Shown piece by piece: positions 1 through 64,000 of a stretch of DNA of 64,000 bases. This stretch comes from an uncultured Clostridia bacterium (GTDB lineage: Bacteria; Bacillota; Clostridia; Oscillospirales; Ruminococcaceae). A model generated the notes under the pieces. It saw only the letters and a list, made by a program, of their open reading frames with translations, ran no database searches and was not told the DNA's origin. Numbering within the stretch: the first letter of the stretch is position 1; each line of letters begins with the position of its first letter. A program made the position numbers and the translations under genes. The stretch is from the NCBI GenBank assembly GCA_947632025.1, contig CANRNN010000003.1, positions 62,001 to 126,000 of the forward strand, in the 5' to 3' direction.

Positions 1-1505
1 TTCTCAATAACGTTTTTCTGGAAATTGACGATTTCCGTGAGAGGACCGTCGGCGGTACCTATCACGATTCCGATGTCACGGGCATTTTCATCAGAAACGG
101 TTATCCCCGCGTCTGCAAGGGCGCGAACGCCGCTTATGAGCTGCAGCTGTGAAAATCTGTCAAGCTTTCTGTAGAATGCCATTTTTATGCCGTGCTGCTT
201 GTAATCATCGGAGGTTATTTCAACATTGGGCTTTCCGATAAGCTCTCCGATACCCGTAACGTATATTTTTTCGGAATTTGTTCTGTCGGGGATTTCGTGA
301 GGATTCTTCGCGAACACGACAGAAGCGTTATTACCGCCGAACGCAAACGAATTCGACGCTGCGAAATTAACGGTTTTCTCCCGTTTTGTGTTCGGAACGA
401 AGTCGATGTTACCCGCCTTTTCCTTCAAAGTCTCAAGGTTTTCGGGAGCATATCCGATAGTAGGCGGAATAATATTCTCCTTGACCGCCATTACTGTCAA
501 AACAGCTTCGATAGAACCCGCCGCGCCAAGGCAGTGACCGGTCATTGATTTCGTTGAACTTACACTTAAATGGTCATTCTCGTCGAAAATCGTGTGGAGC
601 GACAAAAATTCCGCTTCGTCGTTCTTTGCCGTACCCGTACCGTGAGCATTGATATAATCAAGGTCGGCAGGTTTCAGTCCAGAATTCGCAACAGCGCGGT
701 TTATCGCAAGCATCTGTCCCTCGCCGTCGGGACGGGGGGCAGTGATATGGTGAGCGTCGGAAGAAACTCCCGAACCGAGAATTTCGCAGTATATCTCGGC
801 TCCGCGGGCTTTGGCGCTCTCGTAACTTTCGATTATAAGAACTCCGGCGCCCTCTCCTAGCGTTATACCGCCCGAACGGTTGAACGGAGAGCAACTGTCC
901 GCGTCAAGCGCGTGCAGCGCATGAAATCCAGCAAAAGCGAGCGACGAAAACGCGTCCGAGCCGCCTGCTGCAAAGGCGTCGGCTTTTCCCGCTCTGATAA
1001 GGTCGGCAGCGTAGGCTATACTTATCGTTCCAGCCGCGCAGGCGTTGACGATATTTGCAGTAACGCCGTTCATTCCGTAATGGAACGCGACGTTGTTGGA
1101 AAGCGCCGACGCTGTCATTCTGTAGATATCGTGAGGATTTTCGCAGCCCTTTTTCTTCTCGGAATAATACTTGTCTATGGAAACCGCGCCTCCGACGCAG
1201 TTGCCCATGATAACACCTATCCTGTCGGAATTTTCGGAAGTTATCTTATAGCCTGCGTCCTCAAGAGCCTCGCCTGCCGCTTTTATGCACAAAAGCGAGG
1301 AACGGTCATAATCCTCGCCCGACAGTTTTTCGGACGGGATAAGCACCTCCGCGCCTACATTGGCGTAACAGCCTTCGGTGTTTACGGAACTTACCTCGCG
1401 GATACCCGTAACGCCGTTTACCGCCGCGCTCCAGCACTGTTCGGTGTTCTCGCCGAGAGCGCACACCAATCCCAATCCCGTAACAACAACTCGTCTGTCG
1501 GACAT
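1..1505 (-). CDS. Beta-ketoacyl-ACP synthase with a second fused KAS domain (3' end outside window)
   Basis: Reading the minus strand from the ATG at 1505 gives an uninterrupted frame of about 501 codons that leaves the window. The first domain (residues 1-400) is a complete FabF/KAS-II-like ketosynthase: catalytic Cys156 in NACAAGT, His288 in NAHGTGT and His324 in MTGHCLGAAGS, ending with SFAFGGNNASVVF. The frame then restarts a KAS fold at about residue 415 (VTGIGE, RKLDRFSQLQL, GVRALADAGI, IGIVIGTADGPL), which is the N-terminal part of a second ketosynthase. It condenses acyl chains on ACP, and the second domain could be a chain-length-factor-like or second catalytic unit; its active-site region lies outside. 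It starts one base after the ACP stop, in an operon with ACP and a PlsC-like acyltransferase. Whether it serves ordinary fatty-acid synthesis or a special lipid/polyene is unknown. Confidence 0.88.
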   Translation of the reverse strand, partial: MSDRRVVVTGLGLVCALGENTEQCWSAAVNGVTGIREVSSVNTEGCYANVGAEVLIPSEKLSGEDYDRSSLLCIKAAGEALEDAGYKITSENSDRIGVIMGNCVGGAVSIDKYYSEKKKGCENPHDIYRMTASALSNNVAFHYGMNGVTANIVNACAAGTISIAYAADLIRAGKADAFAAGGSDAFSSLAFAGFHALHALDADSCSPFNRSGGITLGEGAGVLIIESYESAKARGAEIYCEILGSGVSSDAHHITAPRPDGEGQMLAINRAVANSGLKPADLDYINAHGTGTAKNDEAEFLSLHTIFDENDHLSVSSTKSMTGHCLGAAGSIEAVLTVMAVKENIIPPTIGYAPENLETLKEKAGNIDFVPNTKREKTVNFAASNSFAFGGNNASVVFAKNPHEIPDRTNSEKIYVTGIGELIGKPNVEITSDDYKQHGIKMAFYRKLDRFSQLQLISGVRALADAGITVSDENARDIGIVIGTADGPLTEIVNFQKNVIE

Positions 1506-1506
1506 A

Positions 1507-1752
1507 TTACTCACCCTGATGCTCTTCTACGAACTTCGCAAGAGTTTCGATGGACTTGAAATTCTCTCTTGCGGCACCCGTCATCTGCACTCCGAACAGA
1601 TTGTCGATGCCGGCGATTATTTCGATGGAATCAATGGAATCAAGCCCGATATCGTCGCCGAAAAGTTCGGAATCGTATTCAAGCTCGTCCTCCGGAATAC
1701 GAAGGTTTTCAACCAGCATTGCCTTGATCTTCTCGCAAATTTCAGTGTTCAT
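1507..1752 (-). CDS. Acyl carrier protein
   Basis: 81 aa, acidic, with the helix-II phosphopantetheine motif GLDSIDSIEI; Ser39 is the predicted 4'-phosphopantetheine attachment site. Length and charge are typical of ACPs. AGGAG lies 9 bases before the ATG. It sits between a PlsC-like acyltransferase (44 bp upstream) and the tandem ketosynthase (1 bp downstream), so it is probably the dedicated carrier for that synthase. The DSIDS core differs from the DSLD of housekeeping AcpP, which favours a specialised role; that is inference. Confidence 0.9.
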   Translation of the reverse strand: MNTEICEKIKAMLVENLRIPEDELEYDSELFGDDIGLDSIDSIEIIAGIDNLFGVQMTGAARENFKSIETLAKFVEEHQGE

Positions 1753-1796
1753 AATAAAATCTCCTTAAAAATATTTTTCCGATAAAATCGGTTTTT

Positions 1797-2471
1797 TTAC
1801 TTTTGTTTCGGGGAATACATACCGCAGTCGCCGTAACGCGAAACAAGCTCATTGTAAAGCGACTTTACGGCTTCCTCGGATTTTTTTGAGATCTCCCTCG
1901 CGTACTTGCTGTGGCGCATATCGGGAGGGCAGCTGCATTCTATCGGCTCACCGACAAGCAGCTTCTGTCTTTTCCCGAACACAAACGGATACGTCCCGTA
2001 AATCGCGCACGGCACGATAGGAATGGATTTTTTTGCGCAGACAAGCGCTGCACCCGCCTTGAACTCCTGCATATGACCCTCGCGGGCGATACCGCCCTCC
2101 GGAAATATCAGCAGTGTTCCGCCGCCGTCGATCACTTTCTCGGCGGACTCAAACCATGCTCCGTCGGCTTCTTCAAGATTTATCGGGATACTTCTGCACC
2201 AAGCGATGAACTTTCCTGTTTTCGGCTTTTCGTACCATGATTTTTTCACGAGAACGAAGGGCTTGTACCGCCACAGCACCGCACCGCAAAACGCCCCGTC
2301 GAAATGGTGTGTATGATTTGCGACAAACACGCACGGACGTCCTTTCAGACGTTTTTTGATCGACTTATCGGTATACATCACCTTTGGTCGGAACAGGAAA
2401 TAAACCGTCCATGTAATAAGCGTCTGCCAGACGTTTTTCCACCAGCTGCGCTTTAACGGGTTTTCGGTCAC
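1797..2471 (-). CDS. PlsC-like 1-acyl-sn-glycerol-3-phosphate acyltransferase family protein
   Basis: Lysophospholipid acyltransferase family: the HX4D catalytic motif is seen as NHTHHFDG, and the FPEGG motif follows about 70 residues later. A hydrophobic stretch (WQTLITWTVYFLF) near the N terminus could anchor it to the membrane. It would transfer an acyl chain from acyl-ACP or acyl-CoA to a glycerol-phosphate-type acceptor. The frame can begin at a TTG at 2504, but the promoter at 2516-2544 predicts transcription starting around 2509, so I prefer the GTG at 2471, which has AAGAG upstream. It heads the operon with ACP and the tandem ketosynthase. A general PlsC role is possible, but the neighbours suggest a product made by that synthase. 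Confidence 0.83.
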   Translation of the reverse strand: MTENPLKRSWWKNVWQTLITWTVYFLFRPKVMYTDKSIKKRLKGRPCVFVANHTHHFDGAFCGAVLWRYKPFVLVKKSWYEKPKTGKFIAWCRSIPINLEEADGAWFESAEKVIDGGGTLLIFPEGGIAREGHMQEFKAGAALVCAKKSIPIVPCAIYGTYPFVFGKRQKLLVGEPIECSCPPDMRHSKYAREISKKSEEAVKSLYNELVSRYGDCGMYSPKQK

Positions 2472-2515
2472 TTGATCACTCTTTTCAAAATAAATCTGCA
2501 CCAATACACATATTT

Positions 2516-2544
2516 ATTATATAATATTGAGCAACTATTTTCAA
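2516..2544 (-). promoter_or_regulatory. SigA-type promoter of the plsC-like/ACP/KAS operon
   Basis: On the minus strand, TTGAAA (2544-2539), a 17-nt spacer and TATAAT (2521-2516). The region 2545-2784 is AT-rich and holds no gene that I can see; it separates this operon from the divergent TIGR04086/ylbJ pair. Confidence 0.7.
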
Positions 2545-2784
2545 CGACATTTTTAAGCAATTTCGAGTATTACTATACACATTTTACAATTTAGTCACAT
2601 TTAACGTTTATTTCTACTATTTAAACAAATTCAAAGAAAAGTTTTTCGATATTTTGTACTAAAAACAAGGACAATTATTAAGTTTTCGTAAACAAACCAA
2701 GCGCCGATAAGATAGTGTTTCTCGATAAAGTTAAAATATTCTAAAACAAGCCGTCCAAGCATACCTTAATAACGAGGTGATTTT

Positions 2785-3144
2785 ATGCGCGGAAAACGCT
2801 TTATACCGTATGCGGCAGGGCTTTTGACCGGAGTGGGGGCGCTGCTGGCGGTCTGTGTGCTGGCGGCGCTGGTGCTGTCACTGACGGATTCGGCGGGTTC
2901 GGCGGCGGGAGCGGCATCGGTACTGGCGCTGGCAATAGGGAGCTTTGTTTCGGGCAGGACAGCGGGAATGATAAAGCGCCGCGACGGGCTGAAAACAGGG
3001 GCGCTGTGCGGAATTATGTTTTCGGCGGCGGCAATGCTGATATCGCTTATTTTCGGAGAATTCGGGACGATAATGCTGCTGCTCAAGCCGCTGCTGTGTG
3101 CGTTTTTCGGCGCGGCGGGCGGCGTCGCGGGAGTAAACAAATAA
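2785..3144 (+). CDS. TIGR04086-type small integral membrane protein
   Basis: 119 aa, four predicted membrane helices, rich in Ala, Gly and Leu (helix pairs around residues 8-32, 40-57, 72-90 and 96-115), with the short charged loop GRTAGMIKRRDGLKTG between helices 2 and 3. This layout matches the TIGR04086 family of Firmicutes membrane proteins of unknown function. GAGGTG precedes the ATG. It is 26 bp upstream of ylbJ on the same strand, so the two are probably cotranscribed. No catalytic motif is visible. Confidence 0.72.
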   Translation: MRGKRFIPYAAGLLTGVGALLAVCVLAALVLSLTDSAGSAAGAASVLALAIGSFVSGRTAGMIKRRDGLKTGALCGIMFSAAAMLISLIFGEFGTIMLLLKPLLCAFFGAAGGVAGVNK

Positions 3145-3170
3145 TTAGGTCACAAAGATAAGGAGAGAAT

Positions 3171-4211
3171 ATGAAAATACTTGTCTGCCTGATAACAGCA
3201 GTTTTTGCGGGATTCCTTATAGTTGACCCGAATGCCGCTCAGGGAGCTGTGCGGGATGCGCTTTCGGATTGTCTGGAGGTAATAATCCCGTCATTGTTCG
3301 CATTTACGGCACTGTCGGTTTTTCTCCAGAAAAGCGGACTGTACAGGACGGCGCTGAAGCCACTTACATTTCCGCTGTCAAAGCTGCTGCGAATGGACGA
3401 GGAACTGTGCGGTGTATTCGTTCTCGCAAATATCGGAGGGTATCCCGTGGGAATAAAACTCTTGTCGGGGCTTTCGGAGGCGGGAAGGATCTCGAAAGAG
3501 GACGCGGGAAGAATGATGTGCTGCTGTTTCGCAAGCGGTCCGGCTTTCGTGGTGGGACTGGTCGGAGGGAACGTTTTCGGAAGCGTCAAAGCGGGGCTTC
3601 TGCTGTTCGCCGCAGGATTTCTGTCGTCGCTTTTTATGGCGGGAATAGTGCGGCTCAAGGGGGAGATAAGGCTTGCGCCTCCGGAAAAGAAACACAAAGC
3701 GGGGCTTGCAGAAGCATTCGTTTCGTCCGTAACAGACGCGGCAAAGGTGATGTTTACGGTATGCTCTACGATTGTTATTTTCGCGGCTTTAACGGCTGTC
3801 CTTCGCGAAACAGGAATAATTTCCGCTGTCGGAAGGCTGTTTCCCGATGAGGGAATTTTCCCCGCTCTGCTTGAAATAACACGGATAAAGGAGCTTGCCG
3901 CAAATCGGTACACAATGCCCTTATGCGCGGCTTTGCTGAGTATGGGCGGAGTGTGCGTGGGATTGCAGATAACAGCCCTCGCCAAAGGGATCCCGCTGAA
4001 AAAATTCATCGTGTCACGAGCAGCGGCAGCGGGAATTTCGGCGCTTTTCGCGATAATATTCGCAGGTGCGGCAGGCTTTTCGGCAGGAGAGATCCAAGTA
4101 ATGCAGCCGGCAGTATCAGCTTGTCCGTTCACAGCAAATGCGCTTATTTCGGTGTGCGTTCTCGCAATGAGCGGAATAGTGCTTGCGGAATCGCACAACA
4201 ACAAGGTATAG
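3171..4211 (+). CDS. ylbJ: Sporulation integral membrane protein YlbJ
   Basis: 346 aa polytopic membrane protein of the nucleoside-recognition (Gate) domain type. The family-typical stretch NIGGYPVGIKLLSGL followed by MMCCCFASGPAFVVG is present at about residues 86-128. In Bacillus subtilis YlbJ is a SigE-dependent protein needed for normal spore cortex formation. AAGGAGAG precedes the ATG. Together with dpaA/dpaB at the far end of the window it points to an endospore former. The substrate, if it is a transporter, is not evident from sequence. Confidence 0.85.
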   Translation: MKILVCLITAVFAGFLIVDPNAAQGAVRDALSDCLEVIIPSLFAFTALSVFLQKSGLYRTALKPLTFPLSKLLRMDEELCGVFVLANIGGYPVGIKLLSGLSEAGRISKEDAGRMMCCCFASGPAFVVGLVGGNVFGSVKAGLLLFAAGFLSSLFMAGIVRLKGEIRLAPPEKKHKAGLAEAFVSSVTDAAKVMFTVCSTIVIFAALTAVLRETGIISAVGRLFPDEGIFPALLEITRIKELAANRYTMPLCAALLSMGGVCVGLQITALAKGIPLKKFIVSRAAAAGISALFAIIFAGAAGFSAGEIQVMQPAVSACPFTANALISVCVLAMSGIVLAESHNNKV

Positions 4212-4285
4212 TATACGCAAGGGTCGGTCAAATAAAAAATACGGCAAAATTCACTAAATTTTTTTAGGAATTTTTAAGAATTCTA

Positions 4286-4314
4286 TTGCAATTCACAAAA
4301 AAATGTGATACAAT
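4286..4314 (+). promoter_or_regulatory. nifJ promoter with an inverted repeat in the spacer
   Basis: TTGCAA (4286-4291), 17-nt spacer and TACAAT (4309-4314). The spacer carries a perfect inverted repeat TCACA-N6-TGTGA (4293-4308), so a repressor bound there would block the polymerase. The repeat is the mirror order of CRP sites and does not match the Rex consensus; the regulator is unknown. Confidence 0.65.
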
Positions 4315-4348
4315 TATATATGTAAATATCCGATAGACGTGTCCTTAC

Positions 4349-4397
4349 GCTTTTCGGAGAAGAAAAGCAACGAGTGAGAATTTTCTTGTGCGAAAAT
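4349..4397 (+). other. Two-hairpin 5' leader of nifJ mRNA
   Basis: The roughly 115-nt untranslated leader can form GCTTTTC/GAAAAGC (4349-4368) and ATTTTC/GAAAAT (4380-4397). No terminator-like T-run follows and I recognise no riboswitch class. It may influence mRNA stability. Confidence 0.35.
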
Positions 4398-4433
4398 CCC
4401 GCTCAATACTGCTAAATTAGGAGGAAAATACCA

Positions 4434-7400
4434 ATGGCAAGAAAAAAGCTTACGATGGACGGTAATAACGCCGCCGGACATGTATCCTATGCGTTCACAG
4501 ATCTGGCTGCAATTTACCCCATCACCCCGTCGTCTGTAATGGCGGAAGTTACCGATTCATGGGCAACAGGCGGCAGAAAGAACATTTTCGGCGAGACTGT
4601 AAAGGTCGTTGAAATGCAGTCCGAGGCAGGCGCAGCGGGCGCTGTTCACGGCTCTCTTTCAGCGGGTGCGCTCACAACTACCTATACCGCTTCTCAGGGA
4701 CTTCTTCTGATGATTCCGAATATGTACAAAATAGCGGGCGAGCTGCTGCCTTCGGTAATTCACGTTTCCGCTCGTGCGGTCGCTTCTCACGCACTCTCAA
4801 TCTTCGGCGACCACAGCGATATTTACGCTTGCCGCCAGACAGGCTACGCTATGCTCTGCTCCACCAACCCTCAGGAAGTTATGGACCTCGGCGCGGTGGC
4901 TCACCTTTCCACTATCAAGGGCAGAGTGCCTTTCCTGCACTTCTTCGACGGTTTCAGAACCTCTCACGAGATCCAGAAGATCGAAGTCTGGGACTACGAT
5001 ACTCTCGCTAAAATGGTTGACTGGGATTCTATCCAGGCATTCAGAAACAGAGCGCTCAACCCTGAGAAACCTGTTCTTCACGGTACGGCTCAGAACCCCG
5101 ACATCTTCTTCCAGGCAAGAGAAGCCTGCAACAAGTACTACAATGAGATCCCGAATGTTGTCGAGGAGTATATGAACAAGGTCAACGCCGAGATCGGCAC
5201 AGACTATAAACTGTTCAACTACTACGGCGCTCCCGACGCTGAAGAAGTCATCGTGGCAATGGGATCCGTATGCGACACCATCGAAGAAACTATCGACTAC
5301 CTCGCAAAACAGGGCAGAAAGGTCGGTCTTGTAAAGGTAAGACTGTACAGACCGTTTGTTTCCTCCAAGTTCGTAGAGGCTATTCCGTCTACCGTCAAGA
5401 AGATCTCCGTTCTTGACAGAACGAAAGAGCCCGGCTCTCTCGGCGAGCCTTTGTTCCTCGACGTTGTGGCTGCTCTCAAGAGAGAGAACAAGTTCCAAGA
5501 CGCTCTCGTATACAGCGGACGTTACGGACTCGGCTCGAAGGACTGCAACCCGTCCCATATCATCGCTATCTACAACAACAAGACTAAGCCCATCTTCACT
5601 GTCGGCATTGAGGACGACGTTACTAATCTTTCGCTCGAAATTACCGAAAACCCGAACACCACTCCTGAAGGCACGACCTGCTGCAAGTTCTGGGGTCTGG
5701 GCTCTGACGGTACTGTCGGTGCGAATAAGAACTCTATCAAGATCATCGGCGACCACACCGATATGTATGCTCAGGCATACTTCGCTTACGACTCCAAGAA
5801 GTCGGGCGGCGTTACTATTTCTCACCTGAGATTCGGTAAATCGCCTATCAAGTCCACCTACTTCGTAAATAAGGCAAACTTCGTTGCCTGCCACAATCCT
5901 TCCTATATCGACAAGTACGATATGGTCGAGGACGTTGTTCCCGGAGGCACGTTCCTGCTTAACTGCCAGTGGAGTGTTGACGAGTTGAGCGAGAAGCTCC
6001 CCGCTCCCGTTAAGGCTTATATCGCAAAGAACAATATCAACTTCTACATCATCAACGCAATTAAGATCGCGAAAGAGATCGGTCTTGGAAACAGAACCAA
6101 CACCGTTCTTCAGTCCGCTTTCTTCAAGCTCGCGAATATTATCCCCGCTGACGACGCTGTCAAGTACATGAAAGAAAAGGCTCTCGCTTCGTTCGGCAAG
6201 AAGGGCGAGGACGTTGTCAACATGAACTACGCCGCTATTGATCAGGGCGCGGGCGCAGTCGTTAAAGTTGATGTTCCCGCTGACTGGGCTAACTGCACAG
6301 GCGAGCTTACTCACCCGCACTTCGAGGGCGACAACAAGTTCCTTATCGACTTCGTAAATAAGATCCAGGTTCCCGTAAACGCACAGCGCGGCGACAAGCT
6401 GCCCGTTTCGACGTTTGTTGATATCGCGGACGGCACGTTCCCGCAGGGTTCGGCTGCGTTTGAAAAGCGCGGTATCGCGGTAGATGTTCCGAAGTGGATC
6501 CCCGAAAACTGCATTCAGTGCAACAACTGCGCTATGGTCTGCCCGCACGCTGTTATCCGTCCGTTCGTTTACACCGAGGAGCAGGCGGCAAAACTTCCCG
6601 CAGGCACAGTATGCAAGGACGCTACGGGTATGCCCGGAATGAAGTATACCATGACCATTTCCACGCTCGACTGCACGGGCTGCGGCGTATGCGCTAACAT
6701 CTGCCCCGCGGGCGCAAAGGACAAGGCAAAGAACGCGCTTGTTATGTCGCCTATCGAGAGCGTTATGGATCAGCAGAAAGTATTCGACTACGCTGTCGCT
6801 AACGAAAACTCCAACGACGCGGCTGTCGAGAAGTTCAAGGAAAGCACCGTTAAGGGCGCACAGTTCAAGCAGCCGCTGCTCGAATTCTCCGGCGCTTGCG
6901 CGGGCTGCGGAGAAACTCCGTATGCAAAGCTTATCACTCAGCTGTTCGGCGACAGAATGTACATTGCGAACGCTACAGGCTGCTCTTCTATCTGGGCAGG
7001 TTCCGAGCCTTCAACTCCATACACCACCAACAAGGAAGGCAAGGGTCCCGCATGGGCTAACTCCTTGTTCGAGGATAACGCAGAATTCGGTCTGGGTATG
7101 TTCCTCGCACAGGATACTCTCAGAAACAGAGCGCAGAACGCTTTGAAGGTTCTCCGTGAAAAGGCTGAGGGCAAGGGCAATACCGAAGTCGTAGGTCTTA
7201 TCGACAAGTACTTTGAAACCAAGGACGACGGCAAGGCTAACGCTTGCGCGACAAAGGCTCTCGTTGACAAGATTGAGGCTTGCAACTGCGGCAACAAGGA
7301 AGCGGTTGATGTTCTGAACCTCAAGAATTACCTCTCCAAGAAGAGCAACTGGATCTTCGGCGGCGACGGCTGGGCTTACGATATCGGTTACGGCGGACTT

Positions 7401-8012
7401 GACCACGTTATAGCTTCCGGAAAGAATGTAAACATCTTCGTATTCGATACTGAGGTTTACTCCAACACCGGCGGTCAGGCTTCCAAGGCTACAAACGTAG
7501 GCGCAGTAGCACAGTTTGCAGCAGGCGGTAAGGACGTTAAGAAGAAGGATCTCGCGGGAATCGCGATGAGCTATGGTTATGTATACGTTGCACAGATTGC
7601 AATGGGTGCTGACCGCAACCAGTGCCTGAAGGCTATTGCCGAGGCAGAGGCTTATGACGGACCTTCGCTCATTATCGCATACGCGCCTTGCATCAACCAC
7701 GGCATTAAGGGCGGTCTGACTATCGCTCAACAGGTCGAGAAGGAAGCTGTTGAAGCAGGCTACTGGCATCTGTTCCGCTTCAATCCTGCGCTCGCGGACG
7801 AGGGCAAATCTCCGTTCACGCTCGACAGCAAGGCTCCTACAGGCGACTACAAGACATTTATGATGAGAGAGGTTCGCTACAATTCGCTTATGCGTGCTAA
7901 TCCCGACAGAGCGACTGTTCTGTTCGACAAGGCTGTTGCGAACTCCAAGGCTAAGTACGACCACCTCGTTGAGATGGAGAAAGCGTACAAGGAAGAGTTT
8001 GAAAAGGCATAA
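4434..8012 (+). CDS. nifJ: Pyruvate:ferredoxin (flavodoxin) oxidoreductase, single-chain
   Basis: 1192 aa, the normal length of homodimeric PFOR. It oxidises pyruvate to acetyl-CoA and CO2 and reduces ferredoxin. Domain order is canonical: pyrimidine-binding/alpha domain at the N terminus (YPITPSSVMAE), gamma domain, two [4Fe-4S] motifs in the middle (CIQCNNCAMVCPH and CTGCGVCANICPAG), a further cluster Cys pair (CAGCGETPY), and a C-terminal thiamine-diphosphate domain (GDGWAYDIGYGG, EVYSNTGGQASK). TAGGAGG precedes the ATG. It is monocistronic with its own promoter and strong terminator. The codon usage is strongly biased, as expected for an abundant enzyme. Reduced ferredoxin would feed the hydrogenase encoded at 44087-48354. 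Confidence 0.97.
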   Translation: MARKKLTMDGNNAAGHVSYAFTDLAAIYPITPSSVMAEVTDSWATGGRKNIFGETVKVVEMQSEAGAAGAVHGSLSAGALTTTYTASQGLLLMIPNMYKIAGELLPSVIHVSARAVASHALSIFGDHSDIYACRQTGYAMLCSTNPQEVMDLGAVAHLSTIKGRVPFLHFFDGFRTSHEIQKIEVWDYDTLAKMVDWDSIQAFRNRALNPEKPVLHGTAQNPDIFFQAREACNKYYNEIPNVVEEYMNKVNAEIGTDYKLFNYYGAPDAEEVIVAMGSVCDTIEETIDYLAKQGRKVGLVKVRLYRPFVSSKFVEAIPSTVKKISVLDRTKEPGSLGEPLFLDVVAALKRENKFQDALVYSGRYGLGSKDCNPSHIIAIYNNKTKPIFTVGIEDDVTNLSLEITENPNTTPEGTTCCKFWGLGSDGTVGANKNSIKIIGDHTDMYAQAYFAYDSKKSGGVTISHLRFGKSPIKSTYFVNKANFVACHNPSYIDKYDMVEDVVPGGTFLLNCQWSVDELSEKLPAPVKAYIAKNNINFYIINAIKIAKEIGLGNRTNTVLQSAFFKLANIIPADDAVKYMKEKALASFGKKGEDVVNMNYAAIDQGAGAVVKVDVPADWANCTGELTHPHFEGDNKFLIDFVNKIQVPVNAQRGDKLPVSTFVDIADGTFPQGSAAFEKRGIAVDVPKWIPENCIQCNNCAMVCPHAVIRPFVYTEEQAAKLPAGTVCKDATGMPGMKYTMTISTLDCTGCGVCANICPAGAKDKAKNALVMSPIESVMDQQKVFDYAVANENSNDAAVEKFKESTVKGAQFKQPLLEFSGACAGCGETPYAKLITQLFGDRMYIANATGCSSIWAGSEPSTPYTTNKEGKGPAWANSLFEDNAEFGLGMFLAQDTLRNRAQNALKVLREKAEGKGNTEVVGLIDKYFETKDDGKANACATKALVDKIEACNCGNKEAVDVLNLKNYLSKKSNWIFGGDGWAYDIGYGGLDHVIASGKNVNIFVFDTEVYSNTGGQASKATNVGAVAQFAAGGKDVKKKDLAGIAMSYGYVYVAQIAMGADRNQCLKAIAEAEAYDGPSLIIAYAPCINHGIKGGLTIAQQVEKEAVEAGYWHLFRFNPALADEGKSPFTLDSKAPTGDYKTFMMREVRYNSLMRANPDRATVLFDKAVANSKAKYDHLVEMEKAYKEEFEKA

Positions 8013-8047
8013 TCCATAATGCCGATAGCTCCAACCTAATAAAACGA

Positions 8048-8074
8048 CCCCCGACTGAAAAGTCGGGGGTTTTT
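8048..8074 (+). terminator. Rho-independent terminator of nifJ
   Basis: Nine-bp stem CCCCCGACT/AGTCGGGGG with a GAAA loop, followed by TTTTT. The opposite strand also ends in a TCGTTTT run, so it may stop the convergent anti-sigma transcript as well. Confidence 0.92.
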
Positions 8075-8112
8075 GTTGTTATAATAAAGCTTGCCTATTA
8101 GTATTCAGAGCG

Positions 8113-8835
8113 TTAAAGTATTCCGAGATCCGCGAGTATCTGTTTCATCTCGTCAAATGAGGAATTGTCAACTTTCAGCTCGTAATACATTCCGCCGTTT
8201 GTAAACCGCGCAAGAACATTATCTCCGCCCGAAAGCTTTGAATAAAACTTATACAGAAGCGCTTTTTCGCCGTTGTTGAGCGTGATAACTTCGGGAGAAT
8301 ACTCGCTGTTTATGCCGGAAGTAAGCCCGAATTTCTCGTCTGTCTGAATAAGAACCGAATAGTTTATTATCTTTCCTGTTGAAGTGTTAAGAAATTTGCA
8401 TGTTTTAAGTTGTAAGCTGCTCTCGTCAATGTCTATCAAAATCTCGGACTGCTGCTCCTCAAATTTATCGGTCATAAGCGGCGAAACTCCGAATTTCCCG
8501 AAAACCTCGCCCGGAAGAGCGGTCTTGCTCCAAATGCCGTTGTCCCCAAGTACCGCGCCCCAACGGTTAAGCTCCTCGTCGGAAATCTCATTCACATCGG
8601 TAACTTTCAAATTCAGCTCAAATGCGGGCTTTTCGTCGACAAGAATTTTGTCTTTCATAAACCAGTTTGCGGACGCTCCCGTCACAAGAGCCAGTGCCGC
8701 TGCGGCAGCGGATATCATAATGGTAAGTTTCACACGATTTTTGCGGGGCTTTACGCTCTCGGAAATAATGTTGTCGTCAATGCCGCTCATAGCGGTGAAA
8801 ATAGGATTGATTTTGTTTTCGGAATTGTTAATCAT
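8113..8835 (-). CDS. Membrane-anchored protein, probable anti-sigma factor
   Basis: 240 aa with a short cytoplasmic N-terminal segment (about 34 residues), one transmembrane helix (about 36-58) and an extracytoplasmic C-terminal domain of about 180 residues. Its start overlaps the 3' end of the ECF sigma gene by 8 bp, the usual arrangement for translationally coupled sigma/anti-sigma pairs. I recognise no zinc-binding HxxxCxxC motif, so the assignment rests on topology and position. The outer domain presumably senses an envelope signal. Confidence 0.6.
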   Translation of the reverse strand: MINNSENKINPIFTAMSGIDDNIISESVKPRKNRVKLTIMISAAAAALALVTGASANWFMKDKILVDEKPAFELNLKVTDVNEISDEELNRWGAVLGDNGIWSKTALPGEVFGKFGVSPLMTDKFEEQQSEILIDIDESSLQLKTCKFLNTSTGKIINYSVLIQTDEKFGLTSGINSEYSPEVITLNNGEKALLYKFYSKLSGGDNVLARFTNGGMYYELKVDNSSFDEMKQILADLGIL

Positions 8836-9376
8836 TGAAATAACCCCTTTCGGTCAAAAAAATTTTCAGTTTCTGTCGCAGCCGCATAAGCGTTGATGAT
8901 GCTGCGGTCTGACTTATTCCACATTCTTTTGCGGAATTTTTAACGGTATCCCCAAAAAAATACCGCAGAGTAAACAGCCTGCGCGAACACTTGTCAAGCG
9001 AATTCAGCCACTTGGACAGGAGCTTTGACAATTCCCCGTAATCCTGCTCTTCAACGGAAATACCCGACGGGATACACTCGTCAAGTTCCGTGATAAGCTC
9101 TTTGTTCCGACATTCGGCGGTGTTGTAACGAAATTTATCAATGCTTCTGCGCCGTGCTATTTTGCATACATAAGCGGCAAGATCGTTCGGGTCGTCGGGC
9201 GGGATCCTGTCCCAGACATCGAGCAGGACATCGTCCGCGCACTCCTCCACGTCTTGTGATGAATCCAGAATCCCGCGCAGTACTTTTAAAATCAAGCGGT
9301 TATACTTTTGTTTAAGTTCAGATAGACCTTCCTCCTTTCGCTCGTTCAAAAGCGCGATTATTTGTTTGTCGTCCAC
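8828..9376 (-). CDS. ECF-type RNA polymerase sigma factor
   Basis: 182 aa. Sigma region 2 is at about residues 20-95 (LKQKYNRLILKVLRGIL, DVEECADDVLLDVWDRI, YVCKIARRRSIDKFR) and region 4 with its helix-turn-helix at about 125-175 (CSRRLFTLRYFFGDTVK, AKECGISQTAASSTLMRLR). The start is a GTG at 9376 preceded by GGAGGGGGGG. It is coupled to the downstream membrane protein by overlap and would direct transcription of a small envelope-response regulon. No target promoter can be identified inside the window. Confidence 0.9.
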   Translation of the reverse strand: MDDKQIIALLNERKEEGLSELKQKYNRLILKVLRGILDSSQDVEECADDVLLDVWDRIPPDDPNDLAAYVCKIARRRSIDKFRYNTAECRNKELITELDECIPSGISVEEQDYGELSKLLSKWLNSLDKCSRRLFTLRYFFGDTVKNSAKECGISQTAASSTLMRLRQKLKIFLTERGYFND

Positions 9377-9466
9377 CTTGTTCCCCCCCTCCGGCAGTTT
9401 AATTTACGCTGTCATTTTCCTGCCTCAATAATATAGTCGGAAACCAAGACACTTTTGTCACGGAAT

Positions 9467-9492
9467 ATAAAAAATCCCCCGCGCTGCGGGGG
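9467..9492 (-). terminator. Terminator at the end of the flagellar gene train
   Basis: Minus strand: CCCCCGC/GCGGGGG stem (9492-9475) followed by ATTTTTT. It lies about 95 bp after the stop of the small ORF at 9586-9759 and closes the transcript that carries cheC and cheD. Confidence 0.85.
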
Positions 9493-9585
9493 TAGCATCT
9501 CTAAAACCGTTAATTACAAACAAACACCAAAAACAAATTTTTATTCCGTCAATATAGACATTCGGCTTAACTTTAGTCCATATTG

Positions 9586-9759
9586 TCAGTTTTTTCTGTC
9601 GTTGCTGTCATTTGCTGCCGTATTTTTATTTTTACGGAATTTTATCTCTTTATCCCATATGTGTTCTTTCTTTTTTATATTAAATGTTGTTTCGTAGTAA
9701 TTTGTACCTTTATACATACAAGCAAAAGTTACCACCAGACAAAAAACCAGTAGGAGCAT
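9586..9759 (-). CDS. Small lipoprotein- or membrane-like ORF downstream of cheD
   Basis: 57-codon frame with ATG at 9759 and AAAGGA seven bases upstream. The N terminus MLLLVFCLVVTFAC is hydrophobic with a weak lipobox-like TFAC at residues 11-14; the rest is hydrophilic and Lys/Asn-rich (NIKKKEHIWDKEIKF). It starts 48 bp after cheD on the same strand and ends before the shared terminator. Codons are A/T-ending, unlike the flagellar genes. No family recognised; it could be a chance frame, but RBS, hydrophobic start and operon position argue for a real gene. Confidence 0.45.
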   Translation of the reverse strand: MLLLVFCLVVTFACMYKGTNYYETTFNIKKKEHIWDKEIKFRKNKNTAANDSNDRKN

Positions 9760-9806
9760 CACATCGTCCTTTAATCATAAAAGTCCCATTCAGCCTTAGG
9801 GAGTTT

Positions 9807-10289
9807 TTAAAACGTCTTTGTTCCCTTTGCGGCGGCACGGATCTCCATAACACCTGTATCCGTATAGAACACCTGCGTCCGACCATAATCAAGTCCCGTA
9901 TCCTCAGCCATAATCGGGATACGGTTTTGCATAAGCGTTCTCTTGACTGCCTCGATATTGCGGATACCGATGTTGAATTTCTCACTTGTCGTCGTGAACA
10001 TCGTCGCTCCACCCGCGATTTTTGCTTTCATACGGGAACGGGACGCACCCAGACGTTCCATCTGCTGAATTAAAAGCGGTATCGCCGAATCCGCAAATTT
10101 CATCGGATACATTGGTCCGTTTGTTGACGCAGTACTGTCGGGGAGCATTATATGCGACAATCCGCCCACGTTCGCTACACTATCAAGCAAGCAGATCCCG
10201 ATACAAGAACCGAGCGCGTATGTAATGAGGACATCGGGCGCTCGGCAGACTTTCAAATCACCGATTCCAATCGTAATCATATTAGCCAT
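9807..10289 (-). CDS. cheD: Chemoreceptor glutamine deamidase CheD
   Basis: 160 aa. CheD deamidates receptor glutamines and forms a complex with CheC. The catalytic Cys29 (LGSCIGICLLD) and His46 (GLSHIMLPD) are both in place. It overlaps the end of cheC by 8 bp, consistent with paired expression. In Bacillus cheC and cheD sit next to cheA and cheW; here the rest of the chemotaxis core is absent from the operon. Confidence 0.95.
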   Translation of the reverse strand: MANMITIGIGDLKVCRAPDVLITYALGSCIGICLLDSVANVGGLSHIMLPDSTASTNGPMYPMKFADSAIPLLIQQMERLGASRSRMKAKIAGGATMFTTTSEKFNIGIRNIEAVKRTLMQNRIPIMAEDTGLDYGRTQVFYTDTGVMEIRAAAKGTKTF

Positions 10290-10911
10290 TTGTCACACCG
10301 AGCTTCTCCATTAAAAGATTTAAGGAATCAACTGTTGGTATCATAATTATATTTGATTTTATGCTTACGTTGTCGATCTCGAAACCGTCGTTAATGAGCA
10401 GAACCTTATCCCCGACTTCGGAAAACTCTATCATCGGGTAATTCATTATAGCGCCCATCATATCCACTGTCATTGACGGGACGTCCATATCAATGACCAT
10501 ATTTGTCAGCAGTCCGAGTGCCTTAAGGTACGAACCCGCCATTATATTGCCCATTTCTACGACAGCGGAAAAATCCGTCATGTCCTGTTTTATCTCAAGA
10601 ACGTTCACGTTATCTTTTCCGAGAAATGTGCTTAAAACAACTTTCGCGAAGCTGTCGTCAAGCAGGAACATTATCATACCCTCAAGGTCGCCGTGAGTCA
10701 GTACCAGAATACCCGTCGTGACTTTTTCGGGACCGCCCAATTCATCAATGACCGCCTGATAATCCAACACTCTTACATCAGGGACGCGCATCGTTATCGA
10801 CTTTCCCAGCATTTCAGAAAGCGCGGACGCGGCGTTTCCCGATCCGATATTGCCTATTTCCTTCAGAATATCTATAGCGTTCGGAGATAAATCCTCGTAA
10901 TTCTTCAACAT
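10282..10911 (-). CDS. cheC: CheY-P phosphatase CheC
   Basis: About 209 aa. It contains two copies of the CheC/FliY/CheX phosphatase motif with the Glu-x3-Asn pair: LKEIGNIGSGNAASAL near the N terminus and VVEMGNIMAGSYLKAL in the middle. It dephosphorylates CheY-P and regulates CheD. The frame is open to a GTG at 10920, but GGGGGTG sits at the right distance from the ATG at 10911, which I choose. Partner cheD follows with overlap. Confidence 0.94.
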   Translation of the reverse strand: MLKNYEDLSPNAIDILKEIGNIGSGNAASALSEMLGKSITMRVPDVRVLDYQAVIDELGGPEKVTTGILVLTHGDLEGMIMFLLDDSFAKVVLSTFLGKDNVNVLEIKQDMTDFSAVVEMGNIMAGSYLKALGLLTNMVIDMDVPSMTVDMMGAIMNYPMIEFSEVGDKVLLINDGFEIDNVSIKSNIIMIPTVDSLNLLMEKLGVTNG

Positions 10912-10997
10912 AGCGTCCACCCCCTGTTGGCTTTTTTACCAAAAACATTCAAATTTCAGCGCTGTGTAAATTCAAAAACGCAGCGCAGAATATTTTT

Positions 10998-11720
10998 TTA
11001 TCTTAAATTGTTTGCGATTCTCGCAAGCTCATCAGAGGTCGTTACCACTCTTGAGCTTATCTGATACGCTCTCTGAGTTTCAATCAGCTTTACCATCTGT
11101 GTAGCAAGGTCGACGTTTGAAACGCACAATGTACCTTGCAGCTTAGTTGCGTTCTCATTCGGGATAGCGATGCCGCTCTTGCCGTTCTCGATATAACGGT
11201 TTGAACCCATAGCGTCCAACCCGTAAGGATTAGCGAACTCAAACACGCCGACCATCTGATTCAGCGCACCCCAGTCGGCTTCGGTATCGGTTTCGTCGAA
11301 CGGAACGATTATGCGCTCCCTATTATTGTCGAGAACGTACTCGCCGTTGCCGGAAACAAGATACCATTCTCCGTCCAGCTGCGTCATCTGGAAAGCTCCG
11401 TCACGAGTATAGTGAACGTCGCCGTAGCGATCCTCTACAGCGAAGAAGCCCTCCCCCGCTACTGCAAAATCCAACATTCTGTCAGTCCACTGGAAATGTG
11501 ACTCCCCGAACATCAGGTCGGTTTTCTGGACATATGTACCGTGACCCGTCTGCCAATCCGGCTCGGTAGCTCTTTCGGTAACGTAAAGGCAGTCCGCGAA
11601 ATCGGGACGGAGCTGCTGATAACCGACGGTATTCACGTTCGCGATATTATTTCCGTAGACTGCAAGTGCCTTAGCCTGTGCTATCATTGCGGATTTTCCC
11701 GTATGGAACGATATATTCAT
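10998..11720 (-). CDS. flgG: Flagellar distal rod protein FlgG-like
   Basis: 240 aa. Flagellar rod/hook family: N-terminal segment GNNIANVNTVGYQQ, a central FAVAGEGFFAVED block, and C-terminal VDLATQMVKLIETQRAYQ, all typical of FlgG. It lacks a signal peptide because it is exported through the flagellar type III system. GGAGG precedes the ATG. It follows a second rod gene, giving the tandem flgF/flgG layout found in Clostridia. Confidence 0.88.
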   Translation of the reverse strand: MNISFHTGKSAMIAQAKALAVYGNNIANVNTVGYQQLRPDFADCLYVTERATEPDWQTGHGTYVQKTDLMFGESHFQWTDRMLDFAVAGEGFFAVEDRYGDVHYTRDGAFQMTQLDGEWYLVSGNGEYVLDNNRERIIVPFDETDTEADWGALNQMVGVFEFANPYGLDAMGSNRYIENGKSGIAIPNENATKLQGTLCVSNVDLATQMVKLIETQRAYQISSRVVTTSDELARIANNLR

Positions 11721-11745
11721 TACAATTCCTCCTGTAGGAAACTAA

Positions 11746-12483
11746 TCAAACTTTTTTGCAAAGCGAATTTGAGTTCTGGTTGATATTATCGGCGAGCTTT
11801 AATATTGACGCATTCGCTTCGTACAGCCTGTTGGCGTTCATTAACACGGAAAGCTCGTAATTCCAGTCGATATTGGAACGCTCCAACGCGCCCTGAACAA
11901 TATCGAATCTTAAATCTTCCGGAACGGGTCCCGCCTCAACAGACGTGAACATATTCGCGCCGAATTTCGTAACATCGCCCTCCGGATCAATGTAACTAAG
12001 CAACAGTCTGTCAACGACCTGCCCGTTCTGAGTTATTGTTCCGTCAACGTCTATAACAAAATCCTTCGTGCCGAGATAGATCTCGCCGTTTTCGCCGAGT
12101 ATCCTTCCCGAATTGTTAAGGCAAAGATACCCCTCATCGTCAAGCTCCCAGTTGCCGTTGCGCGTCAGCATAACGTTCCCGTTGTAGCCTTGAATATTAA
12201 AGTATACATCACCATTTATTGCCACATCGAAAGGACTTTCGGTATACTCGAAGAATCCCTGTTCAAGGTCGGTGTAGGACGTATCTATGTAACGCTGTGA
12301 AAAAGTTCCCGAAATACGCGAACGGTGCTTTACGAGTATCATCTGCTCGTCGAACGTGTTTATGACAGCCGTATCACGCTTATAACCCGCTGTGGAAGCA
12401 TTTGCAAGGTTATTACCGATACAGTCTATGAGTCGTTGGTTCAGGAACATTCCGTTTGAAGCGTAATAAAATTCACGATTCAA
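11746..12483 (-). CDS. flgF: Flagellar proximal rod protein, FlgF/FlgG family
   Basis: 245 aa. N-terminal IGNNLANASTAGYKRD and central FDVAINGDVYFNIQG blocks are those of the flagellar basal-body rod family; the C terminus (LMNANRLYEANASILKLAD) is shorter and more divergent than in FlgG. It starts inside the fliA stop (ATGA overlap). FlgF versus FlgG naming rests on gene order, so the symbol is less sure than the family. Confidence 0.82.
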   Translation of the reverse strand: MNREFYYASNGMFLNQRLIDCIGNNLANASTAGYKRDTAVINTFDEQMILVKHRSRISGTFSQRYIDTSYTDLEQGFFEYTESPFDVAINGDVYFNIQGYNGNVMLTRNGNWELDDEGYLCLNNSGRILGENGEIYLGTKDFVIDVDGTITQNGQVVDRLLLSYIDPEGDVTKFGANMFTSVEAGPVPEDLRFDIVQGALERSNIDWNYELSVLMNANRLYEANASILKLADNINQNSNSLCKKV

Positions 12484-13229
12484 TTTTCCGTACCTCCTTT
12501 GAAATAGGGTGCGAGCTTTGCCTTAAGAAGCAAGACCGCCTTTGTATGTATCTGGCAAACACGGCTTTCGGAAATACCCAAAGCCTTGCCGATATCCGAA
12601 TATTTCATATTTTTGTAATAATAGAGCGTTATCACCTGACGCTCTTTTTCTTTCAGTTCTCCTACAGCGTCGGCGATCACCTTTCGCATTTCGTCGTGGA
12701 GTATTCCCGAATCCGTCGGGGATTCGAGCGCAGGCTCGTCGATATTATCCTCGTAGAGCAATTCCTCAAACGACAATGTCAATGTGCAGGAACATTCCGC
12801 CATCTGTTTCAGAAGTTTTTCCTCGTCCATTTTCAGGTACTCGGCAAGTTCTGCAGTTGTAGGCGGTCTACCATTTAAATTATACAACATTGAGTTTGCT
12901 TTGTCAAGAGCCTTAGCGAATTTTCTGATATTCCTCGGTATCCAGTCCTGACGGCGTATGTAATCTATTATTGCCCCGCGTATTTTCAGGGACGCGAATG
13001 TTTCAAACTTTGCTCCTCTCAGCGGGTCATAACCGTCTATTGCGTCCATAAGAGCGATAACGCCCTCATTCACCACGTCCTCAACGTCACCGTATTTTAT
13101 GTACATATTCCGCATTGCCATTGCGGTAGCTTTCACAAGGGGCATACATTTGAGGACTATTTCATTTCGGAGCGCAATATCGCCGTTTTGTTGATAAATT
13201 GCTATTTGTTCGGCGAAATTATATTCCAT
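12480..13229 (-). CDS. fliA: Sigma-28 flagellar sigma factor FliA/SigD
   Basis: 249 aa. Regions 2 (VEDVVNEGVIALMDAIDGYD, FETFASLKIRGAIIDYIRR), 3 (GRPPTTAELAEYLKM) and 4 (LKEKERQVITLYYYKNM, DIGKALGISESRVCQIHTKA) are complete. It directs late flagellar genes such as flagellin, none of which is in the window. AAAGGAG precedes the ATG at 13229. It directly follows flhA, where many Firmicutes have flhF, flhG and the che genes before sigD. Confidence 0.94.
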   Translation of the reverse strand: MEYNFAEQIAIYQQNGDIALRNEIVLKCMPLVKATAMAMRNMYIKYGDVEDVVNEGVIALMDAIDGYDPLRGAKFETFASLKIRGAIIDYIRRQDWIPRNIRKFAKALDKANSMLYNLNGRPPTTAELAEYLKMDEEKLLKQMAECSCTLTLSFEELLYEDNIDEPALESPTDSGILHDEMRKVIADAVGELKEKERQVITLYYYKNMKYSDIGKALGISESRVCQIHTKAVLLLKAKLAPYFKGGTEN

Positions 13230-13283
13230 ATCGTGCGCTCCTTTCTACTCTTTGTAATAGGAAGAAGAATTATTACTTATTGT

Positions 13284-15368
13284 TTATGATTTTACCGGCA
13301 CAGAAAGCGAAATATTTCCTATTGCTTGGATCTGTGCCGAAGCGTCTATTTCACTGTAAGAAAGCACTGTTATGTTTGAAATGAACTGCTCAGTGAGCTT
13401 TTTGAAATAAATTCTCACAACGGGTGAGGTCAAAATTATTACAGTCGGTATAACGTCCTTGATTTTATCTATTTCGTCATTTGTCGCGGCAACTATACTC
13501 TGGATAAGGTCGGGTGCCATAGCGAGGTAGCTTCCTTGATCGTTTTTCTTGACGGAGCTTACTATCATATCCTCAATTTGTGTATCGAGCGTGATAACAC
13601 GCAGCGAATTTGCTTCGGCGAAACGATGTGTAATAGTACGCTTGAGCGCCTGACGAACATATTCCGTTGCGATATCTATATCTTTCAGGACGTTCGTATG
13701 ATCGCCAAGGGTTTCGAGTATGGTTTCCATATCGCGTATCGGGATCCCCTCTTTAAGCAGATTCGCCAATACTTTCTGTAAATATCCGACAGATATGACT
13801 TTCGGTATTAAATCGTCGACAACTATGGGATTAGTTTTCTTGACATTTTCGATCATTGTGTTCACGTCCTGCCGCGAGAGCATTTCGTGAGCATAACGTT
13901 TCATAATTTCCGACCAGTGGGTTATCATGACCGAAACAGGGTCTATAAGCGTATACCCTGCCACGTCTGCCATAATTTTCTTGTCCTCGGAGATCCACTT
14001 TGCGGGCAAGCCGAACGCAGGTTCTACCGTATCTATTCCCTCAATTTGTGTTGTAACGTCGCCGCTGTCGAGTGCCAGATAATGGTCGACAAGGATCTCT
14101 CCTCTTGCGACCTCCTCGCCCTTTATCTTGATTATATACATATTAGGGTTGATTTCTGGATTATCTGTCATTCTGACTGACGGAATTACCATTCCCATAT
14201 CCATAGCGAACTGTTTACGGAAGATAACAACGCGGTCTATAAAGTTTCCGCCGCTTTTTTCATCGACAAGCCTCAGCAGCGAATAACCGAATTCCATTTC
14301 GATAGGCTCGACATTAAGCAGCTTGAACACGTTGTCAATATCACGGTAATAATCGTTGTCGGTCTTCGGCTTGTCAAGCTCGGCTTGTTCGGCTTTTGCC
14401 CGTTGAGCGAGTTCAAGCTCTGCCATTTTCTTTTTGTTCCTGTCAAGCAGTACAGCTCCGACAATCAGCAAAATTCCCAAAAAGAGGAGAATAAGTGTCG
14501 GGAACCCCGGAATAACCATCATTACCAGCACGACCATTCCCGCGATAAGCAGAACGAACGGCTGCGCTGTAAACTGCGCCTTGATGTCCGAGATGAGCGA
14601 ATCCTCGCTTGCCGCACGGGTAACTATCATACCTGTTGCGACGGAGATAAGCAGCGAGGGTATCTGCGAGCAGAGTCCGTCGCCTACGGTCGCGAGAGAA
14701 TAGGTGTTAAGTATCGTCGAAAAATCCTGTCCGCCCTGAACCATTCCTATTATAACGCCGCCTATGAGGTTTACGAGCGTTGTGATAATGGACATTATCG
14801 CGTCGCCCTTTACGAACTTCGTAGCACCGTCCATTGAGCCATAGAAATCTGCTTCACGCTGGATATTTGAACGGCGTGTTTTTGCCTGTTCCTCGTTGAT
14901 AAGACCGGAGTTCAGGTCCGCGTCGATAGCCATTTGCTTACCGGGCATCGCGTCGAGCGTGAATCTCGCAGCGACCTCGGATACACGCTCCGAACCTTTG
15001 GTGATGACTATAAAGTTCACCAATACAATGATTATGAAAATCAGAAATCCGACTATAGCGTTTCCGCCCATAACGAAATTTCCGAATGCCTTTATTACCT
15101 CTCCCGCGTAGCCGCTTTGCAATATACCTCTTGTAGTTGAAATGTTAAGCGACAATCTTAACACTGTTGACAACAGCAGCACTGTCGGGAATACCGAGAA
15201 TTCCAGCGCTTCCTTGATAAACATTGTCATTACAAGAATTATCAGCGAAAGCGCGATATTGACCATTATCATAAAATCCAGCAGCCATGAAGGGAGCGGA
15301 ATAATGATAGCGAGAACTATAAAGATTATGAACAGTACCATCGAGTTTGACAGTATTTTTCTTATCAA
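13284..15368 (-). CDS. flhA: Flagellar type III export gate protein FlhA
   Basis: 694 aa, usual length. The N-terminal half has about eight membrane helices. The FHIPEP family signature is visible as DAMPGKQMAIDADLNSGLI at about residues 140-158. The C-terminal cytoplasmic part binds export chaperones and substrates (from about residue 340). Upstream of flhB with 41 bp between stop and start. Confidence 0.96.
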   Translation of the reverse strand: MIRKILSNSMVLFIIFIVLAIIIPLPSWLLDFMIMVNIALSLIILVMTMFIKEALEFSVFPTVLLLSTVLRLSLNISTTRGILQSGYAGEVIKAFGNFVMGGNAIVGFLIFIIIVLVNFIVITKGSERVSEVAARFTLDAMPGKQMAIDADLNSGLINEEQAKTRRSNIQREADFYGSMDGATKFVKGDAIMSIITTLVNLIGGVIIGMVQGGQDFSTILNTYSLATVGDGLCSQIPSLLISVATGMIVTRAASEDSLISDIKAQFTAQPFVLLIAGMVVLVMMVIPGFPTLILLFLGILLIVGAVLLDRNKKKMAELELAQRAKAEQAELDKPKTDNDYYRDIDNVFKLLNVEPIEMEFGYSLLRLVDEKSGGNFIDRVVIFRKQFAMDMGMVIPSVRMTDNPEINPNMYIIKIKGEEVARGEILVDHYLALDSGDVTTQIEGIDTVEPAFGLPAKWISEDKKIMADVAGYTLIDPVSVMITHWSEIMKRYAHEMLSRQDVNTMIENVKKTNPIVVDDLIPKVISVGYLQKVLANLLKEGIPIRDMETILETLGDHTNVLKDIDIATEYVRQALKRTITHRFAEANSLRVITLDTQIEDMIVSSVKKNDQGSYLAMAPDLIQSIVAATNDEIDKIKDVIPTVIILTSPVVRIYFKKLTEQFISNITVLSYSEIDASAQIQAIGNISLSVPVKS

Positions 15369-15409
15369 GTTCTCACTTCCTTTCTGTTTGTCTATGTAAA
15401 TTCCGCCTG

Positions 15410-16474
15410 TTATGCGCGGAGCGTCTTATTCTTTTCTTTATATACCACTGTAAGCACCTCAGCTACTGCGTCATAAAGCTCATACGGGATCTCCCGACCG
15501 AGGTCTACCTGCGCATACAGCGCTCTTGCGAGCGGAGGATTTTCCATACAATAAATGTCGTGTTCTTCGGCTATTTCAACGATTTTCCTTGCTAAAAAAT
15601 CCTTTCCTTTTGCTATTACCTGCGGGGCGCGGTTTTTTTCCTGATCGTACCTTAAAGCCACGGCGTAGTGCGTCGGGTTTCGGATTATTACGTCCGCGCT
15701 CGGCACTTCCTGCATCATTCGACTCTGAGCCATCTGTTGCTGACGCTGCTTTATTTTGCTCTTGACCTGCGGGTCGCCTTCCATCTGCTTGAATTCTTCC
15801 TTGATCTCCTGCTTGGACATTTTGAGCTTTTTCTCAAACTGCCACCACTGGAACAGGAAATCTCCCGCTGCCACAAACACCAGCATTATACAGATGAGCA
15901 TTACCATATCGTAAATAGTAAGCCCCGTATACGCCAGACCCTGCATAAGCCCCGCATCGGACATCGAGATTATTACGGGCATTCTGTCGCGTATTTCGCT
16001 GTAGATAAGCCAGCCTATGACCACGACCTCTATAAGTCCTTTAAGTATACCGACGACCGCCTGCATTGAAAAGAGCTTCTTTATTCCCTCCAACGGATTC
16101 AGGCGGGAAAATTTCGGCATCAGCGCTTTCATTGTAAAAAGCCCGCGTGTCTGCGCCACTGTCGGTATAATTCCGAGCAACATTGCCACAGCGCAGATAG
16201 GTCCCACCACGATAACGATCACCGTTATCATATCGACGACCACGGACATAAAATTGTCGGGATTCAAATCAAACGTTCCTACCGACTCGTAGATCCTTGT
16301 TGAATACGCAAGGAGATTTTTCAGCATAAACTCCGACAGAAGTCTTGCCGCGAAGAAAATTCCCAACACCGACGCGGCAGTGACTATTTCCTTCGACTGT
16401 AGAACGTTTCCCTCTTTACGCTGGTCACGTCTTTTTTTCGGGGTGGCTTTTTCGGTTTTTTCCTCTCCTGCCAA
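15410..16474 (-). CDS. flhB: Flagellar export switch protein FlhB
   Basis: 354 aa. Four membrane helices (about 35-210) and a cytoplasmic C-terminal domain with the autocleavage motif NPTH (in IIRNPTHYAVALRYD), which switches substrate specificity from hook to filament. The start MAGEEKTEKATPKKRRDQR is the highly conserved FlhB N terminus. Lies between fliR and flhA. Confidence 0.96.
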   Translation of the reverse strand: MAGEEKTEKATPKKRRDQRKEGNVLQSKEIVTAASVLGIFFAARLLSEFMLKNLLAYSTRIYESVGTFDLNPDNFMSVVVDMITVIVIVVGPICAVAMLLGIIPTVAQTRGLFTMKALMPKFSRLNPLEGIKKLFSMQAVVGILKGLIEVVVIGWLIYSEIRDRMPVIISMSDAGLMQGLAYTGLTIYDMVMLICIMLVFVAAGDFLFQWWQFEKKLKMSKQEIKEEFKQMEGDPQVKSKIKQRQQQMAQSRMMQEVPSADVIIRNPTHYAVALRYDQEKNRAPQVIAKGKDFLARKIVEIAEEHDIYCMENPPLARALYAQVDLGREIPYELYDAVAEVLTVVYKEKNKTLRA

Positions 16475-16504
16475 GCCTTATCCCTCCCAATTTATCGGAA
16501 AACG

Positions 16505-17293
16505 CTATATCGGCGAGGTAGTAAAATCCTGCGCCAGAGCGTTCAGATTATCAAACATAATTCCGAGGATATTCTCAATAAATTCCCCGACCACTCCGCA
16601 GCTTGCCGCCAACACCACAAATCCCACAAGCATTTTTATCTGAATGTTGAGGACAAAAACGTGAATCGTCGGCACTGCTTTCATAAGCACTCCCATACAG
16701 AATTCTGTCACAAGAGAGGCTATCATAACCGGCATTGCAAGCTTTAATCCCAATTCCAGAACACTCTGAAAATATCTTGCGATCACTATCGGGATATTTA
16801 TGTTGAATGATGTATAGCCTATCGGGATAGTTTCATACGAGAGAGCGAAAAGCTTGATATAGCTTTTATGCGCTCCGACTGCAAAGAAATACATCATAAA
16901 CCACAGGCTGTAGTACTGCGTGGAAAGTCCCGCGTTGCCGAAAGTCGGGTCGTAAGACTTCGCCATTGAAAGTCCGAGCTGCATATCCGTGACCTCGCCC
17001 GCCATTGAAAACACCTGAAGCATAAGATTCACGAAAAATCCCAGGACAGCTCCGACCAGCAGTTCCTTTGCGAAATCGAACGCAAACGGCAAAAGCCCGC
17101 TTGGTATTGTGTATTCGTACCCGCCCGCCATGGTCGTTGCCAAAGCGAGTACAAGTGACGCTCCCGCCTTGACGGTATTCGGAACGCCGTTGCGTGAAAA
17201 TATCGGGTTGAACGTGAAAATTCCCGAAACACGCACCAAGACCATTAAATACACGACGAAATTCGTCTGTATTATCGTCCATATTTCAGACAT
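16505..17293 (-). CDS. fliR: Flagellar export apparatus protein FliR
   Basis: 262 aa, six predicted membrane helices, in the canonical fliP-fliQ-fliR-flhB order. Family features include RVSGIFTFNPIFSRNGVPN near the N terminus. Only 10 bp separate it from fliQ. Part of the core export gate in the MS ring. Confidence 0.93.
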   Translation of the reverse strand: MSEIWTIIQTNFVVYLMVLVRVSGIFTFNPIFSRNGVPNTVKAGASLVLALATTMAGGYEYTIPSGLLPFAFDFAKELLVGAVLGFFVNLMLQVFSMAGEVTDMQLGLSMAKSYDPTFGNAGLSTQYYSLWFMMYFFAVGAHKSYIKLFALSYETIPIGYTSFNINIPIVIARYFQSVLELGLKLAMPVMIASLVTEFCMGVLMKAVPTIHVFVLNIQIKMLVGFVVLAASCGVVGEFIENILGIMFDNLNALAQDFTTSPI

Positions 17294-17303
17294 CGGCGAA
17301 CCT

Positions 17304-17576
17304 CTACGTTATCGGAATTTCCGACATTTTCTCAAATATGAAGTTTATAAAGTCGATTATCTCGTTGGTCATCCACGGTCCCATAAAAAACAGCACCAGT
17401 CCGACCGCGATAGCCTTCGGCGCGAACGAGATAGTCTGCTCGTGTATCTGCGTTGCCGCCTGCAGTATCGCTATTATAAGACCCACTATCATTGCCACGA
17501 GCAGCACGGGCAAAGCGAGTTTGAACGCCAGCATTACCGCCTCGCGAAAAATCTCCATTACAAGATCCTGCGTCAA
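17304..17576 (-). CDS. fliQ: Flagellar export apparatus protein FliQ
   Basis: 90 aa, two membrane helices, usual FliQ length. Contains VGLIIAILQAATQIHEQT, typical of the family. The start is TTG at 17576 with GAGGAGAG directly upstream. Flanked by fliP and fliR. Confidence 0.93.
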   Translation of the reverse strand: MTQDLVMEIFREAVMLAFKLALPVLLVAMIVGLIIAILQAATQIHEQTISFAPKAIAVGLVLFFMGPWMTNEIIDFINFIFEKMSEIPIT

Positions 17577-17634
17577 CTCTCCTCACCTCCGCCTGAAAAT
17601 TCCGACAAAATTTCAAATATCACGGCGAGCGCCG

Positions 17635-18588
17635 CTACAAATTATAACTCGCGACTATTGAGCCTATAAGCAAATTCCACCCGTCCGCCAAAACGAAAAC
17701 AAGTATCTTGAACGGCATTGAGATCATTGCCGGCGGAAGCATCATCATACCCATTGACATAAGCGTACTTCCGACTACAATATCTATTATCAAAAACGGC
17801 AAAAATATCATAAATCCCATTTGGAAAGCCCGTTTAAGCTCTCCTATCATAAACGACGGCACGATGACCGCAAGCGACAGTTCATTTTCCTTGTACTCGT
17901 CGGTCATTCCGCCCTCAGGGATCTCCGTATGTGAAAGATCCACGAAAAACTGAAGGTCGTCGTTGGTCGTTTGCTTGAGCATAAATCGCTTAAGCGGCAC
18001 AGACGCGGCTTCGAGAGCCTCCTGTGTTGTAAGCTCCTCGTTGACATAAGGCTGATATGCTATTTCATTTATTTCCGAGAATACCGGAGCCATTATGAAT
18101 ATTGTAAGGAAAAGCGCAAGTCCTGTAAGTACCATATTCGGCGGAGTATTCTGTGTCTGCATGGCGCTCCGCAAAAATCCGAGAACAATAACTATTCTCG
18201 CAAAGCACGTCATCATTATCAGCAGCGACGGCAAAAGCGCTATCAGCGTAAGGAGGATAATTATTTCCAACGGCTGTGACGCGTCCACGCCTATTACCTG
18301 CTGAAGCACTGACGCTCCGGGACTTTTTCCCACCTCTTCAGCGGGTGTATCGAGATAATCTCCGGGTCTTGCGGTTGAACCGCTGCTTGTCGTATCGGAA
18401 TTATTTGAAGTGTCCGAATCAGCCGAATTTTCGGCGCTTGCCGAAGTATTTGAAGCTGCGGTCGAACCTGCTGAAGCCGCGTAGGAACGAAGCCCCGCAA
18501 AAACGAACGTCAGCAATATTGTCACGAACAGCGACACGGCGAATTTCACCATCAGCCTCTTGTCCGTTTCCAAGAGCCTTTTTAACAC
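17635..18588 (-). CDS. fliP: Flagellar export apparatus protein FliP
   Basis: 317 aa, longer than the usual 220-255. After an N-terminal hydrophobic segment (residues 14-34) there is a Ser/Thr/Asn/Asp-rich low-complexity stretch (about 35-85) before the conserved core with four helices (LPSLLIMMTCFARIVIVLGF; LPPAMISMPFKILVFVLADG). The extension explains the extra length. Gene order fliO-fliP-fliQ-fliR is canonical. Confidence 0.94.
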   Translation of the reverse strand: MLKRLLETDKRLMVKFAVSLFVTILLTFVFAGLRSYAASAGSTAASNTSASAENSADSDTSNNSDTTSSGSTARPGDYLDTPAEEVGKSPGASVLQQVIGVDASQPLEIIILLTLIALLPSLLIMMTCFARIVIVLGFLRSAMQTQNTPPNMVLTGLALFLTIFIMAPVFSEINEIAYQPYVNEELTTQEALEAASVPLKRFMLKQTTNDDLQFFVDLSHTEIPEGGMTDEYKENELSLAVIVPSFMIGELKRAFQMGFMIFLPFLIIDIVVGSTLMSMGMMMLPPAMISMPFKILVFVLADGWNLLIGSIVASYNL

Positions 18589-18607
18589 GCCAATCCCCGC
18601 TTTCCGC

Positions 18608-18940
18608 TTACTTTTTCTTCATCATATTTCCGAGAATAGTCTTAAAGCTCTCGGAAAAAGTCGGATTCTCGCCGTTTTTAGCGGTGAGTTCTTCCTCTGT
18701 CTGTTCCAGATCGCATATTTTTTCCGTATGTCCCGAAGTTACGCCCAACACCATACATTTTCCGCAAATGCTTACCAGAATAAGCATTTTATCGGGTCCG
18801 AGATTTATTCTTTCAAGCACCCGCATATTTTTGCTGTCATACAAAGCGACCTTCGAGTTAAATTTTTTCATCAGCCAGAAAATAAGGAAAATCAGCGCCA
18901 ATACTCCCACGAGAGCCATTATCATCTGAAAGTATTCCAT
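18608..18940 (-). CDS. fliO: Flagellar biosynthesis protein FliO/FliZ
   Basis: 110 aa with one N-terminal membrane helix (about 5-25) and a cytoplasmic domain containing KNMRVLERINLGPDKMLILV, typical of FliO, which helps FliP assemble. Position directly before fliP supports the call. It follows a hairpin after cheY. Confidence 0.87.
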   Translation of the reverse strand: MEYFQMIMALVGVLALIFLIFWLMKKFNSKVALYDSKNMRVLERINLGPDKMLILVSICGKCMVLGVTSGHTEKICDLEQTEEELTAKNGENPTFSESFKTILGNMMKKK

Positions 18941-19014
18941 ACGACCCCTCCGATTTCCCTGACTCCTCCGTGCAAAAATTTTACAGCGCTTGAGCTTGCT
19001 CTCTGAAAAAACGC

Positions 19015-19040
19015 TAAAAGGCGGGAAAAATTCCCCGCCT
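19015..19040 (-). terminator. Intercistronic terminator-like hairpin between cheY and fliO
   Basis: Minus strand: AGGCGGG/CCCGCCT stem with an 8-nt loop followed by TTTAGCGTTTTTT. Likely partial terminator or processing site that lowers expression of fliO and the genes behind it relative to cheY. Confidence 0.6.
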
Positions 19041-19057
19041 GTGTTATATGCAGAAAA

Positions 19058-19420
19058 TCAGCCGAGTACCTTTTTCACAGTCTGGAGAATTCTGTCTGCC
19101 TTAAACGGCTTTACTATAAAGTCCAGAGCGCCGAGTTTTATTGCCTCAACGACCATTGCTTCCTGACCCATTGCCGAACACATGACCACTTTCGCCATCG
19201 GATCGCCTGCCTTTATATCTTTGAGTGCATCGATTCCCGTTTTATTCGGCATTGTGATATCCATTATCACCAAGTCGGGCTTTTCTGCCGCGTAGATCTC
19301 GCAGGCTATCGCTCCGTCTGCCGCTTCGAGAATATTCGTGTAACCATTCTTGGTAAGGGTATCCTTGATAAGCATTCTCATAAATGCCGCATCATCTACC
19401 AATAAAATCTTCTTGTCCAT
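19058..19420 (-). CDS. cheY: Chemotaxis response regulator CheY
   Basis: 120 aa single receiver domain. Acid pocket DD at 9-10, phosphoacceptor Asp54 (VIMDITMP), switch Ser in MCSAMGQ and Lys in FIVKPF. No output domain. CheY-P binds FliM and FliY at the motor switch, both encoded just upstream. GGAGAG precedes the ATG. Confidence 0.94.
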   Translation of the reverse strand: MDKKILLVDDAAFMRMLIKDTLTKNGYTNILEAADGAIACEIYAAEKPDLVIMDITMPNKTGIDALKDIKAGDPMAKVVMCSAMGQEAMVVEAIKLGALDFIVKPFKADRILQTVKKVLG

Positions 19421-19467
19421 TATCTTCTCTCCTTGATGAATTTGTTAAAGGTTCTTCCGCGAGCCGA

Positions 19468-20688
19468 TCACTCTTTGCCAAGACTGTCAACGAATTTGTT
19501 CTTGACAATTTCTGTGATTCTCACTGCGAAGTTATCGTCGATAACGACAACGTCGCCGCGAGCGATTAAATTTCCGTTTACTACAACGTCTACGGGTGCG
19601 CCCGCCTGACGTTCGAGTTCGATTATTGTTCCCTGAGTAAACTCTAGGATATCCTTGACTTTCCGCTTTGCTGTTCCTATTTCAACGCTTATTTCAAGCG
19701 GTACGCCCATGAGGAGCTTTAAGTTGTCCTTCTGGTCGGCGGGAATTCCGAAATCCATCATATCGAACTGATGGAGCTGTGCATTCTGAATATTTACAGG
19801 AGGCGCGGGAGGCGGCGGATATGCGCCGTATGCCGCATACTGATTCGGGTATCCGTATGCCCCCTGCGGCGGCATCTGATACATCATCTGTCCCTGCATC
19901 TGGCTCATATCGCCCATCGGCATCTGCGGCATCTGACCCATAGGCATTTGCTGCTGCGGCATGGGCTGACCTACCGGTGCGCTCTGCGGAGCTGCGGCGG
20001 ACTGTGCGGGTGCGCTCGGAGCGGGAGCTGCCGCTGCGGGCTGACTTGCGGGAGCGGCTTCTTCCTCTTCGGGAACAGAGAACTTTTCTATCATCTTTCC
20101 CGAAAGTGTCTTTGCGAGGTCGAGCGAAAGCACCGACATAAACTCGCTGTTCATAACTCCGTCGACCGTGAGGTTAAATGTTACCGCGACGATAGTCTGG
20201 TCGGGATCCATCTCGCACAAGTCACCAAAGCGTGTATTCTCTATGATATAAGGCGTAGGCACGGAAATATCGACCGTCATTCCGAGCAGATCGGAAAGCG
20301 CGGTAGCCGAAGCGCCCATCATCTGGTTCATAATTTCACTTACGGCGCTGATATTCAGCTCATCAAACTGGAAATCGGGGTCGATAACCAAAGGATTGCC
20401 GAGAAGCTGATTAAGTATGAGCTGTACGTCGTTCTGTTTGAGAACCATCATATTGAGTCCCGTCAAACCCTCGACGTAAACAATCTTTACGCAGATAGCG
20501 GGCTCAAGGTTATCGTAATTCAGCTCGTGGACTTTGACCACATTAACCTGCGGCGTGGTGATCCAGACTTTTGCGTTAAGCAGTTCGGAGACCGCCGTTG
20601 CCGCCGAGCCCATACTTATATTAAGTATTTCTCCGACCGCGTCGATTTCGTATGAGCTGAACTCAATGTTCTCGTCATTGTTCGCCAT
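19468..20688 (-). CDS. fliY: Flagellar switch protein FliY (CheC-like domain plus FliN domain)
   Basis: 406 aa. Residues 1-200: CheC-type CheY-P phosphatase domain with two active-site helices (VGEILNISMGSAATAVSELL and VSEIMNQMMGASATALSDLL). Residues 205-300: Pro/Gln/Met/Ala-rich flexible linker. Residues 315-400: FliN/SpoA surface domain (VPLEISVEIGTAKRKVKDIL). It forms the C ring and removes phosphate from CheY-P. The separate EIDALL-type CheY-binding peptide at the N terminus of Bacillus FliY is not obvious here. Confidence 0.93.
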   Translation of the reverse strand: MANNDENIEFSSYEIDAVGEILNISMGSAATAVSELLNAKVWITTPQVNVVKVHELNYDNLEPAICVKIVYVEGLTGLNMMVLKQNDVQLILNQLLGNPLVIDPDFQFDELNISAVSEIMNQMMGASATALSDLLGMTVDISVPTPYIIENTRFGDLCEMDPDQTIVAVTFNLTVDGVMNSEFMSVLSLDLAKTLSGKMIEKFSVPEEEEAAPASQPAAAAPAPSAPAQSAAAPQSAPVGQPMPQQQMPMGQMPQMPMGDMSQMQGQMMYQMPPQGAYGYPNQYAAYGAYPPPPAPPVNIQNAQLHQFDMMDFGIPADQKDNLKLLMGVPLEISVEIGTAKRKVKDILEFTQGTIIELERQAGAPVDVVVNGNLIARGDVVVIDDNFAVRITEIVKNKFVDSLGKE

Positions 20689-20701
20689 CAGTCATTTTAC
20701 C

Positions 20702-21691
20702 TCAATTCTCTGTAAAATTTTCCACCATAATTGCCTTCTTGTTGTTGTATGTACCGAGCTTGCCGTCGCACCAAAGTCTGTTTCCTACATATACCTCGAT
20801 ATTTTCGGAAATTTTCTTGTCAAGCGGAATTACGTCGTTTACCTGCAAAGTGAGAATATCAAACAAATCAAGATTGATCTGTCCCAGAACCGCCTTGACT
20901 TCAAGATCGGTCGTACTGATCCCTGTCATAATGGTATCACGGCGCAGCTTATCACGCTCCGCGTTGGTCTTCCTGTCCGAACGCGAATATCGCGGTATGA
21001 ATTTGCCCATGATCTCATCAAGGTCAATTGCGGGGATACATACGGAAACTATGGATTTCTGAGTATTTATTTCAACCTCAAGCGCGACAATTATTACAGT
21101 GTCCTCATGACCAATAGTCTGCACAACTCTTGAGTTTGTTTCTACGCCCATAAGCTTTGGTTCGAGGTCGATATGCGTCGACCACGGTTCCTGCAGAAGC
21201 TGCGCCATTGCGCGGAGAACGTCCGTCATAATGGTGACTTCGATTTCGGTAAAATCGCGGGATATATCGCTGTATTCGCCGCGCCCGCCGAGAAGTCTGT
21301 CGATAAGCGTGAACGTGATCGAGTTGGATATCTGCACGATAACGTCCGTTTCGCTTATCTCGTCGTTTTTTATTCCGAGATCCACCATGCCCATAACAAC
21401 ATAATCGGGCAGGGCGTTATTGAACTCGCTGTATCTCTGTTCCTCGATATTTATCAAGGACACGCGGCTGTAAAGCCTGAGCATTCCTGTAAAATATGAG
21501 GAAAGAAGTCTTGAATAGTTCTCAAAAATGCTTTCAAGAACTTTCATTTGCTCCTTTGTGAATTTTTTCGGGGCGCGGAAGTCGTATTCCTTGACCTTCG
21601 CTTCCTCTTTCGGCGTAACCACGGGCTCTGCGCCCGAAGCTATGCCTTTGAGCATTTCGTCTATCTGGGCTTGCGTAAGTACGTCAGCCAA
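20702..21691 (-). CDS. fliM: Flagellar motor switch protein FliM
   Basis: 329 aa. N-terminal CheY-P-binding peptide LTQAQIDEMLKG, a middle domain homologous to CheC, and a C-terminal FliN/SpoA domain (VKAVLGQINLDLFDILTLQV). TTG start at 21691 with GGGGGG upstream. Lies between motB and fliY; fliL, commonly found here, is missing. Confidence 0.95.
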   Translation of the reverse strand: MADVLTQAQIDEMLKGIASGAEPVVTPKEEAKVKEYDFRAPKKFTKEQMKVLESIFENYSRLLSSYFTGMLRLYSRVSLINIEEQRYSEFNNALPDYVVMGMVDLGIKNDEISETDVIVQISNSITFTLIDRLLGGRGEYSDISRDFTEIEVTIMTDVLRAMAQLLQEPWSTHIDLEPKLMGVETNSRVVQTIGHEDTVIIVALEVEINTQKSIVSVCIPAIDLDEIMGKFIPRYSRSDRKTNAERDKLRRDTIMTGISTTDLEVKAVLGQINLDLFDILTLQVNDVIPLDKKISENIEVYVGNRLWCDGKLGTYNNKKAIMVENFTEN

Positions 21692-21732
21692 AGCTGTATC
21701 CCCCCGCTCTAGAATTTTGGAATCCGCGTGCT

Positions 21733-22710
21733 TTACTGCTCTTCCGTTACATCCGCTATGAACTCTTTGCCGTCCACAGCGTTCGGACCGTAGCTTCCGA
21801 CGTATGTCATAGAATCGTTATACTTGCTGTCAATAAAGCCGATTATCTTCTCCGCCGAGCCTTCGGGAAGCTTGCTGATGTCTTTGTCCGTCTGATTGTT
21901 CGGATCGTAATCATCAAGATCAATATGGAAGTCGTGTTCGAGGATATCCTTCATAACTTCCTCGCTGGTCGGATCAATATCGCTTTTGACAATAGTTATC
22001 TCAACACGGCGGTTTTTGGCTCTGCCTTCCTCCGTGGTGTTATCTCCTATAGGGTCGTTCGCGCCCGAACCTTGGACAAAATACTTCTCGTTTCCGTACT
22101 TATCCTCGCCGAGCGTATTGTAATAGCCGAGGTGCAGTCTTACGCTGCACGCTCTCTGTGAAGAGAGCATATAATCGTCCAACGGTCCGACGGCTTTCGC
22201 AGTGTGACCGACGATTATCATTTTTGCGATAGAGCTGTCCATCGCGTGAAGTCCGGGAATTATCCCGTTCAGGACCTCTCTGCCTTCGGGCTTCAAAATC
22301 GAGCTGTTTCCGTCAAACAGGACGGAATTGTCGAAACGGAGTGTGATATGCGCCGCGCCCTCTTCGATCGACACTTGGTCGGAAAGCTCCATATTCTCCA
22401 ATTTTTCGGCAAGGTAGCTGTAAAGCTCCTCATAGCTCTGGGGCATATTGCCCTCGCCGCCCGGCTGCTCGCCGTTGTTGGTAGTGCCGCCCTCGCCCTC
22501 TGCGTAAGGATCCTGCTGAGTAACGACCTGATTTACATATTTTCCGTGTGATTTGAACGCTTGGAAAATAAACTGCAGCTTTGTTTCATCAAGGTTTGAG
22601 CAAGCGAACAGCAGAACGAAGAACGTAAGCAGCAGCGTAACCATATCTGCGTATGTATTCAACCATTCATTAGGGTTATCCTCACCCTTTTTAGGGGGTA
22701 ATTTTGCCAT
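21733..22710 (-). CDS. motB: Flagellar stator protein MotB
   Basis: 325 aa. One N-terminal membrane helix with the proton-accepting Asp22 (TYADMVTLLLTFFVLLF), a Gly/Glu-rich linker and a C-terminal OmpA-like peptidoglycan-binding domain (LRFDNSVLFDGN, NRRVEITIVK). It has its own SigA promoter 44 bp upstream. Stator partner of MotA. Confidence 0.95.
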   Translation of the reverse strand: MAKLPPKKGEDNPNEWLNTYADMVTLLLTFFVLLFACSNLDETKLQFIFQAFKSHGKYVNQVVTQQDPYAEGEGGTTNNGEQPGGEGNMPQSYEELYSYLAEKLENMELSDQVSIEEGAAHITLRFDNSVLFDGNSSILKPEGREVLNGIIPGLHAMDSSIAKMIIVGHTAKAVGPLDDYMLSSQRACSVRLHLGYYNTLGEDKYGNEKYFVQGSGANDPIGDNTTEEGRAKNRRVEITIVKSDIDPTSEEVMKDILEHDFHIDLDDYDPNNQTDKDISKLPEGSAEKIIGFIDSKYNDSMTYVGSYGPNAVDGKEFIADVTEEQ

Positions 22711-22753
22711 ACGTTCTCAACTCCTTCCGAAGCTTATACACTACACCTAATTT

Positions 22754-22782
22754 ATTATACCACAACTTTTCCGAAAATGCAA
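22754..22782 (-). promoter_or_regulatory. Internal SigA promoter before motB
   Basis: Minus strand: TTGCAT (22782-22777), 17-nt spacer and TATAAT (22759-22754). It lies in the 224-bp gap between motA and motB and could transcribe motB through cheD independently of the flgB promoter. Confidence 0.72.
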
Positions 22783-22934
22783 ATACTTTTTTTGCAATTT
22801 TAAGATTTTTTTTGCAAATATATTAAATTTTCACAAAAAACGCTCATTACGAGATATAATTTATGAGCAAATCGTTTCTTTTCGGAAAGTTATTGCACAG
22901 ACTGTTGCTGAGGGCAATTCCAAGAAATGGAAAA

Positions 22935-23747
22935 TTATGCTGCTCCTCCGCCGCCGGAACTGCTCTTTCCTCCGGAAGCTTTGCTTTTCGGAAGCATAAA
23001 CTCCAGCTTCTCCTGAATATAACGAGGGTTCGAGCCGCCCGCTATGGCGAGAACGCCCTCCTCGATTATCTGCATACACAAAAGCTCGTCCTCGTGGAGG
23101 TTTTTAAGCGCCATTCCCAGGGGCGCGAAGATAACGTTCGCGAAAAGCGACCCGTAGAACGTCGTGATAAGCGCCTGCGCCATACCTCCCGTAAGAGCTT
23201 CGGGGTGGTTAAAGTCCATACTTGCAAGCATGTTTATAAGTCCGATAAGCGTACCCAGCATTCCGAACGCGGGGAATATTCCGACGCCCTTTTCAAAGAA
23301 AGATCGTCCCTGCTCGTGGCGCTCGCACATAAACATTATTGTATCGTCGAGCATTCCGCGCACCTTTTCGGGGTCGTTCGCGTCGACTATCATCATAAGG
23401 CTGGACTTCATAAACGGATCCTCGCACTGGTTAGCGGTTTCTTCAAGGGCAAGAAGTCCGCGGGTACGCGCTATCTGGGCATATTTTACAATTTCCTCGA
23501 TATAAGCGGTAGGATTGTATTTTTTCGGCATAAGAGCCATTTTGAAGCGCTTCGGTACTTCTTTCAGATACGACATCGGGAAAGACGCAATCAAACATCC
23601 GATAGTACCGCCGACGGTTATCGCCAGCGACGATATCTCGATGAAGTTCATCATGTTACCGGGCATTATCGCCCCGTCCTTAAAGAATATTCCGAAGAGG
23701 ACCAGACCGAACGCAGCCACCCAACCTATGATAAGTGATAAATTCAA
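22935..23747 (-). CDS. motA: Flagellar stator protein MotA
   Basis: 270 aa, four membrane helices, MotA/TolQ/ExbB family (GVGIFPAFGMLGTLIGLINM and LITTFYGSLFANVIFAPLG are the conserved helix-3/4 blocks). TTG start at 23747 with GAGGG upstream. It ends in a Gly/Ser-rich tail. motA-motB are placed between flbD and fliM. Confidence 0.95.
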   Translation of the reverse strand: MNLSLIIGWVAAFGLVLFGIFFKDGAIMPGNMMNFIEISSLAITVGGTIGCLIASFPMSYLKEVPKRFKMALMPKKYNPTAYIEEIVKYAQIARTRGLLALEETANQCEDPFMKSSLMMIVDANDPEKVRGMLDDTIMFMCERHEQGRSFFEKGVGIFPAFGMLGTLIGLINMLASMDFNHPEALTGGMAQALITTFYGSLFANVIFAPLGMALKNLHEDELLCMQIIEEGVLAIAGGSNPRYIQEKLEFMLPKSKASGGKSSSGGGGAA

Positions 23748-23798
23748 AACATATCCCTCACTTTGATGTATTTTTATGAGGACCTTGTCCTCGGAGCT

Positions 23799-24020
23799 TT
23801 ATGTCAAAGGCTTTTCGGGGTCGTGTGCCGAAAGTCTTGCCCGTCTTTGCAGCCTTGAATTTTCATAGATCTTGTTTTGAAGCTCCCGCATACTTTCACG
23901 GACGATATAGCTGTGTCCGTTTTCGAGAACGATAACGGTGTCGGGGGTTTCATTCACCGTTTCGATAAGCTCCTCGTTCAGCATAAATTCCTTGCCGTCG
24001 AGTTTTGTTAAAAAGATCAT
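23799..24020 (-). CDS. flbD: Flagellar protein FlbD
   Basis: 73 aa. N-terminal MIFLTKLDGKEFMLNEELIE and TPDTVIVLENGHSYIVRES match the FlbD family of short proteins found directly after flgE in Firmicutes. Its molecular role is not settled. GAGGTAAT precedes the ATG. Confidence 0.87.
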   Translation of the reverse strand: MIFLTKLDGKEFMLNEELIETVNETPDTVIVLENGHSYIVRESMRELQNKIYENSRLQRRARLSAHDPEKPLT

Positions 24021-24043
24021 AAATTACCTCTCCCCTCCCATCA

Positions 24044-24065
24044 CCGCGGGGACTGCTCCCCGCGG
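24044..24065 (-). other. Intercistronic hairpin between flgE and flbD
   Basis: Nine-bp GC-rich stem CCGCGGGGA/TCCCCGCGG with a 4-nt loop and no T-run. It directly follows the flgE stop and may protect the abundant hook mRNA from 3' exonucleases. Confidence 0.6.
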
Positions 24066-24091
24066 CTTTCAAGGGTCAGAAAACGCTGTTA

Positions 24092-26293
24092 TTATCTCTT
24101 AAGCGAGAGCAGCTCCTCAAGCATGGTATCGGATACCGTGATAACACGGGAGTTTGCCTGATAGCCGCGCTGGGTGGTTATCATGTTGGTAAATTCGTCC
24201 GCAAGATCGACGTTGGACATTTCGAGAGTACCCGAAAGCACAACGCCCGTGCCGCCCTCGCCGGGGATTCCGAGCTGTGCGGGACCGGAAGCGACTGTTT
24301 CCTGGAAGTTTGTGCCGCCGACTTTTGCAAGACCGTTCGGGTTGTCGAATGTCGCAAGGTCTATGCGTCCGAGTATCATCAGACCGTGAACAGGGTGCAG
24401 ACCGATTATCGTTCCGTCCTGCTGAACGTTTACGTCGGTGAAGTCGTCGAACGACTGCGGCTCGCCAAGGCGACCGTCCTCAAGAGCGAACGTCGAGAGC
24501 GATTTTGCGACCTTTGTAAAGAACGCGTCGTCGCCGTACATGGGGTTTACAGAGGGGTTGTCACCAAAGAAAGCTTCTTTCAAACCGGGATTCCATACAT
24601 TATCCCTATAATTATAAAAATCTTCTTCGGTTTTAATTTCTGGACCATCAGCGGGGTCTGCAGCTTTTGTATAAGTAATTGTAATTTCCCCGCCAGCACC
24701 AGTAGTTTCTTTCCTTGTCGCGCCATCAGGTCTGGTAGTAGTTATTGAACCATCTTCGCCTTTTGTGACAGTAAACAAACTTCCGTCATATCCTACACCA
24801 AAATCAAGCCCTGCTATATCATTAAACTTTATCATCTTCTTGGTATCGCCGTTCGCTGCTGCCACAATCGCTCTGTTTACGTCGGCAATTGTGGAGTTTG
24901 CACAGATACTTACTGTAATGGTCTTGTCGTCCCATACTGCCTTAGTTTTGTCATATCCTTGAATATAGGAGAACACGATTTTGTAGTCATTTGCATAAGC
25001 ACCGGGGTCGGTCATTGTAAAGTCAAATGAACCAGATAATTTGTCCTTTGGAGCGCCTGCTAGAGTAAGTGTGTTACCTGTTCCAGCAATTGCCGTATCA
25101 GCATCAGGATCAGGATCGCCAAACATCTTTTCAAGAATATCTGCTCTAGTCTGGGTACCACCACTCGGAATATAGAAAGAAGCAAGACTCAAATTAGGCA
25201 CTTCTATGTCCATAAGTTCACCATCATCGGCTGTAGGGTTCTTAATGTATTCCTTGATTGCCGTGTCTATTTCGCTCTTGGTGCTTTCTGGACCGATTGT
25301 TATTGTCCAACCTGCTTTTTCGTCATATAGAACCTTGACCCCATTTTCTTCACCATCGACACCATCTTCTTTGTATTCTATTTTAATGTTATCCGTATTA
25401 GTTGCATCATCAACTTGGAATCTCATATAAGCCCACTGACCATTGTCAAGTTTATAGTTAAACTCGGCTGTAGCATTGGTAGTTGTGAATTTAAATCCCG
25501 AAATATTATTGTACGCAGTCTTGGCGTTGGGGTCGTCGGGTATGGACTCGAAGTCAAACTGAAGCTCGACATCGTCGGGGAGCGTAACGCCGCCCGCCTG
25601 AAGCGCGAGGTTTATAGCGTTTTCAAAATCCTGCTCCGACTCGTACTGAACATTACGGTTGAAGTAGATAGACAGGATATTGTTCGCGTAGGTGGCGTAG
25701 GGGTAGTTGCTGTCAACGAAAGTGACCGTCATATCGGTATGGTCAGACGGCGCAGAAACCGAGAGGGTGACATTTGTGCCTGCTATTTCCTTTGTCGCGG
25801 AGGAAGCGTGCGCGTCCGTCGCAGGAACGACCACGCGGATAATTTCGCTGTTGGCGTTCTGACCGTCGCTGTTTCCCGTAACGCCGAGAACGTGATAACC
25901 GTCGGCGTTTACAAGATAGCCCGCGTCGTCTATGTTGAATATACCTGCTCTTGTGTAGTAGATATTTCCCGCTCCGTCCATTACCTGGAAAAAGCCGTTG
26001 CCGTATATTGCCATATCGAAAGTATTATCCGACTGGGTATAACCGGACTGTGTCATATTCGCGGAAGTGGTGTTCATCTGAACGCCGTAGCCGACCTGTC
26101 TGGGGTTTACGCCGCCGAGGGTGGAAGTTGCCGCCGAGGGGCTGCGCTTTGTCTGGTAATAAACGTCCTTGAACGTAACAACGTCGGCTTTATTACCTAT
26201 AGTGTTGACGTTTGCGATATTGTTACCGATAACGTCCATTCTCTGCTGGTGGGTCTTAAGACCCGAAACGCCGGAATAAAGTGACTTAACCAT
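24092..26293 (-). CDS. flgE: Flagellar hook protein FlgE
   Basis: 733 aa, large for a hook protein. Conserved N terminus (IGNNIANVNTIGNKADVVTF, FDMAIYGNGFFQVMD) and C terminus (VDLADEFTNMITTQRGYQAN) polymerise as the inner core; the long middle (about residues 260-570) is the surface-exposed variable region. The frame opens at TTG 26308, but GGAGG is placed for the ATG at 26293, which I take as the start. The middle, roughly 24590-25510, uses A/T-ending codons unlike both flanks, as if exchanged or evolving separately. Confidence 0.93.
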   Translation of the reverse strand: MVKSLYSGVSGLKTHQQRMDVIGNNIANVNTIGNKADVVTFKDVYYQTKRSPSAATSTLGGVNPRQVGYGVQMNTTSANMTQSGYTQSDNTFDMAIYGNGFFQVMDGAGNIYYTRAGIFNIDDAGYLVNADGYHVLGVTGNSDGQNANSEIIRVVVPATDAHASSATKEIAGTNVTLSVSAPSDHTDMTVTFVDSNYPYATYANNILSIYFNRNVQYESEQDFENAINLALQAGGVTLPDDVELQFDFESIPDDPNAKTAYNNISGFKFTTTNATAEFNYKLDNGQWAYMRFQVDDATNTDNIKIEYKEDGVDGEENGVKVLYDEKAGWTITIGPESTKSEIDTAIKEYIKNPTADDGELMDIEVPNLSLASFYIPSGGTQTRADILEKMFGDPDPDADTAIAGTGNTLTLAGAPKDKLSGSFDFTMTDPGAYANDYKIVFSYIQGYDKTKAVWDDKTITVSICANSTIADVNRAIVAAANGDTKKMIKFNDIAGLDFGVGYDGSLFTVTKGEDGSITTTRPDGATRKETTGAGGEITITYTKAADPADGPEIKTEEDFYNYRDNVWNPGLKEAFFGDNPSVNPMYGDDAFFTKVAKSLSTFALEDGRLGEPQSFDDFTDVNVQQDGTIIGLHPVHGLMILGRIDLATFDNPNGLAKVGGTNFQETVASGPAQLGIPGEGGTGVVLSGTLEMSNVDLADEFTNMITTQRGYQANSRVITVSDTMLEELLSLKR

Positions 26294-26328
26294 AAAATTG
26301 ACCTCCAAAATATTTCTTTCTCACTGTG

Positions 26329-26353
26329 CGGGGATCTCATTCACAGATCCCCG
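26329..26353 (-). other. Hairpin in the leader of flgE
   Basis: CGGGGATC/GATCCCCG stem with a 9-nt loop between the TIGR02530 gene and flgE, no T-run. Possible processing or stabilising element for the flgE segment. Confidence 0.5.
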
Positions 26354-26396
26354 ATGAATTCCCGAAGGTCCGTTCATAAATATGATCGCATAGCGC

Positions 26397-26801
26397 TCAT
26401 ATGATCACAGTGGAGTCGATATTGGTAAAAATGCTGCCTTTCAATTCCTCTTGAGGAATTGTGGTTATTACCTTGTTGTTTTTGACGCTCACAACAAACG
26501 CGTTTGTTCCCACGAGGACGAGTGCGTCGTTACTGCCCTTATCCGCGGCTATTTCGACACCCTTGTTAAGTCTGTCGAGCGTATCGCCCGAAGTAATGTC
26601 GATACTGCGTTCGGAAAGCCGCTGCATTGCGTGCTTTGAAAATTCCACGCCTTGTTTTTCGGCAATTTTTTCACGCAGTGCCTCGGCGAAGCTTTCTCCT
26701 GCTTCCTCCTGAATCTGCGGAGAAACACCTGTTGTGCCTACTGCTGTGCCTGTGGTAACGCTTATTTGGTTTCGGAGCGCCAGATACTCACTTATAAGCA
26801 T
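26397..26801 (-). CDS. Flagellar operon protein, TIGR02530 family
   Basis: 134 aa, located between flgD and flgE as in many Firmicutes. The stretch FSKHAMQRLSERSIDI followed by LNKGVEIAADKGSNDALVLV is typical of the TIGR02530 family of flagellar proteins whose function is not established. No signal peptide. Confidence 0.83.
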   Translation of the reverse strand: MLISEYLALRNQISVTTGTAVGTTGVSPQIQEEAGESFAEALREKIAEKQGVEFSKHAMQRLSERSIDITSGDTLDRLNKGVEIAADKGSNDALVLVGTNAFVVSVKNNKVITTIPQEELKGSIFTNIDSTVII

Positions 26802-26828
26802 ATTAGCCTCCTTGCTGAATCGGGGTTA

Positions 26829-27653
26829 TCAGCCCTCTTCCACATCGGGAACGTCCTCGGCTTCTCCCTCGGCTTCCTGCTCCGTATCGCCGCCGACTTC
26901 GCCTGTGGTATTGTCGTCGGGCTCGACGGGCTCTGTTCCGTCAACCTTGTCGTCAGCGCTGTCGTCGGGTTCGGTAGGTTCTGTCGGGTCTGTTTTATCG
27001 TCGTCGACCACTGTTGCGTAGGTAACTTCTTTCAGATCCTCCATAGCGTAAGCCTTGCCGCCGATAACGACCTTTATTGTGCCGTTGTCCATCTGGATAG
27101 CGTCAATAAAGCCGTAAACGTCGCCTTCGTCTGATTTTACTGTCGCGAACATTCCGACCATCATAGCCGCTCTTGCGATACTGTCGCCGAAGTTTCCCGA
27201 ACCGTATCCGCTGCTTACGGAATCGTTATTCTGGACTGCGGTTATTTTCGAGATATCGAAATCCATACCGTTGATAGTTACCGTATAGCTATCGCCGTTC
27301 TTTACGACCTTTTCTACTACGCCCGTCTGCATTACGAGGTTCGGACCGTCCATCATAGAGCCTGTTGCTACCTTTCCCACGAGGGAAGATGCGTAATTTG
27401 CCATTGAGTACTTACTTGTATCGAGCATATACTGCATTGACGAGAAAGTCGCCAGCTGCGAGATAAACTCTGTGTTTGTGGTAGGCTCCAGCGGGTCTTG
27501 GTTGCTCATTTCCGCAACGAGCAGATTCAGGAATGTTTCCTGATTTACAAGGTCTTTATCCGAATCCACATACAGATCCTTGTATTTCTCGTGATTAGCC
27601 TTGATCTGGTCGATAGACGAGGTGTAGCCTGTGATGTCGCCTATATCTGCCAT
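26829..27653 (-). CDS. flgD: Flagellar hook assembly scaffold FlgD
   Basis: 274 aa. N-terminal LVNQETFLNLLVAEMSNQDP with TEFISQLATFSSM is diagnostic of the FlgD hook-cap domain. The last 55 residues form an Asp/Glu/Pro/Thr-rich tail (TEPTEPDDSADD...) not usual in FlgD. Placed between fliK and the TIGR02530 gene. Confidence 0.92.
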   Translation of the reverse strand: MADIGDITGYTSSIDQIKANHEKYKDLYVDSDKDLVNQETFLNLLVAEMSNQDPLEPTTNTEFISQLATFSSMQYMLDTSKYSMANYASSLVGKVATGSMMDGPNLVMQTGVVEKVVKNGDSYTVTINGMDFDISKITAVQNNDSVSSGYGSGNFGDSIARAAMMVGMFATVKSDEGDVYGFIDAIQMDNGTIKVVIGGKAYAMEDLKEVTYATVVDDDKTDPTEPTEPDDSADDKVDGTEPVEPDDNTTGEVGGDTEQEAEGEAEDVPDVEEG

Positions 27654-27677
27654 TGTTTTTCCTCCTTTGCAAAAAAA

Positions 27678-29207
27678 TCACATTGCCGCGATAATTTCCG
27701 CGAAAGACTTTCCGTCCTCTTCCTCGTCGGAATTTTTCTTATCGTCGCGGTAGTAGGGGTTTTTGGAGCTTCCGTTGTAGTCCTGCGCGAGCGTTTCCTG
27801 CTGGGATTCGCTTACGGTCTGCCAGCTTTCAAGCTGTATTCCGTTGTTTTTGAGGTTGGACTGCATAAGCTCGCTGTGCTGTTCGAGCAGCCGCTGTGTT
27901 CTTGCGTTTTCCGCCATAATCGTTACGGAAACCGCGCCGTCCGCCGCCTTAGAGAGCTTTACGGTGATCTTTCCGAGTTCTTCGGGGTTAAGCGTAAGTG
28001 AGTACTCGGAATTCTCCTTGTTTTCGGAAACTGCCTCTTCGACGAGCTTTGTCACCTGATTCAGAACGTTTCTGGGCGTAACGCGTATTTCGCTTCCGTC
28101 CTTAGCCGTGAAAACTATCGGCGTATCCGCGCTGAGTGGTCTTGTGACATTTGCGGGCTTTGGCTCGTTCTGCTTGTCGGACTTTCCGAGCTTTGCTGCG
28201 CGGAGCATTTCAAGCTCCTCGTTCAATGCCCTTTGTTTATCCGATTTTGCGTCCGTTGGTGCTGTTTTGGGTTCGCTTGAAACTTCGGCGGTCTGCTTTG
28301 CGCTCTGTTTAAGAGCGTCGGCGTTCGGTTCGGTTTTTTCGGGAGCCTTGGTGACTGTCACGGTCGGCTCTTCGATCTCACCGTTTTTGAGCGCCTGTTC
28401 GAGCAATTTTGCCGTGTTGGCGTCTTCAGCTGTTCCCTTGAGGACTTCGGCGGAAATTTCGCCTGTACGCTCGAAAGTATCCTTGTTCTCGCGAATGTGT
28501 TCCTCTTGGACTGCTTCAACGTGTTCTTCGATGATCTGCGCGAAAATTGAGCCTTCGGCGATATCCTTGACCTCATTCTCAATGGGGAACGAAAGCGTAT
28601 CCGCCGTTTCGGGGTATTCGGGGAGCGGCTCGCTTATTCCGTCGAGGATCGTGACTTTGTCCTCGTTCTCGCGTTCATTGTGCTTTTCCAGGAAGCTGTA
28701 GATCTCCATCAACAGCATATCTTGGATAGAAGCCGAGAAATCCTGCTGGAGCATAGCCGCCTGCACAGGGTCGAACAGGGAGTCCCGTTCGGGTTCGCCG
28801 TCCTTTTCCTCCTCGTCCTCTTCGGATTCGTCCTTTTCGAGCTCACCGCTTTTCTTGAGAATAATGATCGCTTTCAGAAGCTCGTAAGTAAGATTTTCGG
28901 CAGGAACGTCCTCAATGTCGACTTCGCCTTTGAGAATCATTCTCGCAAGCTTCATCGGGTCATCGGGAACTATCGTCGAAGTTTCTGTTTGAGTGAGCGT
29001 TGCCTGTTCCGGCTTAACCGATTCGACTGTAAACTGACTTACCGCCTTATCCTCAGCCACTAAAGCTTTTTCGCTCTTGTCAAAGTCGTTCAGGATCTTC
29101 GCAAACTGCTGCTGTTCCTTGACCGTATGCTCGACACGCTGCGAGATATTTGCATCGCTGACCATAAAATCCGCACGATAATTGCTCTGATACATTGAAA
29201 CTGCCAT
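27678..29207 (-). CDS. fliK: Flagellar hook-length control protein FliK
   Basis: 509 aa. A long, charged, low-complexity N-terminal part (ruler region) and a conserved C-terminal domain (about 380-470) with YSLTLNPEELGKITVKL, the FliK substrate-switch motif that acts on FlhB. Position between fliJ and flgD agrees. Confidence 0.9.
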   Translation of the reverse strand: MAVSMYQSNYRADFMVSDANISQRVEHTVKEQQQFAKILNDFDKSEKALVAEDKAVSQFTVESVKPEQATLTQTETSTIVPDDPMKLARMILKGEVDIEDVPAENLTYELLKAIIILKKSGELEKDESEEDEEEKDGEPERDSLFDPVQAAMLQQDFSASIQDMLLMEIYSFLEKHNERENEDKVTILDGISEPLPEYPETADTLSFPIENEVKDIAEGSIFAQIIEEHVEAVQEEHIRENKDTFERTGEISAEVLKGTAEDANTAKLLEQALKNGEIEEPTVTVTKAPEKTEPNADALKQSAKQTAEVSSEPKTAPTDAKSDKQRALNEELEMLRAAKLGKSDKQNEPKPANVTRPLSADTPIVFTAKDGSEIRVTPRNVLNQVTKLVEEAVSENKENSEYSLTLNPEELGKITVKLSKAADGAVSVTIMAENARTQRLLEQHSELMQSNLKNNGIQLESWQTVSESQQETLAQDYNGSSKNPYYRDDKKNSDEEEDGKSFAEIIAAM

Positions 29208-29273
29208 TGTTTCACCTCCTTAAAATAATAATGTATATATCAAGGCTTGCGCCGTGATAACTGAATTATGGAA

Positions 29274-29735
29274 TTATTGTTCCTGAGCGGAAATTGCCGC
29301 TCTGACGGTCTGTCCGCTGACGAACTCCTCGATGAACTGTTCGTTTTCCTTGCCTGCTGCTGCGTTGTACTCTTCAAGCTGTTTTTCTTCAAGTTTTTCG
29401 AGAGTTTTCACATCTTTGGTGGCTTCCACCACGACACCGAGCTGCTTTTCGATCTCCGCCTGCTTCAATATCGCCTGTTGTTCCTTGAAGTGTATTTCCT
29501 GCTGGAGTGTTACTATGTAACGCTTTCTCATCGCGATGTCGCTTGCAGTCGAGCCTAACATACACACTCTTTCGAGCTGCTCGCTCTGCTCTGCGACTTT
29601 ATCGACGAGTATCTCCCGCGCCTCCTCTATCCGCTTCAGATCCGCCTGAAGAAGCGCGAGCGCGTTTTTCTGCCTGTCAAGCTCCTGCTCCCGAAAATCC
29701 AAAAGCTTCCGAAGAGTAAACTGAAATTTCTTCAA
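29274..29735 (-). CDS. fliJ: Flagellar export protein FliJ
   Basis: 153 aa, almost entirely coiled coil. Starts MKKFQFTLRKLLDFREQELD, the typical FliJ N terminus. TTG start at 29735 with AAGGTG upstream. It works with the FliI ATPase encoded 11 bp upstream. Confidence 0.9.
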   Translation of the reverse strand: MKKFQFTLRKLLDFREQELDRQKNALALLQADLKRIEEAREILVDKVAEQSEQLERVCMLGSTASDIAMRKRYIVTLQQEIHFKEQQAILKQAEIEKQLGVVVEATKDVKTLEKLEEKQLEEYNAAAGKENEQFIEEFVSGQTVRAAISAQEQ

Positions 29736-29746
29736 TGAAAATCACC

Positions 29747-31063
29747 TTACTTCCTGTCGCTTACCGCGTCGATAAGCCGCAAAACCGTATCATTGAAGCT
29801 TACGCTATCGTCAACCGACTGAATAAGGAAACGGTTTATTGCGTCTATCTTGTTTATTGCCTCGTCAAGCTGCGGATTCGTGCCGTGCTTGTAAGCTCCT
29901 ATCGAAATAAGGTCGAAATTGGAATTGTAAAGCGACAGCAGATTTCTCAGCTTTCCGGCGGCTTCCTTATGCTCCGGCGTTGCTATTTCACTCATAAGAC
30001 GTGAAACGCTCGACAGTATGTCAATAGCGGGATAATGGTTTTGCGCCGCGATCTTGCGTGAAAGAATGATATGTCCGTCTATGATACCGCGGACGGTATC
30101 GGCTATCGGCTCGTTGGTATCATCGCCCTCAACAAGGACAGTATAAATTCCCGTTATTGAGCCTTTCGGGAAATTTCCTGCACGTTCAAGCAATTTCGGC
30201 ATTGCGCTGTAAATTGACGGAGTATAACCTCTCGCTATCGGTGGCTCGCCTGTTGAAAGTCCTACCTCGCGCAGCGCCATTGCGTAACGCGTAAGCGAAT
30301 CCATCATAAGCAGAACGTCCTTGCCCTGATTCATATAATACTCCGCTATCGCCGTTGCGGTAAGCGGGCATTTGCTTCTCATCATAGCGGGCTGATCGGA
30401 AGTTGCAACCACCAGCACCGATCGCGCCATACCCTCAGGTCCGAGATCTCTTTCAATAAACTCGCGCACCTCACGTCCACGCTCTCCTACGAGGGCGATA
30501 ACGTTCACGTCCGCCTTGACCTTTCTCGCTATCATTCCCATAAGTGTCGATTTTCCGACACCTGAACCCGCGAAGATGCCCATTCTCTGACCCTTGCCCA
30601 TTGTCAGCATACCGTCGATAGCTTTAACGCCAAGCTCAATCGTTTCGTGAATAGGCGGTCGCGTGAACGGATTCACGGGGATTCCCGTAATTGAAACCTC
30701 GTCGGAGTATGCGATTTCGGCGCCCCCGTCAAGCGGACTTCCCAATGCGTCGATTATACGCCCTTTAAGTCCCTCGCCCACCTTAACGTTGAGTTTTGCG
30801 CCCGTGTTGTCGACTATGCTTCCCGGACCTATACCCTCGATATCGGTATACGGCATAAGCAGTATATTGCTTTTGTTGAAGCCGACGACCTCCGCCTTGA
30901 TAAACGAGGTCATATCTTTCGAGAAGATCCTGCAAACGTCGCCGATGTTGCACACCGGACCGCTTGCCTCAATAGTCATACCGACTATCTTCTCGATTTT
31001 TCCCATATAGCGGAAAAGGTCACTTTCCTTTATATCCTCTCTGAACGCCGAAAGATTCAGCAT
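29747..31063 (-). CDS. fliI: Flagellar export ATPase FliI
   Basis: 438 aa. Walker A GIFAGSGVGKSTLMG at about residue 162, Walker B VLLMMDSLTRYAMA, and the F1-beta-like signature PSIYSAMPKLLERAG. Energises the flagellar type III export with FliH and FliJ, its immediate neighbours. Confidence 0.96.
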   Translation of the reverse strand: MLNLSAFREDIKESDLFRYMGKIEKIVGMTIEASGPVCNIGDVCRIFSKDMTSFIKAEVVGFNKSNILLMPYTDIEGIGPGSIVDNTGAKLNVKVGEGLKGRIIDALGSPLDGGAEIAYSDEVSITGIPVNPFTRPPIHETIELGVKAIDGMLTMGKGQRMGIFAGSGVGKSTLMGMIARKVKADVNVIALVGERGREVREFIERDLGPEGMARSVLVVATSDQPAMMRSKCPLTATAIAEYYMNQGKDVLLMMDSLTRYAMALREVGLSTGEPPIARGYTPSIYSAMPKLLERAGNFPKGSITGIYTVLVEGDDTNEPIADTVRGIIDGHIILSRKIAAQNHYPAIDILSSVSRLMSEIATPEHKEAAGKLRNLLSLYNSNFDLISIGAYKHGTNPQLDEAINKIDAINRFLIQSVDDSVSFNDTVLRLIDAVSDRK

Positions 31064-31112
31064 TTTTCACCCTCCGCCTGTATATTAACGCGGTTTCCCG
31101 CCTTATTATCGG

Positions 31113-32114
31113 TCATTCTTCAATATAGTCCGCGCTGTCGTCCCTCTCGTCCGGATCCTCGGACTCCTCGGCGGGCATTGAAGCTTTCCTTTTACGTTTT
31201 TTCGGAGCTTCATCAGTGAACATTCCGTTTCCAAGCTCCCGTATCATTTTCAGTTGAGTTTGTATACCCGCGTCGGTAATTTCCTCGCCGTTGTCGACGA
31301 TCACGGTACCCGCCTCCGCGTCCGCGAGAAGTTCGACCTCAACTCTTGCCGCTCCGCCGCAAAGCTCCTTTAAATACTCGTAATCTCCGGCAAGCTCTGT
31401 CGATGCGCCGTTTTCGTCGAGTGTTATGCGTATCATCTGCGAATTGCGGAAATCCTTCGCGGCTTTCTTTATAAGCTTTTTCGCGGCAGTTCCGTCCTTA
31501 ACCGACATTGAATCGAGCGTTACCTTATTTGCGATAGCCATTACGGTTTCGTAAATTTCCTTTTCGTAACGCTTAAAGAGTTCCACCTTATGAATGTTTA
31601 TCTGCTCGGCGTAATTTCTTGCTTCATCGAGCACACCCTGCCCCTCGGCAAGGCACGCTTCTATACCGTCCTTACGCCCCTGCTCAAAGCCCTCGGCTCT
31701 TGCTTTTATAAACACGTCGCCGCGTGTCTTTTCCGCGTCACGGACTATCTCGTCGGCGTGTGACTCGGCATTTTTTACAAGCTCGTCGGCGCGTCGTCTT
31801 GCTTCAAGGATCACTTCCTTGCCCTGCTCTATGTACTGCTCTTTCAGTGCGACAAGCTCGGCTTTCAGACGTTCATTCTCGCGCTCACGGGACACGATCT
31901 GCGCCTCACGCTCGGCAAGCTTCGCGGCTGCCGCTTCGAGCAGCTCCCTTTCGGTAGGCTCCGGAGCTTTCTCTTCGGCAGCTTCAACATTTTCGGGTTC
32001 TTGGGCGGGGACGTTATTTTCGGAATTTTCTTCTGCTCTGCGTATTCCGAGAGTATTTTCTATATCCACTCCGCCCGCTGCATAGCGCACGGAATTGTAT
32101 TTCAGCACTCCCAC
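31113..32114 (-). CDS. fliH: Flagellar assembly protein FliH
   Basis: About 333 aa. A central coiled coil rich in Glu, Ala and Arg (about 60-165) is followed by a FliH/YscL-type C-terminal domain. A charged tail (PKKRKRKASMPAEESEDP) is unusual. The frame is open to a GTG at 32132, but GGGGGG lies just after it and fits the GTG at 32114, which I choose. Regulates FliI, encoded next. Confidence 0.85.
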   Translation of the reverse strand: MGVLKYNSVRYAAGGVDIENTLGIRRAEENSENNVPAQEPENVEAAEEKAPEPTERELLEAAAAKLAEREAQIVSRERENERLKAELVALKEQYIEQGKEVILEARRRADELVKNAESHADEIVRDAEKTRGDVFIKARAEGFEQGRKDGIEACLAEGQGVLDEARNYAEQINIHKVELFKRYEKEIYETVMAIANKVTLDSMSVKDGTAAKKLIKKAAKDFRNSQMIRITLDENGASTELAGDYEYLKELCGGAARVEVELLADAEAGTVIVDNGEEITDAGIQTQLKMIRELGNGMFTDEAPKKRKRKASMPAEESEDPDERDDSADYIEE

Positions 32115-32204
32115 TGCTATCCCCCCGTACACGGCTTTTTCTGTTATGCCGTTATTTGTTCAACACATAAATATCCGAAGCTCCGCGAACATCGGGCTGC
32201 AAGA

Positions 32205-33233
32205 TCAGGCGATGATCTCGTCGCTGCCGCCGCGGGAAATGGTGATCGTACCCTCCTGCTCAAGGCGGCGGATAATGCCGACGATCCTCTGCTGTGCCTC
32301 ATCGACATCACGCATACGAACGTTGTGCAGATACTCGATATCCGCCTGCAGGTTCTCACGCGCACGCGAGGAAATGTTCTGGAAAATACATTCCGCGACC
32401 TCCTGCGTCGAGCCCTTGATAGCCACCGCAAGATCCTTGGAATCCACCTGCTTGACGAACTCCTGAATATCCTTGGAATCGAGGTTGACGATATCCTCGA
32501 ACACGAACATCTTCTGCTTTATCATATCCGCGAGTTTCTGGTCACGGACGGACAATTCGTCGAAGATAAACTTTTCTGTTGCGCGGTCGACGTTGTTCAT
32601 GACTTCTGCAACGTAGTTTATACCGCCTACTTCCATAGAATCCGTGGAAGCAAGGCTTGCGAACTTCTTTTCAAGTGAAACTTCTATGGACTTCACGACC
32701 TCAGGCGAGGCTCTGTCCATATTCGCTATACGCTTTACAACCTCGACACGCTTTTCTTTCGGAAGCTCCGACAATATTGCCGAAGCCTGATCCACTCTCG
32801 CATACGAGAGGATAAGCGCGATCGTCTGCGGGTGCTCGTTCTGTACGATAGCCAGCAGGTTTTTATAGTCAGCCTTGCGGACGAAGTCGAACGACTTTGT
32901 TTCAAGCTGTTTTGTGATACGGTTGAGCAGCGTGTTAGCTGCTTCCGCTCCGAATGCCTTTTCGAGAACGTTTCTGGCGTAGTCGATACCGCCCTCTGCT
33001 ACTACTTTCTGAGTAAGGCACAGCTCGTAGAACTCGTTAAGGACCTCCTCAACGGTTTCTATCGGGTGATATTCCATTCTCGCAAGCTCGACAGAGATCG
33101 CTTCGACCTCCTCATCGGACAAATGCTTGTATATCGCGGACGCGTTTTCCGCGCCCATTGAAGCCAGCACCAACGCGCCCTTCTGGGCGGCGGTCAGACC
33201 GCCTTCCTTTTTCTCGTCTTTCTTTGCAGGCAT
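32205..33233 (-). CDS. fliG: Flagellar motor switch protein FliG
   Basis: 342 aa. The middle-domain EHPQ motif (IVQNEHPQTIALILSY) and the C-terminal torque helix with charged residues (FVFEDIVNLDSKDIQEFVK) are present. Couples MotA to the C ring. Follows fliF by 91 bp. Confidence 0.96.
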   Translation of the reverse strand: MPAKKDEKKEGGLTAAQKGALVLASMGAENASAIYKHLSDEEVEAISVELARMEYHPIETVEEVLNEFYELCLTQKVVAEGGIDYARNVLEKAFGAEAANTLLNRITKQLETKSFDFVRKADYKNLLAIVQNEHPQTIALILSYARVDQASAILSELPKEKRVEVVKRIANMDRASPEVVKSIEVSLEKKFASLASTDSMEVGGINYVAEVMNNVDRATEKFIFDELSVRDQKLADMIKQKMFVFEDIVNLDSKDIQEFVKQVDSKDLAVAIKGSTQEVAECIFQNISSRARENLQADIEYLHNVRMRDVDEAQQRIVGIIRRLEQEGTITISRGGSDEIIA

Positions 33234-33324
33234 TTTGATCCCTCCCGACGATAAATTTTGATTTTAAAGCCACAGGTATATTATTTAATAATGATAAACA
33301 GGACTTTCCGACTGCGTCAGCCTG

Positions 33325-34995
33325 TTACTTGTTTGCTTCCTCACGGAGCATATTGCGGAGTATCTGTGCTACGATATCGGGGCTGCTGCGCGCAAACTCG
33401 GCGATCTCGCGCTTGAGGATAGTTTCGCGGGACTCCTTGCCTGCCTCCTCGGTAAGAGAAGCGATATTGAAGTCCACTTCCTGAGGCTGCTGTTCGCTTT
33501 CATTCCACTGAGCGGAATCTGCCTGAGCTGCCTGAGCCGCAGCCCAAGCCATTTCCTGTCTTCTCCTCATTTTCTTCTTCCTATTCTTTGACATAAAGAG
33601 AGATACGATAAGCAGTGCGATAAGGATAATTCCAAGCGCTATAACGAGGAACAGAAGCATATTTCTGTATCCGTCCGGCGGTCTTGTAATTACTCCGAAG
33701 CCGTCGCCGGGAGCCACTGTAGAACCGTTGGGATTTGAAAGTGCGAACGGCGTAGCCATAACGTGTACAAATTCAACCGTCGTACCTGCCGCGTCCGCGA
33801 CGACTTGCGCTATGTCCTCGCGCTCCGCCTCGGTCATTGCCGAAGTGTTTATCATAACTCCGACTGACAGCTGCTGTATTTCGTAGCCGTCCTTGTTGAT
33901 CTCCGTGACGATATTGGTCACGTCGTACTCGGTTTCGTCGTAATTATAATAGTAGCTCTCACCGTCGTCAAGACCCTCTATAGTGGGGTAATCGGGCGAG
34001 TTGTCGGCATTGGGACCTTCTCCCACCACGCCGTCGCCGACATTTGCTTCGATATTGGAATCTACATGCTTGTCATGAGAAAGTACGCCGGAATTATTAT
34101 CGCTGTCCGGTGACGGGAAATATTCGGTCGAAGTGATCGTTTTTCCGTCATAGTTGAGGATAGCTGCTACATTTACAGCGTATCCGTTCTTTCCGTAGAC
34201 CTTAGTGAGCCACGAATCGAGGTTGCTTAGTATAGCGTTTTCCATCTGACGCTGGAACGCGAAACGCTTCTGCGCTATCGGAACGCCCGATTTATCTTCT
34301 CCGAGCGCCATCTCCTCTTCCTTGGAGATCCACTCGTACTCGCGTCCGTAGGTATCCGTAACGGAAATATTGTCCTTTGTAAGACCCTCGACGCTCTTGG
34401 AAACTATCGCGAATATCGACCGCACCTCGCCGTTGGTAAGCTCCTCGTCGCCATTCAGGCGGAGCGTCACGGAGCAGGTCGGAAGCTCCTCTTCGGGAGT
34501 TATGCTATAGTTTTTCTTTTCGGGGATATCAAGGTGAACATACGCCTGATAAACCGATTCCAGCTCGCGCAGAGTTGCCGCGATACGGGTTTCACGCTGC
34601 TGACGGGCTACCTCTCGCTTATCGGAATCTGTACTCCAGAGGTCTACTCCGTCGTTCCAGATGTCGTAATTCATCGAATCCTTCGGATAGCCCTGTACGG
34701 CGAGCTGCATTCTCAGGTTGTCCGCCTGATCTGACGGAACTATTATCTCGTCGCCCTTGAGCTTAACGTCCCTTACTCCGAGGTCGGAGATGACCGACGC
34801 TATCTCGCTTGCTTCCTCAGTGGTAAGTCCCGAATAGAGGACTGCCTCGTCCTTATGGTTGAGGATAATCGAAAGTATCACGATTATCGCGATCAAGGCA
34901 ACGGGTATCGCCAATATCATTATTTTCACTGCCGTGGAGAATCCCGTCCACTTGTCCTTGATAACCGTCGTTACCTTTTTAATTTTTTCGTTCAT
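33325..34995 (-). CDS. fliF: Flagellar MS-ring protein FliF
   Basis: 556 aa with membrane helices near residues 22-42 and 445-467, ring-building periplasmic domains between them (SVTLRLNGDEELTNGEVRSI), and a C-terminal FliG-binding tail (REIAEFARSSPDIVAQILRN). An Asp/Asn/Gly-rich loop lies at about residues 300-350. Confidence 0.95.
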   Translation of the reverse strand: MNEKIKKVTTVIKDKWTGFSTAVKIMILAIPVALIAIIVILSIILNHKDEAVLYSGLTTEEASEIASVISDLGVRDVKLKGDEIIVPSDQADNLRMQLAVQGYPKDSMNYDIWNDGVDLWSTDSDKREVARQQRETRIAATLRELESVYQAYVHLDIPEKKNYSITPEEELPTCSVTLRLNGDEELTNGEVRSIFAIVSKSVEGLTKDNISVTDTYGREYEWISKEEEMALGEDKSGVPIAQKRFAFQRQMENAILSNLDSWLTKVYGKNGYAVNVAAILNYDGKTITSTEYFPSPDSDNNSGVLSHDKHVDSNIEANVGDGVVGEGPNADNSPDYPTIEGLDDGESYYYNYDETEYDVTNIVTEINKDGYEIQQLSVGVMINTSAMTEAEREDIAQVVADAAGTTVEFVHVMATPFALSNPNGSTVAPGDGFGVITRPPDGYRNMLLFLVIALGIILIALLIVSLFMSKNRKKKMRRRQEMAWAAAQAAQADSAQWNESEQQPQEVDFNIASLTEEAGKESRETILKREIAEFARSSPDIVAQILRNMLREEANK

Positions 34996-35022
34996 TTATG
35001 TAAATGCCTCCGGGCTCCTCAT

Positions 35023-35358
35023 TTAAATCTGCATGTTTATAATAGAATTATACGCGCTGAGGACTTCATTCTTTACGGTAACAAGCAGATCGACAGCCGT
35101 GTTTGCTTTTTCGATGTTTGCCTGAACGGTCGCGAGGTCGTCGATATTTCCGAGCATAAGGTTGATAGCGTCGCGGTCTACCTGCTCGTTAGTTTCGATA
35201 ACATTATTTACCATTCCTCTAAAAATATCGAGGAACGAAGCCTGCTCCACGTCGGGAAGCTCGACGGAAGTCGCGCCCATATGAAGCATTTTGCTCATCG
35301 GATCCATTTTGGTGAGTCTTGTAAGAGTTTCTGTTGACTGAAGCGGGATCAAAGCCAT
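35023..35358 (-). CDS. fliE: Flagellar hook-basal body protein FliE
   Basis: 111 aa. C-terminal DAINLMLGNIDDLATVQANI and AVDLLVTVKNEVLSAYNSI match the FliE family, which links the MS ring and rod. Lies between flgC and fliF. Confidence 0.92.
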   Translation of the reverse strand: MALIPLQSTETLTRLTKMDPMSKMLHMGATSVELPDVEQASFLDIFRGMVNNVIETNEQVDRDAINLMLGNIDDLATVQANIEKANTAVDLLVTVKNEVLSAYNSIINMQI

Positions 35359-35379
35359 AATATTTACTATCCTTTCGTT

Positions 35380-35462
35380 TCGTGAATAAGCGGTATGCGG
35401 CGTTCTTAAAGTGCCGCTTTAGCTGAAGCAAGCGGCGGACACGGTCTTTGCCGTGCGCCCTA
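35380..35462 (-). other. Structured gap between flgC and fliE
   Basis: On the minus strand this 112-nt gap can fold GCACGG/CCGTGT and then GCCGCTT/AAAGCGGC hairpins. There is no T-run, so termination is unlikely; mRNA processing is possible. Confidence 0.4.
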
Positions 35463-35470
35463 TGCCGAAA

Positions 35471-35935
35471 TTATCCCTTGCCGATATTGAGGGAAGCCTG
35501 TATTATTCCCTGCATCGCCTGAAACAGCGAATAATTAGCGTTGAACGCATTTGTTGCGGCTATCGCGTCCGTTTCCTCTACGGCGAGGTTGACATTTGCC
35601 TCGTAGATATAGCCGAACTCGTCAGCGAGGGGATTATCGGGGCTGTAAATAGGCTCCGGCGGAGTTTCGTCCTCCACCACTCTTGTTGCCTCAACGCCGC
35701 GCAGCTGCGTATAGGCGAACAGGCCCGGCGTATATAATCCGTCCTTCATACGCTTGAACAGCGTAGCCTTAAAAGTCTTATCCTCGCCGTAAACGACCAT
35801 CTGCCGCTTATAAGCCTCTTCGGGCGTAGAAGCGTAAGTACCCGCTGCGGCGGTGTTCTGTGCTATGATGCTGAGTCGGAATCTCTCGGCTGTCATTCCC
35901 GACAGCGGAATGTTAAGCGAACTCAAAAAAGCCAT
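35471..35935 (-). CDS. flgC: Flagellar rod protein FlgC
   Basis: 154 aa. N terminus with RLSIIAQNTAAAGTYAST and C terminus ATNAFNANYSLFQAMQG, which fit the rod-protein family. Second gene of the operon after flgB. The core FlgC features DNPLADEFGYIYEANVNLAV are clear. Confidence 0.92.
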   Translation of the reverse strand: MAFLSSLNIPLSGMTAERFRLSIIAQNTAAAGTYASTPEEAYKRQMVVYGEDKTFKATLFKRMKDGLYTPGLFAYTQLRGVEATRVVEDETPPEPIYSPDNPLADEFGYIYEANVNLAVEETDAIAATNAFNANYSLFQAMQGIIQASLNIGKG

Positions 35936-35947
35936 ATTTTACCTCCG

Positions 35948-36313
35948 TCACTTAGTGACCAATGCGCTTCTTATGCGCGTGAAATTTCCGTTCATCTGGT
36001 TGATAAGAGCGTCGATCTGGTATGCGGTTTTGGTATATTCTGCCATCTGCGTATCATGGTCGACGTTGTTGCGATCCTCCTGATCGCTTGTGATATAATC
36101 CACTTTAAGTCTTTGTGCGAGGTTCAGCTCCTTTTTAATGGTGCCGTTCGCACGGATCTTATCCTTAAGTATCCCTTCAAAGTCCAGATATTTACAATTA
36201 TATCCGGGAGTATCCTCGTTAGTTAAGTTTTGTGCGATAATTTGCTGTTTCTGCCACATGACGGAAATGCCCTGTTCGAGGATTCTGAATGCGGTGGTGT
36301 CGAATAAAGCCAT
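35948..36313 (-). CDS. flgB: Flagellar rod protein FlgB
   Basis: 121 aa. IIAQNLTNEDTPGYNCKYLD is the conserved N-terminal rod motif. First gene of the flagellar train; GAGGTGAT precedes the ATG, about 90 bp downstream of a strong promoter. Confidence 0.93.
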   Translation of the reverse strand: MALFDTTAFRILEQGISVMWQKQQIIAQNLTNEDTPGYNCKYLDFEGILKDKIRANGTIKKELNLAQRLKVDYITSDQEDRNNVDHDTQMAEYTKTAYQIDALINQMNGNFTRIRSALVTK

Positions 36314-36400
36314 AGTTTATCACCTCAGTATTATAAAATATTTATAATGTATACCCTGTATTTGGGCGCAACTAGCCCATACTTATACTTATCCATAATT

Positions 36401-36429
36401 ATTATACACCATTATTCAGAATTTTTCAA
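36401..36429 (-). promoter_or_regulatory. SigA promoter of the flagellar operon
   Basis: Minus strand: TTGAAA (36429-36424), 17-nt spacer and TATAAT (36406-36401). The leader holds a TGGGC/GCCCA hairpin (36363-36379). No SigD-type box is visible, so the early flagellar genes appear to be read by the housekeeping polymerase. Confidence 0.78.
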
Positions 36430-36623
36430 GGCTTTTTTTGAAGCAAAATATTTCCGTTTTTACGATTTTTCTCCTATAAAATTCAAAAATTCCTTTTACG
36501 AAGCGGATTCGTGGCGTTCGCCCGTAAAATGTGCAATTTATACAAATTTTGCACTGATTTTTATTGATTTTTTATAATCCCGTTTTTTGCTGAAATTCTC
36601 ACAAAAATTTCACAAAAAACCTC

Positions 36624-36652
36624 TTGACAAAATAAAAAAAGAGTGATAAAAT
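36624..36652 (+). promoter_or_regulatory. trpEp: SigA promoter of the trp operon
   Basis: TTGACA (36624-36629), 17-nt spacer and TAAAAT (36647-36652). It lies about 195 bp from the divergent flagellar promoter; the AT-rich stretch between them (36430-36623) shows nothing else. Confidence 0.8.
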
Positions 36653-36679
36653 AATACTGTACAATTTAATATGCCCTTT

Positions 36680-36995
36680 CAAACCTATGAGGCAGAGATA
36701 AAAATGCCGGCGCGCTCACAGAGAGCGGACGTTGCTGAGAGTTCCGCAGAAAGCGAAGCATTAAATGGACTGCCGAGGGTGCGGTCAAAGGGGTAACGGA
36801 TATGTCGGGGACTGCGCTGCGAAGCGTATTTTCGGACGTGTCGGCGCTCTGAGTATTCCGCGACGTGTGCGAGCGTTAATCGCAAGGATATGTCGGTATC
36901 CGTTGAGTGCGCGGTTTCGCGAATTAAGGTGGCAACGCGGTGAGTTTTCTCCGTCCTTATGGCAGGATCTTCCTGTATCTGAGGGCGGTTTTTTT
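36680..36995 (+). ncRNA. T-box leader (tRNA-Trp sensing) with terminator
   Basis: A T-box riboswitch precedes trpE. The T-box core AAGGTGGCAACGCGG is at 36926-36940. The candidate specifier codon TGG (Trp) at 36766-36768 sits in the Stem I specifier context (ATTAAATGGACTGCC). The alternative terminator is CCGTCCT...AGGGCGG (36951-36988) with an inner CAGGA/TCCTG hairpin and TTTTTTT at 36989-36995. Uncharged tRNA-Trp would stabilise pairing of AAGG with CCTT (antitermination) and turn the trp genes on. Confidence 0.9.
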
Positions 36996-37026
36996 GTGCT
37001 GAATTATAACCGAAGGGGAGATAATA

Positions 37027-38499
37027 ATGTTAAGTCCGACGCTTGAACAAGCCAAGCAAATGACAGGATTCTCTATAATTCCGATAAAGCGGGAAATACT
37101 GTCCGACATTAAAACGCCTATCGAAGTGCTGCGTATCCTCAAAAGCGTAAGCACGCACTGTTTCATTCTCGAATCTGCCGAAAATCAGGAAACATGGGGA
37201 CGGTATACGTTCCTCGGATTTGAGCCGAAGCTCGAAATTTCCTGCCTCGACGGAGAAATGACCGTAAAGGAGGTCGGTGCGGGAACATCAAAGACCTTTA
37301 CAGCAGCACACCCCGCCGAATATATCCGTGAACTTATGGAGCGCTACCGTTCCCCGAAAATCGACGGCTTTCCGAGCTTTACGGGCGGGCTGGTCGGATA
37401 TTTCGGTTACGACTACATCAAATACAGCGAACCATGCCTAAAGCTCGACGCTAAGGACGAGGAGCATTTTAAGGACGTGGACCTTATGCTGTTCGACAAG
37501 GTCATAGCGTTTGACAATCTGCGCCAGAGAATAGTCCTTATCACAAATATTTCCACAGAAAATCTCGACGAGGAATACAAAAAAGCCGAACGCGAGCTTG
37601 ACGAGCTTGTGAAGCTCATTCGTACCGGAACACCGGCGCCCGTTCCTAAATCTCGGCTGAAAAGCGACATACGAAGCCTGTTCAGCAAGGAACAATACTG
37701 CGAAATGGTCGAAAAAGCCAAACGCCGCATATTTGAGGGCGATATTTTTCAAGTCGTACTGTCCAACCGCCTTGACGCGGATTTTGAAGGCAGCCTGTTC
37801 GACACCTACCGTGTACTGCGTGCAACGAATCCGTCGCCGTATATGTTCTATTTTTCAAGCGACGATATGGAAGTCGCGGGAGCTTCTCCGGAAACGCTTG
37901 TCAAACTCGATGACGGCATACTTCATACTTTTCCGCTTGCAGGAACACGCCCGCGCGGCGCGACAGAAGCGGACGACAAACGCCTTGAAAGGGAGCTTCT
38001 GGCTGACGAAAAGGAGCTTTCCGAACACAATATGCTTGTCGACCTGGGACGCAACGACCTCGGAAAGATCTCAAAGTTCGGCACGGTCGGCGTTGAGGAT
38101 TATATGAAGATACTGCGGTTCTCGCACGTTATGCATATAGGCTCGACGGTACGGGGAGAGATACGGGATGATCTGCACGCACTTGACGCGGTAGATGCCG
38201 TTCTTCCGGCGGGAACTCTTTCGGGAGCGCCGAAAATACGCGCCTGCGAGATAATCAACGAGCTTGAAAACAACAAACGCGGCATTTACGGCGGCGCGGT
38301 AGGCTATATCGACTTCCGCGGCAACCTGGACACCTGCATCGCTATACGGCTGTGCTTCAAGAAAAACGGACGCGTGTTCGTGCGTTCGGGAGCAGGGATA
38401 GTAGCGGACAGCGTTCCCGAAAACGAATTCAACGAATGTATAAACAAGGCGAAAGCCGTTATGAACGCGCTTGAAATTGCACAGGAGGGTGAATTATGA
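37027..38499 (+). CDS. trpE: Anthranilate synthase component I
   Basis: 490 aa. Chorismate-binding enzyme: N-terminal Trp-binding region (LLESAENQETWGRYTFLGFEP-like; seen here as ESAENQETWGRYTFLG) and the C-terminal catalytic core with FPLAGTRPRGAT and GAGIVADSVPENE. Makes anthranilate from chorismate with ammonia from TrpG. GGGGAG precedes the ATG; its last bases overlap trpG (ATGA). Confidence 0.96.
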   Translation: MLSPTLEQAKQMTGFSIIPIKREILSDIKTPIEVLRILKSVSTHCFILESAENQETWGRYTFLGFEPKLEISCLDGEMTVKEVGAGTSKTFTAAHPAEYIRELMERYRSPKIDGFPSFTGGLVGYFGYDYIKYSEPCLKLDAKDEEHFKDVDLMLFDKVIAFDNLRQRIVLITNISTENLDEEYKKAERELDELVKLIRTGTPAPVPKSRLKSDIRSLFSKEQYCEMVEKAKRRIFEGDIFQVVLSNRLDADFEGSLFDTYRVLRATNPSPYMFYFSSDDMEVAGASPETLVKLDDGILHTFPLAGTRPRGATEADDKRLERELLADEKELSEHNMLVDLGRNDLGKISKFGTVGVEDYMKILRFSHVMHIGSTVRGEIRDDLHALDAVDAVLPAGTLSGAPKIRACEIINELENNKRGIYGGAVGYIDFRGNLDTCIAIRLCFKKNGRVFVRSGAGIVADSVPENEFNECINKAKAVMNALEIAQEGEL

Positions 38500-39083
38500 T
38501 ACTTCTGGTTGACAATTATGACAGTTTCTCTTACAATTTGTATCAGCTCGTAGGCATGATAGATACCGACATAAAAGTCATTCGCAACGACGAGCTTTCT
38601 GTAAGGGAGATACTCGCGCTCTCGCCGTCGCATATAATCATAAGTCCCGGTCCGGGCAGACCGTCCGAAGCGGGCGTGTGCGAGGAGCTGATTTCGGCAG
38701 CAGCAGGCAAAATCCCGCTTCTGGGAGTTTGTCTGGGTCATCAGGCGATATGTGAAACATTCGGCGCAAAGATAACCTACGCAAAGCGGCTTATGCACGG
38801 CAAAAAATCAATTGTCACGCTTGCGAACAATTCCCCGATCTTTGCGGGACTGGGCGATAAGATCGAGGTCGCGAGATACCATTCGCTCGCGGCTTCGGAA
38901 GAGAATTTTCCCGACTGCCTGAAAGTCATCTCGCGAACGGACGACGGCGAAATTATGGCTGTTCAGCACAACAAATTCCCCGTGTTCGGGCTTCAGTTCC
39001 ACCCCGAAAGCATTCTTACACAGCACGGCAGGATAATTATGCAGAATTTTCTCGAAATCGGGAAAAAACAAACGTCGTTTTAA
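38496..39083 (+). CDS. trpG: Anthranilate synthase component II (glutamine amidotransferase)
   Basis: 195 aa class-I amidotransferase: oxyanion strand SPGPGRPSEAG, nucleophile Cys in GVCLGHQAI (about residue 79), and His-Glu in LQFHPESIL. Overlaps trpE by 4 bp. Not fused to trpD, unlike in some bacteria. Confidence 0.95.
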   Translation: MILLVDNYDSFSYNLYQLVGMIDTDIKVIRNDELSVREILALSPSHIIISPGPGRPSEAGVCEELISAAAGKIPLLGVCLGHQAICETFGAKITYAKRLMHGKKSIVTLANNSPIFAGLGDKIEVARYHSLAASEENFPDCLKVISRTDDGEIMAVQHNKFPVFGLQFHPESILTQHGRIIMQNFLEIGKKQTSF

Positions 39084-39137
39084 TAATAATTTGGCTTAAA
39101 CAGACACTTTCCGAGCAAATCGGAAAAATTAAAGAAA

Positions 39138-39183
39138 CTTGTATTTTATTCAAGATTCTTGTACCATATTCAAGAGTCTTGTA
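39138..39183 (+). repeat. Tandem 20-bp palindrome-containing repeats between trpG and trpD
   Basis: CTTGTA recurs at 39138, 39158 and 39178, exactly 20 bp apart. Units 1 and 2 read CTTGTA-N3-TATTCAAGA-K-T, and the sequence around each unit junction is palindromic (CAAGA-N-TCTTG). The array stops 5 bp before the trpD Shine-Dalgarno (39189-39194). Helical phasing of two turns suggests a protein operator; RNA hairpins are the alternative. Confidence 0.7.
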
Positions 39184-39201
39184 TTTCAGGAGGTATTATT
39201 T

Positions 39202-40212
39202 ATGATCAGAGAAGCGATCTCAAAGGTATCGAACGGAGAAAATCTCGGCTATTCCGAAATGGAGGGCGTAATGCGAGAGATAATGACAGGCGAAACTACG
39301 CCTGCGCAGACCTCGGCGCTGCTTACGGCACTCCATATCAAAGGAGAAACGACTGACGAAATCTCCGCGAGCGCGTATGTAATGCGCGACTGCGCGACAA
39401 GAGTGAATTATAATGGCGACGTTCTCGAAATTGTCGGCACGGGCGGCGACGGAGCGCAGTCGATAAACGTGTCTACCATGTCGGGACTGGTCTGCGCGGC
39501 AGCAGGCGCGAAAGTTGCCAAGCACGGCAACCGCGCGGCTTCTTCAAAATGCGGAGCGGCGGACTGTTTGGAGGCGCTGGGAATAAATATTTCAGTATCG
39601 CCCGAAGGCTGCGTAAAACTGCTTGACGAGGTGGGAATGTGCTTTATGTTCGCGCAGAAATACCACTCCGCCATGAAGTATGTAGGACCCGTCCGCAAAG
39701 AGATAGGTATCCCGACCGTGTTCAATATCTTAGGTCCGCTTACGAACCCAGCACACGCGAATGTACAGCTCCTCGGAGTTTACAAGCCCGAACTGCTGAA
39801 ACCTATGTCCGAAGCCCTTACAAAGCTCGGCGTAAAACGCGGAATGGCGGTTTACGGGCAGGATAAGCTTGATGAAATTTCCGTCGGCGCGCCGACTTCG
39901 GTTGTTGAATTTGAGGGCGACAAATACACCGAATATGAGATAACCCCCGAACAGTTTGGGCTTGAGCGGCACTCTCTTGCCGATCTCAAAGGCGGCGAAC
40001 CTAAACTGAACGCCGAAATCGCCAAAAAAATCCTCGGCGGCGAAAAGGGCGCGGGACGTGACGCGGTTTTGCTGAACGCGGGCGCGGCTCTGCATATCTA
40101 CAAGGGTATAACTATCGCGGACGGCGTGAAACTGGCGGCTGAGATGATAGACAGCGGCGCGGCTCTCAAAACGCTTGAAAAGTACGTTTCGGTTTCTAAT
40201 ACGCTGAACTGA
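39202..40212 (+). CDS. trpD: Anthranilate phosphoribosyltransferase
   Basis: 336 aa. Adds phosphoribose from PRPP to anthranilate. The glycine-rich PRPP loop [14 protein letters not shown] at about residue 76, [15 protein letters not shown], and GPLTNPA are family hallmarks. An upstream TTG at 39139 is in frame but lies in the repeat array without an RBS; AGGAGG fits the ATG at 39202. Confidence 0.95.
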
Positions 40213-40220
40213 GGGCGGAT

Positions 40221-41000
40221 ATGATACTTGATGAAATTGCGGCAAAGACACGCGAGCGAATAGCGGAAAAGGAGCGCGAAATTCCGCTTTCGGAGGTTCG
40301 CGAGAAAGCCGAGAAACTCCCGAAAGACACAGGTTTTCCGTTTGAAAAGGCACTTTTGACCGACGACGTGGCGTTTATCTGCGAGGTTAAAAAAGCGTCG
40401 CCGTCAAAGGGCGTTATCGCGCAGGATTTTCCGTATCTTGACATTGCTCGTGATTACGAAAAGGCAGGCGCGGCGGCGATTTCCTGCCTTACCGAGCCGT
40501 TCTGGTTCAAGGGCTGCGACAAATATCTGCGCGAGATAGCGCAGGCAGTGAAGATCCCCGTTCTGCGCAAGGATTTCACCATCTCGGAATATATGATCTA
40601 CGAAGCGAAAATTCTCGGCGCGGCGGCGGTGCTGCTTATCTGCTCGATTTTGTCGGAGAGTGAACTTAAGGAATATATGGAGCTTGCGAAATCGCTCGGT
40701 CTGTCGGCTCTGGTGGAAGCTCACGATGAACGCGAAACGGAACTTGCGGTAAAGCTCGGAGCTAAAATTATCGGCGTGAACAACCGCGATCTGAAGACAT
40801 TTTCCGTTGACACGAACAACTCCGCGCGGCTTAGAAGTCTTGTTCCCGACGACAGAATTTTCGTATCCGAAAGCGGCGTGAAAACCGCCGAAGATATCGA
40901 AAATATCCGAAAAATGGGAGCATCTGCCGCGCTTATCGGCGAAACGCTGATGAGAGCGCAGGACAAGACCGCAAAGCTGCGCGAACTAAGAGGTTTCTGA
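40221..41000 (+). CDS. trpC: Indole-3-glycerol phosphate synthase
   Basis: 259 aa TIM barrel. EVKKASPSKG (catalytic Lys strand), VLRKDFTI, VEAHDE, GVNNRDLKTF and SESGV are the canonical motifs. Separate from trpF, 8 bp after trpD. Confidence 0.96.
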   Translation: MILDEIAAKTRERIAEKEREIPLSEVREKAEKLPKDTGFPFEKALLTDDVAFICEVKKASPSKGVIAQDFPYLDIARDYEKAGAAAISCLTEPFWFKGCDKYLREIAQAVKIPVLRKDFTISEYMIYEAKILGAAAVLLICSILSESELKEYMELAKSLGLSALVEAHDERETELAVKLGAKIIGVNNRDLKTFSVDTNNSARLRSLVPDDRIFVSESGVKTAEDIENIRKMGASAALIGETLMRAQDKTAKLRELRGF

Positions 41001-41004
41001 CAGC

Positions 41005-41619
41005 ATGGAGAACGTGAAAATAAAGCTCTGTGGGCTGTTTCGGGAATGCGACGTTGATTATGTAAACGAGGCAATGCCCGATTTTGCGGGATTTATCGTG
41101 ATGTTCCCGAAAAGTCACCGAAATATTGACAAAGAAACGGCTCTGCGGCTTAGAGCGCGGCTTTCGCCGAAAATAAAGTCTGTCGCGGTGTCGGTGAACG
41201 CGGATATTGACGAATTTGCGGAATTCGCAAGGTGCGGAGCGGCGGATATTCTTCAATGCCACGGCGACGAGAACGCCGACTATATCGCGCGGCTGCGTGA
41301 ACTTACGGGAGTGCCGATAATAAAAGCCGTGAAAGTCACCTGCGTGGAGGACATCGAAAAAGCGGACGGCATGGGCGCGGATTTTCTGCTGCTGGACAGC
41401 GGCACGGGAAGCGGCGTGCAATTCGACCATACACTGATGGAGCCGTCCAAAATTAAAACGCCGTTTTTCCTCGCAGGAGGGCTTACTCCGGAAAACATAG
41501 CCGATGCCGCTCGGAAATTTAAGCCCTACGCCGTTGATATTTCAAGCGGCATAGAAACCGACAAGCTTAAAGACCGCGAGAAAATACTGAAAGCGGTACG
41601 CGCTGTTCGTATGGTATAA
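41005..41619 (+). CDS. trpF: Phosphoribosylanthranilate isomerase
   Basis: 204 aa TIM barrel. KLCGLFRECDV carries the catalytic Cys; the second acid is in LLLDSGTGSGVQFDH; FLAGGLTPENI and VDISSGIE bind phosphate. Common KICG is replaced by KLCGL here. Starts 4 bp after trpC. Confidence 0.94.
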   Translation: MENVKIKLCGLFRECDVDYVNEAMPDFAGFIVMFPKSHRNIDKETALRLRARLSPKIKSVAVSVNADIDEFAEFARCGAADILQCHGDENADYIARLRELTGVPIIKAVKVTCVEDIEKADGMGADFLLLDSGTGSGVQFDHTLMEPSKIKTPFFLAGGLTPENIADAARKFKPYAVDISSGIETDKLKDREKILKAVRAVRMV

Positions 41620-41709
41620 GAGCAAAACTCAAAACATAGATGAGGTTATCCGCTTTTGCGGAAGCGGAATTTATGAAAACGATTTTGAATTTAAGAAAGG
41701 GAGAATTTT

Positions 41710-42894
41710 ATGTCTAAAGGACGATACGGCGACTTCGGCGGACAATATATCCCCGAAACGCTGATGAACGAAATTCACAAGCTTGAAGAGGCTTATGAGC
41801 ATTACAAAAACGACCCCGATTTTGTCGCGGAGCTCGACAGACTCAACCGTGAATATGCGGGTAGACCGTCTCTTCTCTACTACGCGGAGAAAATGACAAA
41901 GGACCTCGGCGGCGCGAAGATCTACTTCAAGCGCGAGGATCTGAACCACACAGGTTCTCACAAGATAAACAACGTACTCGGTCAGTGCCTGCTTGCGAAA
42001 AAAATGGGCAAAACCCGCATTATCGCCGAAACGGGCGCGGGCCAGCACGGTGTTGCGGCAGCGACTGCGGCGGCTCTTATGGGGCTTGAATGCGAGATAT
42101 TCATGGGCAAAGAGGACACCGTGCGGCAGGCGCTGAATGTCTACAGAATGGAACTTCTTGGAGCAAAGGTAAATCCCGTCACTACGGGCACTATGACGCT
42201 TAAGGACGCGGTAAACGAAGCTATGCGCGACTGGACAAGGCGCGTTGACGATACGCTGTATGTTCTCGGTTCGGTAATGGGTCCGCACCCGTTCCCGATG
42301 ATAGTGCGCGACTTCCAGAGTGTTATTTCAAGAGAAGCCAGAGAACAGATCCTCGAAAAAGAGGGCAAGCTCCCGACCGCAGTTATGGCGTGCGTGGGCG
42401 GCGGTTCAAACGCTATGGGAATGTTTTACAACTTCATAAACGACAAGGACGTGCGTCTTATCGGCTGTGAAGCAGCGGGACGCGGCGTTGATACGGGAGA
42501 AACTGCCGCGACGATCGCGACGGGTACTCTCGGAATATTCCACGGAATGAAGAGCCTGTTTTGCCAGAACGAATACGGTCAGATCGCGCCCGTGTACTCC
42601 ATTTCGGCGGGACTGGACTATCCGGGAATAGGTCCGGAACACGCGTATCTGCACTCTATCGGGCGCGCGGAATACGTTCCCGTAACCGACGACGAGGCGG
42701 TAAACGCGTTTGAGTATATTGCAAGGACAGAGGGCATAATCTGCGCTATCGAGAGCGCACACGCTGTGGCACATCTTATGAAGATAGCTCCGACAATGAA
42801 AAAGGACGATATAATCATCTGCTGCCTGTCGGGACGCGGAGACAAGGACGTTGCGGCTATCGCAAGATACAGGGGGATAGATCTTCATGAATAG
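41710..42894 (+). CDS. trpB: Tryptophan synthase beta chain
   Basis: 394 aa. PLP Lys in [15 protein letters not shown]; phosphate loop [10 protein letters not shown]; the start [16 protein letters not shown] is typical of TrpB1. Joins indole and serine. The 90-bp gap after trpF contains a CCGCTT/AAGCGG hairpin without a T-run. AAGGGAGA precedes the ATG. Confidence 0.97.
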
Positions 42895-43660
42895 AATTCA
42901 GAACGCTTTCAACAACAAAAAGGCTTTTATCGGCTTTCTTACGGCTGGAGATCCGACATATGAGGCTTCTCTCGAAAATATGCGGGCAATGATAAAAGCG
43001 GGAGCGGATCTTATTGAAATAGGCATACCGTTTTCCGACCCTATCGCCGAGGGTCCTGTAATTCAGGGCGCGGACGTTCGCGCATTAAAGGCGGGAATGA
43101 CCACCGACAAGGCTTTTGAGCTTGCGAAAACTCTCCGCTCGGAAACGGATATCCCGCTGGTGTTTATGACATATCTGAATCCCGTGTTCAAGTACGGGTA
43201 TGACAGATTTTTTGCAAAATGCGCCGAAATAGGCGTGGACGGTCTTATCTGCCCCGATATGCCGTTTGAAGAAAAGTCCGAAGCGGACGCGGCGGCAAAG
43301 GCTCACGGTATATCCGTTATCTCGATGATAGCGCCGACCAGCGAAGAGCGTATCAAGTCTATCGCGGAAAGCGCAGAGGGATTTTTGTACATTGTGTCCT
43401 CTTTGGGTGTTACGGGAGTTCGCAGCGAGTTTTCTACCGACTTAGGCTCTATAATGGAAAATGTTAAAAAATACGCGAAAGTCCCCGCGGCTATCGGATT
43501 CGGAATTTCCAATCCCGAACAGGCAAAAAAAATGGCAGCTATTTCCGACGGCGTTATCGTGGGCTCGGCGATAGTGCGGATTATAGAAAAATACGGCGAA
43601 AACTCCGCCGACGAGATCTATAAATTCGTAAGATCCATGACCGATGCTGTCAACAGCTGA
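42887..43660 (+). CDS. trpA: Tryptophan synthase alpha chain
   Basis: 257 aa TIM barrel. [13 protein letters not shown] and [20 protein letters not shown] hold the catalytic Glu; the Asp is in [14 protein letters not shown]. Cleaves indole-glycerol phosphate to indole, which passes to TrpB. Starts 8 bp inside the end of trpB. Confidence 0.96.
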
Positions 43661-43730
43661 CAATGCGCAAGACCGATTTTACTATAAAAGGAAACAGTAT
43701 TTCCTTTGTAAAAATTTGAGAAAAAATTTT

Positions 43731-43764
43731 CCACGAATTTTTAATAAATTTGTGGATTTTTCTT
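43731..43764 (+). terminator. Probable terminator of the trp operon
   Basis: Ten-bp stem CCACGAATTT/AAATTTGTGG (one G-U pair) followed by ATTTTTCTTTT. A weaker hairpin AAAGGAAA/TTTCCTTT (43687-43707) lies between it and trpA. Confidence 0.7.
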
Positions 43765-43929
43765 TTACAAGAGTAATCGTTTACAAGGAAAATAATCCGC
43801 GATTTGTGTTCGGAATTTGCGATGACAGCGTAAAATTTGTAGAAAATCCACAAAAATAAAGTCGATTTTTCTACAGGGTAATATTTCTCAATATCAAGGG
43901 TTGCTATAGATTTTTTGTTGAAAATGTGG

Positions 43930-44068
43930 TATAATACAATAGTAGCGTTCCATCGTTAATTTTGTGACGATGGAGAAATTCGACAGTTCAGGTACTGAGT
44001 GAACGGTGAAACAAAATTCGCAGGGCGAAAACCTTATACTGTACACTTTTTACTGAAACCTGTACACT
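43930..44068 (+). promoter_or_regulatory. Hydrogenase operon promoter and structured leader
   Basis: An extended -10 TGGTATAAT ends at 43935; the -35 is weak. The roughly 145-nt leader contains a CCATCGT/ACGATGG hairpin (43950-43973), a GTTCA/TGAAC pairing (about 43985-44004) and two direct CTGTACACT copies 21 bp apart (44039-44047 and 44060-44068) just before the ribosome site. No known riboswitch class matches. Confidence 0.5.
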
Positions 44069-44086
44069 ATCTAGGGAGGCTAAAAC

Positions 44087-44584
44087 ATGGCTTTTAAGAA
44101 AAGCGCGATTCCTTTCTCCGGAACCGCAGAGCAGGAGAAACGTCTGAAAGCAGTGATCGCCGAGCATAAAAACGACCCCGGTGCGCTGATGCCCATTCTC
44201 CAGAAAGCTCAGGACATTTACGGATATCTGCCTATCGAGGTTCAGCAGATGATCGCCGACGAAATGGATATTCCTATGGAGAAGGTCTACGGGGTAGTCA
44301 CCTTCTATGCTCAGTTCTCCATCAACCCCAAAGGCAAATATAAGATCTCCGTATGTCTGGGTACGGCTTGCTACGTCAAAGGATCGGGCGATATCTACGA
44401 CAAGCTTCAGGAAAAGCTCGGCATTAAAGGCGGAGAAATTACATCTGACGGAAAATTCTCGCTTGACGCGTGCCGCTGCATAGGCGCGTGCGGTCTGGCA
44501 CCCGTACTTACGGTAAACGAGGACGTTTACGGCAGACTAACTACCGACGACGTTGACAAGATACTCGCGAAATACGCCGACTAG
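44087..44584 (+). CDS. hydC: NADH-dependent hydrogenase subunit, NuoE/HydC-like [2Fe-2S] protein
   Basis: 165 aa. Thioredoxin-like [2Fe-2S] protein of the NuoE family: cluster Cys in VCLGTACYVKGS and DACRCIGACGLAPV. The N-terminal helical part includes YGYLPIEVQQMIADEM. It passes electrons between the NuoF-like subunit and partners. First gene of an operon with NuoF-like and [FeFe] hydrogenase genes, so it belongs to a HydABC-type complex and not to complex I. Confidence 0.92.
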   Translation: MAFKKSAIPFSGTAEQEKRLKAVIAEHKNDPGALMPILQKAQDIYGYLPIEVQQMIADEMDIPMEKVYGVVTFYAQFSINPKGKYKISVCLGTACYVKGSGDIYDKLQEKLGIKGGEITSDGKFSLDACRCIGACGLAPVLTVNEDVYGRLTTDDVDKILAKYAD

Positions 44585-44715
44585 AATTTAAGATAATTCA
44601 AGAGGTATAAAGCAGGAACGCAAGATGTGCCGACTTCACGGACGAGGTGTCACAGTTTTATTCCGGCTTGACCCTCTGACCTTTAAATATCTAATCAAGG
44701 AAAGGATATTCTGAT

Positions 44716-46596
44716 ATGAATAGAATTGGAACCATTGACGAGCTTAACGCCATCAAGTCCAAAGCCTCCGAGGTCGTGAACGTCCGCGTCGACAGAAACG
44801 ACAACGGCAAAAAGGACGTTCTGGTCTGCGGCGGTACGGGCTGTACTTCCAGCGGCTCGGCAAATATCATCAAAAAGCTCGAAGAAGAGATCGAAAAGAA
44901 CGGTCTTAAGGATAAAGTGAATATAATAAAAACAGGCTGCTTCGGCTTGTGCGCTTTAGGACCGATAATGATCGTATACCCTGAGGGAACGTTCTACTCC
45001 AAAATGGAAGTAGACCACATTCCCGAAATCGTTGAATCCCACCTCAAAAACGGTATCCCCGTAAAGAAATACCTCTATGCGGAAACCGTTCAGGGCGACA
45101 CAATAAAATCCCTCAACGATACAGCATTCTACGCAAAACAGCACCGTGTGGCACTGCGCAACTGCGGTCTTATCTCCCCCGAAAATATCGAGGAATATAT
45201 CGCGCGTGACGGATATCAGGCTTTACATAAGGTGCTTACCTCCATGTCACAGGACGACGTTATAAAGACCGTCCTCGACAGCGGTCTGCGCGGACGCGGC
45301 GGCGGCGGATTCCCGACAGGAAAGAAATGGCAGCTTGCCAAGAACCTTGTTCCTGATGCCGACCAGAAGTACGTCTGCTGCAACGCCGACGAGGGCGACC
45401 CCGGCGCGTTCATGGACCGTTCGGTGCTTGAAGGCGACCCGCACGTCGTTCTTGAGGCTATGGCAATAGCAGGCTACGCTATCGGAGCTACGCAGGGCTA
45501 CATCTATGTCCGCGCCGAGTACCCTATAGCCGTTGAAAGACTGAATATCGCCATAGGTCAGGCGCGCGAAGCAGGAATGCTCGGCAAGAATATTTTCGGC
45601 ACCGACTTCTCGTTTGACATCGACCTGCGCCTTGGAGCAGGAGCGTTCGTCTGCGGCGAGGAAACCGCGCTTATGACTTCAATAGAAGGCAACCGCGGCG
45701 AGCCCAGACCCCGTCCTCCGTTCCCGGCGGAAAAAGGTCTTTTCAGAAAGCCCACCATTCTCAACAACGTAGAAACCTATGCGAATATCCCGCAGATAAT
45801 CCTCAACGGCGCGGACTGGTTCGCGTCTATGGGTACGGAGCGTTCAAAGGGTACAAAGGTATTCGCGCTCGGCGGCAAGATCCACAACACGGGACTTGTT
45901 GAAGTACCGATGGGAACAACTCTGCGCACGGTCATCGAGGAAATAGGCGGCGGTATCCCGAACGGCAAGAAATTCAAGGCGGCTCAGACGGGCGGTCCTT
46001 CGGGCGGCTGTATACCTCCTGAGCATCTCGATATCCCTATCGACTACGACAACCTTATAGGTATCGGCTCCATGATGGGTTCGGGCGGACTTATCGTAAT
46101 GGACGAGGATAACTGTATGGTCGACATAGCAAAGTTCTTCCTCGAATTTACCGTCGACGAAAGCTGCGGCAAATGTACACCCTGCCGTATAGGTACGAAA
46201 AGACTTTACGAAATGCTTACCAAGATCACCGAGGGCAAGGCTACGATGGAGGATCTCGACAAGCTCGAAAAGCTCTGCTACTACATCAAGGATAACGCGC
46301 TGTGCGGACTCGGTCAGACAGCTCCTAACCCCGTGCTTTCAACTCTGCGCTACTTCAAGGACGAGTACATAGCTCACGTCAAGGACAAGAAGTGCCCTGC
46401 GGGCGTGTGCAAGAGCCTGCTCTCCATTCAGATTCTTCCCGATAAGTGCAAGGGCTGCTCGCTCTGCTCTAAGAAGTGCCCTGTGGGAGCTATCACGGGC
46501 GAGATCAAAAAGCCGTTCCACATCAATCAAGATAAGTGCATAAAGTGCGGCGTATGTATGAGCAACTGCCGCTTCGGCGCTATCGTAAAAGCTTGA
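44716..46596 (+). CDS. hydB: NADH-dependent hydrogenase subunit, NuoF/HydB-like flavoprotein
   Basis: 626 aa. Domains in order: N-terminal thioredoxin-like [2Fe-2S] domain (CGGTGCTSSGSANI, GCFGLCALGP), NuoF FMN/NAD(H) domain (GRGGGGFPTGKKWQ at about 194; CNADEGDPGAFMDR), SLBB domain, [4Fe-4S] site (ESCGKCTPCRIGTKR), and two C-terminal ferredoxin-type [4Fe-4S] motifs (CKGCSLCSKKCP, CIKCGVCMSNC). This is the layout of HydB of bifurcating hydrogenases, probably oxidising or reducing NAD(H). Confidence 0.94.
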   Translation: MNRIGTIDELNAIKSKASEVVNVRVDRNDNGKKDVLVCGGTGCTSSGSANIIKKLEEEIEKNGLKDKVNIIKTGCFGLCALGPIMIVYPEGTFYSKMEVDHIPEIVESHLKNGIPVKKYLYAETVQGDTIKSLNDTAFYAKQHRVALRNCGLISPENIEEYIARDGYQALHKVLTSMSQDDVIKTVLDSGLRGRGGGGFPTGKKWQLAKNLVPDADQKYVCCNADEGDPGAFMDRSVLEGDPHVVLEAMAIAGYAIGATQGYIYVRAEYPIAVERLNIAIGQAREAGMLGKNIFGTDFSFDIDLRLGAGAFVCGEETALMTSIEGNRGEPRPRPPFPAEKGLFRKPTILNNVETYANIPQIILNGADWFASMGTERSKGTKVFALGGKIHNTGLVEVPMGTTLRTVIEEIGGGIPNGKKFKAAQTGGPSGGCIPPEHLDIPIDYDNLIGIGSMMGSGGLIVMDEDNCMVDIAKFFLEFTVDESCGKCTPCRIGTKRLYEMLTKITEGKATMEDLDKLEKLCYYIKDNALCGLGQTAPNPVLSTLRYFKDEYIAHVKDKKCPAGVCKSLLSIQILPDKCKGCSLCSKKCPVGAITGEIKKPFHINQDKCIKCGVCMSNCRFGAIVKA

Positions 46597-46614
46597 TAGG
46601 AAAGGAGTATGAAA

Positions 46615-48354
46615 ATGGTTAATATTAAAATTAACGGTACGGCGTATTCCGTTCCCGAAGGGTCTACTATCCTTGAAGCTGCCAGAAACGCGGGGATCAG
46701 GATCCCGACGCTGTGCTACCTTAAAGATATAAACGCTATCGGCGCTTGCCGTATATGCGTCGTCGAGGTCAAGGGCGCAAAGGCTCCCGTGGCTTCATGT
46801 GTGTATCCCGTAAACGAGGGAATGGAAATTTTCACCAACACCCCAAAGATCATCAACAGCAGAAAGACAACTCTCGAATTGCTGCTCTCCAACCACAAGA
46901 AAGAGTGCCTGTCCTGCGTAAGAAGCGGCTCGTGCGAGCTTCAGGAGCTTTGTAACGAGTACGGCGTTGACGAAGGTAGCTTTGAGGGAGAAAAACAGGT
47001 ATTCGACATTGACATTTCCGCGGCTCATATGACACGCGACAATGAGAAATGTATCCTCTGCCGCCGCTGCGTTGCCGCTTGCTCGGTAAATCAGGGAATA
47101 GGCGTTATCGGCGCTAATGAACGCGGTTTCGCAACAATGATAGGCTCTCCGTTCGGAATGGAGCTTGCGGATACGGCTTGCGTTTCCTGCGGACAGTGCA
47201 TCACCGCGTGTCCTACGGGCGCTCTCGCTGAAAAGGACGACACAGATAAGGTGCTTGAGGCTATAGCAGACCCCGACAAGATGGTAGTGGTTCAAGCTGC
47301 TCCTGCGGTAAGAGCTTCGCTGGGCGAGGCATTTGGTCTGCCCGTCGGAACAAACGTTGAGGGCAAGATGATCGCGGCTATGCGCCGTCTGGGATTCGAT
47401 AAGGTATTCGATACCAACTTCTCCGCAGATCTCACGATCATGGAAGAGGCTCACGAATTCCTTGACAGAGTGCAGAACGGCGGAACACTGCCGATGATAA
47501 CCTCCTGCTCGCCGGGTTGGGTACGTTACTGTGAAAACTATTTCCCCGAATTCATTCCGAATCTTTCCACCTGCAAATCGCCGCAGCAGATGTTCGGCGC
47601 TGTCGTAAAGACATATTATGCCGAGAAGCTCGGAAAAGACCCGAAAGACATCATATCGGTTTCGGTAATGCCGTGTACCGCAAAGAAGTACGAGGTAGGA
47701 CGCGACGACCAAGCAGCAGCAGGTGTACCCGATGTTGATATCACGATAACTACCCGTGAGCTTTCGAGAATGATAAAGAAAGCGGGTATCATATTCAACG
47801 AGCTGCCCGACGAAACGGCTGATTCTCCTCTCGGAACATATACGGGCGCGGGAGTTATTTTCGGCGCTACGGGCGGAGTTATGGAAGCAGCACTGCGCAC
47901 GGCTGCGTGGAAACTGTCGGGCGAAGCAGCGGATTCTCCTGTTGACTTCAAGGAAGTCCGCGGCGTTGAGGGCATCAAGGAAGCGACCTATAACGTCGGC
48001 GGCAAGGAAGTCAAAGTTGCTGTGGCATCAGGTCTTGCAAATGCCAAGAAGCTGCTTAAGAGCATTAAAGCGGGCGAGGCAAAGTATGATTTCATCGAGA
48101 TCATGGCTTGCCCCGGAGGCTGCGTAAACGGCGGCGGACAGATAATTCAGCCCGCATCGGTCAAGAATTTCACGGATATCCGTGCCGAGCGCGCAAAGGC
48201 TCTGTACGACATCGACAGCGCATCTAAACTGCGCCGTTCGCACGAGAATCCCGACATTCAAGCTCTGTACAAGGAATACTTCGGCGAACCGAATTCACAC
48301 AAGGCTCACGAGGTACTTCACACGAGCTACAAGGCAAAGACGCTGTACAAGTAA
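46615..48354 (+). CDS. hydA: [FeFe] hydrogenase catalytic subunit HydA
   Basis: 579 aa. N-terminal [2Fe-2S] ferredoxin domain (CYLKDINAIGACRICVVEV), NuoG-type His-Cys3 cluster (HKKECLSCVRSGSCELQ), two [4Fe-4S] motifs (CILCRRCVAAC, CVSCGQCITACP) and H-cluster signatures L1 TSCSPGWVRYCE, L2 MPCTAKKYE, L3 MACPGGCVNGGG. A C-terminal small-subunit-like tail follows. ATGs at 46609 and 46615 compete; the RBS GGAG is 7 nt from the second, which I use. Produces H2 from ferredoxin and NADH with the two upstream subunits. Confidence 0.96.
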   Translation: MVNIKINGTAYSVPEGSTILEAARNAGIRIPTLCYLKDINAIGACRICVVEVKGAKAPVASCVYPVNEGMEIFTNTPKIINSRKTTLELLLSNHKKECLSCVRSGSCELQELCNEYGVDEGSFEGEKQVFDIDISAAHMTRDNEKCILCRRCVAACSVNQGIGVIGANERGFATMIGSPFGMELADTACVSCGQCITACPTGALAEKDDTDKVLEAIADPDKMVVVQAAPAVRASLGEAFGLPVGTNVEGKMIAAMRRLGFDKVFDTNFSADLTIMEEAHEFLDRVQNGGTLPMITSCSPGWVRYCENYFPEFIPNLSTCKSPQQMFGAVVKTYYAEKLGKDPKDIISVSVMPCTAKKYEVGRDDQAAAGVPDVDITITTRELSRMIKKAGIIFNELPDETADSPLGTYTGAGVIFGATGGVMEAALRTAAWKLSGEAADSPVDFKEVRGVEGIKEATYNVGGKEVKVAVASGLANAKKLLKSIKAGEAKYDFIEIMACPGGCVNGGGQIIQPASVKNFTDIRAERAKALYDIDSASKLRRSHENPDIQALYKEYFGEPNSHKAHEVLHTSYKAKTLYK

Positions 48355-48382
48355 TTGTTGTTTAACGCTTCATAAAATTCAA

Positions 48383-48413
48383 GGAGAGCTGCTTTTGCGG
48401 CTCTCCTTTTTTT
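48383..48413 (+). terminator. Terminator after hydA
   Basis: Ten-bp stem GGAGAGCTGC/GCGGCTCTCC (one G-U pair) with TTTT loop and seven following T residues. Lies at the convergent end with the aminotransferase gene. Confidence 0.93.
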
Positions 48414-49551
48414 ATATTTTTATTCGTTTTAATTCCTGAAGGAGCATATCGACCTCCTGCGGCGTGCTGAACGCGCCGGGGCTGAAGCGAATCGTTCCCG
48501 TTTCCAGAGTTCCGATCTTTTTGTGCGCAAGCGGAGCGCAATGCAGTCCTCCGCGCAGACAGAATCCGCGTTCTCCGAGAACGGACGATCCCTGTGCGGA
48601 ATCCATTCCCTCAATGTTAAACGATACCACAGGCGCGAATAATTTACGGCTTTCGGGAAGTATCTCGTTATAGAGCCGAACGCTGCCTATCTTCCCTGCC
48701 CCGACGCAGAACCGCTCGCAAAGAGAGAGTTCGTGCGACAGGATACGTTCGGGAGTTATTTTCCGAACATACTCCACTCCCGCTCCAAGCGCGATCGCTC
48801 CGGCGGTGTTTATAGTTCCGCTCTCAAAGCGGTCGGGCAGAAAGTCGGGCTGCTGAACGCTTTCGGACATAGAACCTGTGCCGCCCTCAATTATTGTTTT
48901 AAGCGGGAATTTTCCGTCGGTAATAAGCAAGCCCGTTCCCATAGGACCGTACAGGCTTTTGTGTCCCGCCGCGCAGATAATATTTATTCCGTCTTTAAGC
49001 GAAACAGGCAGTACGCCCGCACCCTGAGCGGCATCTACAATAAAACATATCCCGCGCCGAGCGCAAAGCTCCGCCAACTGCTTTATCGGATTGCATAATC
49101 CTATGACATTTGAAGCCGCGCAGCAGATAAGCGCCCGCGTGTTCGGTCGGATAGCCCGCGCAGCGTTTTTTACGGTAATTTCAACGTCCTCGTCGCTCTC
49201 GAAAAGTGTGTAACTTCCGCCGAAAAACTCACACGCGGAATGAACGGGACGCAGTACGGCGTTATGCTCCATATCGCTTATAACGAAATGCACGCCCTTA
49301 TGTGCCAGACCCTTTATCGCAAAATTTAATGCCTGAGTGCAGTTTAGCGTAAAAATGGTATTTTCAGGCATTGCCCCGAAAAAATCAGCGCAGACCTCGC
49401 GGGATCTGTAGACCGCCTCAGAGGTTCTTACCGCAAGCGGATAAGATGAACGTCCGGGATTAGCACCAAACTCTGCGGCGGCATTCTGAAATACTCTGTA
49501 AACATTCCGCGGCTTGGGAAAGGTAGTTGCTGCGTTGTCAAAATATATCAC
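48412..49551 (-). CDS. Class-V aminotransferase / cysteine desulfurase-like enzyme
   Basis: 379 aa PLP enzyme. Starts MIYFDNAATTFPKP; PLP Lys198 in AAGHKSLYGPMGTG; a Cys338 in CLRGGLHCAPLAHK at the position of the desulfurase nucleophile. This is the TIGR01977 (EF2568-like) family, related to SufS/CsdA. It probably removes sulfur or selenium from cysteine-type substrates. GTG start overlaps the stop of the DUF3343 gene (GTGA), so the two proteins likely work together. No SUF scaffold genes are nearby. Confidence 0.85.
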   Translation of the reverse strand: MIYFDNAATTFPKPRNVYRVFQNAAAEFGANPGRSSYPLAVRTSEAVYRSREVCADFFGAMPENTIFTLNCTQALNFAIKGLAHKGVHFVISDMEHNAVLRPVHSACEFFGGSYTLFESDEDVEITVKNAARAIRPNTRALICCAASNVIGLCNPIKQLAELCARRGICFIVDAAQGAGVLPVSLKDGINIICAAGHKSLYGPMGTGLLITDGKFPLKTIIEGGTGSMSESVQQPDFLPDRFESGTINTAGAIALGAGVEYVRKITPERILSHELSLCERFCVGAGKIGSVRLYNEILPESRKLFAPVVSFNIEGMDSAQGSSVLGERGFCLRGGLHCAPLAHKKIGTLETGTIRFSPGAFSTPQEVDMLLQELKRIKI

Positions 49552-49757
49552 GTTGAATTCGCCCCGCAGTCAACTCCGATAGAGCCGAGCAAGGCGCAGA
49601 CCTCACGGCGGCTGACGGAAGGATCGGTTATTTTCAGAGAAAAACCGCACCCCGTTCCCCTGCCGAATCTGCGTTCGACCATACACCGTATACCGCGGCT
49701 TTTCAGCAAACCTGCCGCCTTTTGAGCGGTAGTAAAGGATTTTATATTGATATTCAT
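49548..49757 (-). CDS. DUF3343 small protein
   Basis: 69 aa. Resembles the DUF3343 (putative Se/S carrier-like) family: a beta-strand/helix start NINIKSFTTAQKAAGLLKSRG and a GTGCGFSLKI segment with conserved Cys, plus a second Cys near the end. GAGGTG is placed for the ATG at 49757, not the upstream GTG. Translationally coupled to the desulfurase-like enzyme, so a persulfide or selenide acceptor role is likely but inferred. Confidence 0.75.
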   Translation of the reverse strand: MNINIKSFTTAQKAAGLLKSRGIRCMVERRFGRGTGCGFSLKITDPSVSRREVCALLGSIGVDCGANST

Positions 49758-49900
49758 AACTGTCACCTCATAATAAATTCAGGCAATATTGCCTATGACA
49801 GTATATGCGCAAATACGAAACCTGTTCGGACGACAGTGCTTTCCACGGCATTTTCCTATTACCGTGCAACAAGCCGGCAGACGGCAACAGCTGCCGGATA

Positions 49901-50383
49901 TTATATATTATAACTTCTGTTTTCATAAGCTAGATTTATTATGGGCTTGCCTTGCTTCAGGGCATATTTTACGGTTTGGTAAGCTCCTCCGCTCTCGTGT
50001 CGGATACAGCAGATCACAAGATCGGAACGGTCAACCATAACCCTGTTGCGCACTTGTATCGCTGCTTTGAAATGTGCTTTGTCGGATTCGGCGCAGACTT
50101 CGATCTCGTCATAATATCCGAGAAGATCATTACCGTTACGGTATTCGGCTTTCATATAAGGCAGAACAAGCGTGAAGTGAGTGTTTCCGAATCCGTATGC
50201 GCGGATAGCTCTCTTTATTCGGGACGCAGCAAGTATGTCAAAATCCCCCTCTCGTCCTATAAGAAATTCAACGTATTCTTTTTGTGTGATAAGGTCATAA
50301 AGCAAGTCATCAAGACGCTTTTCTATCTCTGTGGGTCTTTCTATATCCTTGTGTCCGAAAAAGCTTACGGTGTAAATTTCCAT
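49901..50383 (-). CDS. SLOG-family (YpsA/DUF1273-like) protein
   Basis: 160 aa. Rossmann-like start IYTVSFFGHKDIE, a GREGDFDILAASRIK segment and RSDLVICCIRHESGGAYQT near the C terminus, matching nucleotide or ADP-ribose-binding SLOG proteins common in Clostridia. Function unknown; SLOG proteins can sense nucleotide ligands. Divergent from the XRE regulator with a shared inverted repeat, so they probably form one regulatory unit. Confidence 0.72.
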   Translation of the reverse strand: MEIYTVSFFGHKDIERPTEIEKRLDDLLYDLITQKEYVEFLIGREGDFDILAASRIKRAIRAYGFGNTHFTLVLPYMKAEYRNGNDLLGYYDEIEVCAESDKAHFKAAIQVRNRVMVDRSDLVICCIRHESGGAYQTVKYALKQGKPIINLAYENRSYNI

Positions 50384-50397
50384 AACAGCAACTCCTA

Positions 50398-50501
50398 TAT
50401 ACCTTTATTACTATATATTATACACCTAAATGTCCCTATATTCAAGCCCAAAAGGATATTATTTTATTGTCCAAACGGGTATATAATATAATAAAGGTAT
50501 A
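50398..50501. promoter_or_regulatory. Divergent promoter region with a shared inverted operator-like repeat
   Basis: TATACCTTTATTA (50398-50410) is exactly the reverse complement of TAATAAAGGTATA (50489-50501). Each copy lies just downstream of a -10: minus promoter TTGAAT-17-TATAAT (50445-50417) and a plus -10 TATAAT at about 50482-50487. Both genes could be repressed by the same protein, likely the XRE product. Confidence 0.65.
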
Positions 50502-50518
50502 TTTGAAAGGACGGTTTT

Positions 50519-50827
50519 ATGGAGATCGGTAAGAAACTGCGAAAACTCAGGGAAGATAAGAACATGACCATGTACCGCCTAACACAGATAACAGGCATAT
50601 CGGGACATCATATCAAGGGTGTTGAGGAAGGAACACGACAGCCGACGATCGAAACCTTAGAACGTCTGGTAACAGCACTTGGTTCTTCTCTGGCAGAAAT
50701 ATTCAACGATGATATGGAGTGTTCCTATCTGAACGAGAGAGAAAAACACCTGATAGATAATTTTCGGGCAATGTCCGATGAAAAAGCAAAAGCTCTGCTT
50801 AACATGAGCGATATGCTGAATAAATAA
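50519..50827 (+). CDS. XRE-family transcriptional regulator
   Basis: 102 aa. N-terminal Cro/CI helix-turn-helix (residues 1-62: IGKKLRKLREDKNMTMYRLT, GISGHHIKGVEEGTRQPTIE) and a short helical C terminus. AAAGGACGG precedes the ATG. Probably autorepresses and controls the divergent SLOG gene. Confidence 0.86.
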   Translation: MEIGKKLRKLREDKNMTMYRLTQITGISGHHIKGVEEGTRQPTIETLERLVTALGSSLAEIFNDDMECSYLNEREKHLIDNFRAMSDEKAKALLNMSDMLNK

Positions 50828-50860
50828 AAAAGGCTGTTGCTTTGTGGGCAGCAGCCTTTT
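50827..50860 (+). terminator. Terminator after the XRE gene
   Basis: AAAAGGCTG/CAGCCTTTT stem, with TTGC/GCAG extending it, ending in TTTT; overlaps the stop codon end. Confidence 0.8.
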
Positions 50861-50983
50861 CGCTTCGGTGTGAGATTTTCAATTTAGAAAACAGAAATAG
50901 TGAAAACTACGAGATCATATTCGGTCATCAGTATAGGTATCCATAAAACTTCCAAAACCGTATCCAAACAAGACGGACAAAAC

Positions 50984-51034
50984 AAAACGTCCCACAACAA
51001 TGTGTGGGACGTTTTTATCAAGAGCATTGCCCTT
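50984..51034 (-). terminator. Two-hairpin trailer/terminator of the tRNA-Met-tRNA-Glu transcript
   Basis: Directly after the tRNA-Glu CCA: hairpin 1 AAGGGC-AAT-GCTCTT (51034-51020), then hairpin 2 with a 13-bp CGTCCCAC-type stem (51015-50984) ending in GTTTTGTTTT. Hairpin 2 is a strong terminator. The same two-part layout follows the other tRNA genes here. Confidence 0.85.
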
Positions 51035-51035
51035 A

Positions 51036-51110
51036 TGGTGACCCGTACGGGAATTGAACCCATGTTGCCAGAATGAAAATCTGGAGTCTTAACCTCTTGA
51101 CCAACGGGCC
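51036..51110 (-). tRNA. tRNA-Glu (anticodon TTC)
   Basis: Cloverleaf with acceptor GGCCCGT/ACGGGTC, D arm TTGGTCAAGAGGTTAA, anticodon stem-loop CCAGA-TTTTCAT-TCTGG, T arm with GGTTCAATTCC, and encoded CCA. Second gene after tRNA-Met in the same transcript. Confidence 0.95.
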
Positions 51111-51122
51111 ATATCACGGGCC

Positions 51123-51199
51123 TGGTAGCGGCAACTGGATTTGAACCGGTGACACCCTGGGTATGAACCAAGTGCTCTAGCCAACTGAGCTATGCCGCC
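51123..51199 (-). tRNA. tRNA-Met (anticodon CAT)
   Basis: Acceptor GGCGGCA/TGCCGCT, D arm TAGCTCAGTTGGC, anticodon loop TTCATAC, T arm GGTTCAAATCC, encoded CCA. The acceptor pairs at position 1, so it is the elongator type (or a tRNA-Ile with modified CAT), not the initiator. Confidence 0.93.
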
Positions 51200-51220
51200 A
51201 TTTCTTCCCGTGACTAAATT

Positions 51221-51249
51221 ATTATACCACATTTTTTTCTGTTTGTCAA
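51221..51249 (-). promoter_or_regulatory. Consensus SigA promoter of tRNA-Met/tRNA-Glu
   Basis: Minus strand TTGACA, 17 nt, TATAAT, preceded by A/T tracts. Transcription would start about 15 bp before tRNA-Met. Confidence 0.92.
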
Positions 51250-51358
51250 GCATTTTTCTAAAATTGATTAAAGTGCTTAAAAAATTTTGTGATTTTACAC
51301 GAAATTTGTGCATAATACACTAAATTTCGGGGAACGATATATTCGTTCAAAAAAATGC

Positions 51359-51387
51359 TTGACAATCGCAGGAAATTGTGTTATAAT
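51359..51387 (+). promoter_or_regulatory. Consensus SigA promoter of tRNA-Gln
   Basis: TTGACA (51359-51364), 17-nt spacer, TATAAT (51382-51387); divergent from the tRNA-Met promoter with an AT-rich gap between. Confidence 0.92.
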
Positions 51388-51398
51388 TAAATAGTTAT

Positions 51399-51474
51399 TG
51401 GGGCGTAGCCAAGCGGTAAGGCAGTGGATTCTGACTCCACCATTCCGAGGGTTCAAATCCTTCCGCCCCAACCA
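51399..51474 (+). tRNA. tRNA-Gln (anticodon CTG)
   Basis: Acceptor TGGGGCG/CGCCCCA, D arm TAGCCAAGCGGTAAGGCA, anticodon stem-loop GTGGA-TTCTGAC-TCCAC, T arm GGTTCAAATCC, encoded CCA. Followed at once by the two-hairpin trailer. Confidence 0.95.
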
Positions 51475-51534
51475 GCAGGGCAATGCCCTGCACCAAGTCC
51501 CAGTGAAACGTTGTTCTCACTGGGACGTTGTTTT
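51475..51534 (+). repeat. Two-hairpin tRNA-trailer repeat (copy after tRNA-Gln)
   Basis: GCAGGGC-AAT-GCCCTGC (51475-51491), then GTCCCAGTG/CACTGGGAC (51497-51526) ending GTTGTTTT. Hairpin 2 should terminate the tRNA-Gln transcript. Confidence 0.8.
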
Positions 51535-51542
51535 CTGTAAGG

Positions 51543-51640
51543 ATATAATGTAATTTTTTTATAAAGGGGCAGGCAGCAGGACAATGTCCTGCACCGTTTA
51601 CCAGCAGAGGTTGCTCTGCTAGAAATTTTCTTTCTGTAAC
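51543..51640 (+). repeat. Two-hairpin repeat, tRNA-less copy
   Basis: Begins with ATATAATG and a T/A-rich stretch, then GCAGGAC-AAT-GTCCTGC (51576-51592) and AGCAGAG/CTCTGCT (51603-51620) followed by AAATTTTCTTT. It is a near copy of the unit at 56676-56721 but on the other strand. Confidence 0.65.
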
Positions 51641-51773
51641 ATAGTCTTGAATACTAAGACAAATTATGCTTAGAACATAACGAACATGGGAGGATTTTTT
51701 TTGAAACATATTGTAGAGCCTGCCGGATCTCAAAAAAAAGAAACAATTATTTCTGACACTTCTTATTACCACC

Positions 51774-52397
51774 TTGAGTGTGATTGTCGTGCTTGTCACT
51801 ATGATTGTTTTTCTTAATGCAAATCTGCTTCTGCCATGGCAAAGAGGAGCTAGAAGGAATAAGCAAGTGATCCTGGAATATGCGGCTGAACATTACCCGG
51901 ATGCACAGTTTATAGAGGGACACTATAACTCGGCAAAATTATTTATTTGGAATACTTTGGGTGACGCCATTGTTTTCACCCTAAACGATGTAGAATTTAA
52001 GATTACCGCTGAAGCAGGAAAGATCCTTATTGATGGGTTTCCAGAAGCTCGGACGTGTGCTCAATTTGATAAAATCATTCAGGATAATTTTTTAGAGCCC
52101 CAAGGAATATCGGCGATAACTGATTATAGTTTTGTGGACAATTATTACGAAATTTATCCGTATACCGGATCGTTAGAGGTTAGAATCAAGTCAGTTGACC
52201 ACGGATCAACCCCGCGGGAAGTTGGGTGGTTTTACGATTTTTATAAGTACTGGAAAAAAGAAGGTGCTTTTTTAACTTCATATAATGTTAATTTATATAT
52301 CATAACAGATCATAAATCAATGTATCATATGAGCTATGATGACAAAAGTGAATTTCCGGACGAAACCGCTTTTTATTCTGCTTTTGTAGCAGGATAA
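51774..52397 (+). CDS. Hypothetical membrane-anchored protein, N terminus apparently frameshifted
   Basis: 207 codons from TTG at 51774; no family recognised. The start is a hydrophobic helix (LSVIVVLVTMIVFLNANLLL), then a soluble domain with many aromatic residues. There is no RBS at this TTG. A better start is TTG 51701 with GGGAGG upstream (MKHIVEPAGSQKK), but it is in another frame; removing one A from the A8 run at 51732-51739 joins both into MKHIVEPAGSQKKKQLFLTL... with a complete helix. So the gene is either slippage-expressed, phase-variable, recently broken, or affected by a sequencing error. Its A/T-rich codons differ from the neighbours. Confidence 0.6.
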   Translation: MSVIVVLVTMIVFLNANLLLPWQRGARRNKQVILEYAAEHYPDAQFIEGHYNSAKLFIWNTLGDAIVFTLNDVEFKITAEAGKILIDGFPEARTCAQFDKIIQDNFLEPQGISAITDYSFVDNYYEIYPYTGSLEVRIKSVDHGSTPREVGWFYDFYKYWKKEGAFLTSYNVNLYIITDHKSMYHMSYDDKSEFPDETAFYSAFVAG

Positions 52398-52491
52398 TTG
52401 AATTTGTGGCGCGTAATATATAATCTAGTGGTCAAGCATTTTTCAACACTATTAAAACGGAAATCCTAATAACTGTTCGTTTGATATCCCG

Positions 52492-52863
52492 CTATTTCAT
52501 CAGCTCGTCCGACAGTCTTATTATCTCGTCGGCGAGCTTTTCTTTTCGCACTTTCGTTATCGCCGAATAGATAGGATAAGCGCAAATCACGCCGATAATT
52601 CCGACCACTCCGACGATAATTCCTAAGACGAAAAATTCCCCGCCCCAGACCATTGTACAGCACATTCCGACGCCGAGAATTAGGCAGCTTACCACTCCAA
52701 CGATAAGCGAAACCACCGTTCCGGGGCGCGTCACGCTCTTGTCCAGACGGCGCAATTGCTCCATTTTATCCTCGGTGTTTTCGTGCGAATATTTTTCGCG
52801 GATTTTTTTAATTTCCTCCTGCTGCGCCGCGGAATAGGTATAGTTAAATGTGTTGTTGTTCAT
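52492..52863 (-). CDS. Hypothetical membrane protein of the two-component module
   Basis: 123 aa. Soluble helical N terminus (YSAAQQEEIKKIREKYSHEN), then two membrane helices around a LGVGMCCTMVWGG...LGIIVGVVGIIG motif, and a charged C-terminal helix. The same motif occurs in the 122-aa protein at 55997-56365. AAAGGAG fits the ATG at 52863. Last gene of the operon after the histidine kinase; its start overlaps the 306-aa gene. Function unknown; likely an effector or accessory of the sensor system. Confidence 0.75.
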   Translation of the reverse strand: MNNNTFNYTYSAAQQEEIKKIREKYSHENTEDKMEQLRRLDKSVTRPGTVVSLIVGVVSCLILGVGMCCTMVWGGEFFVLGIIVGVVGIIGVICAYPIYSAITKVRKEKLADEIIRLSDELMK

Positions 52864-53764
52864 TTTCAAAATCTCCTTTCTTAAGCCGTTTGGTTGACTT
52901 TACGATCATAAAAATTGCAATTCCAATAACAATTGTGCAAACTGCGCCGCCCGTTGCCCCCGTCATTGCTTTTCGGAAAAGCGGATCATCATCACTGCCG
53001 AACTGCGTTAACATTGCCGTTTCAAGTGACAAAATCGACACCATCGCCGCCACGAGATTTATCACCTTTGCCGCCGACAGCAACGGACTTCCGTGCTTTC
53101 TGAACCTGACGAGATTGATTACGGCAACGATTATCATATAAAACGAATATGCCGCCATTGCGTAAATCAGTATTCCGGGGTAGTCAAAACCTTTGTTTTG
53201 ATATACCATAAAAATTACGATGCCCGCAAGCGACTGATTCATAATTAACAGCATTATTCCGCACATTCGATAGCGTTTCAGCTCCGTTTTCATTGTCAAA
53301 TCGGAATTTTTATGCAGCAAAATAAAGCGCATAATTGCTAGCAAAATGTAATAAATTCCGAGCGAAATAAACCACACCGAACGGTAATAAATTCCCGAAA
53401 ACAATTTCAAAATTATATACAAAAAATTGATGAATAATCCGCAGTATAATGCGATTTCCGTGCGAAAACGAACGTCCGAGAAAAAGCGATTTCCGAGTTT
53501 TGTGTTGCGGATTTTCTTCACAAATTTGTTGTCAAAAAGCTGACTTTTCTTCAGCTTAAAAAACGCGATAATGCGCGGAAAATTAGTTATCGTAATCGTC
53601 AGCGCGTAGGCTGAAAAAATGTATGAGAAATACCGAAAGACGGGATTTTGTATTTTGAAAATTGCAACTGCCAGCACGGAAAAATAGCCTAGTGAAGCCA
53701 AAATAAGCGCTGGAATAGTGGGCGGGAAAAGCATTTTTCGGAGTATTTTTTTAATTCGCCCCAT
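52844..53764 (-). CDS. Hypothetical polytopic membrane protein
   Basis: 306 aa with about eight hydrophobic segments (near residues 15-37, 43-63, 105-128, 132-152, 172-192, 200-222, 236-256 and 268-292). No known transport or enzyme motif seen. Starts 14 bp inside the histidine kinase gene, so it is translationally coupled to it. Possibly the transporter or sensor partner of the kinase; this is inference from position. Confidence 0.75.
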   Translation of the reverse strand: MGRIKKILRKMLFPPTIPALILASLGYFSVLAVAIFKIQNPVFRYFSYIFSAYALTITITNFPRIIAFFKLKKSQLFDNKFVKKIRNTKLGNRFFSDVRFRTEIALYCGLFINFLYIILKLFSGIYYRSVWFISLGIYYILLAIMRFILLHKNSDLTMKTELKRYRMCGIMLLIMNQSLAGIVIFMVYQNKGFDYPGILIYAMAAYSFYMIIVAVINLVRFRKHGSPLLSAAKVINLVAAMVSILSLETAMLTQFGSDDDPLFRKAMTGATGGAVCTIVIGIAIFMIVKSTKRLKKGDFENEQQHI

Positions 53765-54851
53765 TCGTGGTTCTCCTTAATTTTACGGTGAACGTGCTGC
53801 CCCGTCCGACCTCGCTTTCGACGGAAATTTCCCCGCCGATTATGTCCATAATACGCTTTACCAGCGCAAGCCCTAAACCATTTCCCTGTGTGGCGTGAGA
53901 GGTGTCGCCCTGATAGAATTTCTCAAAAATATGCCGCCCCGTTTTGGGACTTATCCCGCACCCCGTGTCGCTGATTTTGACTATCGCAAATTCCCCGTCT
54001 GTCTGAAGCACGAGAGAAACTTTCCCGCCCGTTTCGGTGAATTTCAGCGCATTTGAAAACAGGTTGTTCCACACCAGTTCCAGCAGCTCAAAATCGCTTT
54101 CAATAAACACTTCGTCGGCTATTTTCGTTGAAATTTCAATCTGCTTATCTTCCCAGATTTTCTCGAAATTCAGTAAACTTCCGCATAATTGTTCGCCCAA
54201 ATCGTACAACTTTTTTTGCGGGAAAATTTGCTGATTTTCAAGCCTATTTAACTTCAAAATATTTGTTATCAAATCCGCTAAACGGCGCGACGAAACGGTA
54301 ATTGTTTTAGCATATTCAAGCCGTTTTTCGTCGCTCAAATCGGGCGTTTGGAGCATTGTTCCGTAATTCTGAATAACGGCAAGCGGGGTTTTCAATTCGT
54401 GCGAAACGTTCGCGATAAAATCCGTGCGGAGCGTTTCAATTCCCGACAATTCTTCCGACATGCGGTTGAAATAATCTATTATAACATTAAATCCCGTGTC
54501 GTTGTCAACGCCGATAATAGGCTGAATCCGCACCGAAAAATCCCCGTTCATAATTTTTTCGGCGGCGGCAATTATGTGTTTGACGGGGCGCGACACCATA
54601 AACCACCGCCGGATTTCGTCTATAATCGTGAATAAAAGGCTGATTAGAATAACGTTAACGAACGTTAATTTTGCCGCAAGCGCTACATTTTCCTTTGTCA
54701 GTTCGATTTTAGCGCTGCTTTGAAACGTCATAAGGAACAGTAGCATGCAGCAGGTCACCGTGAACGAAATTATCAGGAAAAACGACGCGAACCGCCGTGC
54801 CGCGCGGAGCATTTTCGCAATCCGAAAATCCGCATTGTTATGCGCTTTCAC
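53751..54851 (-). CDS. Two-component sensor histidine kinase
   Basis: 366 aa. Two membrane helices (about 21-43 and 62-78) with a very short outside loop of about 20 residues, HAMP (80-135), dimerisation helix with His151 (NVSHELKTPLAVI), and the ATPase domain with N box (LVWNNLFSNALKFTE), G1 (KISDTGCGISPKTG) and G2 (GNGLGLALVKRI). Such a short loop suggests intramembrane sensing or sensing via the adjacent membrane proteins. GTG start overlaps the regulator stop (GTGA). Confidence 0.93.
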   Translation of the reverse strand: MKAHNNADFRIAKMLRAARRFASFFLIISFTVTCCMLLFLMTFQSSAKIELTKENVALAAKLTFVNVILISLLFTIIDEIRRWFMVSRPVKHIIAAAEKIMNGDFSVRIQPIIGVDNDTGFNVIIDYFNRMSEELSGIETLRTDFIANVSHELKTPLAVIQNYGTMLQTPDLSDEKRLEYAKTITVSSRRLADLITNILKLNRLENQQIFPQKKLYDLGEQLCGSLLNFEKIWEDKQIEISTKIADEVFIESDFELLELVWNNLFSNALKFTETGGKVSLVLQTDGEFAIVKISDTGCGISPKTGRHIFEKFYQGDTSHATQGNGLGLALVKRIMDIIGGEISVESEVGRGSTFTVKLRRTTNGAN

Positions 54852-55519
54852 TTGATCACCGCCTTGTAGCCCAAGCCGTGAACTGTCTGAATTTCAAACT
54901 CGTCGCAATCGGAAAATTTATCGCGGAGTTTTGTCATATAAACATCGACAGCGCGCGGCGCGGTGTTGGTTTCCGCGTCCCAGAATTCGTCCATAAGCTG
55001 CGTTCGCGTGAACGTCTTTTTCGGGTAGGACAGCAGCTTGTAAATTATGTTGAATTCCCGCGCTGTAAGCGGAATTTCCTGCCCATCGAAAACCGCCGTC
55101 CGTTCGTCCGCGTCAAGCGTTAATTTGCCGATTTCAAGGCGGTGACTTGCGGCAATTTTTGACCGCCTGAGCAGCGCCCCGATACGCAAAAACAGCTCGT
55201 CAAGGTCGATAGGTTTCACCATATAATCGTCTATCCCGATACGATAACCGCGCTGTTTTGACGCGAAATCGTCGCGCGCCGTCATAAACAAAATCGGTAT
55301 ATTTTCATTCAACTCACGCACAGTTTTCGCGAACTCAAACCCGTCAATTTCGGGCATCATAATATCGGAAATCACGAGGTCGAATGTGTTATTATACATT
55401 GCATTATACGCGTCGTTTGCGTTAAGACAGCCCTCCGCAGTATAACCGCTTTGATTTAAAAACGCGCACACCGCATGGTTTAAATCTTTGTCGTCCTCAA
55501 CTACAAGTATTTTGAACAT
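54848..55519 (-). CDS. OmpR/PhoB-family response regulator
   Basis: 223 aa. Receiver with acid pair at 9-10, phosphoacceptor Asp52 (LVISDIMMPEIDG) and Lys in DDYMVKPIDLDE; C-terminal winged helix (PLTAREFNIIYKLLSYPKKT, VDVYMTKLRDKF). The frame is open 10 codons further up, but AAAGGAGG fits the ATG at 55519. Its promoter contains two TTAACA boxes 11 bp apart, suggesting autoregulation. Confidence 0.94.
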   Translation of the reverse strand: MFKILVVEDDKDLNHAVCAFLNQSGYTAEGCLNANDAYNAMYNNTFDLVISDIMMPEIDGFEFAKTVRELNENIPILFMTARDDFASKQRGYRIGIDDYMVKPIDLDELFLRIGALLRRSKIAASHRLEIGKLTLDADERTAVFDGQEIPLTAREFNIIYKLLSYPKKTFTRTQLMDEFWDAETNTAPRAVDVYMTKLRDKFSDCDEFEIQTVHGLGYKAVIK

Positions 55520-55539
55520 TTCCCAACCTCCTTTCTTAT

Positions 55540-55571
55540 ATTGTAGCACATAAATGTTAAAGTTTTGTTAA
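55540..55571 (-). promoter_or_regulatory. Response-regulator operon promoter with TTAACA boxes
   Basis: Minus strand: two direct TTAACA repeats (55571-55566 and 55560-55555, 11-bp period), 9 bp, then -10 TACAAT (55545-55540). There is no clear -35, as in activator-dependent promoters bound by OmpR/PhoP-type regulators. Confidence 0.7.
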
Positions 55572-55586
55572 GATTTTTAAGAAGCT

Positions 55587-55622
55587 GAAAAAATTTTTGA
55601 CCCACATTTTTTAATGCAGGTC
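55587..55622 (-). terminator. Probable terminator of the three-gene small-protein operon
   Basis: Minus strand GACCTGCAT/ATGTGGGTC stem (55622-55599, two G-U pairs) followed by AAAAATTTTTT. Placed between the KKIE-repeat gene and the response-regulator promoter. Confidence 0.5.
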
Positions 55623-55629
55623 GTAAATT

Positions 55630-55854
55630 TTATTTTGCAGAATTTCGCTTTGTAATGCGCTTTTTCGCGTCCTCGGCAGTTTCGCCCTCGTGAGTTAAAA
55701 ACGTATCAACGAATTTATCCTCGATTTTTTTATAACTGCCGACAACTCCATCCTCAATTTTTTTGTAACTGTTGACGACGCCGTTTTCGATTTTCTTATA
55801 GCCCTCAACAACGCCGTTTGCTATCTTTTCGTTTGCTTCAATAAATTTTGACAT
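55630..55854 (-). CDS. Small protein with 11-residue KKIE repeats
   Basis: 74 aa. An imperfect 11-residue unit (consensus GVVxxYKKIEx) is repeated about 3.5 times in residues 13-50, predicted as one amphipathic helix; a short charged C terminus follows (GETAEDAKKRITKR). AAGGAG precedes the ATG. No family recognised with certainty. It is cotranscribed with two small membrane proteins and could lie on the membrane surface. Confidence 0.78.
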   Translation of the reverse strand: MSKFIEANEKIANGVVEGYKKIENGVVNSYKKIEDGVVGSYKKIEDKFVDTFLTHEGETAEDAKKRITKRNSAK

Positions 55855-55888
55855 AACACATTCTCCTTAATCTAAAATTTTTGATACC

Positions 55889-55984
55889 TCAAGCCGTTCT
55901 TTTTCTGCGGATAAAAACTGCAAAAACAGCCGCGATACCCGAAACCACAGTTGCAATTACTGCGGGAATTACAAACTTTTTCAT
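55889..55984 (-). CDS. 31-residue single-helix membrane protein
   Basis: Perfect ribosome site AAGGAGGTG before an ATG at 55984; one hydrophobic helix (FVIPAVIATVVSGIAAVFAVF) then IRRKRTA and stop. Lies between the 122-aa gene (12 bp) and the KKIE gene (34 bp) in the same direction. Small enough to be missed by gene callers; RBS and operon context make it convincing. Confidence 0.72.
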   Translation of the reverse strand: MKKFVIPAVIATVVSGIAAVFAVFIRRKRTA

Positions 55985-55996
55985 ATTTACACCTCC

Positions 55997-56365
55997 TTAC
56001 TTCAAACCAACGCACATCGGTATAAGGCACAGCAGAAGAACTATCCCCGCAAGCCCTACAACAATGCCCAAAATCATCATGTCGAACACCATAACCATGC
56101 ACATTCCGACTCCCAGAACCAGTGCGCCTAATACCCCGAATGCAATTTTCCCGACGGTTTTCGGATTGATTTTCAGCGCAGGTTTTCCGAGAATAACTCG
56201 CCGCGCGATAAATGTTGCAATCAGTACTGCGCCACCTATTGCCGCAAGTATTACTCCTGCCGTGAACGCGTTCCATTCCGGGAGCAAGCACATACACATT
56301 CCCAGCGCGAACGCCAACCCTCCGATAACAGCACCTATCAGTGTGTAAAAATTTGCCTTTTTCAT
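55997..56365 (-). CDS. Four-helix small membrane protein with internal GMCM repeat
   Basis: 122 aa, four membrane helices. The two halves resemble each other (ALGMCMCLLPEW...AGVILAAIGGAVL and VLGVGMCMVMVFD...LGIVVGLAGIVLL), pointing to internal duplication; the 123-aa protein at 52492 carries a third copy. GGAGG precedes the ATG. First gene of an operon with a TTAACA-box promoter matching that of the response regulator. Function unknown. Confidence 0.78.
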   Translation of the reverse strand: MKKANFYTLIGAVIGGLAFALGMCMCLLPEWNAFTAGVILAAIGGAVLIATFIARRVILGKPALKINPKTVGKIAFGVLGALVLGVGMCMVMVFDMMILGIVVGLAGIVLLLCLIPMCVGLK

Positions 56366-56423
56366 AGTAAATACCTCCGTTGTTTAATTTGTGAGTTTTG
56401 TTACTGTCTCACTTGCTGATTGT

Positions 56424-56466
56424 ATTTTACAACACGAATGTTAAATATTTTTTCAAGAATTGTTAA
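56424..56466 (-). promoter_or_regulatory. Small-protein operon promoter with TTAACA boxes
   Basis: Minus strand: TTAACA (56466-56461), a degenerate TGAAAA (56455-56450) and TTAACA (56444-56439), all at 11-bp periods, then 9 bp and -10 TAAAAT (56429-56424). The spacing between box and -10 equals that at the response-regulator promoter. Confidence 0.7.
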
Positions 56467-56475
56467 GGTTTTATT

Positions 56476-56509
56476 AAAAATAAAAAATCGGCAAAAAAGC
56501 ATTCGCCGA
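56476..56509 (-). terminator. Terminator downstream of the tRNA-Arg repeat array
   Basis: Minus strand TCGGC/GCCGA stem with a 12-nt loop (56509-56488) followed by TTTTTTATTTTT. Would end any read-through from the tRNA-Arg unit before the TTAACA promoter. Confidence 0.55.
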
Positions 56510-56583
56510 CCTGTTTTTATCAATTTTTAATTATAAGGCTGTTTTTATTATGATGTTCAACTCCTGTAACTTATTATACAAAA

Positions 56584-56819
56584 AACGTCCCACAGAAACC
56601 TGCGAGACGAACTTGACGCCGGTCATATTGGCTGTCTGACCTTCTATAAAAAGATTAACATTATATCAAAACATTCCCAGCAGAGCAACCTCTGCTGGGA
56701 AAAGGTCAAGGGCATTGCCCTGCTGTCTAACCTTTATAATAAAGATTTCCTTGAAGTCGAGCGAAAACAAAACGTCCCGCAGGCACCTGCGAGACGAACT
56801 TGCTGCCGGTCACACCGGC
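56584..56819 (-). repeat. Array of three two-hairpin tRNA-trailer repeats
   Basis: Unit A adjoins tRNA-Arg: GCCGGT-GTG-ACCGGC (56819-56805), then CGTCTCGCAGG/CCTGCGGGACG (56796-56773) with GTTTTGTTTT. Unit B: AGGGC-AAT-GCCCT (56721-56709) and CCCAGCAGAG/CTCTGCTGGG (56699-56676). Unit C: a decayed GCC...GGC hairpin and CGTCTCGCAGG/CTGTGGGACG ending TTTTTT. Units A and C are one subtype; B matches the copies after tRNA-Glu and tRNA-Gln. Confidence 0.75.
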
Positions 56820-56896
56820 TGGTACGCCAGGAGGGATTCGAACCCCCGACCCTCTGGTTCGTAGCCAGATACTCTATCCAGCTGAGCTACTGGCGC
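56820..56896 (-). tRNA. tRNA-Arg (anticodon ACG)
   Basis: Acceptor GCGCCAG/CTGGCGT, D arm TAGCTCAGCTGGATAGAG, anticodon stem-loop TCTGG-CTACGAA-CCAGA, T arm GGGGGTTCGAATCCCTC, encoded CCA. A34 would be modified to inosine. Confidence 0.95.
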
Positions 56897-56942
56897 ATAT
56901 TATAGTACAAACTCCTACTCCGTTCGTACTGCAACACTATAT

Positions 56943-56971
56943 ATTATAACACATTAGCTGCGGTTTGTCAA
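56943..56971 (-). promoter_or_regulatory. Consensus SigA promoter of tRNA-Arg
   Basis: Minus strand TTGACA (56971-56966), 17 nt, TATAAT (56948-56943). Confidence 0.92.
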
Positions 56972-57006
56972 GGGGGTTTTTCAATTTTTTTGCAAATTCT
57001 TCTTGT

Positions 57007-57252
57007 TTACTTCTTTGCACGCTCCGCAACTATAGAAATCATCTCGCCGACATTCTTCATGCCGCTCACTTCTTTCATTGTAAAGCGCATTCTGAACTCC
57101 TTTTCCACTGCCGAAATAAGGCTTATGTGTTCAAGCGAATCCCACGCCTCAATGTCGTTTGCGGTTGTGTTGTCCGTAAGCACTATGCTGTCGTCGTCAA
57201 ACACATCGCGAAACACTTCCGTCAACCGTTTTCTTACAACTTCTCTGCCCAT
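57007..57252 (-). CDS. Acyl carrier protein of the surface-acylation cluster
   Basis: 81 aa. The motif IEAWDSLEHISLI carries Ser39, the phosphopantetheine site; the WDSL form is typical of ACPs that partner FkbH-like enzymes or D-alanine-type systems, not fatty-acid synthase. ATG at 57258 overlaps the fkbH-like stop, but the RBS fits the ATG at 57252. Last gene of the operon. Confidence 0.9.
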   Translation of the reverse strand: MGREVVRKRLTEVFRDVFDDDSIVLTDNTTANDIEAWDSLEHISLISAVEKEFRMRFTMKEVSGMKNVGEMISIVAERAKK

Positions 57253-57254
57253 TG

Positions 57255-59039
57255 TCATTCTCCTTCGTTTACCTTTATTTGAGTTTCAATAGGCTCAAAG
57301 CCTTCAACGTCCAGTTTCCATACGGTCTGATTTTCGTCCTCGGATACTTTTTCAAAGCCGAATTCTCCGTAAAGCTCCTTTACCATTCCGTTCTTTTTTG
57401 TCGGAAGATAGTAGCCGAAAATTTCCTTTATACCGCGCTTTTTTGCAGAATCCACAAGCTCGTTGAGCATAGCGTATTCCATTTTTCGTTTGAGGACACG
57501 GCAGCTCATAAGCCATAGCTCCATATGCAACTTTTCACCGTCGGTTTTTCCGATAACTACCGAAACAATGCCGTTGTCGCCGAATTTATCTGTCAGCCGC
57601 CCGCAAAGGCGGATATATTCCGGCGACTTTGCCGTGCGTTCCATTTCTTCCTGTGTAAAGCGTTTTGTAGTAAGGTTGAACTGGTTGCTCTTGTTTGTAA
57701 GCTGCGTTATCCGCGGGATATGCACAGGCTCAAAATCCGTTATCTGCGCCCTCATTTCAAGTGACGCGAGAAAATCCTCATAGCTTGCGAACTGCTTTTC
57801 GAGAGCCGCTCTTTCGGCGTTTTCACGGTACATCTCCGCACGGCGGGAATCGTCCTCCGAAAGGTTCGTCGTTTCAAAAAATCCGCACCCGTCAATAGCC
57901 ATAATGCACTCTTCGGGAGTGTCAAAATCAAGCACCGTGACCTCAGGCAGCTGTGCCCTTACTATCGCTCTTTCAGCGGGATTATCGTCTACGAAAACTA
58001 TGCTTTCGGGAAGAAGATTTAATTCCCGTGCGGTTTCTTCGAGATTGCGCCACTTTTCGTCCCAGTTTGCCTTAATGCACGCAAAGTCCTCCGGACGCAG
58101 AACACCGTCAGGGTGATTCAGTCCCTCAAGCGCGTTTTCCGGATCGTTTTTGGAACACACCGTCAACAGCACGCCCAATTTCTTGAATTCTTTAAGATAC
58201 TTCTGCAAACGCAGAAAACTCTGTCCGACGGAGGTTTCGTTTCCTATTTCTATCCCTGCCTGACCGTCGTCGCCGATAACTCCGCCCCAAAGCGTATTGT
58301 CAAGGTCGAGAGCTATGACCTTCTTGTTCCTTCCGAGAACAGAACATATTATCTTCGACAGCGAATACGCAAACGTCGGTATAGCGTCTACTGAGAGAGC
58401 GTATTTATACATGTGCCAGTGCCGCTCCTCATGCCATTTGTAAAGTCCGTAGCTTGCCGCAAGGTAATTTATATCGTGAATATAAAATCCCTTGTGCGTT
58501 TTTGCGTAACCGTAAAGCCGCTCGTTCAGGCGAGTTATGAAGTCCACCATACCGTAAGAGCAGCCTGCCTCACGGTTTCCGAGAAGCCTCTGCGGCGGCA
58601 GCTCGAAATTATTCTGGATTATCGGGCAGCCGAATTTTTCGCTTATGGAGTCCCACATTCGTTCAAAACGCGAATATTCCCGCGAGAGCTTCTCCCCGAC
58701 GGAATTTTCCGATTCGAGAACATCGGGCGTTTCCTCGATATTCCGATAGCTTGTGTGGATAAACGCAAGCTCCGGCTTGAACGAGATAAGCTCCTCACTC
58801 GGAAACACGGCGTCGTTGAAATACATATTGTACTCGCTTTCCCAAAACGTCGGGATTATCCCTCTGTCGCGCAGAAAAAGCTCCAGCACTTTCACAATAT
58901 CGGAAGTCGTCGAGCCGCCGAAAACCGCTATACGAAGCGGTATCCCGCCGCTTTCCGACTCTTTCAGCTTTCGGAGGAGCTTTTTCTTTGAAAGCATTAT
59001 CATATCCGAGTCGAACGGAAAACGAAGTTCTTCAAGCAT
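57255..59039 (-). CDS. FkbH-like HAD-IIIC enzyme
   Basis: 594 aa. N-terminal SGNH-like region (RIAVFGGSTTSDIVKVLELF), a central HAD domain with nucleophile Asp in VIALDLDNTLWGGVIG and acid motif SIVFVDDNPAER, and a C-terminal GNAT-like part (LWLMSCRVLKRKMEYAML). FkbH proteins take 1,3-bisphosphoglycerate and load a glyceryl unit onto an ACP. The ACP gene overlaps its stop, so it probably charges that ACP. Other acyl groups cannot be excluded. Confidence 0.86.
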   Translation of the reverse strand: MLEELRFPFDSDMIMLSKKKLLRKLKESESGGIPLRIAVFGGSTTSDIVKVLELFLRDRGIIPTFWESEYNMYFNDAVFPSEELISFKPELAFIHTSYRNIEETPDVLESENSVGEKLSREYSRFERMWDSISEKFGCPIIQNNFELPPQRLLGNREAGCSYGMVDFITRLNERLYGYAKTHKGFYIHDINYLAASYGLYKWHEERHWHMYKYALSVDAIPTFAYSLSKIICSVLGRNKKVIALDLDNTLWGGVIGDDGQAGIEIGNETSVGQSFLRLQKYLKEFKKLGVLLTVCSKNDPENALEGLNHPDGVLRPEDFACIKANWDEKWRNLEETARELNLLPESIVFVDDNPAERAIVRAQLPEVTVLDFDTPEECIMAIDGCGFFETTNLSEDDSRRAEMYRENAERAALEKQFASYEDFLASLEMRAQITDFEPVHIPRITQLTNKSNQFNLTTKRFTQEEMERTAKSPEYIRLCGRLTDKFGDNGIVSVVIGKTDGEKLHMELWLMSCRVLKRKMEYAMLNELVDSAKKRGIKEIFGYYLPTKKNGMVKELYGEFGFEKVSEDENQTVWKLDVEGFEPIETQIKVNEGE

Positions 59040-59057
59040 AATGGATCTCCTTGAAAA

Positions 59058-60902
59058 TCAGTAAATTTCGGGAAGTTCATGGCGGTTCGGACCCATTGCC
59101 GAGAACGTGTTCCACATAAACAGCAAGTCCGTTATTTCCTTTTCCTTGCAGAATTCCGAAACGGATTTCTGGAAATATCTCATATCAACTACCCATATTT
59201 CTTCAAAGGAATTTGTGAGGTTCGCGGTGAGGGCGTTGCCGTAGCTGTCTTTTATCATAAGTAACTTACGTCCGTTATGGCAGTCTGTCTTGACGTGTGT
59301 CACAACGTCGTCCGTTCCTATAAACACAAGATAATATTCCGAGGCATTCAGGCTCTGCAAATTGAGTATAAGCCGTCTGTCCGTGCGCTCGTTGGTCATA
59401 TCGGAATTATAGTAGTCTGTCGTGTAGGAATTGGTGGGCTTGTAAAGCGTAAACGTTTCGGGGTGATTCTTTATTGACGGGTGGTAGCCGCTGTATCGGT
59501 TCATTGAGCCTAAAAATCCGTCACGCGTTTCCACCTCATAGGTAGACAGGTCGGGCACGGGAGCGTTCGCGGTCCTTGCAAACTCCTGCGCCGCGTAGAA
59601 TGCTCCGAGCGAAGTCCAGTGGTGGTCGGTTTTTAGATAAATATCCTCATTGACGTGCTGTGAAAGCACCGAATATGCGTCCACGGGAGTTATGCCCTCC
59701 AGCTTGCTGTAAAGGTAGTCGATCATCGGCTTTTCCTCTGCGGAAGCGTTCTTGTATTCCTCCGGCAGGTAGAACGACACCGCCGTCGGCGCAATAAGGG
59801 CATACATATCCACGTCAGGAAGAAGCTCCTTGAAGTGATTCATATACGACGCACATTCGTCGGCGGTACTTTTACCCGCGCCGAACAGTGACATTCCGCG
59901 TCCCGACGGCAGAACAAGCACTGAACCGGACATTTCCGCACCGTCCTCATGCTGTTCGGGAACTTCCTGCTGAGCGCTGCTCGATGAACTTTGAGATGTA
60001 CCGGAAGTGCTCTGTGAGGAACTGCCGCTCACATCTAAGGCTTTGCTTGATGTGTTCACAGGATTCTTGAAGCTTGTTGACTGTGACGTAACGTTTGCGG
60101 TCGGCGGAACGTCGTCCGAGGGCTTTATCGGGTCGCCGACTATCGCGACTCCGCCCTTGTACGGTATTCCGATAATCGCGCGGAACGACGCTATCATATC
60201 CTTGAACGTGCTTCTCAAAGGCACGGTATCATTGTAGAACGCTGCGAATTTTTCGGTGAACTCGCCTTTGAAATAACTATCCCATGTAAACGTAGGGCAC
60301 TTGTTCAAATCACGGAATTCCTCATAGGAAACCGTCGGGCGCTTGCCGAACGTCATAAACAGCGTACAGAACACAAACACGACCATAACCGCCGAGATAT
60401 TGAACACGCGAAAAGCATTCTCGCGGCGCTTGCTTTGCTCCTGAATACGTTTTTTGCGCAAGCGAAGCCGCTCGTCCTGCGTCATAGCGTGCTTTTGCTG
60501 CTGGTCGGGGCTTTGTTTTTTCGGCGAAGCGTCGGGATTTGTGTTGATGGTGCGCGGGCTGATATTGCTCGTTCTATGTGTCCCGCCTGATGTACCTTCC
60601 GAAGCCGGACGTGTTCCCTGCCGCCCTGTCATAAGAGGATTGTCGGGATTTTTCCGCACAGTCGGAGAAGATGTTTTTCTCGGTACATTTTCCGAAGCAC
60701 GGGCTGACGCTCTTTTTTCGGAGTTTGCCGCGGAATTTGCCGAATCCGCGAGATGCTTTGCCTGCTCTGACTGCGCTTTGCGCCTTGCGGCGATATGCTC
60801 CGGATCAAGCTGTCTTGCGCGCTCGCTGTCGCGGTTGTCATTATGTGAAAGATTGCGTGTCTGTTCTGAACGCTCTGAGGCACGTTTTTTATTGTTGTCC
60901 AT
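59058..60902 (-). CDS. DHHW-family (AlgJ/AlgX-like) surface-polymer acyltransferase
   Basis: 614 aa. A long, charged, Ser/Arg/Asn-rich cytoplasmic N terminus (1-165), one membrane helix (about 169-190) and an outside domain. A Ser/Gln/Thr-rich linker (about 265-320) precedes the SGNH-like core with the LKTDHHWTSLGAFYAA motif. Family members with MBOAT partners complete acyl transfer to exported polysaccharide. Follows the MBOAT gene by 12 bp. The N-terminal extension is unusual. Confidence 0.85.
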   Translation of the reverse strand: MDNNKKRASERSEQTRNLSHNDNRDSERARQLDPEHIAARRKAQSEQAKHLADSANSAANSEKRASARASENVPRKTSSPTVRKNPDNPLMTGRQGTRPASEGTSGGTHRTSNISPRTINTNPDASPKKQSPDQQQKHAMTQDERLRLRKKRIQEQSKRRENAFRVFNISAVMVVFVFCTLFMTFGKRPTVSYEEFRDLNKCPTFTWDSYFKGEFTEKFAAFYNDTVPLRSTFKDMIASFRAIIGIPYKGGVAIVGDPIKPSDDVPPTANVTSQSTSFKNPVNTSSKALDVSGSSSQSTSGTSQSSSSSAQQEVPEQHEDGAEMSGSVLVLPSGRGMSLFGAGKSTADECASYMNHFKELLPDVDMYALIAPTAVSFYLPEEYKNASAEEKPMIDYLYSKLEGITPVDAYSVLSQHVNEDIYLKTDHHWTSLGAFYAAQEFARTANAPVPDLSTYEVETRDGFLGSMNRYSGYHPSIKNHPETFTLYKPTNSYTTDYYNSDMTNERTDRRLILNLQSLNASEYYLVFIGTDDVVTHVKTDCHNGRKLLMIKDSYGNALTANLTNSFEEIWVVDMRYFQKSVSEFCKEKEITDLLFMWNTFSAMGPNRHELPEIY

Positions 60903-60914
60903 TATTTCTCCCCC

Positions 60915-62348
60915 TTAATAATTCCAGTACAGGAACACATTTGTCGTTGCGTCCACGAGAAGCACGCTTGAAAGCAGCAGAAGTCCCACGCTTAAAACCG
61001 TTCCCGAAACAGAAACAAGCGATTTTACGTTCTCCGATTTTTGCGAAAGCTTCTTGAATCCGTCAACAAGCGGGAACGAGCAGATCACCGCCGCAATAAC
61101 AAGGAACAGATTGTTCGCCATTAACATTTCTACCGTCATATCCGACCAGCCGTTGGCATTTGTGGGGAGCAGGCACTTCAGGAAAGTTCCGAGGTTCCCC
61201 AGATCCTCGAAGAAGAATATCCCGAATCCTATGGTGATGACCAGCTTTGTGTATATATGCCGTATCAGCATCGGGATCTTCGCTATTCTCTTCTTTCCCA
61301 GAGCTGTTTCAAACATTATAAAGCAGCCGTAGTACAGTCCCCAGATTATGTAGTTCCAGTTTGCGCCGTGCCATATTCCCGTACAGAGCCACACGAGGAA
61401 AAGGCTCGTGTACTTGTTGCGTATTCCGAACACGGGTATAGGCAGCAGATAATCACGGAAGAACGACCCCAGCGAAATATGCCATCTCTGCCAGAATTCC
61501 GTAATATCCTTGCACAGATACGGGTGGTTGAAGTTTTCATTAAAGTGGAATCCGAAGATGCGCCCCAGACCGATCGCCATATCGGAATATCCCGAAAAGT
61601 CAAAATATACATAAAGAGAATATACTATGACGCCGTACCACGCCCCAAGGATCGTAAGCCCCGAAATATCATTCTTGCCTATTGTGCTGTCAACTATCCT
61701 GTAGAGCTGGTTGGCGAGGATAACTTTCTTCGCAAGTCCCATTATGAATCTGGATATTCCCGTGCTTATATCGGCAACAGTCGAGCGGCGGTTATCTATC
61801 TCCTCCGCGATAGTGCTGTAGCGCACGATAGGTCCCGCAATAAGCTGCGGGAACAGGCAGATGTACAAAAGCAGCTTGTAAAAGCTCAACTGCGGCTTGA
61901 CTTTCTCCCAGTAACAGTCGATAACGTAGGACATCACCTGAAACGTGTAGAAGCTTATTCCTATCATCGGCACGATATCCGGCACGGGAAGCTCCGCGCC
62001 GAATATCCCGTTGATATTTGTCACTACAAACCGGCTGTATTTGAAAACCCCTATCATACCTATATTGAACACCAGACTTACCGCGAGAAGTATCTTGCGG
62101 CGGAGCGTAGGCGTGGAAAGGTCTTTTTTAAGTTCAACTCTTGTAGGCGAAACTCCCATTCCGAGAAAATAGTTCACCACAGCCGAAAGCAGCAGATACA
62201 GCACTCTCACCGGCTCTCCCCACGAATAGAACAGCAGCGAAAACACGATAAGGACGCCGTTTTTCCCCTTCAAAGGCTTGATAAGAAAGTAGAAAAGCAT
62301 ACACAAAGGCAAAAAAGCGTACAGAAAGATCAAGCTTGAAAATACCAT
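60915..62348 (-). CDS. MBOAT-family O-acyltransferase (AlgI/PatA/DltB-like)
   Basis: 477 aa, about ten membrane helices. The catalytic His lies in CTGIWHGANWNYIIWG; FWQRWHISLGSFFRDYLLPI is the conserved AlgI/DltB block. It moves acyl groups from a cytoplasmic donor through the membrane. GGGGAG precedes the ATG. First gene of the four-gene operon. Confidence 0.93.
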   Translation of the reverse strand: MVFSSLIFLYAFLPLCMLFYFLIKPLKGKNGVLIVFSLLFYSWGEPVRVLYLLLSAVVNYFLGMGVSPTRVELKKDLSTPTLRRKILLAVSLVFNIGMIGVFKYSRFVVTNINGIFGAELPVPDIVPMIGISFYTFQVMSYVIDCYWEKVKPQLSFYKLLLYICLFPQLIAGPIVRYSTIAEEIDNRRSTVADISTGISRFIMGLAKKVILANQLYRIVDSTIGKNDISGLTILGAWYGVIVYSLYVYFDFSGYSDMAIGLGRIFGFHFNENFNHPYLCKDITEFWQRWHISLGSFFRDYLLPIPVFGIRNKYTSLFLVWLCTGIWHGANWNYIIWGLYYGCFIMFETALGKKRIAKIPMLIRHIYTKLVITIGFGIFFFEDLGNLGTFLKCLLPTNANGWSDMTVEMLMANNLFLVIAAVICSFPLVDGFKKLSQKSENVKSLVSVSGTVLSVGLLLLSSVLLVDATTNVFLYWNY

Positions 62349-62390
62349 GTTTTATTCTCCCCATTTTTAGACATTTTATAATATAGTATT

Positions 62391-62419
62391 ATTATAGCGC
62401 AAAAAAACTCACTTGTCAA
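62391..62419 (-). promoter_or_regulatory. Consensus SigA promoter of the MBOAT-DHHW-FkbH-ACP operon
   Basis: Minus strand TTGACA (62419-62414), 17 nt, TATAAT (62396-62391), about 40 bp before the MBOAT ATG. The remaining gap to dpaA (62420-62572) is AT-rich with no clear SigA promoter for dpaA. Confidence 0.88.
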
Positions 62420-62572
62420 GCGGATTTTATCACAAATTTAGTTACAATTTTGTAAACATTTCAGCAAATCCGCTTCTGTGAAACTTCCTGCAAAAATATA
62501 TACGACGTTTTTGAAAGGAGTTTAACACAAAATCAGGCTTTTGCATATTATGTGTCAAAGGGGGGTGCGACT

Positions 62573-63373
62573 ATGGATATATTGTTTATCGGCGGTGACA
62601 AGCGAATGGAATATGCCGCAAATGCGCTTTTGGGGGATTTTTCGGTCAGACAATACAGCGGCGCGGCTTTTCCCGAAAGCAAGTTTTCGGCAGCGGTGCT
62701 GCCTTTGCCTTTTTCAAAAAAAGATGGAGAGGTATTTGCTCCGCTGTCTGATAAGCCGATACCATTTGAGATTATTCCGGATCTGGTCGGGACGGGCGGC
62801 ATTGTTTTTTCAGGAGGAGAAAACGAGCGGCTTGCAAAACTTTGCGCCGAAAATTCGCTGAAGCTCGTAAATTATTTCGCGTCGGAAGCTCTCACTCTGA
62901 AAAACGCAGCGCTTACGGCGGAAGCCGCCTGTGCTTTACTTATAGAAAGTTCGGAGGGCTCGCTTCTGGATTCAAAGGTCCTTATTTCGGGCTACGGCAG
63001 GATAGGGGAGCTTTTGGCGGCACGGCTGAAAGCGTTCGGGTGCAGTGTGACTGTCGCCGCCCGCCGTGAAGCTGTGCGTGTCAAGGCAAGGCTCGACGGA
63101 TCTTACTCGACGGATTTTTCAGAAATCATGCCGCGGCTTTCGGAATTTGATTTTATAGCGAACACCGTACCGTGCGGTTTGTTCGGGGAGCGGGAATTAT
63201 CCGAGTATACGGGAGTTTTTTTGGAGCTTGCGTCCGTTCCCGAATATCACGGAAAAGTTGGCGGGAAATACATTTACGCTTCGGGACTTCCGGGAAAATA
63301 TTCGCCTAAAAAAGCCGGAGAATTTATTGCCGAGGAGATACGCTCATTCTGCGAAAGCCTGAACTTAAATTGA
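62573..63373 (+). CDS. dpaA: Dipicolinate synthase subunit A
   Basis: 266 aa. NAD(P)-binding Rossmann core at about residues 130-165 (KVLISGYGRIGELLAARLKA) and the N-terminal FIGGDKRMEYAANAL typical of DpaA/SpoVFA, which forms dipicolinic acid with DpaB in the mother cell. AAGGGGGG fits the ATG at 62573 better than a GTG seven codons upstream. dpaB follows. Confidence 0.92.
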   Translation: MDILFIGGDKRMEYAANALLGDFSVRQYSGAAFPESKFSAAVLPLPFSKKDGEVFAPLSDKPIPFEIIPDLVGTGGIVFSGGENERLAKLCAENSLKLVNYFASEALTLKNAALTAEAACALLIESSEGSLLDSKVLISGYGRIGELLAARLKAFGCSVTVAARREAVRVKARLDGSYSTDFSEIMPRLSEFDFIANTVPCGLFGERELSEYTGVFLELASVPEYHGKVGGKYIYASGLPGKYSPKKAGEFIAEEIRSFCESLNLN

Positions 63374-63483
63374 AACAAAGAAAAAACGGCTCGAAAGGGA
63401 ATTTTGTTTTCTTTTCAGGAACTCTGTTTTTCGGAATATACCGCGCATCTGCGCGTCCAAATCTACATACGAAAGGAAATGCT

Positions 63484-64000
63484 ATGAACGATTTACAGAA
63501 ACTTTCGGGACTGCGGCTCGGCTTTGCGGTCTGCGGCTCGTTCTGTACGTTCGCCAAGGCGTTCGGCACGGCGGAAAAGCTTGTAAAGCTAGGCTGTGAA
63601 GTCACACCGATAATGTCTTTTAACGCTGCCGCCCTTGACACACGCTTCGGTTCTGCCCGTGACAACATAACCAAAATAACCGAGATCACAGGGAAAGAGC
63701 CTCTTTGCGATATACCCTCAACCGAGCCTATAGGACCCAATAAAATGTTTGACGCTCTTGTCGTCGCGCCGTGTACGGGAAATACCCTCGCGAAGCTGGC
63801 GCTAGGTATTGTTGATACGCCTGTTTGTATGGCGGTAAAAAGCCACCTGCGCAATTCGCGTCCAGTGATAATAGCTGTTTCAACAAACGACGCTCTGGCG
63901 GGCGCAGCGAAAAATATCGGTGCGCTTATGAATTTACGAAATTATTATTTTGTTCCGTTCGCTCAGGACGACTGCGAAAAAAAGCCTAATTCTCTTGTCG
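63484..64000 (+). CDS. dpaB: Dipicolinate synthase subunit B (partial, 3' end outside window)
   Basis: 172 codons to the edge; flavoprotein-type fold (RLGFAVCGSFCTFAKAFG, VVAPCTGNTLAKLALG, PFAQDDCEKKPNSLV) characteristic of DpaB/SpoVFB. AAAGGAA precedes the ATG. The 110-bp gap after dpaA holds a short CGCGC/GCGCG hairpin (63442-63455) without a T-run. Confidence 0.93.
   Translation, partial: MNDLQKLSGLRLGFAVCGSFCTFAKAFGTAEKLVKLGCEVTPIMSFNAAALDTRFGSARDNITKITEITGKEPLCDIPSTEPIGPNKMFDALVVAPCTGNTLAKLALGIVDTPVCMAVKSHLRNSRPVIIAVSTNDALAGAAKNIGALMNLRNYYFVPFAQDDCEKKPNSLV

Follow-up and report, generated by a model that had tools for sequence, protein, structure and literature searches.

A gene for a predicted YpsA-like SLOG protein is recurrently paired with a divergent small regulator of varying type

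Introduction

Why is a small SLOG gene kept back to back with a gene for a small DNA-binding protein, and does one product act on the other? This question was raised by a gene pair in the window, the whole 64-kb stretch of clostridial DNA that was analysed here. To our knowledge, YpsA-like SLOG proteins occur widely, and for most of them no function is known. One proposal, made in passages of PMC9503650, is that such proteins sense or degrade ADP-ribose signals.

Results

The gene pair and its products

The two open reading frames lie at 49901–50383 on the minus strand (160 aa) and at 50519–50827 on the plus strand (102 aa). They diverge from a shared promoter region of 135 bp (50384–50518), the central part of which is best conserved in alignments of six (A3) and seven (A5) loci. 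In the original prediction the pair had been read as a SLOG gene and an XRE gene, and both assignments held, the XRE by its Pfam HTH_3 match and the SLOG by its predicted fold and its related proteins. The 102-aa protein matched HTH_3 with 36.0 bits (cut-off 23, E 7.2e-9) and HTH_26 with 35.1 bits (cut-off 22, E 1.5e-8). It is a plain Cro/C1-type regulator with about 40 residues past the HTH, and no domain besides the HTH was detected in Pfam. PADLOC models HTH_VI and capH also matched, within a match list that spans 19 families. Small XRE proteins in general match HTH models of this kind. A terminator-like hairpin lies 3' of the gene (50828–50860, plus strand; inverted repeat I3, 13 nt, 92%). 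A search of viral contigs detected no SLOG relative and a single weak relative of the XRE, at 25% identity, and matches in three phage and four plasmid records were all below 60% identity.

The 160-aa protein had no Pfam or NCBIfam match above cut-off. PF06908, the YpsA family, was not among its Pfam matches up to an E value of 10, the best of which was LDcluster4 (18.1 bits, cut-off 26.3), and PDB sequence searches gave nothing relevant. More distant homologues do match PF06908 (L002, L113 and the second SLOG of L034), and the protein itself matched phrog_289 (1.8e-12). An AlphaFold model built from an alignment of 21 sequences had a pLDDT of 89.5 and a pTM of 0.86. Its best PDB match was Bacillus subtilis YpsA (2nx2; Foldseek E 4.3e-7), with a Z of 15.9 over 152 aligned residues at 15% identity. 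The next matches were DprA, ShosA, Moco carrier proteins and LOG, and the SLOG domains of TRPM and ThsA were also listed. By its predicted structure the minus-strand protein is a YpsA-like SLOG protein with the SLOG Rossmann-type fold.

All 21 aligned homologues share G43, G46, F48 and D49, which form a glycine-rich loop with an acidic residue. Further invariant residues include T5, FGH at 9–11, N67, PY at 75–76, YYD at 90–92, R112, N113, S120 and GGA at 132–134. This pattern looks like a putative ligand or active site, and the GRxGxFD-like stretch may correspond to the GxD/E motif of YpsA described in part of PMC6459960. The sole PADLOC match of the protein was ShosA over residues 112–152 (41 residues, E 3.3e-5), which was seen in 8 of the 21 homologues. 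No effector domain was found within the 160 aa, and no toxin family matched in Pfam, NCBIfam or PADLOC. A plain canonical YpsA was rejected as the identity of the pair's SLOG in its own genome; the canonical YpsA is encoded separately there (L002, PF06908 3.9e-26), without a divergent HTH gene. In two other loci (L170:315-1967 and L171:414-1919) a YpsA-type SLOG domain is fused to a haloacid dehalogenase-like hydrolase domain.

SLOG genes are recurrently paired with a divergent small regulator

Homologues were gathered by SLOG similarity among the matches listed, including 76 stretches picked by hand. Four further stretches were picked by XRE matches; three loci (L063, L064 and L071) entered via the XRE search, but the SLOG search had listed those places too. 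Of 141 distinct SLOG ORFs, 131 were at least 130 aa long and 126 of these had 450 nt upstream. We counted 123, the other three being the second SLOGs of L034–L036, which score below 20 bits and so fall below the lowest bin. To detect neighbours, we extended the window XRE into an HTH profile and added an RHH seed.

Among the matches listed, and with near copies retained, a small XRE or RHH gene lay directly upstream and divergent at 97 of the 123 counted loci (95 XRE, 2 RHH). At close loci (at least 100 bits to the window SLOG), again among the matches listed, 46 of 50 were paired (44 XRE, 2 RHH). In the lower bins a divergent XRE gene was found at 12 of 12 loci (60–100 bits), 13 of 17 (45–60), 25 of 35 (33–45) and 1 of 9 (20–33), the last bin holding the canonical YpsA of the window's own genome. 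Other placements of an XRE gene amounted to 7 among the 123 loci (upstream codirectional 2, downstream codirectional 3, convergent 2). As a control, flanking ORFs and DUF3343 genes were tested for a divergent HTH gene, which was present at 0 of 74 and 0 of 28, respectively; the 74 were those of 96 flanking ORFs with 450 nt upstream, and some of them may not be genes. Thus the co-occurrence proposed for the pair recurs, at 97 of 123 loci against none of the flanking ORFs. Pfam HTH_3 matched 85 of 116 neighbours tested at an E value of 0.01.

The 26 unpaired loci include four close ones (L003, L019, L030 and L046). In L003 an RHH gene lies past a transposase-like ORF, presumably of IS110 type. 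One XRE gene is visible for two SLOG genes in L024, where the first SLOG lies at the contig edge. By profile, no HTH gene adjoins the SLOG gene on the plasmid of R. albus 7 or the one in phage record MT835511. A WYL regulator identified by Pfam (L003:3785-4762) and a WYL-like gene by appearance (L174:2993-3976) each adjoin a SLOG gene without a directly adjacent small HTH gene. At L039:934-1428, L051:1492-1956 and L032:1501-1971 the SLOG frames seem interrupted beside a complete divergent regulator ORF; decay or assembly error are both possible.

The regulator type differs between close SLOG genes

Regulators were sorted into types as single-linkage clusters at 38% identity, for which reason T1 (45 members) is broad; two different XRE types still belong to one superfamily. 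Thirteen types resulted, eight of them beside close SLOGs. The partner regulators are 63–133 aa long (median 92, n = 97), and their Pfam matches are essentially DNA-binding domains. Two loci shared the regulator type in 11 of 11 cases at SLOG identities of at least 90%, in 64 of 107 at 70–90%, in 73 of 156 at 60–70% and in 514 of 1953 at 20–30%. The type is therefore partly inherited with the SLOG gene, yet often different between close SLOGs. Partners of SLOGs that are 70–78% identical can be different XRE types (below 38% identity) or a non-homologous RHH protein. The SLOGs of L004 and L005 (77% identical) stand opposite a T3 and a T1 XRE, and those of L009 and L010 (78%) opposite an XRE and an RHH protein. 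The best SLOG tree, with 52 rows, many open forks and long branches, needed 23 changes for nine labels (including 'none'), compared with a minimum of 8 and with 27.8 when the labels were shuffled. If strongly supported branches only are counted, two to three changes are forced for each of T1, T2 and T3. Differences were also found within single genomes: the two typed close pairs in each of G005, G010 and G020 differ in regulator type, with regulators 24–27% identical, and by reading G483 has a T1-like and a T3-like pair. Both pairs of G100 apparently belong to the broad T1, one of them being untyped.

Two relatives of the window XRE, 64 and 59% identical to it (L066 and L067), were found beside short SLOGs of the YAcAr clade, which score 30.0 and 28.3 bits against PF10686 (cut-off 28.2). 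In L066 the XRE gene, of T3 type, is directly divergent from the SLOG gene, whereas an RHH gene lies in between in L067. The intergenic DNA of L066 aligns with that of the window through both promoters. The XRE gene and the promoter region may therefore travel as a unit before different SLOG genes. Both loci are clusters of tiny genes (L066:328-2233 and L067:815-2038) next to a leuB-like gene, which we take to be leuB. They have a short YAcAr-type SLOG on one strand and Arc/RHH and XRE regulators on the other, with Pfam Arc matches. L066 has a second short ORF without clear family, and the clusters look as if regulators and SLOGs accumulate there. No SLOG lies near the more remote XRE relatives L068–L070 (39–48% identity).

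The promoter region is better conserved than the inverted repeat

The predicted SLOG promoter (50417–50445, minus strand) consists of TTGAAT at 50440–50445, a 17-nt spacer and TATAAT at 50417–50422, this -10 box being invariant in seven aligned loci. For the XRE gene (50459–50487, plus strand), TATAAT at 50482–50487 is preceded by a weak -35 element, TTATTT, at 50459–50464. A 13-bp perfect inverted repeat had been described just past both -10 boxes, 78 nt apart. It is present: TATACCTTTATTA lies at 50398–50410 and its reverse complement at 50489–50501, separated by 78 nt, each occurring once within the window. The perfect match in fact extends to 14 bp, with arms at 50397–50410 on the SLOG side (minus strand) and 50489–50502 on the XRE side (plus strand), and imperfect longer arms reach 22 nt at 86%. 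On the XRE side the arm starts 2 nt downstream of the -10 box, on the SLOG side 7 nt downstream of it. The arms sit between each box and the gene start, around the expected transcription starts.

Some of this symmetry would be present in any case, since the divergent -10 regions are both AT-rich and mirror each other. Among 5000 dinucleotide-shuffled versions of the 135 bp, 11 contained a perfect inverted repeat of at least 13 bp and 1 contained one of 14 bp. Conservation was followed in seven orthologous pairs of type T3 by local alignment of one intergenic half against the reverse complement of the other half, with plain letter shuffles for comparison. Extended symmetry was clear in the window (0 of 150 shuffles), L004 (0) and L014 (1), weak in L216 (9), and did not exceed the shuffles in L038 (84), L063 (84) and L064 (66), where L063 and L064 are near copies of each other. 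A scan for small dyads gave none common to all seven aligned regions. The best conserved DNA was instead formed by both promoters and the stretch between them, which is kept even where the SLOG belongs to another clade; the invariant columns of A5 cluster in the two -10 regions, the SLOG -35 and an AT block at the XRE -35. These footprint alignments omit the distant T3 member L043; L216 was added after A3, and L064, as a near copy of L063, was omitted from A5. The 13-mer was therefore rejected as the conserved operator, with symmetry missing in three of the seven pairs and clear in only three, and the promoter block kept in its place.

The repeat of the window may still be a real operator copy, though not the conserved part. 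Independently of the alternatives discussed below, there is an appreciable, if lesser, chance that it is a by-product of the mirrored -10 regions and no operator at all. Such an origin fits L038, L063 and L064, whereas the single shuffle that reached 14 bp and the extended symmetry of L004 and L014 argue against it. Across 95 pairs, perfect intergenic inverted repeats exceeded those of shuffles with p<=0.05 in 32 and p<=0.01 in 18; these loci are not independent (for example L113, L125 and L131), and the regions include 45 nt of either gene. An excess of this kind is expected for dimeric repressors, and mirrored promoters contribute to it too.

Patchy distribution and signs of mobility at some loci

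The neighbouring cysteine desulfurase locus was read in 29 of the 42 other genomes of the genus, and the DUF3343 gene is kept in 28 of these 29. The SLOG–XRE pair was seen at none of the 29 loci within an upstream reach of 1.5 kb (0.3–0.7 kb in some). In the window (49548–51199) the pair stands between the DUF3343 gene and genes for tRNA-Met and tRNA-Glu, and the tRNA genes are inverted relative to the csd genes when compared with four congeneric loci. In those loci the DUF3343 gene adjoins tRNA-Met and tRNA-Glu (L179, L185 and L189) or tRNA-Met (L191); no tRNA gene adjoins it in the other 25. The SLOG gene itself is patchy. Matches of at least 100 bits were found in at least 15 of 43 genomes of the genus, and of 398 genomes sampled from the whole phylum, 11, the window's own genome among them, had a SLOG match at an E value of 1e-10.

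A MobA/MobL relaxase sequence lies less than 1 kb upstream of five SLOG genes (L020–L023 and L027), past the regulator and a small ORF; the one in L022 is an 87-aa piece only, and that in L020 has Pfam support. Other flanks carry resolvases, an integrase, a colicin-type nuclease or a restriction subunit. On the conjugative plasmid of R. albus 7 the SLOG copy lies between two integrase genes, with no HTH annotated. At most loci, the window included, no mobility gene was present within the few kb read, so mobility is shown for some loci only. Large proteins are encoded just downstream of the SLOG gene at L007:3190-4638, L008:3624-5081 and L012:1259-2710. The one in L007 ends in a colicin-type DNase/WHH nuclease domain, which three flanking ORFs in all match.

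Discussion

Taking these observations together, we consider it rather probable that the pair is a horizontally moving two-gene cassette in which the SLOG gene is silenced by a swappable autorepressor. A dimer of the small XRE protein would bind the shared promoter region and repress the SLOG gene and probably its own. The original prediction that the XRE protein represses both genes is retained in part: the data are best read as a regulator that acts on the promoter region between the two genes, and repression itself is what we infer. Different small DNA-binding proteins are found in the same position, which argues for a one-way role, in which they shut off the SLOG gene and probably their own genes. 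The simplest form of relief would be that a newly entered cell contains no repressor. Synthesis of the SLOG protein would then fall mainly into times of little or no repressor, for example just after the cassette has entered. The SLOG protein would act as a YpsA-like nucleotide-ligand protein that bears its role alone and not in a complex with the regulator. Speculatively, its ligand could be a nucleotide signal, for instance a derivative of ADP-ribose, and its role either signal scavenging (anti-defence) or defence.

It had also been proposed that a ligand sensed or made by the SLOG protein relieves the XRE protein, so that the pair, with the XRE repressing both genes, forms a small stress or defence switch. 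The divergent arrangement around a shared promoter region would suit such a switch, as would the relation of the fold to the ligand-binding structures of the ThsA SLOG and LOG. Still, the window XRE has no domain besides the HTH, a relative of it stands opposite a SLOG of another clade, and the regulators are short, essentially DNA-binding only and of different types beside SLOGs that are 70–78% identical. A dedicated signal from SLOG to regulator is therefore unlikely, and we regard this switch as quite improbable. Also very unlikely is a housekeeping YpsA paralogue with a local regulator and a part in the control of redox state or cell division, like the one proposed for the B. subtilis protein. 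The best fold match is YpsA, which acts in division and oxidative stress according to passages of PMC6459960, but the genome already has a canonical YpsA without a divergent HTH gene, and the pair is patchy and absent from the 29 congeneric loci read.

Doubtful, though worth weighing, is a regulated defence module in which the SLOG protein, as sensor or effector, harms the cell on binding an infection-derived nucleotide and is kept silent by the repressor; the regulation assumed may overlap with that of the cassette. CapH-type repressors keep CBASS silent, and HTH_VI and capH models match the window XRE, but such models match small XRE proteins generally. ShosA is among the structural matches, yet as the sole PADLOC model matched it covers 41 residues, and the 160-aa protein has no effector domain found. 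The SLOG frames that seem interrupted beside a complete regulator ORF in L039 and L051 would agree with such a module, and cyclic ADP-ribose isomers serve as activators of the Thoeris SIR2–SLOG protein ThsA, as stated in part of PMC11204291.

Returning to the proposed silenced cassette, several known systems resemble parts of it. B. subtilis YpsA (PF06908) shares the predicted fold and the glycine-rich GRxGxFD-like stretch. The window protein differs in having no PF06908 match, a patchy distribution and a divergent small regulator, which 8 of the 9 loci in the 20–33 bit bin do not have. In Acr–Aca systems small mobile-element genes are tied to repressing HTH regulators of many families (excerpts of PMC9410906), much as an HTH gene is tied to a cargo gene at 97 of 123 loci here. 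There the regulator lies downstream in one operon, whereas here it is divergent, with a downstream codirectional XRE gene at 3 of 123 loci, and the cargo is one SLOG family. Small repressors beside conflict-type genes are also represented by CapH, by ParD/Arc-type proteins and by RptR (PMC12255303, in part). In contrast to these defence and toxin–antitoxin loci, the partner here matches no toxin family, the regulator varies while the partner stays, and the genes are divergent, type II toxin–antitoxin genes usually forming one operon. Phage YpsA-like and YAcAr SLOGs belong to the same superfamily, as viral fold matches indicate, and counter-immunity via ADP-ribose signals is proposed for them in sections of PMC9503650. 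Those are virus genes, some fused to an HTH, whereas a separate divergent regulator and bacterial genomes of this order are involved here.

No description of SLOG–XRE pairs was found in the literature searched, which was mainly open-access, and the 2015 paper of Burroughs on SLOG systems may contain a mention. Where both SLOG and XRE were named, XRE occurred in a reference title only, and a term search of PMC11541004 on leading-region anti-defence returned neither SLOG nor DUF1273. The component parts are of known kinds, on which the pairing with varying regulators would be a new variation.

A bolder version of the cassette can be outlined, which we hold to be rather unlikely as a whole. In it, such pairs would make up a common and so far undescribed class of cassettes, in which a SLOG enzyme or sponge on mobilizable elements would remove ADP-ribose-type immune signals on entry and later be silenced by a private autorepressor, an Acr–Aca logic for nucleotide-signal immunity. 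Elements would swap repressor and promoter together, as one swaps a cartridge, and two cassettes present in the same cell would thereby avoid silencing each other.

The coupling to small regulators that vary from locus to locus suggests that it is important for the SLOG gene to be controlled, and less important by which protein. If so, this narrows the function of the SLOG protein to one that would be harmful or wasteful if constant and useful at special moments, for example during transfer of an element. Removal of the regulator would offer a simple handle for finding the SLOG ligand, and the link between regulator and SLOG could guide the discovery of further SLOG cargo by association.

Follow-up and report, generated by a model that had tools for sequence, protein, structure and literature searches.

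A four-gene operon in the window (the whole stretch of DNA analysed here, 64,000 nucleotides from a gut bacterium) probably encodes a pathway in which an acyl carrier protein (ACP) charged by an FkbH-like enzyme feeds a membrane acyltransferase of the MBOAT family, and a DHHW protein decorates a surface glycan with glyceryl. The sequence-only reading had proposed a dedicated FkbH/ACP pair that feeds an MBOAT/SGNH-type pair, and this is supported by the operon itself, by the co-occurrence of the genes when they are unlinked, by repeated recruitment, and by a change in one loop of the MBOAT.

The four-gene operon and its proteins

Four minus-strand ORFs (62348-57007) encode, in transcription order, the MBOAT, the DHHW protein, the FkbH-like enzyme, and the ACP (Table 1). 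The MBOAT and DHHW genes are separated by 12 bp and the DHHW and FkbH-like genes by 18 bp, while the FkbH-like and ACP genes overlap by 4 bp. These coordinates and the putative TTGACA-17-TATAAT site agree with the single-promoter unit that had been read from the sequence. No minus-strand terminator-like site was found before 56796, i.e., past the tRNA-Arg gene (56896-56820) downstream of the cluster, and this tRNA was the sole match in an Rfam scan of 55500-64000. The cluster stands by itself; the genes upstream are divergently oriented, and we take them to be dipicolinate-synthase-like. The host genome of 2.36 Mb encodes two MBOATs and one FkbH; a chance meeting of the two in such a genome would be rare, and the linkage of the four genes is not due to chance.

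Table 1. Features of the operon, with positions in the window.
Feature	Position	Strand	Evidence
Putative sigma-70-type promoter, TTGACA-17-TATAAT	62391..62419	-	consensus 12/12, 42 bp 5' of the MBOAT start codon; consensus match alone
MBOAT membrane acyltransferase, 477 aa	60915..62348	-	PF03062 86 bits (cut-off 27), E 3e-24; both MBOAT histidines, H290 and H327
MBOAT residues 300-313 (YLLPIPVFGIRNKY)	61410..61451	-	aligned with YIPLGGNR of CoA-type relatives and with the DltC-binding helix HC of DltB
Putative C-terminal acyl-shuttle motif of the MBOAT, FLYWNY, Tyr474 (F-x-Y-x-x-[FY])	60918..60935	-	motif and role as described in PMC12148441
DHHW-family SGNH-like extracytoplasmic O-acyltransferase, 614 aa	59058..60902	-	PF14286 162.6 bits (cut-off 25), E 2e-47
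FkbH-like protein, 594 aa	57255..59039	-	TIGR01686 291.5 bits (cut-off 146.65), E 7e-87; PF21211 FkbH_N 42 bits; 3slr
Dedicated acyl carrier protein, 83 aa	57007..57258	-	putative phosphopantetheine serine Ser41 (codon 57138-57136) in a D-S-L site

The FkbH-like protein is composed of FkbH_N, a HAD-IIIC domain, and a C-terminal domain of the GNAT fold. Its TIGR01686 score, its HAD motifs, and its SCR cysteine place it in the FkbH family. In an alignment of 181 FkbH proteins, which takes in two tetronate-context references, D245, D247, T249, S296, and Cys513 (the SCR cysteine) are kept in 180, and K329, D351, and D352 in all 181. The same motifs are found in the FkbH proteins of Methylosinus and Pseudalkalibacillus, which adjoin E2-like and KAS III genes, a tetronate-type glyceryl-ACP context. 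The host protein is only about 32% identical to the tetronate-context references. FkbH/ACP pairs are described to produce glyceryl-ACP (PMC7489565).

The ACP scores 17 bits against PF00550, below the cut-off of 20.8. Its best PDB match is the putative ACP 2lml (E 2e-20), presumably GmACP3.

The DHHW protein has a long N-terminal tail followed by one membrane anchor. It carries Ser553, D426-H-H-W (to W429), and D573-x-R-Y (to Y576), and these three motifs together with the PF14286 score assign it to the DHHW family of PatB1. Among 90 relatives of at least 330 aa, all three motifs were recognized in 57 with the patterns used here, and DHHW in 84. The structures 4nzk (E 1e-70) and PatB1 5v8e (E 4e-10) were matched. 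The closest solved structure, 4NZK, is that of Eubacterium siraeum EUBSIR_00411, and a gene with letters matching EUBSIR_00411 lies in a DHHW-DHHW-FkbH-ACP operon (L128). Unlike the host, the genome with this operon has its operon-type MBOAT and a further DHHW gene elsewhere.

Recurrence and co-inheritance

The search for the cluster in other genomes, suggested by the sequence-only reading, revealed the MBOAT, DHHW, FkbH, and ACP genes together at 32 of the 98 FkbH loci of the host's family and at 28 of 80 public loci, within a 6-kb same-strand limit. MBOAT genes are near-universal in the family (280/297 genomes), so the adjacency of MBOAT and FkbH was rejected as a sole argument, and clade, co-occurrence, and motif tests were applied. 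In Sinorhizobium meliloti, pSymB of strain 2011 carries an FkbH relative, which in strain RCAM1750 is flanked by MBOAT and ACP genes.

The ACP was found in 107 and FkbH in 114 of 297 family genomes, and all 107 genomes with the ACP hold FkbH (Fisher 4e-73). Operon-type MBOATs, defined by a 500-bit limit picked after inspection of the data, are present in 47 of these genomes, 45 of which hold FkbH (Fisher 2e-19); both Fisher tests disregard genome kinship. The genes are not always linked. Eight genomes encode the operon-type MBOAT and DHHW apart from FkbH, and four, all from one genus, encode MBOAT, DHHW, and ACP together with FkbH elsewhere. Three loci (L121, L122, and L167) combine FkbH and MBOAT with no adjoining ACP, and LGG[NS]R is kept in two of the three MBOATs; the ACP is located elsewhere in their genomes (G220, G151, and G054), as it is in G274 and G079.

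In the phylogenetic tree, a single branch sets the operon-type MBOATs apart (27 rows; SH-aLRT 85, 100 with L210), and a second, distant clade of FkbH-linked MBOATs is seen in Clostridia (16 rows; SH-aLRT 100). Recruitment has been repeated, with FkbH-linked MBOATs in two separate clades of Clostridia.

FkbH/ACP also has another role, since 40 of the 98 family FkbH loci have MaoC, a ketoreductase gene, or both within 6 kb but lack an MBOAT there. The ACP-fed route could be correct while glyceryl is altered by enzymes encoded elsewhere, for instance into lactyl, pyruvyl, or methylated glyceryl. Bryostatin-type pathways load lactyl by FkbH/DH/KR, which prompted the idea of lactyl; dehydration and reduction of glyceryl-ACP would yield lactyl-ACP. 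MaoC occurs with MBOAT within 6 kb at 9 of 80 public loci and without MBOAT at 37 of 98 family loci, and a SAM methyltransferase adjoins FkbH and ACP in Tistrella and Paroceanicella. However, MaoC lies within 6 kb of none of the 60 loci with FkbH, ACP, MBOAT, and DHHW, a ketoreductase-like gene is found at only one of the 60, and the host operon has neither. Such an alteration is unlikely, though it is the alternative that survives best. For the host, we infer from sequence that unmodified glyceryl is the group transferred.

A candidate donor loop of the MBOAT

The closest solved relative of the MBOAT, by sequence and by fold, is DltB, and the MBOAT histidines are present in all MBOAT groups compared in the alignment. 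The motif F.Y..[FY] was recognized in 60 of 61 operon MBOATs, including that of the host, where the last letter is Y and not F; the strict form is seen in 56 of the 61, and all 16 unlinked MBOATs contain F.Y..[FY].

The groups differ at loop 300-313. LGG[NS]R was found in 0/61 operon and 0/16 unlinked MBOATs versus 42/43 other MBOATs, with the motif set after inspection of the data (an earlier form, PLGG, was absent in 3/6 named controls and was loosened) and with 30 comparison MBOATs that are the best-scoring ones and not a random draw. It is likewise absent from three alphaproteobacterial MBOATs near FkbH and ACP (0/3), and present in all six named MBOATs without a listed ACP. DltB, a known carrier-protein user, also lacks LGG[NS]R in the aligned segment, and its contacts to DltC are described as Met302, Val305, Ile306, and Met309 (PMC11035591). 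From the sequence correlation and the DltB-DltC structure, we infer that loop 300-313 is an ACP docking site.

Two other signs were rejected. The score against the DltB model does not point to an ACP donor, since it is the same for the host's FkbH-free MBOAT (161.3 bits) as for the operon MBOAT (160.8). Hydrophobicity of segment 300-309 is not a general rule, because FkbH-linked MBOATs other than the operon type have a hydropathy of -0.28 (operon type 1.13; free MBOATs with DHHW 0.39).

These comparisons bear on plain O-acetylation, in which acetyl-CoA would be the donor for MBOAT/DHHW and FkbH/ACP would serve an unrelated pathway from the same operon. MBOAT/DHHW pairs free of FkbH/ACP occur commonly, and O-acetylation is the function assigned to them (PMC9487903, PMC7710045), and the second pair of the host genome is FkbH/ACP-free as well. 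However, the operon MBOATs are in a clade of their own apart from other pairs, none of the 77 linked and unlinked ones has LGG[NS]R, and they track FkbH and ACP over the 297 genomes, unlinked cases included. Plain O-acetylation is quite improbable, and an ACP donor is preferred.

Proposed pathway and known systems

In the proposed glyceryl pathway, the HAD domain of the FkbH-like enzyme would dephosphorylate 1,3-bisphosphoglycerate, and D-glyceryl would be loaded onto the holo-ACP; this step is predicted because the family reaction is known and the motifs are intact. Glyceryl-ACP would then be received at the cytoplasmic face of the MBOAT by loop 300-313, which stands in place of LGG[NS]R. Glyceryl would pass through the MBOAT tunnel to the enzyme's own Tyr474 outside the membrane, as extrapolated from PatA. 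Finally, Ser553 of the DHHW protein would accept it and form an ester on a hydroxyl of an exported glycan, by analogy with PatB1/PatB.

The acceptor is most likely peptidoglycan or a capsule/exopolysaccharide. Profile searches of the host genome gave no match to PF00884, PF04464, or PF00395, and lipoteichoic acid, glycerol-phosphate wall teichoic acid, and SLH-binding wall polymers are disfavoured for this reason. Gellan and welan are described to bear glyceryl substituents (PMC11768204); no paper on a gellan acyltransferase of Sphingomonas was found in open-licence PubMed Central. It is very improbable that the product is a secreted, glyceryl-containing small molecule or glycolipid and that no polymer is decorated: polyketide and tetronate pathways are the best-known home of FkbH/ACP pairs (PMC7489565) and no glycan locus surrounds the cluster, but the operon has no synthase, condensing, or cyclising enzyme, and the substrate reported for a characterised DHHW protein is a wall polymer (PMC9487903).

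Known MBOAT/SGNH systems transfer either acetyl, taken from CoA, or D-alanine, taken from DltC. In Dlt, a carrier-protein thioester is the donor for the MBOAT, and a tyrosine shuttle and an SGNH-type protein follow; according to a 2025 paper, MBOAT/SGNH systems outside Dlt have no carrier protein (PMC12148441). The DltABCD-like logic suggested earlier stands in part. Like Dlt (DltA-D and DltX; teichoic acid D-alanylation), the operon has a carrier protein, here the proposed donor, and an MBOAT with the fold closest to DltB and no LGG[NS]R. Unlike Dlt, the four-gene operon contains no DltA-type ligase and no DltX: the FkbH-like HAD enzyme takes the place of DltA, a PatA-like shuttle tyrosine fused to the MBOAT that of DltX, and DHHW that of DltD; the MBOAT also scores far below the DltB model cut-off of 375 bits.

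PatA1/PatB1 (Bacillus cereus SCWP), PatA/PatB, and AlgI/AlgJ share the FxYxxF-type C-terminus of the MBOAT and a DHHW partner in which the Ser, DHHW, and DxRY motifs occur. PatA/AlgI-type enzymes are, however, described as drawing on acetyl-CoA and having no carrier protein (PMC12148441), whereas the operon MBOAT is accompanied by ACP and FkbH and lacks LGG[NS]R, and its predicted donor is the ACP. The system is best read as a hybrid of the Dlt carrier protein and the built-in shuttle of PatA/PatB. It resembles the FkbH/ACP modules of tetronate and methoxymalonyl pathways in the FkbH score above the cut-off, the HAD motifs, the SCR cysteine, and the neighbouring ACP, but its output would go to a membrane acyltransferase pair and not to a polyketide pathway.

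No description of an FkbH-ACP-MBOAT/DHHW system was found in titles and abstract starts of open-licence PubMed Central. The papers found there for FkbH and MBOAT together are two on cyanobacterial peptides.

More broadly, MBOAT/SGNH pairs with an FkbH-charged ACP donor may constitute a third class of envelope acylation, a tentative proposal given slightly less than even weight. The class would have several origins, in two separate MBOAT lineages of Clostridia and in others of Alphaproteobacteria; LGG[NS]R, lost every time, would then be the element that recognizes CoA. Glyceryl esters, or lactyl esters after MaoC/ketoreductase tailoring, would decorate the surface glycans of bacteria that are common in gut and soil. 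If the proposed reading is right, the solved but unassigned structure 4NZK would gain a biological setting, and LGG[NS]R, kept or replaced, would predict a CoA or ACP donor for unassigned MBOATs and make donor choice directly testable. A three-carbon hydroxy acid from glycolysis would then enter wall or capsule decoration via a carrier protein, by a route present in many gut Oscillospiraceae and Lachnospiraceae.

The operon and its proteins

The operon encodes a membrane acyltransferase (MBOAT; 477 aa), a DHHW protein of the SGNH-like extracytoplasmic O-acyltransferases (614 aa), an FkbH-like protein (594 aa), and an acyl carrier protein (ACP; 83 aa), with intergenic distances of 12 bp and 18 bp and then a 4-bp overlap. 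The first three proteins each scored above a cut-off (Pfam and NCBIfam). The ACP fell below that of PF00550 (17.1 vs 20.8 bits); it has the D-S-L site and matched a solved ACP at E 2e-20. The genome carrying the operon (2.36 Mb, 31 contigs) contains 1 FkbH and two MBOATs. The second MBOAT likewise pairs with a DHHW protein but adjoins neither FkbH nor ACP, and so is a useful internal control.

Features of the window and of fetched loci (L-numbers)
Feature	Position	Strand	Remark
MBOAT, DHHW, FkbH-like, and ACP genes	window 62348-57007	minus	four-gene cluster
Perfect TTGACA-17-TATAAT site	window, 42 bp upstream of MBOAT start	minus	consensus match
Second perfect promoter site	window 56943-56971	minus	TG ahead of -10; directly upstream of tRNA-Arg (56896-56820)
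Basic, Ser-rich stretch	window 60423-60902	minus	about 160 residues long, preceding the DHHW membrane anchor; exceeds that of many relatives in length
MBOAT/DHHW pair formed by the genome's second MBOAT	L005 7618-10296	minus	no FkbH or ACP adjoining
FkbH-ACP-MaoC-ketoreductase operon	L174 5513-9832		no MBOAT; recurrent in the same family (also L196, L187, L202)
Split transketolase	L062 4090-5841		N- and C-terminal halves between FkbH and MaoC/ACP

Among 181 aligned FkbH proteins, D245, D247, T249, S296, and C513 are conserved in 180, and K329, D351, and D352 in all. The alignment took in two proteins from tetronate-like contexts (Methylosinus and Pseudalkalibacillus), which comprise FkbH, ACP, an E2-like acyltransferase, and KAS III. 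Cys513 is predicted to hold the glyceryl group. In the predicted FkbH model (mean pLDDT 88), the N-terminal and HAD part resembles BF1531 (3slr), and the C-terminal part resembles GNAT enzymes. The DHHW protein carries Ser553, D426-HHW, and D573-x-R-Y, corresponding to the Ser, DHHW, and DxRY motifs in the cited description of PatB1 (PMC9487903). Both MBOAT histidines are present, and the best structural match of the predicted MBOAT model (mean pLDDT 83, below 50 in the last 11 C-terminal residues) is DltB.

MBOAT lineages and the loop sequence

A tree of 84 MBOATs included the window protein, 26 of 60 operon-type relatives, 20 of 40 other FkbH-linked MBOATs, 6 of 12 DltD-linked MBOATs, the 30 best-scoring family MBOATs, and the second MBOAT of the same genome. 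Within the DHHW-coupled MBOATs, a branch separates the operon type (27 rows; SH-aLRT 85, or 100 once the MBOAT of locus L210 is included) from the rest. A further 16 FkbH-linked MBOATs, most of them from Lachnospiraceae, make up a distant clade (100). Thus, coupling of FkbH/ACP with an MBOAT took place at least twice within Clostridia. Several Lachnospiraceae FkbH/ACP/MBOAT loci (L065, L069, L074, L075, L079, L100, and others) adjoin an oppositely oriented MBOAT with a fused FIYFQF-type tail beside a DltD-like gene; these loci are larger and also contain GDSL, DUF6044, and glycosyltransferase-like genes.

Motif counts by MBOAT group (free, without FkbH beside)
Group	C-terminal F.Y..[FY]	LGG[NS]R
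Operon type	60/61	0/61
Unlinked operon type	16/16	0/16
Free, with DHHW	20/20	19/20
Free, others	10/11	11/11
DltD-linked	12/12	12/12
Other FkbH-linked	37/40	8/40

The window system combines a PatA-type tail, as in PatA, with a carrier protein. After the first active-site histidine, free MBOATs have YIPLGGNR or a near variant. The initial motif, PLGG, was missing in 3 of the 6 named plasmid MBOATs used as controls and was broadened to LGG[NS]R. Four of its carriers among the other FkbH-linked MBOATs have no adjoining ACP (L210, L121, L167, and L201), and the other four are from loci containing a further MBOAT. In single-MBOAT loci, LGG[NS]R is missing in 79/79 with a same-strand ACP and present in 4/7 with no such ACP. 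All six named plasmid MBOATs, with no ACP listed, carry it (one adjoins algF), and it is missing in 3/3 alphaproteobacterial MBOATs near ACP and FkbH, from Sinorhizobium meliloti, Rhodobacteraceae SC52, and Tistrella mobilis, of which only the latter two were examined after the broadening.

DltB, a known carrier-protein user, likewise lacks LGG[NS]R. The stretch aligned to the loop, DltB 299-313 (residue numbering derived by counting along the alignment, with His289 as a check), includes Met302, Val305, Ile306, and Met309, given as the DltC contact in the cited account (PMC11035591). Operon-type MBOATs have Trp147 (77/77) and Gln287 (76/77), positions mostly occupied by Arg or Lys in free MBOATs with DHHW (19/20 each). 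The absence of LGG[NS]R alongside ACP is a correlation, for which docking at the loop is a candidate explanation. By a rule in which LGG[NS]R marks CoA-type MBOATs, the second MBOAT of the same genome is predicted to be of the CoA type.

Distribution and architectures of FkbH loci

In the family set of 297 genomes, own genome included, ACP (E 1e-10 or better) was found in 107 and an FkbH relative in 114; with kinship ignored, 107/107 ACP genomes have FkbH. FkbH occurs without ACP in seven genomes (G082, G103, G122, G148, G174, G213, and G269). An MBOAT of at least 500 bits against the window MBOAT, a limit chosen by eye that leaves FkbH-adjoining partial matches (G156, G224, G277, G063) and the MBOAT of G099 below it, is present in 47 genomes, 45 of them with FkbH (kinship ignored); the two lacking it are G016 (55% complete) and G252. 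Sixteen stretches around MBOATs away from FkbH contain MBOAT and DHHW (8), MBOAT alone (4, two from G016 and G252), or MBOAT-DHHW-ACP (4, from a single genus with a diverged FkbH elsewhere in the genome). In five genomes whose FkbH has no adjoining ACP, ACP is encoded elsewhere. The DHHW-DHHW-FkbH-ACP operon of the split genome G132 includes a DHHW gene matching PDB 4nzk (Eubacterium siraeum protein EUBSIR_00411) in letters, and G132 is probably E. siraeum.

A search with the FkbH protein yielded 80 public loci, chosen by likeness to the window and hence not a random sample; the fetched stretch included an ACP in all 80 and an MBOAT in 67. From 100 fetched family stretches, 98 FkbH loci were classified (L123 and L218 excluded; 6-kb same-strand limit): ACP, MBOAT, and DHHW in 32, MBOAT without DHHW in 7, DHHW without MBOAT in 4, MaoC and/or ketoreductase without MBOAT in 40, and none of these in 15. 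The FkbH tree (97 rows, sampled) largely mirrors these groups. Thus, FkbH/ACP is a module whose coupled outputs are of two or more kinds; the operon described here is of the MBOAT and DHHW kind.

In the recurrent MBOAT-less operon, FkbH-ACP-MaoC-ketoreductase is followed by a weakly GNAT-like protein of about 330 aa (PF00583 E 0.002 in one); this operon may make lactyl and transfer it intracellularly. The split transketolase genes of L062 belong to clusters that recur in three loci (L062, L063, and L066), a hint of two-carbon chemistry close to the glyceryl unit. Up to four full-length (at least 330 aa) tandem DHHW genes lie between MBOAT and FkbH in L046, L050, L052, and others; at least two are present in 16/69 DHHW-bearing loci. 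Some of the tandem genes have lipoprotein-like starts, and they possibly serve several acceptors for one donor.

Proposed pathway

The FkbH-like enzyme would charge the ACP to give glyceryl-ACP, a reaction described for the family in the cited account (PMC7489565). The MBOAT would receive glyceryl from ACP at the loop and move it to its own Tyr474, and the DHHW protein would esterify an exported glycan. Plain glyceryl is favoured as the transferred group because the window operon holds no tailoring gene; in variant loci with MaoC and ketoreductase, lactyl may be the product.

No match to PF00884, PF04464, or PF00395 was found in the own genome, which makes lipoteichoic acid, glycerol-phosphate wall teichoic acid, and SLH-binding polymers unlikely acceptors. 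Peptidoglycan or capsule/exopolysaccharide would be the candidates left. Gellan and welan are bacterial polymers with glyceryl substituents according to the cited source (PMC11768204). No published account of an FkbH/ACP-fed MBOAT/DHHW system was found in searches covering open-licence papers.

The sequence-only reading, in which a glyceryl (or similar) group is bound to ACP and the MBOAT passes it across the membrane to a surface polymer by a DltABCD-like logic, is partly supported: its core idea was of the correct general type and oversimplified in its details. The acyltransferase machine is PatA/PatB-like and the donor type probably Dlt-like, with an FkbH enzyme as the probable feeder.
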